42,687 nucleotides of DNA from the NCBI GenBank assembly GCA_030949985.1, contig JAUZRX010000019.1:1-42687 (forward strand), written 5' to 3'. Position numbers and translations under genes: made by a program. Under the pieces are notes generated by a model. It did not search any database and had not been told where the DNA came from. It was given only the letters and a program-made list of their open reading frames with translations. Shown one piece after another: positions 1-42,687 of this stretch. The stretch comes from Acidobacteriota bacterium. GTDB taxonomy: Bacteria > Acidobacteriota > Polarisedimenticolia > J045. How positions within the stretch are numbered: the stretch's first letter is position 1; the number at the start of each line of letters is the position of its first letter.

Positions 1-327
1 GTCGGGGTCGAATTCGTCCATGAAATCGCTCCAGCACCCGCGGCAATAGGCGGCGCCGCACTCGCGGCAGACGCAATCGAGTTCGAGCCAGTAGCGCGGG
101 GGGATGGCCTGCAAGTCACCCTCGCGGAGCGCGGCGATGATCTGGTGCACGAGGGCGGCCTCGTGAAAGAGGGTGGTGAATCCGGTGTTACCGGCGACGG
201 TCAGGCTGTGGACGCCGGGCTGGTTCGTGGGACCCATGTCGGTGACCGTGGATGCCGGGCCGCCGCAGGCCGCACAGGTCATGGTGACGGCTTCTTGCCG
301 GGGGGACGTGTTCGCGGTGTCGTTCAT
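1..327 (-). CDS. Cys-rich hypothetical protein, 3' end cut by window edge
   Basis: The reading frame is open from an ATG at 327 to the window edge (109 codons, C-terminus missing). An almost perfect AAGGAGG lies at 334-340, six to seven bases before the ATG, which fixes the start. The N-terminal part has a CAACG (CxxC) pair near residue 18, and the visible end has a cluster CVCRECGAAYCRGCW, giving two more CxxC-type pairs. This pattern suggests a zinc ribbon or treble-clef fold, but I do not recognise the family. It is transcribed away from the aminotransferase in the same direction, about 100 bases downstream of that gene's stop, in a locally AT-richer gap. Function unknown. Confidence 0.7.
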   Translation of the reverse strand, partial: MNDTANTSPRQEAVTMTCAACGGPASTVTDMGPTNQPGVHSLTVAGNTGFTTLFHEAALVHQIIAALREGDLQAIPPRYWLELDCVCRECGAAYCRGCWSDFMDEFDPD

Positions 328-434
328 GGTCTGCCTCCTTGGCGGGCGGGGGCCCTGCAAAAGGAGGATCGACACTCCAGGCGCAAAAGTCTAATCGAAT
401 ATTTTTAGGGGACAGATCCATCCGGCTGATGGAT

Positions 435-1574
435 TCAGGGCTGCGCCAGCGCCTCCCGCAGGGCCTCGGCCACCCGGCCCACCTGGCCCTCGTCCAGCCG
501 CGTGTGGAAGGGCAGGGCGATGGTGCGGGCCGCGACGGATTCGGTGACGGGGAACATGCCTTCCCGCAGCCCGAAGCGCTCGCGGTAGAACGGTTGGAGG
601 TGGATCGGGGCGAAGTAGTTGCGGCAGCCGATACCTCGGGCGCGCAGCGCGTCGAGCACCCGTCCGCGGCGTTCGCGGTCGCTGCCTTCCTCGAGTGCGA
701 TGACGTAGACGAACCAGGAAATGCGCTGCTCCGCCGTGGCGGGAGGCGGCAGGATGATCCCCTCTACCTCGCCAAGGGCCTGGGCGTAGAGTTCGTAGAC
801 CTTCTGGCGGCGCTCGATGAAGCTCTCCAGGCGGCGGAGCTGGACGAGCCCCAGGGCGCAGAGGATGTCGGGGATGCGGTAGTTCCAGCCCAGGCGTTCG
901 TGGCTCAGCCAGGTGCCGTCGGCGCCCCGGCCCTGGTTGCGCAGGGAGCGGAGGGTGGCGGCCAACTCCCGGTCGTCGGTGACCACCATGCCGCCCTCGC
1001 CGGTGGTGATCTGCTTGTTGGGATAGAAGGCGAAGCACCCGGCCCGGGCGAAGGCGCCGGCCATGCGCCCGCCGATGCGGCTGCCGAGGGCTTCGCAGGA
1101 GTCCTCGATCACCTGCAGGTCGTGGCGCCGGGCGATTTCCATGTAACGGGGCATGGGGCAGGGCCGGCCGAAGACGTGCACCGGCAGCAGCCCGCGGCAG
1201 CGGGGACCGATGGCCGCCTCGGCCGCGGCGGGGTCCATGTCCCAGGTCACCGGGTCGATGTCGGCGAACACCGGTCGCACCCCTTCGAAGAGCAGGCAGT
1301 TGCTCGAGGAGATGAAGGAGAACGGGGTGGTGACCACCTCGTCGCCGGGGCCCCAGCCCAGGGCGTGGACCAGCATGTGCAGCGCGGCGGTGCCCGAGGA
1401 GACGGCGACCGCCTCCCGGGTGCCGACGTAGCGGGCCATGGCCTGCTCGAAGGCTTCCAGCCGCGGGCCGAGGCTCAGGTGCTGATCCTCGAGAACCTCC
1501 ACCACCGCGGCGATTTCCTCGGGGCCCACGTCGGGACAGGCGAGGGAGATCGTTTCGGCCATCGGCTCCACCAT
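435..1574 (-). CDS. DegT/DnrJ/EryC1/StrS family aminotransferase
   Basis: This is a PLP-dependent sugar aminotransferase of 379 residues, the usual length of the family. The family transfers an amino group, usually from glutamate, to a keto sugar nucleotide during lipopolysaccharide, capsule or glycan synthesis. Visible hallmarks are the SSGTAALHM cofactor-binding segment (about residues 59-67), the IEDSCEALG stretch (156-164) and the Schiff-base lysine in FYPNKQITTGEGG (K187). I place the start at ATG 1574 because AAGGAG lies eight bases upstream; the frame is open back to 1631, but without a comparable site. No sugar-nucleotide partner genes are adjacent, so the exact substrate cannot be named. 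It is divergent from the deaminase gene. Confidence 0.9.
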   Translation of the reverse strand: MVEPMAETISLACPDVGPEEIAAVVEVLEDQHLSLGPRLEAFEQAMARYVGTREAVAVSSGTAALHMLVHALGWGPGDEVVTTPFSFISSSNCLLFEGVRPVFADIDPVTWDMDPAAAEAAIGPRCRGLLPVHVFGRPCPMPRYMEIARRHDLQVIEDSCEALGSRIGGRMAGAFARAGCFAFYPNKQITTGEGGMVVTDDRELAATLRSLRNQGRGADGTWLSHERLGWNYRIPDILCALGLVQLRRLESFIERRQKVYELYAQALGEVEGIILPPPATAEQRISWFVYVIALEEGSDRERRGRVLDALRARGIGCRNYFAPIHLQPFYRERFGLREGMFPVTESVAARTIALPFHTRLDEGQVGRVAEALREALAQP

Positions 1575-1610
1575 GGGCAACGCTCCTTGCTCCACCCCGG
1601 CCAGATTACC

Positions 1611-1640
1611 TCGACCCGGGAGCGGTTTCACTTCTAGAAT
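1611..1640 (+). promoter_or_regulatory. Possible promoter of the deaminase gene
   Basis: TCGACC (1611-1616) and TAGAAT (1635-1640) are separated by 18 bases and lie about 60 bases before the deaminase start, in the divergent gap. The -10 is good and the -35 mediocre. Confidence 0.35.
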
Positions 1641-1702
1641 GTCACGGTTTCCGGGGTTGTCGGCAAGTCCCTTCCCGCGGCCTCCGGCCTGGAGGATCCA
1701 CG

Positions 1703-2140
1703 ATGAGTACCCATCGCGCCGACTGGCACACCTACTTCATGAACATCGCCCGCCAGGTGGCGACGCGCTCCACCTGCGAGCGCAAGCACGTCGGCGCGGT
1801 GATCGTCCGCGACAAGCGCATCCTCTCCACCGGCTACAACGGGTCGATCCGCGGCCTGGACCACTGCGACGACGTGGGCCACATGATGGAGGCGGGGCAC
1901 TGTGTCCGCACGGTGCATGCCGAGGCCAACGCCATCGTCCAGGCGGCGGCCAACGGCGTGGCCGTCGACGGCGCCGAGATCTACATCACCGCCAGCCCCT
2001 GCTGGAACTGCTTCAAGCTGGTGGCCAACGCGGGCATCCGGGCGATCTACTTCGGCGAGTTCTACCGCGACGAGCGGATCTACGATTTTGCCAAGGCTCT
2101 CGAGATCCGGCTGATCGATCTCAGCGGGAGCGGGGAGTAG
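1703..2140 (+). CDS. dCMP deaminase-like zinc-dependent deaminase
   Basis: This 145-residue protein belongs to the cytidine/deoxycytidylate deaminase superfamily. The zinc site is complete: H72 and the proton-shuttling E74 in TVHAEAN, and C100/C103 in SPCWNCF. The segment TGYNGSIRG near residue 43 and the extra histidine/cysteines in LDHCDDVGH match the dCMP deaminase/ComEB group, which converts dCMP to dUMP to feed dTMP synthesis. GGAGG about seven bases before the ATG supports the start. The gene stands alone, convergent with the PilT-like gene 19 bases away. A competence-related ComEB role is possible by name only; nothing in the neighbourhood tests it. Confidence 0.9.
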   Translation: MSTHRADWHTYFMNIARQVATRSTCERKHVGAVIVRDKRILSTGYNGSIRGLDHCDDVGHMMEAGHCVRTVHAEANAIVQAAANGVAVDGAEIYITASPCWNCFKLVANAGIRAIYFGEFYRDERIYDFAKALEIRLIDLSGSGE

Positions 2141-2159
2141 GTCGAAATGCCGCGCCCGC

Positions 2160-3734
2160 TCAGCCGACACCCACCGGCTCCTTCGAGGCCTCGAGAAAGG
2201 ACATGTCGGCCCCCGAACTCTTGAGGGTGGCGGCCATCGTTCCCTTGTCCACGGCGCGGATCCAGGCCTCCTCGGCGGTGATTTTCTTCTCCCGCACCAG
2301 TTCCATCAGCGCCTCGTTCAGGGTCACCATGCCGAACTTGCGGCCCGTCTGCATGATCGAGGGGATCTGAAAGGTCTTGCCCTCGCGGATCAGGTTGGCC
2401 ACCGAGGGGATGCCGATCAGCACTTCCAGCGCCGCGACCCGGCCCCCGCCGATCTTCTTGCAGAGCGTCTGGGCGATGACGCCCTTGAGCGACTCGGAGA
2501 GCATGGTACGTACCTGGTTCTGCTGCTCGGGGGGGAACTGGTCGATGATCCTGTCCACCGTGGACACGGCGGTGGTGGTGTGCAGGGTGCCGAAGACCAG
2601 GTGGCCTGTCTCGGCGGTCTCGATGGCGATGGCGATGGTTTCGAGGTCGCGCATCTCGCCGACCAGCACGATGTCCGGATCCTCGCGCAGGGCCGCCCGC
2701 AGGGCCTTCTTGAACGAGTCCGTGTGAATCCCCACCTCGCGCTGATTGACCAGGCAGCGGATGTTCTCGTGGACGAACTCGATGGGGTCTTCGATGGTGA
2801 TGATGTGATCGTTGCGGGTTTTGTTGATGTGGTCGATCAGCGCGGTCAGGGTGGTGGACTTGCCGCTGCCGGTGGGACCGGTGACCAGCACCAGCCCCTT
2901 GGTCAGTCGACACAGGTCGAGGATCTTCGGAGAGAGCCCGAGGTCGTCGGCGGTGAGGATCTTCGAGGGAATCGTTCGGAACACCGCCCCCGGGCCCTTG
3001 CGGTCGAGGAAGATGTTGGAACGGAAGCGGGCGAGCCCGGGAATTTCGTGGGCGAAGTCGGTGTCGTGGCAGCGCTCGAACTCCTCCCGGTTACGCTCGG
3101 GCATGATCGGCCAGAGCAACTCGCGGATCGCGGCGGCATCCCGGGGAGCCTCGCCCTCGATGCGCTGGATTTCCCCGTCGACCCGGAGAATCGGCACCTC
3201 TCCCGAGGAAAGGTGCAGGTCGGATCCCCCGGCTTCCACGAGCTTGTGCAGCAGCCGGTCGATCTCCAGCCCGCCGGCGGGCTCGGCGGAGGCGGCCGGA
3301 ACCGCTGGCACCGGAGTCTCGGCGGCCGGCTGGGGTGCCGGTGCGACCCGGGGCGCTGGGGCGGCCTGGGGCGCTGGAGACGCCTGGGGCGCCGGGGGCG
3401 TGGGGGCCTCGGGGGTCCCGGGCGCCGGAGCCGCCGTCGGGGTGAAGACTGCCTCGAGTCCCGAGGCCGAGGCGTTCACCCGGAGCTGTATCGGCGGCAG
3501 TCCCGGACGGACGACGGTGGCTTCCAGGCTGCCCTGGCTCTGGATCTGCTCCAGCTCCGGCGCCGAGACCACCTCGGCAAGCAGGCCGAGGACCTGCTCG
3601 AGGTTGGGCTGGACGGAGGAGGCCGGCTGCAGGCCTTCGGGCAGGAGGAAGGCGGGGGAGCGGCCGGCGACGAGCTGCAATTCCCGGGCCTTGCGGTCGT
3701 ACATCGCCTGGAAGAAACGGTCGAGCTTGGCCAC
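2160..3734 (-). CDS. PilT-type twitching-motility ATPase with an N-terminal extension
   Basis: The C-terminal 370 residues are a secretion-type ATPase of the PilT/PilU group, the hexameric cytoplasmic motor that retracts type IV pili. They show an N-domain (SDLHLSSGEVPILRVDGEI, from about residue 171), Walker A GPTGSGKSTT (K292), the Asp and His boxes, Walker B with E360 in LVGEMRD, and PSVANLIRE, the counterpart of the PilT AIRNLIRE element. The protein is about 524 residues against roughly 345 for ordinary PilT. The extra part is a domain (residues 1-98) that looks like a decayed copy of the PilT N-domain, then a Pro/Ala-rich linker (99-155). I chose the GTG at 3734, preceded by GGAG at suitable spacing; the frame is open further upstream, but that stretch runs through the terminator of the previous gene. 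No other pilus genes are nearby. Confidence 0.9.
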   Translation of the reverse strand: MAKLDRFFQAMYDRKARELQLVAGRSPAFLLPEGLQPASSVQPNLEQVLGLLAEVVSAPELEQIQSQGSLEATVVRPGLPPIQLRVNASASGLEAVFTPTAAPAPGTPEAPTPPAPQASPAPQAAPAPRVAPAPQPAAETPVPAVPAASAEPAGGLEIDRLLHKLVEAGGSDLHLSSGEVPILRVDGEIQRIEGEAPRDAAAIRELLWPIMPERNREEFERCHDTDFAHEIPGLARFRSNIFLDRKGPGAVFRTIPSKILTADDLGLSPKILDLCRLTKGLVLVTGPTGSGKSTTLTALIDHINKTRNDHIITIEDPIEFVHENIRCLVNQREVGIHTDSFKKALRAALREDPDIVLVGEMRDLETIAIAIETAETGHLVFGTLHTTTAVSTVDRIIDQFPPEQQNQVRTMLSESLKGVIAQTLCKKIGGGRVAALEVLIGIPSVANLIREGKTFQIPSIMQTGRKFGMVTLNEALMELVREKKITAEEAWIRAVDKGTMAATLKSSGADMSFLEASKEPVGVG

Positions 3735-3820
3735 CTGGGATCTCCACGCGGGCACTCTGCGCGCCGGCGGTGGCCGGCGCGGCGCCCCTGCGAAGAATCT
3801 AGGAACCGCGGGCGGAAAAG

Positions 3821-3853
3821 AAAAGGCCGGAGCCGTGGGGGCTCCGGCCTTTT
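3821..3853 (-). terminator. Rho-independent terminator after the cyclophilin gene
   Basis: A perfect 14-bp inverted repeat (821-834 with 840-853 of the 3,000 block) has a GC core flanked by A and T runs, and is followed on the minus strand by a T-rich tail. It lies 33 bases past the cyclophilin stop and upstream of the PilT-like start, so it separates the two transcription units. Confidence 0.85.
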
Positions 3854-3886
3854 CCGGATCGCGCCGCATCGGTGCGGATCGGGGGG

Positions 3887-4558
3887 CTACTGGACCAGGA
3901 TCGTCACCTTGTCGATCTGGAGCGGCTCCCGCGGCGCGCCGGACGAAGTGCCGGCCCGCTCGAGGGCATCGAGGGTCTCGAAGCCGTCGACCACGCGGCC
4001 GAAGACGGTGTGCTTACCGTCGAGCCAGGGGGTGGGCTTGAAGATGATGAAGAACTGGCTGCCGTCGGTTCTCGGCCGGCCGGTGTTGGCCGTGGAGAGC
4101 ACGCCTCGCCGATCGTGCCGGACGTTCATCTTGGTCTCCCCGGCGAAGCGGTAACCCGGCCCGCCCCGGCCGTTGCCCAGCGGGCAGCCGCCCTGGGCCA
4201 TGAAGCCCGGGATCACCCGGTGGAAGGCCAGGCCGTCGTAAAAACCCAGCCGCGCCAGGTAGATGAAGTTGGTGACGTGCATCGGCGCGGCCTTGGGCAG
4301 CAGTTCGATCTTCATCGAGCCCTTGTTGGTCTTCATCAGGGCGAAGTACTTGCGCCCCTTGGTGAAGGTGACCTTCGCGGGGAGGGGAAGCTGGACCCGC
4401 CAGGCCCCGTCGCTCTTGTCGATCTCGGCCTTGGCGATCATGGCGTCGATGGCTGCCAGGGCGGCATCGGGCGCCGGGGCGGGCGCGGCCTCGGTGGCCA
4501 GCGCCGCGGGCAGCGCCAGGGCCAGCAAGGTCCACAGGGCAAGGATGTTCCGCTTCAT
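3887..4558 (-). CDS. Exported cyclophilin-type peptidyl-prolyl isomerase
   Basis: This 223-residue protein has a signal peptide (basic MKRN, hydrophobic stretch to about residue 21) followed by an Ala/Pro-rich spacer and a cyclophilin domain. The domain signature is FHRVIPGFMAQGG, with the catalytic Arg and the Phe/Met/Gln of the proline pocket, then GNGRGGPGYRFAGE and the GSQFFI segment. It should catalyse cis/trans isomerisation of prolyl bonds in the periplasm. AGGAGAG lies just before the ATG. It is the last gene of a three-gene operon, nine bases after the second porin, so a role in folding those porins is a reasonable inference. Confidence 0.93.
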   Translation of the reverse strand: MKRNILALWTLLALALPAALATEAAPAPAPDAALAAIDAMIAKAEIDKSDGAWRVQLPLPAKVTFTKGRKYFALMKTNKGSMKIELLPKAAPMHVTNFIYLARLGFYDGLAFHRVIPGFMAQGGCPLGNGRGGPGYRFAGETKMNVRHDRRGVLSTANTGRPRTDGSQFFIIFKPTPWLDGKHTVFGRVVDGFETLDALERAGTSSGAPREPLQIDKVTILVQ

Positions 4559-4567
4559 CGATCTCTC

Positions 4568-6052
4568 CTAGTAGTACCAGCTGAGCACGGCGTAGAGCTG
4601 CGGGCTGCGGCGGAAACGAGACCCCGTGCGGGCCACGTGATCTCCGGCCTGGATCGTCCGGGTGGCGGCGGGCTTGCGGTAGCCCACGTCGGGGGTGTAG
4701 GACGAGAAGAGATCGCGCACGAACGACTTGTGTTCGGTCTGCAACCAGCCGAGTTCGAGTTTGAGGTTCTGGTCGCGGACGTACCATGTCACGCCGCCGC
4801 CCCACTGGCGCAGGCGCTCGCTCAGGGCGATCCAGGAGGGCCGGTCTTCGATCACCGGGGTGTCGGTCTGGCCGGTGTTGGTCAGCACCGGCGGCCCGAG
4901 TTCGGTCGCGACCGGGTCGACGATGCCGAAATCGGGCTGCTGGGCCTCGACCCAGCGGCCGACGACCTCCCAGTTCCGGGCCACGAAGAGGCCGACTTCG
5001 ATTTGCCACACCTCCAGGTCCTGGTCATCACGACGCAGGACCACGGCGGAGGTGGGAATTGGGATGCCCAGCACGTGGTCCGCTTCGGGCCCCGCGTTGA
5101 CCAGGCGGTTGTTTTCGTAGGTCCACTTCTGCCAGCTCGTCAGCAGGGTCACGGCTTCGGCCCGGTAGCCGAAGAAGAGCTCGAAGCCATCCCGCGAGAC
5201 CGAGGGCTCGCACTCGGCCCCGGCCACCGGCAGACAGAGACCCTTGGTCTGCGAGTCGACCATGCCGAGGGAGTTCTTGACGAAGGCGGCGCCCACGGTG
5301 ACCTGTTCTTCGTCCGGGCGCTCGTAGCGCGGCGAGTCGGAGTCGAAGCCGTCGGGACCGGTCAGCTCGAAGCGCAGGGCGATCTGCTGGTCGGTGTCCG
5401 TGTCGTAGGTGTTGCGCCCGGAGCCGTTCTGGACCGCGGCCTGGGCGTGGAAACGCCCCCGCCGCCAGTCGATTTGGAAACCGGGGTCGCGCTCGGGCGA
5501 GATGTAGGTCGTGGCCGGGGAGAGCCGGGGCAGGAGCTGTCGCCAGCTGCGCTGGAGCTGGAAGAAGCCGAAGGGCGTTTTGAACTGGCCGAAGGTCAGC
5601 GCCCACTGCTCGCCGGCCCGGATGCGAACCCAGGCGTCGAGCAGTTCCATGTCGGTACCTCCGCCCCGCGTCTCCGATTCCAGCCGGAAGGTCAGCCAAT
5701 CGGCGACCGCCTTGCCGGTGAAGATCGCTCGGGCCCGCTGCAGGTCGAAGCCCTGCTGCTGGGGAAAGCGAATGCCCGCGTCGGAGGAGAAGGCGTCGCC
5801 CGTTGCGTAGGGGAAGGCGATCTCCTCGTCGTTGTTGCCGAGCCAGCCGTAGAACGAGCCCGAATAGTCCAGTTCGTCCCGCGAACGGTTGACGGCGACT
5901 TCTGCAAAGAAATGCATGTCGAGGGAGAAGTGCTCGCCCTCGGCAATCCGGATGCCTTGTTCGTCCGCCGAGGCCTCGCCGGCCAGGCTCGGAAGAGCGA
6001 CGGCTCCGGCGGCGAGGACGGCGAGCAGGGCTCCCATCGATCGTAGCTTCAT
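4568..6052 (-). CDS. OprO/OprP-like outer-membrane porin (second of pair)
   Basis: This 494-residue protein has an N-terminal signal peptide (cleavage near ALPSLAG, residue 25), alternating beta strands and a C-terminus ending in aromatic residues (LSWYY), as expected for a beta-barrel recognised by the BAM complex. The segments DFxxxRARAIFTG, ADWLTFRLE, ELLDAWVRIRAGEQ and FGQFKTPFGFF match the phosphate-selective porin O/P family, whose members form anion- or polyphosphate-permeable trimers. Substrate specificity cannot be read from sequence. C273 and C281 sit in a predicted loop and match a cysteine pair at the same spacing in the next porin. GGAGGA precedes the ATG. It is 39 bases downstream of the other porin. 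Confidence 0.85.
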   Translation of the reverse strand: MKLRSMGALLAVLAAGAVALPSLAGEASADEQGIRIAEGEHFSLDMHFFAEVAVNRSRDELDYSGSFYGWLGNNDEEIAFPYATGDAFSSDAGIRFPQQQGFDLQRARAIFTGKAVADWLTFRLESETRGGGTDMELLDAWVRIRAGEQWALTFGQFKTPFGFFQLQRSWRQLLPRLSPATTYISPERDPGFQIDWRRGRFHAQAAVQNGSGRNTYDTDTDQQIALRFELTGPDGFDSDSPRYERPDEEQVTVGAAFVKNSLGMVDSQTKGLCLPVAGAECEPSVSRDGFELFFGYRAEAVTLLTSWQKWTYENNRLVNAGPEADHVLGIPIPTSAVVLRRDDQDLEVWQIEVGLFVARNWEVVGRWVEAQQPDFGIVDPVATELGPPVLTNTGQTDTPVIEDRPSWIALSERLRQWGGGVTWYVRDQNLKLELGWLQTEHKSFVRDLFSSYTPDVGYRKPAATRTIQAGDHVARTGSRFRRSPQLYAVLSWYY

Positions 6053-6091
6053 GACCAGGTCCTCCTCTGGGTCTGCGGAATCGCGGCGGCT

Positions 6092-7399
6092 CTAAAAGGC
6101 GTGCTGGATTCCGATGCGAATGAAGTTGGACTTGGCCTCGGTTCTGCCGCGAATGAAGTCGCCGGCCGCGAGCGCTTCGAGGGGGTCGCTGATGTCCAGG
6201 CGATCATCGATGGCCATTTCGAACTGGCCCACGTTGATTTGCAGCTTGAGGTCGTGGTTGCCCGTGAAGTAGTAGTTGAAGCCCGCGGTCAGGGCCGTGG
6301 TCTCGTACTCGCTCTGCAGTTCGCCCGTGTAGATCGTGTCGAGCGGGTCGGTGGTCCAGGACTCGTAGCGCAGGGCCACTTCGCTGTGATCGCCCACCCA
6401 GGCTCCCACTTCGACGGTGCAGGAGTCGAGTTGCAGCTCGTCCGGCCCGCCCGCGGGGTTGAAACCGGCGTTGTCCTGGCTCCAGGACTGCCACGAGAAG
6501 TTGGCGCGGACCCGCGTGCCGGCCACACCGCCGAAGACCTCGAAGGCCGACAGGTTGTCGGTGGCATAGCCGCAGGTCTGGGCGAGGCTGCCCTCGCAGA
6601 CCATGGTGGAGCCCACTTCGTTGTCGTGGGCGGCCACGCCGATGCCGTAACGCAGGCCCTCGTACCGGCCCGGGAGGGCCGTCATGCCGCTGCCGAAGAA
6701 GCCGGGCGTCTGGATGTAGACTCGGCCCGACCAGGCGAACTCGTCGTTGTCGTCGCCCAGGCTGCCGGTGCCGTTACCGTTGCTCAGCATCGCGTCCCAA
6801 CCCACCTTGTCGCTGGCGGTGTGGCCGGAGTAGCGCACGCCCACCTGGCGGCGCGGAGCGAAGGGCTCGCCGCTGAGGTAGGGGCGCTCGAGGAACATCT
6901 GGTCGCGGGAGTACTCCTGGTAGAAGTAGTCGAAGGGGTCCTTCTGCTGGCCCACTGTCATGCTGTGATTCTCGCCCATGCGGAACCGCAGCCACGCGTC
7001 CTGCAACTCCGGGCTGAGGGCGGTGCCGTAGCTGGGCATGGAGAGCATGTCCCCGCTGGGGGAGGGGAGGCTGGCCAGGTCCACGTCGACCATGTAGCTC
7101 AGCCACTCCGCACCGGCTTCGCCGAAGAAGCGCAGCCGGGCGCGGCGGACGATGAAATCGGTCTGGGGGTCGAAGTCCGTGCTCGGCACCCCCGTGTAGA
7201 GGGGGCCGGAGAAGGTCACCTCGTCATCGTTGTAGTCCGCCCGGACCTGCAGCAGAGTCGAGACGTTGAGACTGAATGCCTCGCCCTCGCGGATGAAAAA
7301 CGCACCGTCCTCCGCCTTCCCGGCCTCGCCGGCCCAGATGGGCAGTGACAGACCGGCGGCCAGGCAGAAGATTGCCAACGCCTGGATCGACTTCCGCAT
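6092..7399 (-). CDS. OprO/OprP-like outer-membrane porin (first of pair)
   Basis: This 435-residue protein has a signal peptide ending near IWAG (residue 24) and the same order of motifs as its neighbour: EGEAFSLNVSTLLQV, DFIVRRARLRFFG, AEWLSYMVDVD, ELQDAWLRFRMGEN and GQQKDPFDYFY. It ends in HAF, a typical barrel C-terminus. C268 and C276 lie in a loop just before strands that align with those after C273/C281 of the second porin. It is the first gene of the porin-porin-cyclophilin operon, with a perfect AAGGAGGT ahead of the ATG, which predicts strong translation. The pair probably arose by tandem duplication followed by large divergence. The transported solute is unknown. Confidence 0.85.
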   Translation of the reverse strand: MRKSIQALAIFCLAAGLSLPIWAGEAGKAEDGAFFIREGEAFSLNVSTLLQVRADYNDDEVTFSGPLYTGVPSTDFDPQTDFIVRRARLRFFGEAGAEWLSYMVDVDLASLPSPSGDMLSMPSYGTALSPELQDAWLRFRMGENHSMTVGQQKDPFDYFYQEYSRDQMFLERPYLSGEPFAPRRQVGVRYSGHTASDKVGWDAMLSNGNGTGSLGDDNDEFAWSGRVYIQTPGFFGSGMTALPGRYEGLRYGIGVAAHDNEVGSTMVCEGSLAQTCGYATDNLSAFEVFGGVAGTRVRANFSWQSWSQDNAGFNPAGGPDELQLDSCTVEVGAWVGDHSEVALRYESWTTDPLDTIYTGELQSEYETTALTAGFNYYFTGNHDLKLQINVGQFEMAIDDRLDISDPLEALAAGDFIRGRTEAKSNFIRIGIQHAF

Positions 7400-7551
7400 G
7401 AAAGACCTCCTTGATTCCCCTGAATCGGCTGATGTTCACGCTCTACCGCGCCCGGCCACCTCTCCTCTCCGGTGGCGCGCCGCGAAGCGGGCAAGATATC
7501 GCGTCCGGGGGGGCTCCGCAATCGAGGCGGAGACGGGGCCGGCGGGCGGTC

Positions 7552-7875
7552 TCAGGCCAGTCGGTCGAGGTGGGCGCCGAGATGGGCGGCCCCCGAGCCG
7601 GGTTGGGGAAGGGGGACGGTGACGCCGCCCGGGCGGTAGCTCAGGACCCGCTCCGCCGGGAGGGGGGGGAGTTCCCGCGGGCCCCGCGGGCCGCCGGGCC
7701 GGGGTTTGCCGCCGGCAGGAGCGCCTGGGCGCCGATGGCCCTGGCGGGGGGCTTCGGGTTCGGTCTCGGAGCCGCCGAAAGTCGCCCGCACGCCCCAGCG
7801 CACAGCCGACCTGGGGTTCCCGTTCGGATCCCGCGCATACCGCTCATAGACGGCCTCGAGCCGCACCGGGCTCAT
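7552..7875 (-). CDS. Small hypothetical protein, Pro/Gly/Arg-rich C-terminus
   Basis: From ATG 7875 the frame encodes 107 residues with high G/C at third codon positions, which is the main support for it being real. The first 35 residues (MSPVRLEAVYERYARDPNG and following) look like a folded segment. The middle is rich in Pro, Gly and Arg, and the end has hydrophobic and His residues. There is no clear ribosome binding site and the frame is open upstream to 8034, so the start is uncertain. I recognise no family. It lies upstream of the porin operon on the same strand. Confidence 0.4.
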   Translation of the reverse strand: MSPVRLEAVYERYARDPNGNPRSAVRWGVRATFGGSETEPEAPRQGHRRPGAPAGGKPRPGGPRGPRELPPLPAERVLSYRPGGVTVPLPQPGSGAAHLGAHLDRLA

Positions 7876-8157
7876 GCTGGCAACCACACGGTCATCTTCG
7901 GCGGAATATAAGGCCTTTTGGAGGCCGGCGAAAGCTTCTTGCCGACGGTTTTTCGGCGCGGTTCGTCGATCCGCTGCCCCGGGCGGGAGGGACGGGGCCC
8001 CCGGCGCGCCGCACCCCGCGAAACGAGGCCGCATGGGGCATACTGGCGGGCCGGCGTGCGGTGTCCCGGTCCCCCGGAAGCTCGTTCCCGGGGGCGCGGG
8101 GGGCTCGCCGCGGGCCGCCGGGCGGGGACGTGGCCCCCGGCTGCGTTCGAGGTTGCG

Positions 8158-9234
8158 ATGACACGCGTTGTTTCACTCCTGCTGATCCTGGCCGCTGCCG
8201 CGCCCGCCGCCGCGGGGGGCGCCGCCAGGGGCCGCTTGCGGGGCGCCGTGCGCTCGGCGGAGGGGCGGGCTCTGCCCGCCGCGGCGGTGATCGCCCAGCG
8301 CACCGCCGGACCGGCCTTCCTGGGGCTGACCGTGACCGATGGCCGTGGACTCTATGCGCTCGACGGTCTGCCCCCCGGTCCTTACCGCGTGCTGGCGCTG
8401 GCGGAAGGGTTTCAGCCCGCACGGCTCGAGGGCATCGTCGTAGGGGGACCGTTTCGGGCGGTGGCCGAACTGACCCTCCTCCCGGGATTCGCCGCGCCGG
8501 TTTCCGTCGAAGCGGCCGGTCAGGGACCGGGGCATGCCTTGCGGCTGCAAGCCGAGGACGAGCGGGGGGCTCCCCTGGCCGGCGTTCACCTGACCCTCGA
8601 ACCCGTGGGGCAACGGGCCAACCCGGTCCGGCGGGTGACCGATGAGCAGGGCGCGGTGCCACCCATCGATCTGGCTCCAGGCCCCTGGCGCCTGCGGGTC
8701 GGCCGGGCGGGCTGGGCCCCGCTGGTCATCGGACGCCTGGCCTGGGGTACGGGCACCCTGGATCTGCGGGTTCGCCTGCGCCCCCTCCCCGAGCGTGCCG
8801 AAACGCCCCTCGACGAACTCGTGCCCCAGCCGCTGTGGCTCGACCACTCAGAGCCCCGGGTTTCCCCCGGGGGCGTTTTCTCCTCCGCGCTCGTGCCCGG
8901 GCCGGACCGCGCGGTAGCCCTGGCGGTGGCGGATGTCGTAGCCCCGGCTGCCGGGGACACGCACGCGGATCCGGACCAGGCGCCCGTCGAAGACCTCGTT
9001 GTCCGAGGCGTAGACCACCTGGTACAGGGCGCGCAGTTCCTCGGCGATCAACTGGTAGACACCGGCCAGTTCCTCGGCCTTGCGGACGAAAAAGGCGCGA
9101 CCGCCGGTCATGCGGGTCAGCCGCTTGAGGGCCGAACGGGCGGTGCTCAGGGGTTGGACGCCCAGGCCGATGGCGTAGATCGTCACGTCGGAGAGTTCCG
9201 CTTCCTCCGTGATCGCAGCGAGGTCGAGGCGTGA
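8158..9234 (+). CDS. Exported carboxypeptidase-regulatory-like domain protein
   Basis: The protein starts with a signal peptide (MTRVVSLLLILAAAAPAAAG). Two beta-sandwich modules of the carboxypeptidase regulatory-like (Ig/prealbumin-like) type follow. The first, about residues 22-115, shows GRGLYALDGLPPGPYRVLAL; the second, about 125-200, shows DERGAPLAGVHLTLEP and DLAPGPWRLRV. Such modules are structural parts of cell-surface proteins; no enzymatic domain is visible. Convincing similarity stops near 8850. The next stop in this frame is at 9234, so the last 130 or so codons lie antisense to the VWA gene and look like shadow sequence. The first stop in any plus frame is at 8917, so some overlap is unavoidable. 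The C-terminus is the weak point of this call. Confidence 0.6.
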   Translation: MTRVVSLLLILAAAAPAAAGGAARGRLRGAVRSAEGRALPAAAVIAQRTAGPAFLGLTVTDGRGLYALDGLPPGPYRVLALAEGFQPARLEGIVVGGPFRAVAELTLLPGFAAPVSVEAAGQGPGHALRLQAEDERGAPLAGVHLTLEPVGQRANPVRRVTDEQGAVPPIDLAPGPWRLRVGRAGWAPLVIGRLAWGTGTLDLRVRLRPLPERAETPLDELVPQPLWLDHSEPRVSPGGVFSSALVPGPDRAVALAVADVVAPAAGDTHADPDQAPVEDLVVRGVDHLVQGAQFLGDQLVDTGQFLGLADEKGATAGHAGQPLEGRTGGAQGLDAQADGVDRHVGEFRFLRDRSEVEA

Positions 9235-10071
9235 TTCGGTATCGTCCCCGTCGCTGAGGATGATCAGCGCCCGGCGTTCGGAGGGCACCTGGTAGCTGAC
9301 GCGAAAGGCGGCATGGAGGGCGTCGTAGAGCGCGGTGCCGCCCACCGGGAAGGTGCCGCCGATGGACTTGCAGGCGGCGTCGAAGTCGTCGGTGATCTCC
9401 TCGACGAGGAAGACCCGCTCGTCGAAGTCCACCACGAAGGTCCGGTCGCCGTCCCGGAGCGTTTCGAGAAAGCCGCACGCCGCCTGTTGCGCGGCTTCCA
9501 TCCGCCCCCGCATCGAGCCCGACGAGTCCATCACGATGCCCACCAGGATCGGCCGCTCCTCCCGGGAGACCTCGACGATGCGCTGAGGGCGGCCGTCCTC
9601 CTCGACGACGAAGTCGGAGGCTTCGAGACCGGTGACCAGCCGGCGGTCCTGATCCCGGACGCTGACATCGAGGACCACCCGCTGCACATGGACCACGTAC
9701 CGGAGGTTCAGGGTGCGGGTGATGGCGAAATCGGAGACGGTGGGGCCGTCGCGGTGGTGGGCGACGACACGCACCACGTGCTGGGCGCTGGCCTCGCCGA
9801 AGTCGTATTCGGCCTGCCAGGGGGGCTCCCGGTCGGTGAGCACCAGGCGGTCGTTGACGTAGAAGCGGACGGCCTCGATCTCCCGTGGGTCGTCGATGGT
9901 GACCGCGGCCCGGATCTGCCGGGGCCCCGAGACGACCTCGCCCGAACGCGGGGCGAGCAAGGTCACCTTGAAGCCCTTGCGGGCCGTCAGGTCCTGGGCG
10001 GTCGTCACGGCCGCCACCAGGACCAGGGCCGTCAGCAGGCCGGTGAGCCGGGTCCGGGTGTCGCCCTTCAC
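8848..10071 (-). CDS. VWFA-related domain protein (acidobacterial type), exported
   Basis: This 407-residue protein has a signal peptide (hydrophobic stretch about residues 9-25). It continues with an Ig-like segment (35-125), the linker VVLDVSVRDQDRRLVTGL with SDFVVEEDG, and a von Willebrand A domain. The metal-binding MIDAS is DSSGS at 182-186; further acidic and Thr residues follow (GGTALYDAL, LSDGDD). The arrangement matches the VWFA-related proteins that are abundant in Acidobacteriota. These are thought to mediate Mg-dependent protein contacts in the periplasm or at the surface; partners are unknown. The GTG start is preceded by GGAGGAGG and overlaps the TGA of the TPR gene (GTGA), so the two are translationally coupled. 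Confidence 0.88.
   Translation of the reverse strand: MKGDTRTRLTGLLTALVLVAAVTTAQDLTARKGFKVTLLAPRSGEVVSGPRQIRAAVTIDDPREIEAVRFYVNDRLVLTDREPPWQAEYDFGEASAQHVVRVVAHHRDGPTVSDFAITRTLNLRYVVHVQRVVLDVSVRDQDRRLVTGLEASDFVVEEDGRPQRIVEVSREERPILVGIVMDSSGSMRGRMEAAQQAACGFLETLRDGDRTFVVDFDERVFLVEEITDDFDAACKSIGGTFPVGGTALYDALHAAFRVSYQVPSERRALIILSDGDDTESRLDLAAITEEAELSDVTIYAIGLGVQPLSTARSALKRLTRMTGGRAFFVRKAEELAGVYQLIAEELRALYQVVYASDNEVFDGRLVRIRVRVPGSRGYDIRHRQGYRAVRPGHERGGENAPGGNPGL
8853..8879 (+). terminator. Possible terminator inside the convergent overlap
   Basis: CCCCGGG (854-860) pairs with CCCGGGG (866-872) and is followed by GTTTT on the plus strand. It would end plus-strand transcripts of the carboxypeptidase-regulatory-like gene, yet it sits inside the last codons of the minus-strand VWA gene. 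Confidence 0.4.
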
Positions 10072-11558
10072 GGTGCCTCCTCCCCCGGGGGGGCGGCCCC
10101 GGGCCGCAGCCGTTCGAGGACCGCGTCGGCCCGGGCCGCCCGCTCCGGTGCCGGCGAGGCCGCCAGGTAGGCCTCGAGTTCCCGGACCAGGGTCTCGTAG
10201 TCGCCACGCCGCAGGGCCAGGCGTGCCAGGCCGGCATGGACCTCCGCCGGCGGGTCGGGTTGGTCCAGGATGCGCCGGTAGAGCTTTTCGGCTGCCTCCT
10301 CGGCACCGGTCAGCTCCAGGGTGAGAGCCAGGTTGGCCAGGTCCAGCGTATCCGCCGCTCCCCGCCGGTCGATCGTCTCGAGTACGCCACCGGCCTCGAG
10401 GGGATAGCCGGCGCGGTAGAGAATGGCCGCCGCCCGGCGCTCCAGGGCCGTGTCCACTGCCGGTCCGGCCAGGGCGCGCTGGGCGAGGCGGGCCGCCCGC
10501 TCCGGCTGCCCGGTTTCCACCAGCGAGGCGGCCAGTTCCAGGGTCTCGCCGGGCTCCGGCCGGCCTTCGCCGACGAGCTTTTCGATTTTCGCGAGGTGCT
10601 CCCGGCGCTCGAGCCAGCGCGCGCGGGCCGTGTCCAGCGCCCGGCGCTGCCGGCCGAGCAGGCGCTGGGGATGGGGCACCTCGAGCTGCTCGACGGCCTC
10701 GTCGATGCGCCCGGTACGAGCCAGGATTTCCGCCAGGACCCGTCGCGCCTCGACCAGGTCCGGATCGAGGCCGATCGCCTCGCGGGCCTGTTGTTCCGCC
10801 TCACCGAGGGCCTCGAGAGAGAGCAGGGTGCGGGCGGTCAGGGCCGGGATCCGGGCGTCGAGGGGGCGGAGCGCCCGCGCCCTGCGGGCCGTGGCCAGGG
10901 CGCGGTTGGCCAGGCCCGCCTCGAAGAGAATCCGTGCGAGGCCGAGTTGCACTTCGCCGTCGTCGGGCCGCAGCCGTGCGGCCTCCTCGATGTCGGCCCG
11001 AGCCTGCTGGATGCGGCCCTCGCGCAAGTGGAGTTCGCCCCGGTGCAGCCGTGCACGGGCGTCGGTGGGGTTGGCCTCGAGGGCCTTGCCGAAGAACTCG
11101 AGGGCGGCGGCGGTGTCGTCGCGGGCCAGGGCGAGGCGGGCCAGGCCGTCGTAGGCGGGGGAGTAGTCGACCCGCACCTCGAGAGCCCGGTAGTACGCCG
11201 CCCGGGCGGGGGCCGTACGGCCCGCCGCCAGGTAGGCGTCGCCGAGGGCGATCGCGACCCCCAGGTCTTCGGGGGCCAGGTCCCGCGCCAGTTCCAGGAA
11301 CGAGATGGCCTCTTCGGCTCGGCGCGCCGCCAGCAGGGCCCGGCCGCAGCCCAGGTTGGCCCGGGCGGAGTTCAGGCCCCGCCGGGCGGCCCAGCAGAGG
11401 TCGTCCACCGCCGCCGCCGCGTTGCCCTGGGCGAGGGCCGCCAGGCCGCGCCCCATCCTCCGGGTGAATGCTTCCCGCACCCATGCCGCGTCCTCGGCAC
11501 GGGTCGGTGGGAGGATGGCCGCTGTCAGAATGACGAGGCAGAGCAGTCGCCTGTGCAT
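10068..11558 (-). CDS. Exported tetratricopeptide-repeat protein
   Basis: This 496-residue protein has a signal peptide (MHRRLLCLVILTAAILPPTRA) followed by about a dozen helical repeats with TPR spacing, e.g. A-x-L-G-D-A-Y-L-A-A-G-R, LHRGELHLREGR, LGLARILFEAGL and LAEILARTGR. TPR arrays are scaffolds for protein contacts. The gene ends in a GTGA overlap with the VWA gene and follows a thioredoxin/TPR gene by 95 bases. TPR next to VWA recalls the BatC/BatA-BatB arrangement of the Bacteroides aerotolerance loci, but no BatD or MoxR gene is visible here. The start has only a weak GGACGG upstream; the same frame is open far upstream through the previous gene, so the ATG after the gap was chosen. 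Confidence 0.85.
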   Translation of the reverse strand: MHRRLLCLVILTAAILPPTRAEDAAWVREAFTRRMGRGLAALAQGNAAAAVDDLCWAARRGLNSARANLGCGRALLAARRAEEAISFLELARDLAPEDLGVAIALGDAYLAAGRTAPARAAYYRALEVRVDYSPAYDGLARLALARDDTAAALEFFGKALEANPTDARARLHRGELHLREGRIQQARADIEEAARLRPDDGEVQLGLARILFEAGLANRALATARRARALRPLDARIPALTARTLLSLEALGEAEQQAREAIGLDPDLVEARRVLAEILARTGRIDEAVEQLEVPHPQRLLGRQRRALDTARARWLERREHLAKIEKLVGEGRPEPGETLELAASLVETGQPERAARLAQRALAGPAVDTALERRAAAILYRAGYPLEAGGVLETIDRRGAADTLDLANLALTLELTGAEEAAEKLYRRILDQPDPPAEVHAGLARLALRRGDYETLVRELEAYLAASPAPERAARADAVLERLRPGAAPPGEEAP

Positions 11559-11653
11559 GGCTGCCGTCCAGCATAGCGCGGGCGCCTCCAGGAGCCAGAG
11601 CCGGGAGGCTGTCCGGGCTTTTCCAGGAAGGCCGGGACGGGAGGGAGCGCGGT

Positions 11654-12691
11654 TCAGCGTCCGGTGGATGGGAAGCGCAGCCGGAAACGCAGTTCCCGCA
11701 GATCCGGGTCGTGGGGGTCGAGGCGGATCGCCGCCTCGAGGGCCTCGAGGGCCTGTTCCCGCCGGCCCAGGGCGTTGAGGGAACGGGACCATTCCACCAG
11801 GGGAAGGGGGTCGTCCGGGGCCCGGCGGGTCACGTCTTCGAGCACCCGGGCGCTGCGGGCCGCGTCGCCGCCCTCCTCCCTGAGCCACACGCCCCAGGCT
11901 ACCTGCGCCTCCACGCTGGCGGTGTCCGCCGCCGCCCAGCGCTCGAGCACCCGGCCCCGGCCGGCCTGGCCATCGACGCTCGCGGCCAGCTCCGACCACA
12001 GGCGCCAGGCCTCCGGGTTGAGCTTTCCCGCGCAGCGGTCGGCGAGGGATTCGAGAGCCTCGAGGGCGTGCCCGGGTCTGTCCATCCGGCGGTGGATCTC
12101 CGCCTCGAGCAGGCCCGCGTCGAGGGCCACGCCGGCGCGGCAATCCGGATCCGCCGCCGCGGCCTGGCGGGTCCGCTCGAGGGCCCGGCGAAACTCCCGC
12201 ACGCGGAGTGCTTCCCGGCCCTCGCGCAGCAGGTCGGCGGCCCCCGAGGGCTGCTGCGGCGATCGACGCTCCGCGGATTTCTCGTAGGCCTGGTCGATGC
12301 CCTCGATCAGCCGTTCGGGCGAGGAATAGCCCACCAGGTCCACCAGCAGGGAGCCGTCCTTCGGATCGATGATCAGGACGGCCGGCAATTCCCGCACGCC
12401 GTAGCGCTCGGAGAGGTCCAGGCCGAGCCCCCGGCGGGCGTCCACCTCGCGCCGGAGGGGGACGGTGTTGCGTTCGACCACGCGGGTCACGCCCTCCTGG
12501 CTCCAGACGTCCTGATCCATCACGCGGCAGTACTTGCACCAGGTGGCCCAGCAATCGACGAGCACCAGCCGCCCCTCGGCCCGGGCCTTTTCCATCGCCT
12601 GCTGGAGATCGCCTTCGAACCAGGCCACCGCCGCGGAGGCGGGCGCCGGGGTCGCTGCCGCCAGCAGCAAGGCGACCAGCAGGCGCTTCAT
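11654..12691 (-). CDS. Exported thioredoxin-fold protein with TPR C-terminus
   Basis: This 345-residue protein begins with a signal peptide (to about residue 20) and a thioredoxin-like domain. The active site is WCKYC (C52, C55), followed by the cis-proline segment ELPAVLIIDPKDG, as in DsbD-gamma/DUF255-like thiol reductases. Residues 145-345 are helical with TPR character (EALEALEAAIRLDPHDPDL). It probably reduces or senses disulfides in the periplasm and contacts other proteins through its repeats. Its ATG overlaps the TGA of mtaB (ATGA), so it is in the same transcript, though its job is unrelated to tRNA modification as far as sequence shows. Confidence 0.87.
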   Translation of the reverse strand: MKRLLVALLLAAATPAPASAAVAWFEGDLQQAMEKARAEGRLVLVDCWATWCKYCRVMDQDVWSQEGVTRVVERNTVPLRREVDARRGLGLDLSERYGVRELPAVLIIDPKDGSLLVDLVGYSSPERLIEGIDQAYEKSAERRSPQQPSGAADLLREGREALRVREFRRALERTRQAAAADPDCRAGVALDAGLLEAEIHRRMDRPGHALEALESLADRCAGKLNPEAWRLWSELAASVDGQAGRGRVLERWAAADTASVEAQVAWGVWLREEGGDAARSARVLEDVTRRAPDDPLPLVEWSRSLNALGRREQALEALEAAIRLDPHDPDLRELRFRLRFPSTGR

Positions 12692-13959
12692 GCCACCACT
12701 CCACGGACCACGCGCCCCTCGTCTTCCAGCCCGGTGACGCGAAGGTCGAAGAGTTCCGCCCGGGGCGCGTCGGCAACCAGCACCTCGATGTAGTTGGCGG
12801 TCAGGGCGCGCCTGGAGCCGTCGTCCGCCACCGCGTCGAGGCCCAGGGCCGGCAGGACCCGGCCCAGCGCCTGGGCGCGGAAGGCGCGGGCTTTTTCCTC
12901 TCCCAGGGTGCGCAGTTCCGTGGTGCGCCGGCCGGCCACCCGTTCGGGAACGGGATCGCTGAGGTCGGCGGCGCGGGTGGTGGGGCGGGGGGAGTAGGTG
13001 AAGACGTGGAGGTAGGCCAGGGGAAGATCGGCGATGAAGGCCATCGTCCGGCGGTGGTCTTCGGGCTGCTCCCCGGGAAAGCCCGTGATCACGTCGGCCC
13101 CCAGGCAGATCCCGGGCACGCGCTCGACGGCCATCTCGATCACGGCCCGGTAGTGGCGCCGGCGGTAGTTCCGGGACATGCGGGCCAGCACCCGGTCGGA
13201 CCCGCTCTGCAGGGGAATCTGCAGGTGGGGCGCGATTTGCGGGGAGGCCGTGGCCATCAGGTCGAGCAGGCGCCTGTCGATGGTGCGGGGCTCGAGAGAA
13301 TTGAGCCGCAGGCGGGGGGGCACCGCTTCACCCGCCAGCGCGTCGAGCAAGGTCTCGAGCAGGTCGCTCAGTGCTCGCCGGGGCTCGAGGTCGGCCCCCC
13401 AGGATCCGGTGTTGACTCCCGTCAGGCCGATTTCCCGCACTCCCCGGCGGGCCAGGCGGCGGGCGGCGGCCACGATCGTCTCCGGAGTCGTGGAGCGGCT
13501 CGGTCCCCGCACGGAGGGGATCACGCAGTAGCTGCAGGCCAGGTCGCAGCCCTCCTGTACCCGGAGGAAGGCCCGCGAGCGATCGCCGAAGAAGAGATCG
13601 ATGGACGCGGTCGAGCAGGTTTCCGTCGCACCGAGCAGGGAGGGCAGGCGCTCGCGCTGAGAAAGGCCCACCACCTCGTCCAGCACCCCCAGCTCTTCGA
13701 GGGCGCGGGGTTCCCGCTCGGCATAGCAGCCGGTGGCGATGATCCGTGCCTGGGGGTTGAGCCTTCTCAGGCGGCGCGCCAGGCGCCGGCCGTCGGCGTC
13801 GGCCTTCATCGTCACCGTGCAGGTGTTGAGTACGATCAGGTCGGCCTGGGCTGGATCGTCGGTGGGCGTGTGCCGGCCTTCACGCAGCCAGCCCTCGGCC
13901 CGGGCCGAGTCGAACTGGTTGAGCTTGCAGCCGAGGGTCGCGATGTAGTAGCGGCCCAT
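12688..13959 (-). CDS. mtaB: tRNA t6A37 methylthiotransferase MtaB
   Basis: This is a radical-SAM methylthiotransferase of 423 residues that converts t6A at position 37 of ANN-decoding tRNAs to ms2t6A. The N-terminal UPF0004 domain has its three cluster cysteines (C11 in TLGCKLN, C47 in NTCTVT, C78 in GCYAE). The radical-SAM site is CDLACSYC (C138, C142, C145), and a short C-terminal TRAM-like domain follows. TLGCKLNQ with NTCTVTxxAD, plus the overall length, fits MtaB rather than MiaB or RimO. The ATG at 13959 lies four bases after the purE stop, so it is translated from the purD-purE transcript. The stop overlaps the next gene. Confidence 0.93.
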   Translation of the reverse strand: MGRYYIATLGCKLNQFDSARAEGWLREGRHTPTDDPAQADLIVLNTCTVTMKADADGRRLARRLRRLNPQARIIATGCYAEREPRALEELGVLDEVVGLSQRERLPSLLGATETCSTASIDLFFGDRSRAFLRVQEGCDLACSYCVIPSVRGPSRSTTPETIVAAARRLARRGVREIGLTGVNTGSWGADLEPRRALSDLLETLLDALAGEAVPPRLRLNSLEPRTIDRRLLDLMATASPQIAPHLQIPLQSGSDRVLARMSRNYRRRHYRAVIEMAVERVPGICLGADVITGFPGEQPEDHRRTMAFIADLPLAYLHVFTYSPRPTTRAADLSDPVPERVAGRRTTELRTLGEEKARAFRAQALGRVLPALGLDAVADDGSRRALTANYIEVLVADAPRAELFDLRVTGLEDEGRVVRGVVA

Positions 13960-13963
13960 GCTG

Positions 13964-14485
13964 CTAGCCCTGCGCGTCGGCGTCCAGGCTCTCCCTGGCC
14001 CGGCGGGAGGCCTGCTCGACCTCTTCGGCCATCGACCGCCGGCGCTCGGCCAGCCGTTCGGCCAGGCGCGGGTCGGAGAGGGCGAGGATCTGCACCGCCA
14101 GCAACGCGGCGTTGGTCGCTCCCGAGCCGCCCACGGCAAGGGTGGCCACCGGCACGCCGCGGGGCATCTGCACCGTGCTCAGCAGGGCGTCGAGGCCATC
14201 GAGCAGGGGGCCGGCCAGGGGCACGCCCAGCACGGGGCGCGAAGTATGGGCCGCCACCACTCCCGCCAGGTGGGCGGCCATGCCGGCGCCGACGATGAAG
14301 ACCTCCACGCCCTTGGCTTCGGCGCGGCGGATGATCTCCACGGTGCGTTCGGGAGTGCGGTGGGCGGAGGTGATCTCCAGGTCGAAAGGCACGCCGAACC
14401 CGGCCAGTTCCCTGGCGGCGCGGCGCATCACGTCGAGGTCGGAGGCGGAACCCATCAAGATCATCACGCGGGGAGAGTCGCTCAT
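13964..14485 (-). CDS. purE: N5-carboxyaminoimidazole ribonucleotide mutase
   Basis: This 173-residue enzyme rearranges N5-CAIR to CAIR in purine synthesis. Characteristic segments are MGSASDLDVM (residues 11-20), TSAHRTPER with the catalytic histidine region, GAGMAAHLAGVVAAHT, and GVPLAGPLLDGLDALLSTVQMP. Length and the SAHRTP motif fit the class I bacterial type. No purK is in the window, so whether carboxylation is by PurK or by CO2 cannot be told here. The gene is 21 bases downstream of purD and four bases upstream of mtaB. Confidence 0.96.
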   Translation of the reverse strand: MSDSPRVMILMGSASDLDVMRRAARELAGFGVPFDLEITSAHRTPERTVEIIRRAEAKGVEVFIVGAGMAAHLAGVVAAHTSRPVLGVPLAGPLLDGLDALLSTVQMPRGVPVATLAVGGSGATNAALLAVQILALSDPRLAERLAERRRSMAEEVEQASRRARESLDADAQG

Positions 14486-14506
14486 GGTCAGGTCTTCCTC
14501 GCGGGA

Positions 14507-15778
14507 TCAGCCGTCGATCCCGGCAGCGATGTCCCGGCGGTAGTGAGCGCCGGAGAAGGTGACGCCGGCGGCGCCCTCGTAGGCCTTGGCCCGGGCGGCG
14601 GCGAGGGTCGGGCCGATGCCCGTGACTCCCAGGACGCGGCCGCCGGAGGTGCGGATTTCCCCTCCCGGGCCGGTACGGGTGCCGGCGTGAAAGATTACGA
14701 TGTCCTGCCGGCCGGTGAAGCGTTCGATGTCCAGGATCTTCTTGCCCTTCTGGTAGTGTCCGGGATAGCCCTGGGAGGCCATGATCACGCACACCGCCGC
14801 CTCCCGGCGCCATTCGACCCGCACGGTGGACAGGTCGCCGTAGGCGGCGGCCGAGAGCAGGGGCACCAGGTCGGATTTCAGCCGGGGCAGGATCACCTGG
14901 GTCTCGGGATCCCCGAAGCGGCAGTTGTATTCCAGCACACGGGGCCCGTCGTCGGTGAGCATCAAGCCCACGTAGAGCACGCCGCGGTAGGGATGCCCCT
15001 CGGCGGCGATGCCCCGGATCGTCGGTCCGACGATCTTCTCGAGGGCGTAGGCCGTCAGCTCCCGGTCCAGGTGCAGCGCCGGGGAGTACGAGCCCATGCC
15101 TCCCGTGTTCGGCCCCCGGCCGTGGTCGTAGGCACGTTTGTAGTCCTGGCAAGTCACCAGGGGGATCACGCGCTGTCCATCGCTGATGGCGAAGAAGGAC
15201 GCTTCGCGACCCCGCAGGCACTCTTCGATCACCACCGTGCGGCCGGCGCCGCCGAAGGCCTTGTGGATCATCAGACGCTGGATGGCCTCCCGCGCCTGAT
15301 CCCGGGTCTCGGCGATGAACACGCCCTTGCCCGCCGCCAGGCCGTCGGCCTTGATCACCAGGGGACGATCGGCCTTGTCGATGTAGGCCAGGGCCTCCTC
15401 GGAGCGATCGAAGATTTCGTAAGGCGCGGTGGGAATCCGGTGGCGGGTCATGAACTGCTTGGCGAAGACCTTGCTGCCCTCGAGGCGGGCGGCGCCCGCG
15501 GTGGGCCCGAAAACCGCCCGGCCATGGGCCATGATCTTGTCGGCGATGCCCTGCATCAGCGGCAGTTCGGGGCCGACGACCGTCAGGTCGATGCCCTGGC
15601 GGGCCACGAAGTCCGCCACGGCTTCGGGGTCCGAGGAGGCCAGGGGCGGGCAGTCGGCGATTTCGGCGATGCCGGCGTTGCCGGGGCTGCAGAAAAGCTC
15701 CTCCACCCCCCGGGACTGGCGGATCTTCCAGGCCAGGGCGTGTTCGCGGCCACCGCCACCTAGAACCAGGACCTTCAT
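14507..15778 (-). CDS. purD: Phosphoribosylamine-glycine ligase
   Basis: This 423-residue ATP-grasp enzyme joins phosphoribosylamine and glycine to give GAR, the second step of purine synthesis. It begins with the N-domain motif MKVLVLGGGGREHALAWK. The ATP-grasp lysines follow (LVIKADGLAAGKGVFIA), then GPNTGGMGSYSP and the metal-binding YNCRFGDPETQ. The start is ATG 15778, with GGGAG eight bases ahead; the frame stays open 60 codons upstream but crosses the promoter. It is the first gene of a run including purE and mtaB. Confidence 0.97.
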   Translation of the reverse strand: MKVLVLGGGGREHALAWKIRQSRGVEELFCSPGNAGIAEIADCPPLASSDPEAVADFVARQGIDLTVVGPELPLMQGIADKIMAHGRAVFGPTAGAARLEGSKVFAKQFMTRHRIPTAPYEIFDRSEEALAYIDKADRPLVIKADGLAAGKGVFIAETRDQAREAIQRLMIHKAFGGAGRTVVIEECLRGREASFFAISDGQRVIPLVTCQDYKRAYDHGRGPNTGGMGSYSPALHLDRELTAYALEKIVGPTIRGIAAEGHPYRGVLYVGLMLTDDGPRVLEYNCRFGDPETQVILPRLKSDLVPLLSAAAYGDLSTVRVEWRREAAVCVIMASQGYPGHYQKGKKILDIERFTGRQDIVIFHAGTRTGPGGEIRTSGGRVLGVTGIGPTLAAARAKAYEGAAGVTFSGAHYRRDIAAGIDG

Positions 15779-15847
15779 TCGGGGTCTCCCACGGTACGGG
15801 CGTCCACCCGCCGGGGGCGGGGCCGGCGGCGCGCTCGCGAAGCCGCC

Positions 15848-15877
15848 ATTATCGAGCCCCCTTCCGGGGAGTGTCAA
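15848..15877 (-). promoter_or_regulatory. Sigma-70-type promoter of the purD operon
   Basis: On the minus strand a perfect TTGACA (15877-15872) and GATAAT (15853-15848) are 18 bases apart and about 70 bases before the purD ATG. An 8-base GC-rich inverted repeat lies in the spacer (CCCC GGAA GGGG). Confidence 0.7.
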
Positions 15878-15927
15878 AAAAAGCTGGGCGCGTCCCCTGC
15901 CTCCCGAGGCCTGGCCCCGGCCGGGGG

Positions 15928-15957
15928 TTGCCGGGGTGCCGCCGCCCGTGGTACACA
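15928..15957 (+). promoter_or_regulatory. Possible promoter of the cobalamin-riboswitch transcript
   Basis: TTGCCG (15928-15933) and TACACA (15952-15957) are 18 bases apart, just before the riboswitch. The match is modest; position is the main support. Confidence 0.3.
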
Positions 15958-15984
15958 AGCCTCCGCTCGCGGCCCTCGAGGGCC

Positions 15985-16180
15985 CCGGGCGGAGGTGCTC
16001 GGGTTACGGGAAAGGGGTGAGATTCCCCTGCCGCCCGGCGACTGTGAGCGGTGACGGTGACTGCGGGCTCCGCGCCCCCCGGCCCCAGGTCGGGGGTGGG
16101 CGGAGCGGCCACTGGCCCATTTCGGGGGCCGGGAAGGCGCAGCGCACCGGACGACCCGCGAGCCAGGAGACCGGCCCCAG
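15985..16180 (+). ncRNA. Cobalamin (B12) riboswitch
   Basis: The leader shows the ordered conserved blocks of the cobalamin riboswitch: GGTGC at the 5' end, the GGGAA...GGTGAGATTCCCC arm, GCCGCCCGGCGACTGTGAGC, GCCACTGG...GGGAAGGC, and near the 3' end the B12 box AGCCAGGAGACCGGCC (about 16161-16176). Binding of adenosyl- or hydroxocobalamin to this class normally lowers expression of the downstream genes. It lies about 285 bases before the first gene of the plus-strand run that includes a BtuB-like receptor, which is the expected kind of target. The exact 5' and 3' borders are approximate. Confidence 0.92.
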
Positions 16181-16265
16181 CACGAAGGGCAGAACCAACC
16201 AGGGGCAGGTTCCGCCACCGAACACCCAGGGATGGTTGCCGGCCTGCGGTCGGCGCCGTCGGATG

Positions 16266-16315
16266 GCCCCGTCGCCCGCCGCGCCCGCCAGGCGCAGGGG
16301 GGAGCGGGGCTTTTT
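16266..16315 (+). terminator. Possible attenuator downstream of the B12 riboswitch
   Basis: GCCCCG (16266-16271) can pair with CGGGGC (16305-16310), with more pairing between the C-rich and G-rich inner parts, followed at once by TTTTT (16311-16315). Its place between riboswitch and first gene suggests ligand-controlled termination. The stretch from 16316 to 16463 shows nothing else I recognise. Confidence 0.5.
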
Positions 16316-16463
16316 CGATTCCCTCACGGGAGTCCTCACCAGGGGTGGCCGGCGCGGAGTTCTGTCCACGACGCCGGGTCTTCGATCTCACCATCGAGGG
16401 AGATTCCCCTGGGAAGAGCCGGCCGTGGGCAGATCCGCGTTCGGACCCTCCACGGAAATCCAC

Positions 16464-17375
16464 ATGCGTCGTTCCATGCTGCACCGTGTCTTTCTCACCG
16501 TCTGTCTGCTGGCTGTGCCGGCCCTGAGTTCAGCCCAGGTCGCACCGGGACCTTCCGGCTGGCTGACCCTCTTCACCTCCGATCCGATGGCCGATCCGGC
16601 CGTGGTGGTCGACGGCCCCGTCGCCGAGCGTCTGAACTGGCAGGCGGACATGCCGGCCTTCCCGGGTGACCGGCCCGGCTCCCTGGCCGTCCTCTACCGC
16701 TCCGACCTGCCCGCCGCGCGCCTCGGCTGGCGGCTGGCCGACGCGGTGGACGAGACGATGGACTTCGTCGCGGGGGCGGTCTTCGTGCTCGACGGAGCCC
16801 ATTTCGAGGCCGATCCGTTCGGCTTTTTCCAGGTCTCCTGGGGACTGTGGAACGAGCGCCGTACGGGGCTCGACCGCACGGGGGATTTCGACGATCCGGC
16901 CGCGGACACCTTCGAACTGCTGGAGTTCGACTATTTCCCCAACGTCTCGCCCTACTTCGGCGGACCGTGGCTCTCGCCCACGACCTTCGGCGCGGCGGAT
17001 CCCGACAACCCGGTCTTCGACACCCTCGGGGCCTTCGCCAACTTGACCTTCGGGTCGGCGGCGGTGGAACTGCCCCTCGACACTCCGCTGATCGCCACCC
17101 TCGAGCATCGCGCGGGGATGGATGCGGTGATCGTGCGGGTCGGGCGTATCACCCCCGACGGCGGGATCGAGCCCATCGAAGGGGCGGAAGTGGTCGAACC
17201 CCTGGCCTGGTTGAGCCGGCGGGAGTACGGCCTGGACACGCTGGGGCTGACCCTCTGGCACGACGGCTATACCGGCCCGACCCCGGCCCTCGACGCGAGG
17301 GTGATCTTCCACGGCCTGTTCTTCTTCGAGGGGTTGCCGATCACCCCTGAGGAAGTGCTCGATGCGCTCTACTGA
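16464..17375 (+). CDS. Exported protein of unknown family, first gene under the B12 riboswitch
   Basis: This 303-residue protein has a signal peptide (MRRSMLHRVFLTVCLLAVPALSSAQ). The rest is rich in acidic and aromatic residues with short beta-like segments (FGFFQVSWGLWNERR, FELLEFDYFPNVSPYFGG, LGLTLWHDGYTG, ARVIFHGLFFFEG), which suggests a lectin-like or jelly-roll beta sandwich. I do not recognise the family. It is translated first from the riboswitch-controlled transcript and overlaps the next gene by 14 bases, so a part in corrinoid capture at or near the outer membrane is a fair inference. Other B12-repressible roles cannot be excluded. The ribosome binding site is weak (GGAAA). Confidence 0.85.
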   Translation: MRRSMLHRVFLTVCLLAVPALSSAQVAPGPSGWLTLFTSDPMADPAVVVDGPVAERLNWQADMPAFPGDRPGSLAVLYRSDLPAARLGWRLADAVDETMDFVAGAVFVLDGAHFEADPFGFFQVSWGLWNERRTGLDRTGDFDDPAADTFELLEFDYFPNVSPYFGGPWLSPTTFGAADPDNPVFDTLGAFANLTFGSAAVELPLDTPLIATLEHRAGMDAVIVRVGRITPDGGIEPIEGAEVVEPLAWLSRREYGLDTLGLTLWHDGYTGPTPALDARVIFHGLFFFEGLPITPEEVLDALY

Positions 17376-18597
17376 GCGCGTCCTGCTGCTCGCCGCGTTC
17401 TGTGCTGCGGGAGCCTGGCCTGCGGGCCGGGCTCTCGCAGCCGAACGTTCGCTGCCGGTGGACTGTCTGCCCGACCAGGTGCTGCGCTGGGAGGCCGCCG
17501 GCCCGGATCCCGCCGCCCGTCACGGGGCCGCCAACCTCCCCGGCATCGTCCTCGGACCGCCCGGCCCTTCCCTGGCCACCACCGGCTCGACCTCCGTCGC
17601 CTCTCTCGGGCCTGCCGGCGGCATGGTCTACGAACTGGTGGACGTGGAAATCGAAGATCGCCCCGGGCCGGACTTCATCGTTTTCGAGAACGCTTTTTTC
17701 GTCGGCGCCGCCCCGACGGGCCCGGACGACGATTACACGATCTTCGCCGAGCCGGGTTTCGTCGAGGTTTCCGCCGACGGCGAGACCTGGGTGCGCTTTC
17801 CCTACGATCAGCAGGCGCTCGAGGCCGCCCGGGGGGGGAACATCGATCGCCGGCAGCACCTGGCCTTGAAGGGCCTGGCCGGCATCACGCCCACCTTCAC
17901 CGGCAACTGGACCGTACCCGACGATCCGGCCCAGTGGGATCCGGCGGGCCCCGGCGGCGTTTCCGGGGCCGGGGGGGACGCCTTCGATCTGGCCGACGTG
18001 GGGCTGGCCCGGGTGCGCTGGCTGCGCATCATCGATGCCGAGTCGAACAACGGTTTTCCCGGTGCCGGCGAGGGCTTCGATCTCGACGCGGTGGTGGTCC
18101 TCCACGGTCGGCCCCTGCCTCCGGCCACCGCGGACACCGACGGGGACCGGTTGTCGGACCGGGTGGAAGAGCGGCTGGTAGGCAGCGATCCCCTCCTGGC
18201 GGACAGCGATGGTGACGGCACCGACGACGGTCGCGAGGTGGCCGGCTGCCGCGATCCCCTGTCACCCGGGGAGGATCCCTGGTGGAGGGTCGAGCCCCGC
18301 CTCTGGCTCGAGCGGGAAGGGGAGACCGATCGCCTGCGCTGGACCTGGACCGGAGCCGACGACCTCTACGACGTTCTCTCCACACCCCTCGAGCAGATCG
18401 TCGACGCGGGAGAGTGGGTGGATCTCGGTCCCGGCGACTGCCTGGGGCAGGCGGTGGCCGGTGTCCGCCTCGACCTGGTGGAGGCTGCTCCGCCCCCGGG
18501 TGCCGTGCGCAGCTATCACCTGCGGCTGACCGGCACGATTCCCTGGGGACGGTCCTCGGAACTCGAGGACCGGGAAAGCGGGGCCGGCTGCCCGTGA
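17362..18597 (+). CDS. Surface protein with VFENAF motif and Ca-binding type-3 repeats
   Basis: This 411-residue protein has a signal peptide ending near ALAAE (residue 27). Residues 60-255 carry a pattern I know from predicted cell-surface proteins: a strand region, then GPDFIVFENAF (104-112 core), FAEPGFVEVSADGETWVRF, and later GGDAFDLADVGLARVRWLRIID. Residues from 258 hold two thrombospondin type-3-like Ca-binding loops, DTDGDRLSD and DSDGDGTDD. The C-terminal 110 residues form a further beta-rich segment with few cysteines. The gene overlaps both neighbours (14 bases before, GTGA with the receptor gene). Proteins with the VFEN signature also occur near B12-regulated receptors elsewhere, to my recollection; the precise function is not established. 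Confidence 0.8.
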   Translation: MRSTERVLLLAAFCAAGAWPAGRALAAERSLPVDCLPDQVLRWEAAGPDPAARHGAANLPGIVLGPPGPSLATTGSTSVASLGPAGGMVYELVDVEIEDRPGPDFIVFENAFFVGAAPTGPDDDYTIFAEPGFVEVSADGETWVRFPYDQQALEAARGGNIDRRQHLALKGLAGITPTFTGNWTVPDDPAQWDPAGPGGVSGAGGDAFDLADVGLARVRWLRIIDAESNNGFPGAGEGFDLDAVVVLHGRPLPPATADTDGDRLSDRVEERLVGSDPLLADSDGDGTDDGREVAGCRDPLSPGEDPWWRVEPRLWLEREGETDRLRWTWTGADDLYDVLSTPLEQIVDAGEWVDLGPGDCLGQAVAGVRLDLVEAAPPPGAVRSYHLRLTGTIPWGRSSELEDRESGAGCP

Positions 18598-20612
18598 TAC
18601 CGCGGCTGCCGGGAGTGATCGCCCTGGCCTGGGTGGGAGCGGCCCTGGCCGGCTCCGCGCCGGAGCCCGACCCGCCCCTGTCCACCGGGAAACGGGAAGA
18701 GGTGGAGGTGCGGGCCGACGCTCCCACCGCGGACGAGGCCACCGGTTTCGGTACCGAGGTGGACCTGGGGCCGGTGGAGGGCCGGGCGGCGGATCTCCAG
18801 GATCTGCTGCGCCTGGTGCCCGGGGTGCGGGTGACCAGCTACGGCGGCCTGGGGCGCTATGCCACGGTCTCCCTGCGGGGCTCGGCGGCGGACCAGGTGG
18901 CGATCTACATCGACGGCGTGCTGCAGAACCCGGCCCTGGGAGGCGCCGTGGATCTGTCGGGGATCCCGGCCAGCCAGGTGGCCTCCATTCGGGTCTACCG
19001 GGGAGCCCCTCCCGCCGCCCTGGGCCTCGAGGGCATGGGCGGCGCCATCGACATCCGTACCCGCGGGGCGGGGCCGGACGGGCCCGGGCCCCGGCTGCAG
19101 GGTGACTTCCTGGCCGGGAGCCTCGAGACCCGCAGGATCACCGGGCAGTGGCGCGGAAACCTCGGTGCCGGGCGAAGCCTGAGCCTGGGTTTCGAAAGCC
19201 TGGACTCCGAAGGCGCCTTCACCTTCCTCAGCGACAACGGCACATCCCAGACCACCGCCGACGACGGGCCCCGTCGCCGGCTCAACAACCGGGTGCGCGC
19301 GCGCCACGGCCTGCTTCGGCTGGCGGCGGGGGAAGTGGCCGGTGGCCCCCTGGCCTTCTCGCTACGCTGGCTCGGGCGGGAGCGGGGGCTGCCGGGCACC
19401 GAATCGCTGCCGGCGCTGGCCGCCGCCTCCCGGGAGGAACACTGGGACCTGACGGGTCGATGGTCCCGCGGGAGCGGAAGGCCGGGGGGAGCGGATGCCT
19501 GGTCCGCGGCCTTCGACCTGCGGGCCCACCGGGACCGCCTGACGGATCCGGAGGGTGAGCTGGGCTTCGGGGCGCGGGACCAGCTGACCCGCACCGCGGG
19601 CGGCGGCCTGCGCGTGGCCTGGCGCGGAAGTCGGGGGGGGCACCGGCTGCTGGGCCGGCTCGAGCTGCGCTCCGAACGGTCTCGGGTTCGCGAGGCCCTG
19701 CTCGATCTCAGTGACCGGGGCGGTCTGCGCCGGCGGACCTTCAGCCTGGTGGTGGAGGACTCGGCGGCGGCGGGCCGGGGCTGGTGGCTCTCGGCGGCGG
19801 GGCGTCTCGAGCGCCGCCGGGACGACTTCGTCAGCCCCTCTCCGGGGCTGCTGCCCCCGCCCGCGGACGACCTGGCCCGCTGGGAGTGGGGCGGGCGCCT
19901 GGCCGCCGCCCGGCAGGTTCGGGGAGGCGTGGTGCTGCGGGCGGCGCTCGCCCGCACGGTGCACGTACCCGGCCTCGACGTGCTTTTCGGCGACCGGGGG
20001 GCCGTACTGGGGAATCCGGCCCTGCGGCCGGAGACGGCCGTGCAGCTCGAGTGGGGCGCCGTGGCCACGCGGCGGGCGGGAAGGGGCCGGCTGGAGGTGG
20101 AACTGAGCGCCTGGGCCCGCCGTTCGAGGGACCTGATCGTGTTGTTGCCGATCTCCTTCGGCCGCGTGCGGGCGCAGAACCTGGACCGGGCCACGGGCGT
20201 CGGGCTCGAGGGCAAGCTGCGCCTGTCTTGGAGGGAGGGATGGTCCGCCGAGGCGGGGGGGAGCCTCTCCCGTCTACGGGATCGGAGCGGGGGGATCTAC
20301 GACGGTCACCGGCTGGTCGGTCGCGCCGATCGGCAGGGTTACCTGGCCCTGCGGGCCCGGCCGGGAAAGTGGGAGGCGGACTACGAAGTGAGCTATCTGG
20401 GGCCGGTGGCCACCGATCGCCTGGACACGGCCGAAGGGCGCCTGCCCTCGCGGGCCATTCACGACCTGCGCGTGGGCCGTCGCCTGGGTCGGGGACTGGC
20501 GGTCCACGTGGAAGTGCGCAACCTGCTCGACAGCGCCGTGCGCGACGTGGCGCGCTTCCCCCTGCCGGGCCGCAGTCTCTACCTGCACCTGGGCTGGAAG
20601 GACGGGCGATGA
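18594..20612 (+). CDS. btuB: BtuB-like TonB-dependent outer-membrane receptor
   Basis: This 672-residue protein has a short signal peptide and a possible Ton box (EEVEVRA, about residues 35-41). A plug domain follows with LQDLLRLVPGVRV, YATVSLRGSAADQVAIYIDG, ASQVASIRVYRGA and GMGGAIDIRTRG, then a 22-strand barrel region (VHVPGLDVLFGDRG, NPALRPETAVQLEWG, VEVRNLLDSAVRDV). It ends with LYLHLGWKDGR. TonB-dependent receptors of this size import cobalamin, siderophores or similar ligands. Placement behind a cobalamin riboswitch makes corrinoid uptake (BtuB role) the best reading. GTG 18594 overlaps the upstream TGA. Inner-membrane BtuCDF and TonB genes are not in the window. Confidence 0.85.
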   Translation: MIPRLPGVIALAWVGAALAGSAPEPDPPLSTGKREEVEVRADAPTADEATGFGTEVDLGPVEGRAADLQDLLRLVPGVRVTSYGGLGRYATVSLRGSAADQVAIYIDGVLQNPALGGAVDLSGIPASQVASIRVYRGAPPAALGLEGMGGAIDIRTRGAGPDGPGPRLQGDFLAGSLETRRITGQWRGNLGAGRSLSLGFESLDSEGAFTFLSDNGTSQTTADDGPRRRLNNRVRARHGLLRLAAGEVAGGPLAFSLRWLGRERGLPGTESLPALAAASREEHWDLTGRWSRGSGRPGGADAWSAAFDLRAHRDRLTDPEGELGFGARDQLTRTAGGGLRVAWRGSRGGHRLLGRLELRSERSRVREALLDLSDRGGLRRRTFSLVVEDSAAAGRGWWLSAAGRLERRRDDFVSPSPGLLPPPADDLARWEWGGRLAAARQVRGGVVLRAALARTVHVPGLDVLFGDRGAVLGNPALRPETAVQLEWGAVATRRAGRGRLEVELSAWARRSRDLIVLLPISFGRVRAQNLDRATGVGLEGKLRLSWREGWSAEAGGSLSRLRDRSGGIYDGHRLVGRADRQGYLALRARPGKWEADYEVSYLGPVATDRLDTAEGRLPSRAIHDLRVGRRLGRGLAVHVEVRNLLDSAVRDVARFPLPGRSLYLHLGWKDGR

Positions 20613-22129
20613 GGACTCCCGGAGCATGGCTGTTGCTGGTGTGGGGGCTGGCGTCCCTGCTCGCCGGCTGCGGGGGCGAGGTGCGCCCGTCCGCCGGGGA
20701 ACCTTCCGGCCCCGCCGCGGAGGAACTGGGCGAGATCTTCGATCTGGACGTGGAGCTGCCGCACCTGGTTTTTCCCGATCGTGCCGAGCGGGGCGCCCGG
20801 CTGACCCTGGTCCTGGAGATCAGCGGTCGGGGGGAAGGGCGCCGTCCGGCCCGCGTGGTGTTGCAATCGGCCCGGGTGGGCGGCGCCCCGGTGCCGGTGG
20901 TCGACCTCGGCTCCGGCGAGGTGCAGGTGGACGTGGCCGGTGACGACTGGCAGACCTCCCGCATCGGTCCCCTGCAACTCGAGGGCAGCGCCTTCGAAGT
21001 GGTCCTGCGGGGGCGCCTGGAGGACGCGGGCCATGCCCTCGCCGGCGTGAGTTGGGAGAGTCAGTCGGGGCTCGAGGGGACTTTCGTCGGCTGGCGGCGG
21101 CAGCGTTTTCTCGTGGCGGCCACCGATTTTCTCTCTTCCGGCCGCCTGCGGGTGCTGTCCGTCGCCCGGGGCCGGGAATTGATCGACGAGGGGGCCGGCG
21201 CGAGTGTCAGCTCCGACCCGGTGCTCTCCCGGGCGGGAGCGGTGATCGTGATCAACCGCCTCGGTTTCGACAACCTTCAGCGCCTGGACCCGGGCCGGGA
21301 TTTCGCCACCGCCTGGCAGCGGCGGGTCGGCGAGGGCTCCAACCCCCACGACGCGCTGGTGGTGGACGGCCGGGGCTTCGTCACGCGCTACGAGCCGCCC
21401 TTCAGCGACCTGGCGCGCTTCGACCCGGGTCGGGGCGAGGTCGACGCCAGCGTGGGCCTCGAGGAACTGGCCGAGAACGACGACGGTTATCCCCGCCCCG
21501 ATCGCCTGGCTTTCGCCGCGGGCAAGATCTTCGTCGGCCTGCAGGACATCGATCGCACATTCACCCGTTACGCCGACGGTAAGCTCGCGGTGGTGGATCC
21601 CGTCACCCTGGACCTGGAGGGAGCGATCCTCTTGCCGGGCCGCAACCCGGGTCGCATCCTGGTCGCCCGCGAGGCGGGGCGGGAGAAGCTCTTCGTGGCC
21701 CTGGCGGGGATCTTCCCCGGGCTGCTGCCCCAGGAACTCTCCGGGGGCGTGGCCGTGGTGGACGTGGCCAATCGTGTCTTCGAACGCTGGGCGCTGGACG
21801 ACGATGCGGCCGGGGGCAACGTGGCCGACCTGGCGCTGGCCTCCCCCCGCCTGGGCTATGTGCTGGTCTCCGATGCGGACTACGTCCACCGGGTCCTGGC
21901 CTTCGACCCCGCCGTCGGCGAGGTGCGGCGCACCGTGCTCGAGAGCCCCGATTTCGTTCCCGCCATCGCCTTGTCGGGGGGAGGGGTGTTGGCGGTGCCC
22001 GACCGGGACTACCGGGCCCCGGGGGTCTGCTTCTACCGCGTGCCCCGGACGGACGTGACGCGGACGGAGACCGCCCTCGGTTGCCTGCCCGTCGGTCTGC
22101 CTCCCGCGGCCTTGTCGGCCCTCGACTGA
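20609..22129 (+). CDS. BtuG-like beta-propeller surface lipoprotein
   Basis: This 506-residue protein has a lipoprotein signal with lipobox LLAGC (C21). An N-terminal beta domain (about 40-170) precedes a repetitive region from about 190 with propeller-like blades: GSNPHDALVVDGRGFVTRY, DLARFDPGRGEV, PDRLAFAAGKIFVGLQDID, GKLAVVDPVTLDLEGAI, SGGVAVVDVANRVFERW and HRVLAFDPAVGEV. In Bacteroides, BtuG is a surface beta-propeller lipoprotein that caps BtuB and binds B12 tightly. The ATGA overlap with the BtuB-like receptor and the riboswitch upstream make the same role likely here. Homology to BtuG itself, rather than shared fold, is not shown by inspection. Confidence 0.75.
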   Translation: MRTPGAWLLLVWGLASLLAGCGGEVRPSAGEPSGPAAEELGEIFDLDVELPHLVFPDRAERGARLTLVLEISGRGEGRRPARVVLQSARVGGAPVPVVDLGSGEVQVDVAGDDWQTSRIGPLQLEGSAFEVVLRGRLEDAGHALAGVSWESQSGLEGTFVGWRRQRFLVAATDFLSSGRLRVLSVARGRELIDEGAGASVSSDPVLSRAGAVIVINRLGFDNLQRLDPGRDFATAWQRRVGEGSNPHDALVVDGRGFVTRYEPPFSDLARFDPGRGEVDASVGLEELAENDDGYPRPDRLAFAAGKIFVGLQDIDRTFTRYADGKLAVVDPVTLDLEGAILLPGRNPGRILVAREAGREKLFVALAGIFPGLLPQELSGGVAVVDVANRVFERWALDDDAAGGNVADLALASPRLGYVLVSDADYVHRVLAFDPAVGEVRRTVLESPDFVPAIALSGGGVLAVPDRDYRAPGVCFYRVPRTDVTRTETALGCLPVGLPPAALSALD

Positions 22130-22177
22130 GGCGGGGGGAGTCGCGGTGAGGCACAATCGCCGTCCGGGAGGCCGATC

Positions 22178-22732
22178 ATGAGATTCCAGTGGCGGGTCTG
22201 CGTCACCGTTCTGGCCGCGTGGCTCCTGGCCGCCGGAGGAAGCCGGGCGGCCGCGCCGGGCCTGGGCGAGCTGCACCTCGATGCCCGAGCCCTGCGGGCC
22301 GTGGTGGCCGGCCATCTGCCCGGTCCGGTGAGCGTGACGGTGCCGGGCATGGGGACGGCGACGTTGCGGCTGATCGCTCCGCGGGAGTTGCGTCTGGTGC
22401 GCGGAGGCATCGAGGGACGTTTCGGCCTGCGGGTCGACGCGTTCGGCCTCGAGGGCTCCGCCGATGTGCGCTACGTACCGGAGGTGCTGCGTCAAGAGGG
22501 CATCATCCGCCTGCGGGCCGAACGGGCTCGGGCCGAGGGTGTGCTGGCGTTGCTGCCCGACCTGGCTTCCGTGCTGCCTCCCGTGGACCTGCCCCGGGTC
22601 CTCGAGTGGCCGGCTCCCGATCCCGAGGCGCCCCGGGTGAGCATGCGCCTCTACGTGCAGGACGTGCGGATCACCGACCGGGCGATGGTGATCCGCTTCT
22701 CCCTGCAGGCCCGTCCCCTCCAGGCGCGGTGA
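22178..22732 (+). CDS. Small exported protein of unknown function
   Basis: This 184-residue protein has a signal peptide (hydrophobic to about residue 22, cleavage near SRAAA). It is followed by alternating beta segments: a stretch with LRLIAPRELRLVRGGIEGRF, then FGLRVDAFGLEGSADVRYV, and a final strand SMRLYVQDVRITDRAMVIRF. The look is of a periplasmic lipid- or ligand-binding beta fold, perhaps of the YceB/DUF1439 kind, but the match is impressionistic. It starts 48 bases after the propeller lipoprotein on the same strand, so it may be the last gene of the B12-controlled transcript or have its own promoter. Confidence 0.75.
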   Translation: MRFQWRVCVTVLAAWLLAAGGSRAAAPGLGELHLDARALRAVVAGHLPGPVSVTVPGMGTATLRLIAPRELRLVRGGIEGRFGLRVDAFGLEGSADVRYVPEVLRQEGIIRLRAERARAEGVLALLPDLASVLPPVDLPRVLEWPAPDPEAPRVSMRLYVQDVRITDRAMVIRFSLQARPLQAR

Positions 22733-22773
22733 GCGTGGCTGTCCGGGACGCCGATGGCGGTCTATCCCCGGAC

Positions 22774-22899
22774 ATGACGACGCTCGACTTCGATCTTCGG
22801 TTCGTCATCTGTCTCATCCTGCTCCTGCCCACCCCGGGGTTCGGGGCGAGTTTCGGTCCCGCCCTGGCCGCCGCCGCCCCGGTCTGCGCTTGCCGGTGA
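22774..22899 (+). CDS. Possible 41-codon exported peptide or gene remnant
   Basis: A short frame codes for a basic-hydrophobic leader-like peptide (FVICLILLLPTPGFGASFGP) ending in CACR, with high third-position G/C. Another frame directly after it encodes LEGVRIVCDGD and a stop, which looks like the C-terminus of a small Cys protein; a frameshift could join the two. No ribosome binding site is convincing. The remaining 22900-23110 stretch holds one hairpin (AGGCCGG with CCGGCCT near 23060) just before the kinase gene and nothing else I recognise. Confidence 0.25.
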   Translation: MTTLDFDLRFVICLILLLPTPGFGASFGPALAAAAPVCACR

Positions 22900-23110
22900 C
22901 GGTGATGCTCCTCGCCTGGAGGGCGTGCGGATCGTCTGCGACGGGGATTGAGCGGCCCGCGGCGGCCGGCGAACAACTGCGTCCCGTGGCGGGGGCCTGC
23001 TGAAATGTCCACTGGCCTTCCGGGTCCTCGTGCCTATCTTTGAGCCTGGTGTGGGAGGCCGGCTGAAAACCGGCCTGGGGAGTCATGGCCGCCGTGCGCG
23101 GGAGGCTGCG

Positions 23111-25681
23111 GTGAAGAAGACCGCCCGGCCCGGTGGCTCTCGACGCCGCCAGAGCAGCGAGGACGCCATTCTCGATTTCTTACCCGGGGTCTTCTACCGC
23201 CTCGGCACCGGCAAGACCGACACCTACTCCGAAGGTATCGATACGCTGACCGGGTACGACGGCGAGCGCCTCCTGGCCGGCCGCCCTCCACTGCTCGATC
23301 TGGTCCATCCGGACGACCGGCAGCGGGTGGAGGCCGAGCTGAAACGCGCGGCCCGGCAACGCCGCGGCTATCACCTGCGCTTCCGCCTGCTTTCCCGTTC
23401 CGGCCAGGTGCATCACGTCAGTGACCGGGGGTGCTACAGCGAGACGAACTCCGGTGCGGTCTACCGGGAGGGGCTGCTGGTCGACGAGTCCGAATCGATC
23501 TGGGCCCAGCAGACCATCAACCAGCACGCGGACAGCCTGGCCGCCCTGGCCGAACAGAAGGGTTTTTCCATGCGGTTGCTGCAGGCGGTTACGGCGGCCT
23601 GCGAACTCTTCGTACTGGCGCGCAGCGAGAAGGGGGTGCTGGAGGTGGCCGCGGAGGCTCTCTCCCGGCGCTGCTCGCAGCCCTACGCGGCGGTCTTTCT
23701 GGTCCAGGACCGGCCTCCTGCGGCGGGTTTCTCGCCGACCGGCCTGCCGCGGGTGGTGGAGGAAGCGGCGCGTGCGGGCCGGGCGGCGGACCAGGGTGGG
23801 CATCCCGCAACCTGTCCGGAGCTGCTCGAGAAGATCCTTCCCCGGGTTCTGACCCGGGTCGAGAGTGTGGCGCTGCGGGAGCCCGGTCTTCCGGGCAGTG
23901 AATCCTGGCGGCGGGAGTGGGAGATCCGTTCGGCGGTCGCCGTTCCGCTGCTCTACCAGGGACAGTCCACGGGGGCTTTGTTCATGGCTTCCGATCGCGA
24001 GGACCTGGAACCGGCGCGGCCCGCGATCGAGTTGCTCGCCCGGCAGGTGGTGGCGGCCTTGATCGCCGTGCGTCGGGGGCGGCAACTCGAAACCGAGGCC
24101 CGTCGCCAGGCCGTGGAAATCCGTCGCCTCGAGGAAGTGCGCGAGGATCTGGATTCGGCGCGGCGGGAAGCCGAGGAGCGCAGCCGGCGCAAGAGCCGCT
24201 ACCTGGCCCACCTGAGTCACGAGATTCGCACGCCACTCAACGGCATCCTCGGGATGGCTTCCCTGCTGGCCGAGGGCTCCCTCGACGCCGAGCAGCAGGA
24301 TGCCCTGGAGACGCTGCGGGGCTGCGCCGATTCCCTGCTGGAACTGCTCGACCAGGTCCTCGAACTCAGCCGTTCCAAGGCGGGGGCGCTGAGCGTCGAT
24401 CCGTCGCCCTGCGACATCGTCGACCCGGCCGAGGGCGCGGTGGCCACCCTCCTCGGACCCGCGCGGGGCAAGGGCCTGCGGATCGAGCTGGTGTTGGAGG
24501 ACGATCTGCCCGGGCAGGTGCTGGTCGATGCCTGCCGCGTACGCCAGATCCTGGTCAATCTTCTGGGCAACGCGGTGAAATTCACCGACCAGGGGCGCGT
24601 CGTTCTACGGGTGGGCAAGGCGGCCGGACCGGCGGGCGAGGACGAACTGCGCCTGCTGGTGGAAGACACGGGTTGCGGTATTCCTCCCGGCCATCTCGAA
24701 CGCGTCTTCGAGCCTTTCGAGCAGACCGAAGAGGGGCGTCGTCGGCAGGGGACCGGGTTGGGGCTGGCCATTTGCCGGGAATTGGCGGCCGCCATGGGCG
24801 GCGAGCTGCAGGCGGAAAGCCGGCTCGGGGAAGGAAGCCGCTTCTGGCTCCAGATCCCTCTGCGTGGTGAGCCGGCCTCGCCGTCCGCACGGCTCCACGC
24901 CGCTTCGGGAACGCTGCTCTACGCCAGCTCGGATCGCCTGACCCGGGAAGTGGTCTCCGGCCTGGCCTGGCGCGTGGGCGCGCGTTGCACGCGGATCCCC
25001 CGGCTCGACGCCTTCGAGGCCACGCTCGGAGAGCTGCGCGGGGCCGGCCGTCGGGCGCGCGTGGCGCTGGTCGACGGCTTCTTCGAGGGCGCGGAGTCTC
25101 TGGCGCGAGCGGCCCGCCGTCAACGCCTGTCCCCCTGGCTGCTGTGGACCGACCCCCGAGCCGGGGCTCCCGGGAGGGAAGGGATCTGGGACGGGGTCGT
25201 GCGCACGCCGCTGCTTCGGGGCCATCTGGAGCGATTGTTGGCCGGGGAGGGGGGGCGAGACCCGGACAGCGGTCCGGTCGCGGAGGCCCGGTTGGCAGGG
25301 GTCCGGGTGCTGGTGGTCGACGATGACGCCGTCTCCCGCAAGCTGATCAGCCGCCTTCTGGAACAGGTCGATGCCGAGGTGGTGGTGGCCGGCGATGCGG
25401 CGGAGGCACGCCGCCTCTTCGCCGACGGGGCGTTCGGGCTGGTTCTGGCGGATTGGAACCTGCCCGATTCGGAGCCCGGCGCGCTGGCCTCCGAGCTGCG
25501 GGAGATCGACCGTCGGGCGGGCCGCAGAAGGACTCCCATGGTGCTCTGCAGCGCAGACGAGGTGGAACGGGAAGCCTGGGCCGCGGCGGGCCTCGACGAC
25601 GCCCTGTCCAAGCCCATCACGGCGCAGCGGCTCTACGAGACGGCGGCCGCGTGGGCGGCGGAGACGATCGGCGTCGGTTGA
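23111..25681 (+). CDS. Hybrid sensor histidine kinase (PAS-GAF-HisKA-HATPase-REC)
   Basis: This 856-residue protein has no membrane segments and so is probably a cytoplasmic sensor. A PAS domain (about 15-130, LVHPDDR motif) and a GAF-like domain (about 150-330) lead into a coiled coil and the dimerisation domain with phosphorylated His370 in LSHEIRTPLNG. The ATPase domain has N487 in LLGNAVKFTDQG, DTGCGIPP and the G-box GTGLGLAI (G547). A receiver-like segment without acidic pocket (600-715) is followed by a true receiver with D737-D739 and acceptor D781 in LADWNLPD and Lys in LSKPIT. The BarA-like order suggests a multistep phosphorelay, but no Hpt domain or partner regulator is in the window. 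Start is GTG 23111 after GGGAGG. Confidence 0.92.
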   Translation: MKKTARPGGSRRRQSSEDAILDFLPGVFYRLGTGKTDTYSEGIDTLTGYDGERLLAGRPPLLDLVHPDDRQRVEAELKRAARQRRGYHLRFRLLSRSGQVHHVSDRGCYSETNSGAVYREGLLVDESESIWAQQTINQHADSLAALAEQKGFSMRLLQAVTAACELFVLARSEKGVLEVAAEALSRRCSQPYAAVFLVQDRPPAAGFSPTGLPRVVEEAARAGRAADQGGHPATCPELLEKILPRVLTRVESVALREPGLPGSESWRREWEIRSAVAVPLLYQGQSTGALFMASDREDLEPARPAIELLARQVVAALIAVRRGRQLETEARRQAVEIRRLEEVREDLDSARREAEERSRRKSRYLAHLSHEIRTPLNGILGMASLLAEGSLDAEQQDALETLRGCADSLLELLDQVLELSRSKAGALSVDPSPCDIVDPAEGAVATLLGPARGKGLRIELVLEDDLPGQVLVDACRVRQILVNLLGNAVKFTDQGRVVLRVGKAAGPAGEDELRLLVEDTGCGIPPGHLERVFEPFEQTEEGRRRQGTGLGLAICRELAAAMGGELQAESRLGEGSRFWLQIPLRGEPASPSARLHAASGTLLYASSDRLTREVVSGLAWRVGARCTRIPRLDAFEATLGELRGAGRRARVALVDGFFEGAESLARAARRQRLSPWLLWTDPRAGAPGREGIWDGVVRTPLLRGHLERLLAGEGGRDPDSGPVAEARLAGVRVLVVDDDAVSRKLISRLLEQVDAEVVVAGDAAEARRLFADGAFGLVLADWNLPDSEPGALASELREIDRRAGRRRTPMVLCSADEVEREAWAAAGLDDALSKPITAQRLYETAAAWAAETIGVG

Positions 25682-25703
25682 TCGGGTTTGGAGGGGGGGA
25701 AGC

Positions 25704-25778
25704 TGGCAGGGCTACGGGGATTCGAACCCCGGTTTCATGGCTGAGAACCACGCGTCCTAACCCCTAGACGATAGCCCC
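25704..25778 (-). tRNA. tRNA-Glu (CTC)
   Basis: The cloverleaf is complete: acceptor GGGGCTA with TAGCCCT, a D-arm, anticodon stem CGTGG/CCATG with loop TTCTCAG (anticodon CTC, reading GAG), a T-arm around GGTTCGAATCC, and an encoded CCA. GAG should be a major Glu codon in this GC-rich genome. Confidence 0.95.
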
Positions 25779-25808
25779 GCCTGGGCCGTCCGTCGGACGG
25801 TGCGGCAG

Positions 25809-25836
25809 ATTATAGAGGGCGCCCGGCGGGTGTCAA
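25809..25836 (-). promoter_or_regulatory. Consensus sigma-70 promoter of tRNA-Glu
   Basis: On the minus strand a perfect TTGACA (25836-25831) and a perfect TATAAT (25814-25809) are 16 bases apart, 30 bases before the tRNA. Confidence 0.85.
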
Positions 25837-25917
25837 ACCCGGCTGTGGCGGTGCTATTCTTCGGCGGGGACGCGAGGACCGGCCCGGGGGCGACCCCCGC
25901 AGGAGGGAGGCAGCGGC

Positions 25918-26628
25918 ATGAGCGACTTCCCGAGAGAGGAACACGCCCGTTTCGAGGAGTCTCCCCTCACGCGCAGCGAGTACATCCAGGCGATGGTTCA
26001 CTTCTACCGGGGCGAGATGAATCGCTCCAACGTCTGGCGCCAGCGACTGGACAACACCACCAACTGGGCCGTGGTGACCTCGGCGGCGATCATCACGTTC
26101 TCCTTTTCCGAGCCCTCCCAGACGCACCTTTTGCTGGTGGTCTGCAATTTCCTGATCCTCGGTTATCTTTTCATCGAGGCGCGGCGCTTTCGTTACTTCT
26201 CGGTCTACCGCGCCCGGGTCCGGATGCTCGAGGAGAATTTCATTCTGCCCATCGTCACCCGGAACCTGGTCTCCCCCAAGCCCGACTGGCGGGAGTTCGT
26301 GGCGATGGACCTGGACGTTCCCAAGTTCAAGTCCACGCTGGTGGAGTCGCTGGCCCTGCGGGTGCGCTACAACTATTTCTGGATCTTCTCGACGCTCTTT
26401 CTCGCCTGGTTGCTGAAGGTCTGGCTGCATCCGGAGCCGTCGCTCTCCTTCGCCGCCTTCTACGAGCACATGGCCGCGCCGCCCCTGCCGGGGTGGGCGG
26501 TCCTGGCCGTGGCCGCGTCGTTCTACCTGGTGATGACGCTTCTTTTCCTGCAGGCCGGGCGCGTGCCCGCCACCAGCGAGGACGAGGTTCACGGCTACGA
26601 GGCCGACCGATCCCACTGGAAGCTGTAG
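25918..26628 (+). CDS. DUF2270-type integral membrane protein
   Basis: This 236-residue protein has a soluble N-terminus with EYIQAMVHFYRGEMNRSNVWRQRLD and two closely spaced membrane segments (about 48-85, TNWAVVTSAAIITFSFS and LLLVVCNFLILGYLF). A soluble middle carries RMLEENFILP and LVSPKPDWRE, and two further membrane segments lie near 150-165 and 195-215. The pattern and motifs match DUF2270, a family of predicted membrane proteins of unknown function. GGAGGGAGG precedes the ATG. It stands alone, divergent from tRNA-Glu. Confidence 0.85.
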   Translation: MSDFPREEHARFEESPLTRSEYIQAMVHFYRGEMNRSNVWRQRLDNTTNWAVVTSAAIITFSFSEPSQTHLLLVVCNFLILGYLFIEARRFRYFSVYRARVRMLEENFILPIVTRNLVSPKPDWREFVAMDLDVPKFKSTLVESLALRVRYNYFWIFSTLFLAWLLKVWLHPEPSLSFAAFYEHMAAPPLPGWAVLAVAASFYLVMTLLFLQAGRVPATSEDEVHGYEADRSHWKL

Positions 26629-26658
26629 CGGACCGTGGCGGGGCCGGGTCGGTCCCCG

Positions 26659-27387
26659 CTACGGAGCGTCGGTCATGCTCTCGAGGGTCAGCGGGCCGCC
26701 TTGATAGCCTTCCGGGACACTGTAGAGGCCCGCGGGAGGGTCGAGCTGCTCGACACTCCGGACCTCTTCGATGGTGCGGGATTTCGAACCCATGTACTCG
26801 GTGACGGTTTCCTGGTAGACCCGGTAGCCCCGGATTTTGCTCATCTCCTCGACGAGCCGATCGAGTTCTGTCTGCATGACGAAGAGGGTGGCCGTCAGCA
26901 TCCGGGTCGCGGCGGCCGGCAGGGGAATCTGCTCGGAGGCCCAGATCACCGAGTGGGCCTTGAAAGTCGCCGAGCTCATTTCCATGTCGTAACGACGGCA
27001 GTCGAAGCCGGAGATCTTCTTGGTCTCCGAGCCGGGAGTGACGTGGACCTCGATCTTCATCCTGTCGATCATCGGTTCGATCATCGGCCACATGGGGTCG
27101 GGCACGATGTTTTTCAGGCTGATCGGCAGGTCCGTCACGCTGTAACGGCGTTCCTCGGGGTGGAGAATGTAGAACCGCTGCTCGTCGAGCCGGATCAGCA
27201 TCACCTTCTTGCCCAGATCCGTGCGCAGCCGGTCTTCGCCCAGCCAGAGGGTGACGGTCTCTTCCCGGGCGGGCTCGCTGTGCCCCATCACTTCGGAGGC
27301 CTCCGTGCGCCGGACTTCGACGATCTTGGTGTCGGCCAGGGTCGGCGCGGCGAGGATGGCGGCGAGCAGGAGGGCGGGCATCTTCAT
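26659..27387 (-). CDS. Exported DUF4412-like protein
   Basis: This 242-residue protein has a signal peptide (MKMPALLLAAILAAPTLA). The mature part resembles DUF4412/LolA-like proteins: VTLWLGEDRLRTDLGKKVMLIRLDEQRFYILHPEERRYS, then TKKISGFDCRRYDM and VIWASEQI. Such proteins have a half-barrel fold and are suspected to bind hydrophobic ligands in the periplasm, but no function is proven. AAGGAAG supports ATG 27387, although the frame is open 47 codons upstream. It is convergent with the DUF2270 gene (30 bases apart) and divergent from the rhodanese gene. Confidence 0.75.
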   Translation of the reverse strand: MKMPALLLAAILAAPTLADTKIVEVRRTEASEVMGHSEPAREETVTLWLGEDRLRTDLGKKVMLIRLDEQRFYILHPEERRYSVTDLPISLKNIVPDPMWPMIEPMIDRMKIEVHVTPGSETKKISGFDCRRYDMEMSSATFKAHSVIWASEQIPLPAAATRMLTATLFVMQTELDRLVEEMSKIRGYRVYQETVTEYMGSKSRTIEEVRSVEQLDPPAGLYSVPEGYQGGPLTLESMTDAP

Positions 27388-27537
27388 CGTCACTTCCTTC
27401 CGGCCCCGCGCTGGGGGCCTTGTGATGCTGCCATGGCCCTCTCGCCGCGGCCAGCGGCCGGCGGCGAGAAGGGGCGCGTCCCGAGCCCGCCGCGGGGGGG
27501 GCTGTCCTGCGCGGGTTCGTCGGGACATACTGGGGCC

Positions 27538-28428
27538 ATGAAGACATCGGTCCTGGTTCTCGCCGTGCTCTTACTGGGGGTCTCCTGCGGGAAAAAGGCG
27601 GAAAAAGCCGAAAGCCTTCCGCCGCTTCCGCCCTTGCGGCACTTCGTCGGCGCGGCTCTGCTGCGGCAGCATCTCGAACGGGGACACGCCCTGCTCATAC
27701 TCGACATCCGGCGCGAGGCGGACTACGCGGCGGGCCATTTGCCCGGCGCGGTCAACCTGCCCCTGGCCGAAGTGCGGCCGGATCCCACCGGGCGCCTGCC
27801 GGCGGCGCGACGCCGGAAGATCGGGGAGGCGCTCCGCCGGGCGGGAGTCCGTCCCGGGCTACCGGTCGTGATCACCGGCGGCGCGGGGCGAGGGGGGTTT
27901 CTCGACGCGGCCCTGGCTTGCTGGGTGATGGCCCTGGGAGGTGTCTCCGACTGCCACGTTCTCGAGGGCGGAACATCCGCCTGGGCGGTGCTGGGAGGAA
28001 GCCTGGTCACCGATCGCTTCGCCCCGCTCCGGGTGGAGGGGGCCACCGCGGAGATCCCCATCGATCCGCCGGCTCTCGCCGACATCGACGGGATCCGCGA
28101 GGCGACGGCTTCTCCCGACACGGCCCTGGTGGACGTTCGCGAGCAGGCTTCCGAGCGCATACCCGGGGCCTACGTCTTGCCCCTCTTGCGGGCGATCGAC
28201 AGCCGGGGGCGGGTCGATCGCAAGATGCTGGACGATCTGCTCGCCGGTTCGGGGGTACTGGCCGAGGCGGCGGCGATCGTGATGGGCGAAGGCATGGAGG
28301 ACGGGGCCGCCGGCTGGCTGCTGCTCTCCCGCGGGGGAGGGCTGGCCGGGGCGAAGCTTTTCCCGGGCGGGGTCAGGCGCTACCGGACCTTCCCCGGTCT
28401 GCCCCTGGCCCCCGCCGGCGCCGAGTAG
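27538..28428 (+). CDS. Lipoprotein with two degenerate rhodanese domains
   Basis: This 296-residue protein carries a lipobox LGVSC (C17) and two rhodanese-like domains. The first (about 40-155) has LLILDIRREADYAAGHLPGA; the second (about 175-285) has TALVDVREQASERIPGAYV. In active sulfurtransferases the catalytic Cys opens a six-residue loop after VVxYC; here the first loop is VVITGGAGRGG and the second AAIVMGEGMEDG, both without cysteine. It is therefore probably a binding or scaffolding protein anchored to an envelope membrane rather than a sulfurtransferase. The ribosome binding site is weak. Neighbours give no clear functional link. Confidence 0.82.
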   Translation: MKTSVLVLAVLLLGVSCGKKAEKAESLPPLPPLRHFVGAALLRQHLERGHALLILDIRREADYAAGHLPGAVNLPLAEVRPDPTGRLPAARRRKIGEALRRAGVRPGLPVVITGGAGRGGFLDAALACWVMALGGVSDCHVLEGGTSAWAVLGGSLVTDRFAPLRVEGATAEIPIDPPALADIDGIREATASPDTALVDVREQASERIPGAYVLPLLRAIDSRGRVDRKMLDDLLAGSGVLAEAAAIVMGEGMEDGAAGWLLLSRGGGLAGAKLFPGGVRRYRTFPGLPLAPAGAE

Positions 28429-28464
28429 GGCGTCTTCCCTCATGACTTCCGGTCGGGCTTTTTC

Positions 28465-28491
28465 TTGACGACCCGCCGGTCGACCCTTAAT
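28465..28491 (+). promoter_or_regulatory. Likely promoter of the tRNA-Gln pair
   Basis: TTGACG (28465-28470) with CTTAAT (28486-28491), 15 bases apart, lies just before the first tRNA-Gln. Spacing is short, but the AT-rich -10 is distinct in this GC-rich context. Confidence 0.45.
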
Positions 28492-28505
28492 CTTTGGCCC
28501 CGCGC

Positions 28506-28579
28506 TGGGGAGTCGTCCAATGGCAGGACATGCGGCTCTGGACCGTAGAATCGGGGTTCGAATCCCTGCTCCCCAGCCA
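28506..28579 (+). tRNA. tRNA-Gln (CTG)
   Basis: The acceptor TGGGGAG pairs with CTCCCCA, the discriminator is G and CCA is encoded. Anticodon stem TGCGG/CCGTA carries loop CTCTGGA, giving anticodon CTG (codon CAG). The T-arm GGTTCGAATCC is canonical. It lies 114 bases before a second tRNA-Gln. Confidence 0.95.
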
Positions 28580-28693
28580 CTTCCCTCTCGGATGATCGTC
28601 CAGTACGATGCGCGCGGCCCCGGGCTCGCTGCCGGGGGAGCCGGTGTGCCGGGCCCGGGTTCCGGGCTGGCCGTCTCGGTCCGAGGTTCCCGC

Positions 28694-28767
28694 TGGGGAG
28701 TCGTTCAATGGTAGGACAACGGTCTTTGGAACCGTGAATCGGGGTTCGAATCCCTGCTCCCCAGCCA
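28694..28767 (+). tRNA. tRNA-Gln (TTG)
   Basis: Acceptor and T-arm are identical to the preceding tRNA-Gln. The anticodon stem ACGGT/ACCGT and loop CTTTGGA give anticodon TTG (codon CAA). CCA is encoded. The two genes are probably one tandem duplication now covering both Gln codons. Confidence 0.95.
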
Positions 28768-28777
28768 ACCTCCGGCC

Positions 28778-30130
28778 TCAGTCCACGTAGCCCAGGGCCC
28801 GCAGGGCGTCGAGGGCCTCCCCGTCCAGTGGCTGCCGCTCGCTCTCCAGGGCCAGGGTCTGGTGCTCGCGACGCACCGCCCGCATCTTCTCCCGCAGGCG
28901 GCGAAGCCGGTCGGGCCGGGCGGGGCCCAGATCGTGTTGCTCGAAGGGGTCCTGCCGGACGTCGAAAAGGTAGCTCGCATCCCGCCGGTTCAGCTTGTCC
29001 TCCACGATGTGCAGGACCTTGAGCGGGCCTTCCCGGTAGGCGAAGGTGATGCCCTTGGAGGGATAGACCAGTTCGCTGTAGGCCCAGCTCCAGCCTCCCG
29101 CCGCGTCGCCGTTCCGGGCCAGCCTCCAGAAGGAGCGGCCCTGGGGGGCGAACTGGCGGGGAGCCGGCAGGCCGGCGGCTTCGAGCAGGGTGGGGGCCAG
29201 GTCGGTCAGAGAGACCAGTGCGTCGCGGTGCCCCGGGGCCAGGCCGGGGGCCCAAAGGACCAGGGGCACTCGCACGCACTCCTCGAACACCGTCACTCCG
29301 TGTCCCGTAAAGCCGTGCTCGTGGAACTCTTCACCATGGTCGGAAGTCAGCACCACGATGCTGCGCTCGAGCAGGCCACGCTGCTCGAGCAGGTCGAGCC
29401 AGCCCCCGAGGATGCGGTCGGTGTAGTGCACCTCGCCGTCGTAGCGTCCGCGGGCCCGGGTGCCGAAGAGCAGGTCTTCCACCGGGGGCATGTAGGGATA
29501 GTGGGGATCGGTGGTGTGGATGTAGGCGAAGAAGGGACGGGGATCGTCCGCGGCCAGAAAGCGGCGGACTTCGTCGTCGATGGCTCCCACCGGCACGTAG
29601 TTGAGTTTGCCGGGAACGTCCGGGGGGGAGTCGACCTTCTTGTCGAAGAAGCGGAAGGTGTCGAAGCCCTGGCCGGTGCCGAACTGCGGGTGCACGGCGA
29701 AGTTGGTGACGAAGGCCTGGGTGCGGTAGCCCCCGGCGCGAAAGACCTCGGCCAGGGTCATGGCCTGCTCGGGCAGCACGTGATCCTTGTCCTGGACGCC
29801 GTGGGCCGCGGGGTAGAGGCCGGTGAAGAGGCTGACCACCGCGGGGCGGGTCCAGCCCGCCGGCGTGGTCGCCTGCCGGAAGACCACCCCGCGGCGGGCC
29901 CAGCGGTCCAGCTTGGGCGAGGTGTCTCGCGGGCAACCGCCGAAGCCCAGGGCGTCGGCCCGCAGAGTATCGACCAGCAGGACGATCACGTTGGGTCGGA
30001 CCGGCATGGAGGACGCGGGCCCGGTCGGCGTTCTTCCGTCGCCGCAGGCGGCCATCGAGGCGGCCGCGATCAGCAGCGTCCAGCGTGCTGGGCTCCGCAG
30101 CGGGTCCCGGATCGAAAAAAGGCTCGTCAT
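28778..30130 (-). CDS. Sulfatase-fold lipoprotein (alkaline phosphatase superfamily)
   Basis: This 450-residue protein has a lipobox-like SMAAC (C29) and a sulfatase/phosphoryl-transferase fold: metal-binding D54 in VLLVDTLRAD, the nucleophile region AGWTRPAVVSLFTGLYP (about 91-107), TTDPHYPY, and metal ligands in LTSDHGEEFHEHG. True sulfatases have C/S-x-P-x-R with formylglycine at the first position. Here the position carries T94, so a phosphoester- or phosphoglycerol-type transfer, or another ester hydrolysis, is at least as likely as sulfate removal. GAGG precedes the ATG. It is convergent with the tRNA-Gln genes and divergent from the histone-like gene. Confidence 0.85.
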   Translation of the reverse strand: MTSLFSIRDPLRSPARWTLLIAAASMAACGDGRTPTGPASSMPVRPNVIVLLVDTLRADALGFGGCPRDTSPKLDRWARRGVVFRQATTPAGWTRPAVVSLFTGLYPAAHGVQDKDHVLPEQAMTLAEVFRAGGYRTQAFVTNFAVHPQFGTGQGFDTFRFFDKKVDSPPDVPGKLNYVPVGAIDDEVRRFLAADDPRPFFAYIHTTDPHYPYMPPVEDLLFGTRARGRYDGEVHYTDRILGGWLDLLEQRGLLERSIVVLTSDHGEEFHEHGFTGHGVTVFEECVRVPLVLWAPGLAPGHRDALVSLTDLAPTLLEAAGLPAPRQFAPQGRSFWRLARNGDAAGGWSWAYSELVYPSKGITFAYREGPLKVLHIVEDKLNRRDASYLFDVRQDPFEQHDLGPARPDRLRRLREKMRAVRREHQTLALESERQPLDGEALDALRALGYVD

Positions 30131-30167
30131 CGTTCATCCTCGGCCACCCTGAACGAGGCGGCTCTGC

Positions 30168-30173
30168 TATATT
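30168..30173 (+). promoter_or_regulatory. Possible -10 element of the histone-like gene
   Basis: TATATT lies 46 bases before the ATG of the Lys-rich protein gene; no good -35 is visible. Confidence 0.3.
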
Positions 30174-30218
30174 ACGGCTCCTTCGGGGCAAAGCCGTCCC
30201 CAGGGAGGAAAGCTGATC

Positions 30219-30773
30219 ATGGCCCGAGCCAAGAAGAAGACCGTCCGCAAGAAGGCCGCCTCAGCCTCATCCGCCCGGAAGAAGGCGGCGACGAAGAAGG
30301 CGACCCGGAAGAAGGGTGTCCGGAAAGCCACGGCCAAGAAGAAGGTCGCCAAGAAGAAGGTGGCCAAGAAAAAGGTCGCCAAGAAGAAGTTGGCGAAGAA
30401 GAAGGTGGCCAAGAAGAAGGTGGCGAAGAAGACGACGAAGCGGAAAGCCACCCGCAAGGCCGCCGCGAAAAAGAAGGTGGTGAAGAAGAAGGCCGCCGGG
30501 AAAAAGTCCGGGACGCCCGCCGGGAAGAAGACCAAGGCCCCGGCCGGCCCGAAAAAGAAGGCCACCCGCAGGAAGGCCTCCGCGGTGACCATGAAGAAGG
30601 CTGCGGCGGTGGCGGCTCCTGACGCCCAGGCCCGCACCACCATACGGCGCAGCGCGACGCCCTCGGCGCCCATCGGCGGGCAAGCGCCGGCGCCGGCGGT
30701 GGTCCGCCCCCAGGCGGCGGCGGCGCTCAGGCCCTCGGCTTCCACCGTGATTCGCCGGATCCGGGATCACTAG
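30219..30773 (+). CDS. Histone H1-like Lys/Ala-rich DNA-binding protein
   Basis: This 184-residue, highly basic protein resembles the C-terminal tail of histone H1 and bacterial counterparts such as chlamydial HC2 and Pseudomonas AlgP. It starts MARAKKKTVRKKAASASS, then has six five-residue units of the AKKKV type (residues 39-68), more KKAA/TRKA stretches, and an Ala/Pro-rich C-terminus (VVRPQAAAALRPSAS). Such proteins neutralise DNA charge and compact the nucleoid or affect transcription broadly; no folded domain is seen. A strong GGGAGGA lies before the ATG. Codon use is Lys-AAG dominated, which gives the gene a local purine skew. Confidence 0.9.
   Translation: MARAKKKTVRKKAASASSARKKAATKKATRKKGVRKATAKKKVAKKKVAKKKVAKKKLAKKKVAKKKVAKKTTKRKATRKAAAKKKVVKKKAAGKKSGTPAGKKTKAPAGPKKKATRRKASAVTMKKAAAVAAPDAQARTTIRRSATPSAPIGGQAPAPAVVRPQAAAALRPSASTVIRRIRDH
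30333..30422 (+). repeat. Six 15-bp tandem units inside the histone-like gene
   Basis: Six consecutive units of GCC-AAG-AAG-AAG-GTG, differing only at a few bases, encode A-K-K-K-V/L. The next unit has diverged to GCG-AAG-AAG-ACG-ACG. In-frame unit length allows copy-number change without frameshift. Confidence 0.9.
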
Positions 30774-30923
30774 CCGCCCGTCGGCAAGGTTCTGTCGATC
30801 CGGGGGCTGGGATTTCATGCCCGTGCTCCCGGCGGGAGTTCGGTGTCCCGGGCGGGAGGGGGCTTTTTCGGCGGCCTGCCGGCCCGTCTCCCGGCGGCAG
30901 GCCGCAGAAGCGCTGCAGAAGCA

Positions 30924-30952
30924 TTGACAGCCCCTCGGGCTGCCGCTAGGAT
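30924..30952 (+). promoter_or_regulatory. Sigma-70 promoter of tRNA-Ala
   Basis: Perfect TTGACA (30924-30929), 17-base spacer, TAGGAT (30947-30952), 41 bases before the tRNA. Confidence 0.75.
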
Positions 30953-30993
30953 GCACCGTCCCGGCGCCCCCCGGCGTCGGAACCGTCCGGCAT

Positions 30994-31069
30994 GGGGCCG
31001 TAGCTCAGCTGGGAGAGCGCGTGACTGGCAGTCACGAGGTCAGGGGTTCGATCCCCCTCGGCTCCACCA
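30994..31069 (+). tRNA. tRNA-Ala (GGC)
   Basis: Acceptor GGGGCCG pairs with CGGCTCC, the D-arm is AGCTCAGCTGGGAGAGC, and the anticodon stem CGTGA/TCACG has loop CTGGCAG (anticodon GGC, codon GCC). The T-arm is GGTTCGATCC and CCA is encoded. Confidence 0.96.
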
Positions 31070-31117
31070 TCCGAAGCGCGAAATCGACTGCTCGATCGAC
31101 TGCGCCAGGCGCGGGCC

Positions 31118-31468
31118 TCAGGGGGTCCGTTTTTCGTCGTTCACACAGCGCAACCGCGTGCCGAGTTGCACCGACAGGCGGATCTCTTCGGCGGGGAGAT
31201 TCGGCGGAAAGAGCACACCGCCGACCTGGGCGTGGTGCAGGGAGGCCCCGTCGAGCCGCGCCTCGGAGAGATCGACGCCGCGCAGGTCGGCGCCGCGGAG
31301 GTAGGCGCCGCGGAGGTCGGCCCGTTTGAGGTGGGCCTGGCGCAGATCCACGCTGCGCAGGTTGGCCTTGACCAGGTCGGGGACCTGGCTCTTGGCCATC
31401 ACGTTGAACTCGTCGATCCGTTCTTCGCGAAGCAGGGCGCAATGAGGCTTGGTGGCGGAAAGGGCCAT
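31118..31468 (-). CDS. Short pentapeptide-repeat protein
   Basis: This protein of about 116 residues has a helical start ([19 protein letters not shown]) and a run of pentapeptide repeats of A(D/N)LxX type ([20 protein letters not shown] to LDGASLHH, roughly eight units). These should form a short right-handed beta helix. The C-terminal tail is non-repetitive and includes one Cys. GGAGGAAG before ATG 31468 fixes the start. Pentapeptide proteins have varied scaffold roles; nothing here ties it to gyrase protection. It lies downstream of the glycosyltransferase gene on the same strand, 78 bases apart. Confidence 0.8.
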
Positions 31469-31546
31469 GAGACTTCCTCCACGGCGACTGATCGGCCCGA
31501 TCCGGGCCCGACTTGAGCGCGCCGATCCCACCGGGTCCCGGGCGGG

Positions 31547-33010
31547 TCAAGGTCCGGGGCAGGTGATCGTGTGGGCCGACCAGCGGCCGAAGGCGCCCCG
31601 ATTCTCCGCCCGGCAGCCGAGTTGCACCGCCGCCTCGGCCACCAGGCGACGGTGAACCGGTGAGGCGATCCACGCCCGCGCCAGGGGGGAGCGCTGCTCG
31701 AGGCTTCGCATCCACTGGGCCAGGGCGCGGGGATCCTTCTCGTGATCCGGCCCCCTGCGGACCTGCAGATCGAGGTAGAAGGACAGGCCCCAGGCTGGAG
31801 GACCGTCGAGGAAGACCAGCTCCTCCACCCCGGCCGGTACGGTGCGCTCGATCCACCGGGCCATCAGGCGGTCGTCCCGGTCGCCGCCATGGTTCGCGGA
31901 GAATACGAACAGCGAAGCGATGGCCACGGTCCAGGCCGCCAGCGCCCCCTGGGCGAGGCCGGAAGGAAAGCCTTTGCCCAGTCCACGTTCGATCCACAGT
32001 GCCGCCGGCACCAGCAGGGGGAGCACGTAGAGGTGCAGGCGGGAGCGGCTGAGGGAAAAGACCAGCAAGGGCAGCAGAAACCAGGCGAGCAGCAGCAGGT
32101 CGGTGTCGGTCCGGCGGGCCCAGGGTCCGAGGCCTTGTCGAGCCAGGCTGCGGGCCTGTCTCCAGCCCCGACGCAGCAGGATCCAGGTCCAGGGCAGAGT
32201 GCCGGCGAGCAGGGCCGGCAGATAGACCTTGAGGGGCCCGTACCACTGGGGATTGCGATCGTGCCCCGCGCTGAGCAGGCGGGCGGCCACCTCGTCCCAG
32301 AGGAAGTAACCCAGCAGGGCCGGCTGGCCGATCACCACCACCGCGAACCAGGACAGGGCGGTGGTGAGGAAGACCACCAGGCCGAGGGGATCGATCAGCC
32401 AGTTCCATCCCCGGCGCCCGAGGCCCGCCCAGGCGGCCAGGCCCAGCAGGGGGAGCAGGGCCGGGGGCCCCTTGGTCAGGAAGGCCAGCCCGAAGGCCGC
32501 CCATCCCAGCACGCTCCACAGTCGCCTGGCGTCCGGCGCGCCCGCCGTGGCCGCGCCGATCAGTCCAGCCATCCCGGCGGTTTCGAAAAAAGTGAGCAGG
32601 GAATCGGTGGTGACGATGTTGCGGGCCAGGAAGGGTAGCAGGCAGGTCCCGTAGACCAGGGCCGCCCGCCAGCCTCCTCCGCCCAGCCGCCTGGCGATCA
32701 GGGCCACCAGGGCCAGGGTCAGCAGGAAGGCCAGGTTGGCGGGCAGGCGGACGGCCCACTCGTGGCGTCCGAACAGCCCGACGGCCGACGCGATGGCCCA
32801 GTAGGTCATCGGCGGCTTGGTGTAGTGGGGCTGTTCCGGGTGCAGGGCGGGGTGCAGCCAGTCACCCGAGCGCAGCATCTCGAGGGCCACCTGCACATAG
32901 CGGCCTTCGTCCGGCTCCCACAGGGCACGCCGGCCCTGCAAGGCCACGCTGGAGGCGATCAGGGCGAAGACGAGAAGGACCCCCGCGGGTAGGCGCTGCG
33001 TGCTGGACAT
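31547..33010 (-). CDS. ArnT-like GT39/GT83-type membrane glycosyltransferase
   Basis: This 487-residue protein has about ten to twelve membrane segments. It has the family motif WEPDEGRY (D34, E35) in the first periplasmic loop, then HYTKPPMTYW, and SLSRSRLHLYVLPLL later. These features match undecaprenyl-phosphate-sugar dependent transferases such as ArnT and protein mannosyltransferases, which use a polyprenyl-linked sugar donor on the periplasmic face. The acceptor (lipid A, protein or other glycan) cannot be read. It follows asnB by 112 bases, with a possible own promoter in the gap. Confidence 0.88.
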   Translation of the reverse strand: MSSTQRLPAGVLLVFALIASSVALQGRRALWEPDEGRYVQVALEMLRSGDWLHPALHPEQPHYTKPPMTYWAIASAVGLFGRHEWAVRLPANLAFLLTLALVALIARRLGGGGWRAALVYGTCLLPFLARNIVTTDSLLTFFETAGMAGLIGAATAGAPDARRLWSVLGWAAFGLAFLTKGPPALLPLLGLAAWAGLGRRGWNWLIDPLGLVVFLTTALSWFAVVVIGQPALLGYFLWDEVAARLLSAGHDRNPQWYGPLKVYLPALLAGTLPWTWILLRRGWRQARSLARQGLGPWARRTDTDLLLLAWFLLPLLVFSLSRSRLHLYVLPLLVPAALWIERGLGKGFPSGLAQGALAAWTVAIASLFVFSANHGGDRDDRLMARWIERTVPAGVEELVFLDGPPAWGLSFYLDLQVRRGPDHEKDPRALAQWMRSLEQRSPLARAWIASPVHRRLVAEAAVQLGCRAENRGAFGRWSAHTITCPGP

Positions 33011-33044
33011 GCCGTCGTGGTCCTCCCTCGCCGACCGGCGTCGC

Positions 33045-33072
33045 AGTATAGCGCCGGCTGCCGGCCCGGATC
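33045..33072 (-). promoter_or_regulatory. Possible promoter of the glycosyltransferase gene
   Basis: On the minus strand TATACT (33050-33045) is a good -10, but the -35 position (TGATCC, 17 bases upstream) is poor. Confidence 0.3.
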
Positions 33073-33122
33073 ACGCGGAGCCACCGGGGTGGATACGCTG
33101 ACGGGTCGACCGGGCCGAGTCC

Positions 33123-35012
33123 TCAGCTTCGCGGCAAGGCCCGCTCCCAGCAGCACAGGGCCAGCAGGGCCCAGAGCGTCCCCTCCCGGGGGCCGTGAAA
33201 GAACTCCGGATCTTTGTGGGCGAAATCGCCGAGGCCGGGAAGAGCCTCGGCGAGGGGGGGCGAGGCCTCCAGCAGTTCGAGCAACCGCCGGCGTTCTTTC
33301 GGTCGCGAGAGGGCGCCCCGCAGGTTGCCGTAGTTGAAAGTGCGCTTCTTGCGTGTGGTGATGGCGGGGTCGAGGCGCCCGGCGGACCAGCGGCGCAGCA
33401 GCAGCTTGGTGTTGGCGTGGCCGGGCCAGCGGCTGATCAGCAGGTCCCGGGGGGCGGTCAGGGCGAATGCCACCAGGTCCCGGTCCAGGTAGGGCAGGCG
33501 CAGTTCGGCGGACGAGTCCATCGATACCGAGTCGGCGAAGGAAAGGATATTGGAGGCGAGGAAGGTCTCGAGCAGGACCGTGCGCATGCGCTGGAGGTCG
33601 GGCCCCTCGGCGGCGAGGCCCTCGTAGAGCCTGTCGATGGTGCCCAGGTAGGGTTCGCGGGGCTCACCGCCGACCAGCCCGCGCAGATCGTCCAGGGGCA
33701 AGGGGCGGTGGATCAGGTAGCGGCCGGCCTGGGGCACCTGGGCGGGACTCGCCGCCAGCAGGCGTCGTTTTCTCTCTTCCAGTGACTCGGGGCCGTAGGT
33801 GTAGCGATCGATCACCCCGTCGATCACCGGCAGGGGCCAGCGGCCGAGGCGGCGCAGGGCCGCGAGGCGGAAACGCTCCTGGCTCAGGCGATAGCCCGCC
33901 AGCACCTCGTCTCCCCCGTGGCCGCAGAGAAAGACCACCGCCCGCTCGCGGGCGTGGTGGATCATCAGCCAGGTGGGCAGGCTGGCTCCGTCGCCCACGG
34001 GCTCGGCGAGCGAGGCGAAGACCCGGGGCAGGACCTGGAGGATCTCCTCGGGTCGGGCCTCGATCAGCTCGGCCTGGCGCCGGGCTTGCTCGCGAAAGGC
34101 GCGGCCCTCGTCCGTCGGGTTGTCGGTGGCGGGAAAGAAGGTCAGGGCGCGGACCCCCGAACCCAGTTCGTTCAGGCGGTGATGGAGGGCCTGGGAGTCG
34201 ATGCCGTCGCTGAGCAGCAGCGCCACGGGGCGATCGCTGACCAGGCAGCGCCGGCAGGCCTGGGCCAGCAGGGCGTCGAATTGTTCGACGGCTTCCCGCA
34301 CGTCGCGTTTCGACGGGCGGGACAGGCTCATCCGTCGCGCCGGATGCCACCAGCGGCGGGATTCCACGCGGTTGTCCTCGAGGACGAGCAGGTGCCCCGG
34401 CGGCAGTTTCTGCACATCCCGCAGGATGGTGCGGGGCGCGACCACGTAGCGCAGGGTGAGGTACTCCTCGAGGGCGCCGCGGTCGATGTCCCGGGGTACC
34501 CCCGGGGCGAGCAGGAGCGCTCCCAGGGTCGAGGCGAAGGCGACACGGCCGGCGTCGGCGTGGAAGAAGAGAGGCTTTTCGCCCAGGCGGTCGCGCACCA
34601 GCCAGGTGCGCCGGGCCCGGCGGTCGTGGAGGGCAAAGGCGAAGGGGCCGACCAGGCGGTCGAGGGCGGCTTCGCCCCAGCGTTCCCAGGCCGCCAGCAG
34701 GATCTCCGTGTCCGAGGTCGAACGCAGCTCCCGGGGATCGAGTCCCAACTCTCCCAGCAGCTCCCGGTGGTTATAGATCTCACCGTTGAAGCTCACCACC
34801 AGCCGTCCGCCGGGAGAGACCATCGGCTGGCGGCCGGAGGGGGAGAGATCGATGATGGCCAGCCTTCGGTGCCCGAGGGTGACCTGGTCCTCGCCGATCA
34901 GGCCCTGGTCGTCCGGACCCCGGTGGACCATGCCGGCCAGCATCCGCTCGACGGTCTGCGGGTCGTCCCGCTCAGCGCCATCCCGTCGCCAGATACCCGC
35001 CACACCGCACAT
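33123..35012 (-). CDS. asnB: Glutamine-hydrolysing asparagine synthetase
   Basis: This 629-residue two-domain enzyme makes Asn from Asp, ATP and Gln. It starts MCGVAGIWRR, with C2 as the glutaminase nucleophile after Met removal, and continues with RGPDDQG, LGHRRLAIIDLSPSGRQPM and FNGEIYNH. The synthetase domain has the PP-loop as SDGIDS (268-273), where the usual second residue is Gly. I start at ATG 35012, not the in-frame GTG three codons earlier, because Cys must be residue 2. In this size class AsnB often sits beside surface-polysaccharide genes, and here the next gene downstream is a glycosyltransferase; whether the product is free Asn or an amidated cell-envelope precursor is open. Confidence 0.92.
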   Translation of the reverse strand: MCGVAGIWRRDGAERDDPQTVERMLAGMVHRGPDDQGLIGEDQVTLGHRRLAIIDLSPSGRQPMVSPGGRLVVSFNGEIYNHRELLGELGLDPRELRSTSDTEILLAAWERWGEAALDRLVGPFAFALHDRRARRTWLVRDRLGEKPLFFHADAGRVAFASTLGALLLAPGVPRDIDRGALEEYLTLRYVVAPRTILRDVQKLPPGHLLVLEDNRVESRRWWHPARRMSLSRPSKRDVREAVEQFDALLAQACRRCLVSDRPVALLLSDGIDSQALHHRLNELGSGVRALTFFPATDNPTDEGRAFREQARRQAELIEARPEEILQVLPRVFASLAEPVGDGASLPTWLMIHHARERAVVFLCGHGGDEVLAGYRLSQERFRLAALRRLGRWPLPVIDGVIDRYTYGPESLEERKRRLLAASPAQVPQAGRYLIHRPLPLDDLRGLVGGEPREPYLGTIDRLYEGLAAEGPDLQRMRTVLLETFLASNILSFADSVSMDSSAELRLPYLDRDLVAFALTAPRDLLISRWPGHANTKLLLRRWSAGRLDPAITTRKKRTFNYGNLRGALSRPKERRRLLELLEASPPLAEALPGLGDFAHKDPEFFHGPREGTLWALLALCCWERALPRS

Positions 35013-35158
35013 CGGCTCCACCTTTCTCTGCTAGGTCGGTACGATCGGTCATGATCGCAGATCCCCGGCAGCGGGGGCAGCGCTTTTCCCGGCCTCCTGC
35101 AGCCGAGGGATTTCGCGGTACCTTTCCAGGCCTGCCGGAAGCACGGGAGAGGGCCTTG

Positions 35159-35362
35159 ATGACGATGCGCGCCTGGCTGGACGAACTCAAGCGGTGGATT
35201 CTGCGGATCTGGGCCGGGGCGGCGGCCTGTTTTCTGCCGTTGCTCCTGGTCGGCTGGGCCAGCGGCCGCAACTGGCTGCTGGGTGCGGCCTTCGCCATGC
35301 TGCTGGCCTACACCCTTCCTTTCACCCTCCTGCTGACCTCCCGCCTGTTGCGCAGCCGCTGA
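35159..35362 (+). CDS. Small two-helix membrane protein
   Basis: This 67-residue protein begins MTMRAWLDELKRWILRIW (amphipathic) and has two hydrophobic segments separated by GWASGRN: about 18-32 (AGAAACFLPLLLVGW) and 37-60 (LLGAAFAMLLAYTLPFTLLL). It ends with SRLLRSR. A GGGAGAGGG stretch precedes the ATG. No family is recognised. It is upstream of the metallopeptidase on the same strand, 60 bases apart. Confidence 0.6.
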   Translation: MTMRAWLDELKRWILRIWAGAAACFLPLLLVGWASGRNWLLGAAFAMLLAYTLPFTLLLTSRLLRSR

Positions 35363-35422
35363 TCGACCCGGTCCCGGTGTGCCCGCCGGCGGCCCCGGGC
35401 CATTCCTGCCGGAGGTGTTCCC

Positions 35423-37225
35423 ATGGGTTTGCCTCGCTCCGCGGCCGCCCTGGCCCTGGTCCTGTTCTCCGTTGCGGCGGCCGAGCCGATCCGGGCGCCC
35501 CTGCCGCCCCAGGCGCCATGGCACGGGGCCAGCGAAGCCCTGATCGTGGCGGCGGACGACCCGTGGATCACTCCCGCCGAGGCCAGCGGCTTCGAGCGCA
35601 GCGCCTCTCTCGAAGCGATGGGAGCCTGGCTCGAGCGCCTGGCCCGCTTCAGCGGGAAGGTGAGGTTGCTCAGCCTGGGCGACAGCCCCGAAGGCAGGAG
35701 CCTCACGCTGGTACTGGCCAGCGCCCGGGGAGCGGCGGATCTCCGGACCCTCGCCGCCGGGGGCAAGCCGACCCTCTTCGTCCAGGCCGGGATCCACGCC
35801 GGAGAGATCGACGGCAAGGACGCGGGCCTGATGCTGCTGCGCGACCTGGTGGTGGGCGACGAGCAGGCTCTTCTCGAGCAGTGCAACCTGCTCTTCCTGC
35901 CCGTGTTCAACATCGACGGCCACGAGCGCCGTTCCGCCTGGTCCCGCATCAACCAGCGGGGACCGGAGCTGATGGGTTGGCGCACCACCGCCCGCAACCT
36001 GAACCTCAACCGGGACTACGCCAAGGCGGACAGTCCGGAGATGCACGCCCTGCTGGGGCTTCTCGCGCGCTTTCCCGTGGACCTCTACATCGACGTCCAC
36101 GTCACCGACGGCGCCGACTACCAGTACGACATCACCTTCGGCTGGAATGGGGCCCACGCCTATTCCCCGGCCATCGCCGGTTGGCTCGACCACCGGTTGG
36201 CGCCGGCCTGGAATCGGGCTCTCGAACGGGCCGGGCACGTTCCCGGACCGCTGATCTTCCTCGTCGACCGTCTCGATCCCACCCAGGGCATCCGGGGCTG
36301 GACCGCTTCGCCACGCTATTCCCACGGCTACGGGGACCTGCGCCATCTGCCCACGGTGCTGGTGGAGAACCACTCTCTGAAGGACTTCCGCCGGCGGGTG
36401 CTGGGCACCCGGGTCCTGCTGGCCGAGGCGATGCGCGTACTCGGAGCGGAGGGCGCGGCGTTGCGTCGGGCGGTGGCCGCCGATCGCGACCGTCGTCCCG
36501 CCGTGCTGCCCCTGACCTGGGAGGAGCCGGCCTCGCCGCCGGAACGCATCACCTTTCTCGGCGTCGAGCCCCGGGTCGAAGTGTCGCCGATCAGCGGCGA
36601 CAGGGTGGTGCGCTGGACCGGTGAGCCCTGGCGTGGCGAAGTCCCCGTGCGTGCGGCCACCGAACCGGCCATCGTCGTCCGGCGGCCGGCGGCCTACTGG
36701 GTCAGCGCCGCCTGGAGCGATGTGATCGAGCGCCTGGCGCTCCATGGCGTTCGCTTCGAGCGCCTGGCCGAGCCCCGGAGAGTGCAGGTGGAGATGTTGC
36801 GCTTCGGTGAGCCGGACTTTGCGGGCCGGCCCTTCGAGGGTCGCCTGAGAGTCGGCGCGCCCTACACCGTCGAGCGTCGGCGTTGGACCTTTCCCGCCGG
36901 CTCGGTGCGCGTGCCCACCGACCAGCCCCTGGGAGACCTGGCTATCAGTCTGCTCGAGCCGGAGGGGCCCGACTCCTTTTTCCAGTGGGGTTTTTTCCCG
37001 GAAATCTTCCAGCGCACCGAGTACGCCGAGGCCTACGCCCTCGAGCCCCTGGCCCGGCGCATGCTCGAGCGGGATCCCGAAATCCGGCGCCGGTGGGAGC
37101 AGGCGCTGGAGACCGACCCGGCCCTGCGGGGCGATCCTCGCCGGCGCCTGGAGTGGTTCTACCGGCGCTCGCCCTACTACGACCAGCGCCACCGCCTCTA
37201 CCCCGTGGCGCGGGAACTTCCCTGA
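35423..37225 (+). CDS. Exported M14-family zinc carboxypeptidase-like protein
   Basis: This 600-residue protein has a signal peptide (hydrophobic to about residue 20). The M14 site is present: H125 and E128 in GIHAGEIDGKD, the third zinc ligand H226 in IDVHVTDG, and a candidate catalytic Glu, E315, in VLVENHSLKDF. NIDGHER and NLNRDYAKADSPE, about residues 155-205, are typical of the substrate-binding region. The remaining 280 residues form an extra C-terminal part rich in beta segments and aromatic residues, longer than in classical carboxypeptidases. It should cleave C-terminal residues from peptides or peptidoglycan stems outside the cytoplasm. GGAGGTG precedes the ATG. Confidence 0.9.
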   Translation: MGLPRSAAALALVLFSVAAAEPIRAPLPPQAPWHGASEALIVAADDPWITPAEASGFERSASLEAMGAWLERLARFSGKVRLLSLGDSPEGRSLTLVLASARGAADLRTLAAGGKPTLFVQAGIHAGEIDGKDAGLMLLRDLVVGDEQALLEQCNLLFLPVFNIDGHERRSAWSRINQRGPELMGWRTTARNLNLNRDYAKADSPEMHALLGLLARFPVDLYIDVHVTDGADYQYDITFGWNGAHAYSPAIAGWLDHRLAPAWNRALERAGHVPGPLIFLVDRLDPTQGIRGWTASPRYSHGYGDLRHLPTVLVENHSLKDFRRRVLGTRVLLAEAMRVLGAEGAALRRAVAADRDRRPAVLPLTWEEPASPPERITFLGVEPRVEVSPISGDRVVRWTGEPWRGEVPVRAATEPAIVVRRPAAYWVSAAWSDVIERLALHGVRFERLAEPRRVQVEMLRFGEPDFAGRPFEGRLRVGAPYTVERRRWTFPAGSVRVPTDQPLGDLAISLLEPEGPDSFFQWGFFPEIFQRTEYAEAYALEPLARRMLERDPEIRRRWEQALETDPALRGDPRRRLEWFYRRSPYYDQRHRLYPVARELP

Positions 37226-37337
37226 ACGCCACCCGGTCTCCCGTCGGCGGCGTGCGCAATCCGGGCTATCATGCGGCTTTCGTGCCCGGCCCCGCCCCCC
37301 GGCGGGATTTTCTGGCGCGCCCTGTGAGGAGGGAGCG

Positions 37338-37562
37338 ATGGCGTTGCAGCCCTGGTTTGCGCAGTTACTGGTCTGCCCCGAGTCGAAAAAGCCCCTGGTC
37401 TACTTCCGGGAAGAGAACTTTCTCTTCTGCCCCGAGTCGAAGCTCAAGTACCGCATCGAGGACGACATCCCCGTGTTGCTCGTGGACGAAGCCGAGCGGT
37501 TGAGCGACGAGCAGGCCGCCGAGGTGCTCGCGGCGGCCCGCGAGCAGGGTCTGTTGAGTTGA
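37338..37562 (+). CDS. Trm112-family small protein
   Basis: This 74-residue protein has the Trm112/UPF0434 (YcaR-like) layout: LLVCPESKKPL, then FLFCPESKLKYRIEDDIPVLLVDEA. In the zinc-binding members each knuckle is CPxC or CxxC; here both second cysteines are Ser, so zinc binding is doubtful. Bacterial members are small partner proteins, often of unknown target. It begins after GAGGAGGGAG and ends 43 bases before leuS, suggesting cotranscription. Confidence 0.88.
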   Translation: MALQPWFAQLLVCPESKKPLVYFREENFLFCPESKLKYRIEDDIPVLLVDEAERLSDEQAAEVLAAAREQGLLS

Positions 37563-37605
37563 GGGCTGCACCCCAGGCCGGGCTTGGGTTCCGGCGGAGT
37601 CATCG

Positions 37606-40416
37606 ATGAGCACCTACGACTACCGGGCGATCGAGCGGAAATGGCAGCGGATCTGGGAGGAGCGGAAGACCTTCCGCACCGCCGGACCGGGAGAGGAGGG
37701 TTTCGACGCCTCCCGGCCCAAGTTCTACGTGCTCGACATGTTCCCCTATCCCTCCGGGGCCGGTCTGCATGTGGGACACCCGCTGGGTTACATCGGCACC
37801 GATATCGTGGCCCGCTACAAGCGGATGAAGGGCTACAACGTCCTTCACCCGATGGGATTCGACGCCTTCGGGCTGCCCGCCGAGCAGTACGCGGTGGAAA
37901 CCGGCGTTCATCCCCGTGTGACCACCGAGAAGAACATTTCGAACATGGTGCGCCAGCTCAAGGGCTTTGGCCTGGGCTACGACTGGGACCGGCGCCTGGC
38001 CACCATCGAACCCTCTTACTACCGCTGGACCCAGTGGATCTTCCTGCAGATCTGGAAGAGCTGGTTCGATCCCCAGGCGAATCGGGCTCGTCCCATCGAG
38101 GAACTACGCGCCCGTCTCGAGGCCGGAGAACTCGAGGTGGACGCCGAGGGGCGGGTCGTGCCCGCCGGCCGGGGCGGGCGCTCGTGGGACGCGATGGACG
38201 AACGAGCCCGGCGGGAGGTGATCGACAGTCATCGCCTGGCCTACCTGGCAGAAGTCCCGGTGAATTGGTGCCCGGAGCTGGGAACGGTGCTGGCCAACGA
38301 GGAGGTGACCGCGGAGGGGCGTTCGGAGCGGGGCAACTACCCCGTCTACAAGCGTCCCCTGCGCCAGTGGCAGCTGCGCATCACCGCCTATGCCGAGCGC
38401 CTGATCGCCGACCTCGACCTGGTGGACTGGCCGGAGCCGGTCAAGCAGATGCAGCGCAACTGGGTCGGGCGCAGCGAGGGAGCCCTGGTGAACTTTCCCC
38501 TCGAGGGGGATGAGCGCCGGCTCCAGATCTTCACCACTCGCCCCGACACACTCTTCGGGGCGACCTACATGGTGCTGGCGCCGGAGCACCCGTGGGTACC
38601 CGAGATCACCACCGCCGCACAGAAGCAGGCGGTGGAGACCTATCGGCGGCAGGCCCAGGCGCGCAGCGATCTCGACCGCCAGGCGGACAGTCGCGAGAAG
38701 ACCGGCGTGTTCACCGGCGCCTGGGCGATACATCCGCTGAGCGGGGAGAAGATCCCGATCTGGATCGCCGACTACGTCCTGATGGGATATGGGACCGGGG
38801 CGATCATGGCGGTGCCGGCCCACGACAGTCGGGACTTCGACTTCGCCCGTCGTTTTGGACTGCCGATCCGGGCGGTGGTGGAGCCGGACGCGGAATGGCT
38901 GGCGGCCCACGCCCCCCGGGGTGCGACCGGCGATCTGCGGGAGCGCTACCTGAACGACCCCGGCGAGTTCGTCGAGGCCTTTACCGGCCAGGGGCGTTCG
39001 ATCGGCTCGACCCACCCCGGGATCGCCACCGACGGCCTGCCCACCGAGGAGGCGAAGGCCAGGATCGTCTCCTGGCTCGAGGAGCATGGGCTCGGCCGGC
39101 GGGAAGTGCAGTACAAGCTGCGGGACTGGCTCTTCTCCCGTCAGCGCTACTGGGGCGAGCCCTTTCCCGTGCTGCACGGGGAGGACGGCGAGATTCGCGC
39201 CGTGGACGAGGCCGACCTGCCGGTGGAACTGCCCGAGATGGAGGATTTCCGGCCTCCCGTCGCCGACGATCCCCGGCAGCCGCCCCAGCCGTCCCTGAGC
39301 CGGGCGCCGGAGGCGTGGAAAAAAGTCGTGATCGACGGTAAGACCTACCAGCGGGAGCTCAACACCATGCCCCAGTGGGCGGGTTCCTGCTGGTACTACC
39401 TGCGCTTCATCGATCCCCGCAACGACAGCCGCCTGGTCGATCCGGAAAAGGAACGCTACTGGATGGGTGAGCGGGGTGTGGATCTCTACGTGGGCGGTGT
39501 GGAGCACGCGGTGCTGCACCTGCTCTATGCCCGCTTCTGGCACAAGGTGCTCTACGACCTGGGTCATGTCTCCACCCCCGAACCCTTCGGCCGCCTGTTC
39601 AACCAGGGCTACATCCTGGCCTGGGCCTACCAGGACGAGCGAGGGGTGTACGTTCCGGCGGCGGAGGTGGAGGAACGGGAGGACGGAACCTACCTCTGGC
39701 AGGGCAAGCCCGTCACCCGGCACTACGGCAAGATGGGCAAGTCCCTGAAGAACGCCGTGGCCCCCGACGCCATCTACGAGGAGTACGGCTGCGACACCTT
39801 GCGGCTCTACGAGATGTACATGGGGCCGCTCGAGACTTCCAAGCCCTGGATCATGCGCGACATCGTCGGCATCAGCCGTTTCCTGCACCGGGTCTGGCGC
39901 AACTTCGTCGGCGACGATGGCGCACTGAAGGTCAGTGATCAGCCGGCGTCGCTGGAACTCCGGCGCCTGCTGCACCGCACCATCCAGCGGGTGAGCCAGG
40001 ACATGGAGAATCTGGGGATCAACACCGCCATCGCGCGCCTGATCGAGCTGAACAACGCCCTGGTGCCCGTCGATGCCCTGCCCCGTGAAGTCGCCGAGCC
40101 CTTCGTGCTGATGCTCGCGCCCATGGCGCCCCACCTAGCCGAGGAACTCTGGGAGCGCCTGGGTCACGAGGACTCCGTTGCCACGGCGCCGTGGCCGGGG
40201 TGGGACGAGCGGTACCTGGTCGAGGAACAGGTGGAGATCGTCGTCCAGGTCACGGGCAAGGTGCGGGGACGGGTCCGGGTCGCCGCCGAAGCCGACGAGG
40301 CGGCGGTGCGGCAGGCTGCGGAGGCCGACGAGCGCATCGCGCGGCATCTGGCGGGCAAGACGGTGCGGAAGGTGATCTACATTCCCGGTAAGCTGATCAA
40401 CATCGTGGCCACCTGA
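37606..40416 (+). CDS. leuS: Leucyl-tRNA synthetase
   Basis: This class I synthetase of 936 residues charges tRNA-Leu. Features in order are FPYPSGAGLHVGHPLGY (HIGH motif, HVGH at 55-58), the inserted CP1 editing domain (about 225-420, with TTRPDTLFGATYMVLAPEH), WYYLRFIDPRN, and the KMSKS loop as KMGKS (709-713). The anticodon-binding and C-terminal domains follow, ending VIYIPGKLINIVAT, as is usual for LeuRS. It is longer than E. coli LeuRS (860), partly from insertions around 150-220 and 540-580. It is followed 32 bases later by an ECF sigma gene. Confidence 0.98.
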   Translation: MSTYDYRAIERKWQRIWEERKTFRTAGPGEEGFDASRPKFYVLDMFPYPSGAGLHVGHPLGYIGTDIVARYKRMKGYNVLHPMGFDAFGLPAEQYAVETGVHPRVTTEKNISNMVRQLKGFGLGYDWDRRLATIEPSYYRWTQWIFLQIWKSWFDPQANRARPIEELRARLEAGELEVDAEGRVVPAGRGGRSWDAMDERARREVIDSHRLAYLAEVPVNWCPELGTVLANEEVTAEGRSERGNYPVYKRPLRQWQLRITAYAERLIADLDLVDWPEPVKQMQRNWVGRSEGALVNFPLEGDERRLQIFTTRPDTLFGATYMVLAPEHPWVPEITTAAQKQAVETYRRQAQARSDLDRQADSREKTGVFTGAWAIHPLSGEKIPIWIADYVLMGYGTGAIMAVPAHDSRDFDFARRFGLPIRAVVEPDAEWLAAHAPRGATGDLRERYLNDPGEFVEAFTGQGRSIGSTHPGIATDGLPTEEAKARIVSWLEEHGLGRREVQYKLRDWLFSRQRYWGEPFPVLHGEDGEIRAVDEADLPVELPEMEDFRPPVADDPRQPPQPSLSRAPEAWKKVVIDGKTYQRELNTMPQWAGSCWYYLRFIDPRNDSRLVDPEKERYWMGERGVDLYVGGVEHAVLHLLYARFWHKVLYDLGHVSTPEPFGRLFNQGYILAWAYQDERGVYVPAAEVEEREDGTYLWQGKPVTRHYGKMGKSLKNAVAPDAIYEEYGCDTLRLYEMYMGPLETSKPWIMRDIVGISRFLHRVWRNFVGDDGALKVSDQPASLELRRLLHRTIQRVSQDMENLGINTAIARLIELNNALVPVDALPREVAEPFVLMLAPMAPHLAEELWERLGHEDSVATAPWPGWDERYLVEEQVEIVVQVTGKVRGRVRVAAEADEAAVRQAAEADERIARHLAGKTVRKVIYIPGKLINIVAT

Positions 40417-40448
40417 GTGCCGGCCGTTGCCGACGGGAGGAGGATGCC

Positions 40449-41057
40449 GTGTCCCAGGTTCCAGACGATCGTCAGATCCTCGAGCGCCTGCGCAACGACG
40501 AGCCGGGAGCTTTCGATCTCTTCGTCGATCGATTCGGTGACCGGATCTACGGTTTTGGCCTGCGGATGTGCGGGGAGGTGGAAGACGCCCGGGACGTGTT
40601 CCAGGAAACCCTGCTCCAGGCCTACCAGAAAATCGGCCAGCTCAAGCATCCCGAGGCGCTGAAGTCCTGGCTCTACCGGGTGGCTTCCAACGCCTGCCTG
40701 ATGAAGCGCCGGAAGGGCAAATTCGAGCCCCGTCGTGAGTTGTCCCTCGACGAGTTGATGCCCTCCGGTCGTGAGGGGCTGCGCGTCGAGATTCCCGACC
40801 CCGGTCGGCTGCCTGACGAGGAGGCCGCCTCGGGGGAACTGCGGGAACTGCTGCGGGAGGCCATCGCCGAGTTGCCGGAGCACTACCGTATCGTCCTCGT
40901 GCTGCGCGACATGGAGCAGCTTTCCACCCGGGAGGTGGCCGAGGCGCTCGATCTGGCTGAGACCGCCGTCAAGATGCGCCTCCACCGGGCGCGGCTGATG
41001 GTGCGTCAGCGCCTCGAGGAACTGCTGGCACGCCGTGTCGGCAAGGGGGAGGCCTGA
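40449..41057 (+). CDS. ECF-type RNA polymerase sigma factor
   Basis: This 202-residue sigma-70 family factor has region 2 (about 20-90: DEPGAFDLFVDRFGDRIYGF, EDARDVFQETLLQAYQKI, LKSWLYRVASNACLMKRR) and region 4 (about 135-195: AIAELPEHYRIVLVLRDMEQ, STREVAEALDLAETAVKMRLHRAR). It should direct polymerase to an alternative promoter set. The GTG start follows GGGAGGAGG. The stop overlaps the zinc-finger anti-sigma gene (TGATG), the usual coupling for sigma/anti-sigma pairs. Confidence 0.94.
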   Translation: MSQVPDDRQILERLRNDEPGAFDLFVDRFGDRIYGFGLRMCGEVEDARDVFQETLLQAYQKIGQLKHPEALKSWLYRVASNACLMKRRKGKFEPRRELSLDELMPSGREGLRVEIPDPGRLPDEEAASGELRELLREAIAELPEHYRIVLVLRDMEQLSTREVAEALDLAETAVKMRLHRARLMVRQRLEELLARRVGKGEA

Positions 41058-41326
41058 TGGGCTGTGATCACCGGCATGGAGACCTGAGCTGCAGGGAGAT
41101 CTTCGCCATGCTCTCGGAGTATCTCGACGAGGAACTCGACGCGTCCGTCTGTTCGAGGCTCGAAGAGCACCTCGAGGACTGCCCCCCCTGCGTGGAGTTT
41201 CTCGACTCTCTGCGTCGCACCGTCGGCTTGCTGCGTGCCGAGGGGAGGGTGGAGCCGGCGCCGGAAGATCTGCGCCGGGAGTTGTCGGCCGCTCTCGGCC
41301 GGCTGGAGCCTCCCGGCTCTCGGTGA
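41057..41326 (+). CDS. Zinc-finger anti-sigma factor (cytosolic type)
   Basis: This 89-residue protein has an anti-sigma zinc-binding pattern H-x3-C-x2-C (H38, C42, C45 in EEHLEDCPPC) and an upstream Cys at 12. There is no membrane segment, so it is a soluble anti-sigma, of the kind that often senses thiol oxidation through its Zn ligands. It starts at the ATG overlapping the sigma stop and ends in a Leu/Glu-rich helix. It should bind and silence the adjacent sigma; the signal is not visible. Confidence 0.88.
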   Translation: MGCDHRHGDLSCREIFAMLSEYLDEELDASVCSRLEEHLEDCPPCVEFLDSLRRTVGLLRAEGRVEPAPEDLRRELSAALGRLEPPGSR

Positions 41327-41384
41327 CCTCCCGCCGGAATCTGCATCTTCCTGGGCAGGGCGGACAGTCGCCCGGGAGGTGCTG

Positions 41385-41576
41385 ATGACCATCAACCGTA
41401 TGCTGCGCGCGATCGCCGGCTTCTTCGTTCTTCTCTCGGTGGCCCTGGGCTACTGGGTCAGCCCCTGGTTCCTGCTCTTCACGGCCTTCGTGGGGCTCAA
41501 TCTCTTCCAGTCCGCCTTTACCAACTGGTGCCCGATGATGGCGATTCTGCGGGGCCTGGGGGTCCGCGAAGGCTGA
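41385..41576 (+). CDS. DUF2892-type small membrane protein
   Basis: This 63-residue protein (MTINRMLRAIAGFFVLLSVA) has two hydrophobic segments and the family-typical FTAFVGLNLFQSAFTNWCPMM with a Cys before the end, as in the membrane tail of YgaP-like rhodaneses. GGGAGGTG precedes the ATG. It lies 58 bases after the anti-sigma gene, so it may be part of the regulon or operon. Function unknown; the NWCPM cysteine suggests sulfur chemistry in relatives. Confidence 0.85.
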   Translation: MTINRMLRAIAGFFVLLSVALGYWVSPWFLLFTAFVGLNLFQSAFTNWCPMMAILRGLGVREG

Positions 41577-41659
41577 TCCCCGGGTTTCACCGAAAGACGA
41601 ATGCCCGGCGAAACCCTTCCGGTCCCAAGAGGAATTCCCACGGCCCCGGAGGAAAGTCG

Positions 41660-41688
41660 TTGACAGGGCGAGGTCCCAATTTCAAGAT
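41660..41688 (+). promoter_or_regulatory. Likely promoter of the Pal-type gene
   Basis: TTGACA (41660-41665), 17-base spacer, CAAGAT (41683-41688), 45 bases before the ATG. The -35 is perfect and the -10 weak. Confidence 0.5.
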
Positions 41689-41732
41689 TGCCTTTCGATA
41701 AGTCTTCCCCGCTGCTCGAAGGGAGAGATCTG

Positions 41733-42602
41733 ATGGGACGCTCGGGACGGAATTCGGGACGGAAGTGGTGGTTTGTCGTAACGGGATGGCTTGCGCTCAC
41801 GGCGCTGGTCACCGTGGGGTGCGCCAGTTCGAAGCGGGTCAAGGTCGATGAATTCCCCCAGACCGTCGAGGCGGTGGTGGAGGCTACGCCTTCGGAGCCC
41901 GATCGGATCGACTTTCTCGACGTCGAGCCTTGGACTCTCGAGCCGGGGCAGTCGGCCACGGTGACGCTCGAGGCCACGGCCGAGCGACGGGCGGAAGTCG
42001 TGCTCAAGGGCCTCGATGGCGCTGCGGCGGGACGCTCCGTCGTGGTGGAAATGAAAGCCGCCGGCGAGGGCCGCTACACCGGCCGGGTGACAGCCGGTGA
42101 GAACCTGCCTCCCGGCAAGTACCGGATCGAGGCCAGTCTGCTCGGTGGGCCCACGGGTGAGCCGACGCGCCTGGTTTCTTCCCGGGCGCTGACCGTCGCC
42201 GCGCCGCCGCCGCCGGTGGATCCCTGCGTGGAACTGGCCGGGAGCCTGGCGACTCCGGTGATTCACTTCGATTTCGACAAGTACGACCTCGACGATCAGG
42301 CACGGGCCTACATCCGCAAGCTCGCGGCGAGCCTGAAGGAGATCGCCCCCCGGGTGGCCGGCCTGACGGTGGAAGGGCACTGCGACGAGCGGGGGACCGT
42401 GGAATACAACCTGGCCCTCGGGGCTCGCCGGGCCCTGGCCGTACGCGACGCGCTGCTGGCCGAGCCCGGCATGGACGGCCTGGCGGTCTCGACTCTCAGC
42501 CGCGGCGAGGAGCAGCCCCTCGTGCCCGGAGCTCGCACCGAGCAGGAGCATGCCCGCAACCGGCGTGCGGTACTCGTCCTCGAGTGCAGCCCGCGGAACT
42601 AG
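41733..42602 (+). CDS. OmpA/Pal-type peptidoglycan-associated lipoprotein
   Basis: This 289-residue protein has a lipoprotein signal (lipobox VTVGC, C30) and an N-terminal beta-rich domain of about 110 residues (EPGQSATVTLEATAERRAEV, GRYTGRVTAGENLPPGKYRI). The C-terminal OmpA domain has VIHFDFDKYDLDDQARAYI, LTVEGHCDERGTVEYNLALG and HARNRRAVLVL, which bind diaminopimelate in peptidoglycan. Pal links the outer membrane to the wall within the Tol-Pal system. Ordinary Pal has about 150-170 residues, so the Ig-like N-terminal domain is extra. GGGAGAG lies before the ATG. No tol genes are adjacent. Confidence 0.88.
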   Translation: MGRSGRNSGRKWWFVVTGWLALTALVTVGCASSKRVKVDEFPQTVEAVVEATPSEPDRIDFLDVEPWTLEPGQSATVTLEATAERRAEVVLKGLDGAAAGRSVVVEMKAAGEGRYTGRVTAGENLPPGKYRIEASLLGGPTGEPTRLVSSRALTVAAPPPPVDPCVELAGSLATPVIHFDFDKYDLDDQARAYIRKLAASLKEIAPRVAGLTVEGHCDERGTVEYNLALGARRALAVRDALLAEPGMDGLAVSTLSRGEEQPLVPGARTEQEHARNRRAVLVLECSPRN

Positions 42603-42628
42603 CGGCGCTCTCCCCGCATCATGACCAA

Positions 42629-42658
42629 GGACCCGCGACTCGTCGCGGGTCCTTTCTC
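42629..42658 (+). terminator. Rho-independent terminator after the Pal-type gene
   Basis: GGACCCGCGAC pairs perfectly with GTCGCGGGTCC around a two-base TC centre, followed by TTTCT. It lies 27 bases past the stop. Confidence 0.9.
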
Positions 42659-42687
42659 GTTCACCGTGGAGCGAACAATGTTGTTCC

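Follow-up and report, generated by a model that had tools for sequence, protein, structure and literature searches.

Two porins encoded in tandem by an Acidobacteriota contig share a pair of cysteines, eight residues apart, in the loop that corresponds to L5 of OprP, and the pair is present in every examined member of the subfamily to which they belong. A disulfide within the loop is the best explanation of this pair, and we regard it as likely. The window analysed here is one entire contig of 42,687 nucleotides, from an assembly of 3.7 Mb in 133 contigs, and the features on which the argument turns are collected in Table 1.

Table 1. Porin genes, cysteine codons and adjoining gene, in window coordinates
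Feature	Position	Strand	Basis or description
Porin B	6092..7399	-	435 aa; ORF, Pfam Porin_O_P, 16-stranded AlphaFold barrel model
Porin B C268 codon, first Cys of pair	6596..6598	-	translation, alignment
Porin B C276 codon, second Cys of pair	6572..6574	-	translation, alignment
Porin A	4568..6052	-	494 aa; ORF, Pfam Porin_O_P, 16-stranded AlphaFold barrel model
Porin A C273 codon, first Cys of pair	5234..5236	-	translation, alignment
Porin A C281 codon, second Cys of pair	5210..5212	-	translation, alignment
Cyclophilin-type prolyl isomerase, signal-peptide-like start	3887..4558	-	Pfam Pro_isomerase, E 1.6e-46

Two diverged porins and their shared cysteines

Both porins exceed the curated cut-off of the Porin_O_P family (PF07396; 20.9 bits), porin A with 47.8 bits (E = 1.6e-12) and porin B with 50.8 bits (E = 2e-13), and a search of their own genome with this profile (E 0.001) returned the places of these two porins only. 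They are diverged paralogues with 26% identity in local BLASTP (E = 8e-25), in keeping with the preliminary description, which had called them strongly diverged outside the segments around the cysteines. Both chains are acidic, with net charges of -19 and -31 past residue 25. In the direction of transcription porin B comes first, porin A lies 39 bp further on, and the prolyl isomerase gene, the product of which is possibly a folding helper, begins after another 9 bp. By eye, a prolyl-isomerase-like gene also follows porin A in the related genome G001, and no such gene lies directly behind porin A in G004. Upstream of the porins the window encodes a CarboxypepD_reg protein (8155-8850, plus strand) and a VWA/Big_7 protein (8848-10071, minus strand); neighbours resembling both were seen by eye in G010 (L099), and a CarboxypepD_reg-like gene also stands beside porin A in G006 (L035; by eye). 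A thioredoxin-like protein with the motif CWATWCKYC, TPR repeats and a signal-peptide-like start is encoded at 11654-12691 on the minus strand.

Translation and multiple alignment confirm the pairs C273/C281 and C268/C276, each with a spacing of eight, that the preliminary description had reported, and the two strand segments that it had aligned behind them are present, forming strands 10-11 in the AlphaFold models. Porin A has no cysteines other than these two, and porin B has four, at 12, 268, 276 and 327, of which Cys12 lies inside the signal peptide. Pairwise MAFFT places C273 over C268 and C281 over C276, and in the multiple alignments the two pairs share the same two columns; in local BLASTP they are about four residues out of register. 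Since A and B are homologous, their common spacing reflects descent and conservation and not two independent events. The third mature cysteine of porin B, C327 (6419-6421, minus strand), is located in strand 12 of the model and counts against the disulfide reading; in the G001 orthologue, 81% identical, it is replaced by tyrosine.

Conservation of the pair and its recurrence elsewhere

Searches covered 100 genomes and then 41 of the class, 12 of which, the window's own included, belong to the window's family. Strong relatives of the two porins, scoring at least 385 bits with a joint profile (next best, 175 bits), occur in seven of these 12 genomes, and the same profile found none in the remaining 29 genomes of the class. 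A draw of 396 genomes from the phylum, with at most four candidates scored per genome, yielded no further strong relative, porin A had no relative among the viral contigs scanned, and a scan with an alignment of four B proteins recovered four loci in Acidobacteriota MAGs, corresponding to G010, G004, G005 and G003, with no new members. By coordinates, the tandem of B and A is found in the window's genome (G000) and in G001, G003, G004 and G010; in G005 the contig stops 47 bases behind the porin B match, and G006 has a porin A with no detected porin B.

All 12 A/B proteins from these seven genomes, the window's two among them, keep both cysteines exactly eight residues apart. The preliminary description had named loss of the pair from close homologues as one outcome that would speak against its reading, and had asked whether the pair marks a subfamily; it does, as the 12 proteins form a single branch (100/100) and the pair columns hold no cysteine in any of 43 more distant family proteins, which sample rather than exhaust the Porin_O_P proteins of the phylum. 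Within this branch the six A proteins form one of their own (100/100), and the six B proteins may form a grade. The alignment comprises 55 of 56 family ORFs obtained from 68 loci (with at most 30 loci taken from any one search; L083 was too short), and the tree was built from the 32 of its rows that score at least 95 bits, with the cysteine columns included and G020 and its relatives left out. Because the 12 proteins make up one branch, the pair probably predates the split between A and B and, by parsimony, would have arisen in the stem of the group.

Cysteines are otherwise scarce in these porins, as had been supposed: past residue 30, 33 of the 43 distant proteins contain none, seven contain one and three contain two (those of G020, G023 and G029). 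From the 13 cysteines among the 15,011 residues of these relatives, counted without the first 30 residues of each, about 0.0003 C-x7-C motifs would be expected by chance per 400-residue protein. The mature cysteine count is two in 11 of the 12 A/B proteins, over the part of each that can be read; the G010 porin A is truncated where its contig stops, and the G003 porin A is partly masked.

The rings closed by the two cysteines read CEIGISQTC, CFVGVSRSC, CLPASGSTC, CSPGISKHC, CLPVAGAEC, CVMGIAKQC, CEGSLAQTC, CQGGLAQTC, CVIGTSRSC, CLDGLSSDC, CFEGLSRDC and CMEGPLTPC. In the remaining loop columns that hold a residue in half of the rows or more, the commonest letter averages 40%. In contrast to the fixed spacing of the pair, the run from the strand-9 glycine to the first cysteine varies in length (14 to 36 residues); from the second cysteine to a strand-10 glutamate the distance is 10 or 11.

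The porin of G020, a genome from another family of the same class, has a C-x7-C of its own in the same loop, a few alignment columns away (NRGSCTRWSSSGCGNLDGF). Its close relatives in G033, G277, G298 and G041 carry Tyr or Phe at the position of the first cysteine and Gly at that of the second; the words around them are common to these proteins, and G020 is 53%, 52% and 44% identical to G277, G298 and G041, respectively, and matches G033 with 336 bits. That G020 has both cysteines and its four relatives neither argues for a bonded pair, and no protein of the A/B group, or of G020 and these relatives, has one cysteine without the other. Judged from the four relatives rather than from a tree, G020 appears to have gained its pair separately. 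Cysteines near this loop do not always come as a pair with a spacing of eight, a point against the disulfide: in G027 a lone cysteine follows the second position by five to ten columns, and the more distant G238 (L121) has the motif CPC in its strand 9-10 loop. The porins of G023 and G029 (L071, L074) share a different cysteine pair, with a spacing of 11, located one loop further on around residues 315-322 of porin B and reading LPTSCYGAFIQGRFSCDQ and LPKGCLGAYLEGRLSCDQ.

The loop and the state of its cysteines

The two AlphaFold models are of medium confidence (mean pLDDT 65.4 and 65.8, pTM 0.68 each) and contain 16 strands each, where the count for porin A takes 43-57/60-64 as one strand and omits strands of 3-6 residues. 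The cysteine pair lies between strands 9 and 10, in loop L5. The pLDDT is below 50 throughout this loop in porin B (263-280) and at 262-264, 270-272 and 275-280 in porin A, probably because the input alignments were shallow (6 and 5 sequences). The porin A model has short bridges at 272-273 and 281-282, for which partners are not given; these would fit a hairpin with facing cysteines.

With VIA-align, both models are closest to OprO and OprP (Z of 27.6 and 27.4 for porin B, next family 24.7; 25.2 and 25.1 for porin A, next 23.8). Ranked by Foldseek E-value, OprP comes first for porin A, and for porin B PorB comes first and OprP fifth, after PorB and a Burkholderia porin. Porin B alone found no match among PDB sequences with phmmer, and a profile of 21 relatives matches OprO/OprP by sequence with E-values of 2e-13 to 2e-15. 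In the profile alignment, which is uncertain at 14-16% identity, the cysteine pair falls on OprP G243 and V251, adjoining R242.

In the mechanism that we favor, the two cysteines would form an intramolecular disulfide in both porins, presumably introduced by a DsbA-like enzyme in the periplasm, either ahead of barrel assembly or in the course of it. The bond would close a ring of nine residues and would pin and stiffen the tip of the loop. Such a staple probably either holds L5 in place, at the mouth of the pore or within its lumen, and helps to set the filter, or keeps an exposed loop, presumably on the outward side, stable. In OprP, L5 lines the pore and runs down its inner surface, as described in a section of PMC3706956; this analogy makes a role in shaping pore access plausible, and from it we infer an effect of the staple on permeation.

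Gene content appears compatible with oxidative folding in the envelope. One protein of the window's genome is DsbA-like, combining a thioredoxin domain with a CPYC motif (Thioredoxin_4 match of 128 bits), and Thioredoxin_4 matches are found in all 12 genomes of the family. By eye, the CPYC domain of this protein (L103 569-1657, minus strand, contig C90) stands behind a SurA-like part, and the start is signal-peptide-like. Despite the DsbA-like protein, searches of this genome for VKOR and DsbB, either of which could recharge such an enzyme, gave no match, which counts against the disulfide; across the family, VKOR is found in three of the 12 genomes and DsbB in one.

If the bond exists, it could act solely on an exposed loop, by helping it to fold, stabilizing it or protecting it from proteases, with no effect on permeation, and to this we give a substantial chance, if somewhat short of even. 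The residues between the cysteines vary, except for a glycine in nine of the 12 proteins, and include no obviously kept filter residue, and the pair of G020 sits in a loop with otherwise different words, both as a stabilizing role would have it; against such a limited role, the corresponding L5 lines the pore in OprP (PMC3706956, in the section on that loop) and the staple would adjoin the R242 position. We hold it to be improbable that the thiols instead stay in the reduced state, either as ligands of a metal ion or as a redox switch for movement of the loop. The nearby thioredoxin-like protein with its CKYC motif would suit such a switch, as would the similar genes that, by eye, precede porin B in G004 (L100) and G005 (L102), but there is no invariant His, Cys or Asp within the ring, one upstream loop column has Asp in 10 of 12 proteins, and the G020 cysteines take the places of an aromatic residue and a glycine of its relatives rather than those of other ligands. 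Inter-chain bonds, linking subunits or A to B, are very unlikely: the adjacency of the two genes and their matching pairs would suit such links, but the invariant spacing of eight fits a bond within the loop, and the G006 porin A keeps its pair with no detected B.

The loop disulfide that the preliminary description proposed is upheld in part. The coupled conservation of the two cysteines, the subfamily branch, the position in an L5-equivalent loop and the contrast between G020 and its relatives speak for it; the bond itself is inferred, and the loop, in which a large distance between the modelled cysteines was the other outcome that the preliminary description had named against its reading, has pLDDT below 50, in full in B and in parts in A.

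Relation to OprP and to other porins

OprP and OprO resemble the two porins in family and in their 16-stranded barrel, with the pair located in the loop equivalent to their L5, but have no cysteine in this stretch. We take R218, R220, R222, R226 and R242 of OprP, all of which are arginine at these numbers in the alignment, to be the L5 residues of its arginine ladder, and R59/R60 to be the strand rungs. At the equivalents of R218, R220, R222 and R242, porin A has P, E, Q and L and porin B has Y, G, R and V, such that one of the four alignable L5 arginines is retained in B (R222) and none in A; R226 lies in an insertion and allows no comparison. At the equivalents of R59/R60, A has Q/R and B has R/R. 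In OprP, L5 contributes five arginines to the ladder and strand B2 contributes two, according to a section of PMC3706956.

The central phosphate sites of OprP are R34, Y62, D94, K121, S124, S125, K126 and R133, as listed in a passage of PMC5877670. Porin A keeps one of the eight (S169) and porin B two (S164 and R172), with R165 at the position of K126, and neither keeps K121 or D94. Every one of the six B proteins retains R133, and four of them have K at K126. With most OprP determinants absent, we do not accept phosphate selectivity for A and B, and the term "phosphate-selective" should not be carried over to them; the residues at these positions suggest that their substrate is probably not phosphate by the OprP mechanism. 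This stands as a warning that the family name by itself does not justify the annotation "phosphate-selective porin".

Cysteines are rare in the family, yet the pair is present on both sides of a duplication and again in a separate lineage, which points to a structural constraint on the loop. One broader reading, which we offer tentatively and think rather doubtful, is that in an OprP-like subfamily of one Acidobacteriota family a loop closed into a nine-residue ring by a disulfide replaces the arginine-bearing L5, having been fixed before the duplication that gave rise to two differently built pores, and that stapling arose more than once in the phylum (in the same loop in G020, and with a spacing of 11 in the next loop in G023 and G029) and serves there as a general means of controlling access to the pore. 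Were the staple to set the pore, G020 versus G033, G277, G298 and G041 would provide natural contrasts for the role of L5 in selectivity. The novelty is modest and lies in the putative stapled L5-equivalent loop, the porin family itself being already known.

In the literature surveyed, mainly titles and the openings of abstracts, no loop disulfide is described for the Porin_O_P family. Campylobacter MOMP was considered as a precedent for a loop disulfide and rejected: its structure paper (PMC5090048) contains none of the terms disulfide, disulphide, cysteine and Cys, and the passages of PMC7717971 that were examined make no mention of such a bond. ExtI of Geobacter sulfurreducens (NCBIfam NF040900), a selenite/tellurite porin, is an OprP-like protein annotated as phosphate-selective with few of the determinants and, unlike A and B with their paired cysteines, has a single cysteine, as stated in passages of PMC5877670. 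With the ExtI profile, porins A and B score 16.8 and 38.1 bits, far under its curated cut-off of 150. Chlamydia MOMP is a porin in which disulfides matter, as is proposed here for A and B; compared by description, it is cysteine-rich and forms its disulfides to other proteins (PMC549562, in part). Disulfides have been engineered into OmpG in order to alter loop motion or gating, according to part of PMC10418385, and into OmpF, judging from the title of a reference in that paper; the pair in porins A and B, by comparison, is natural and conserved.
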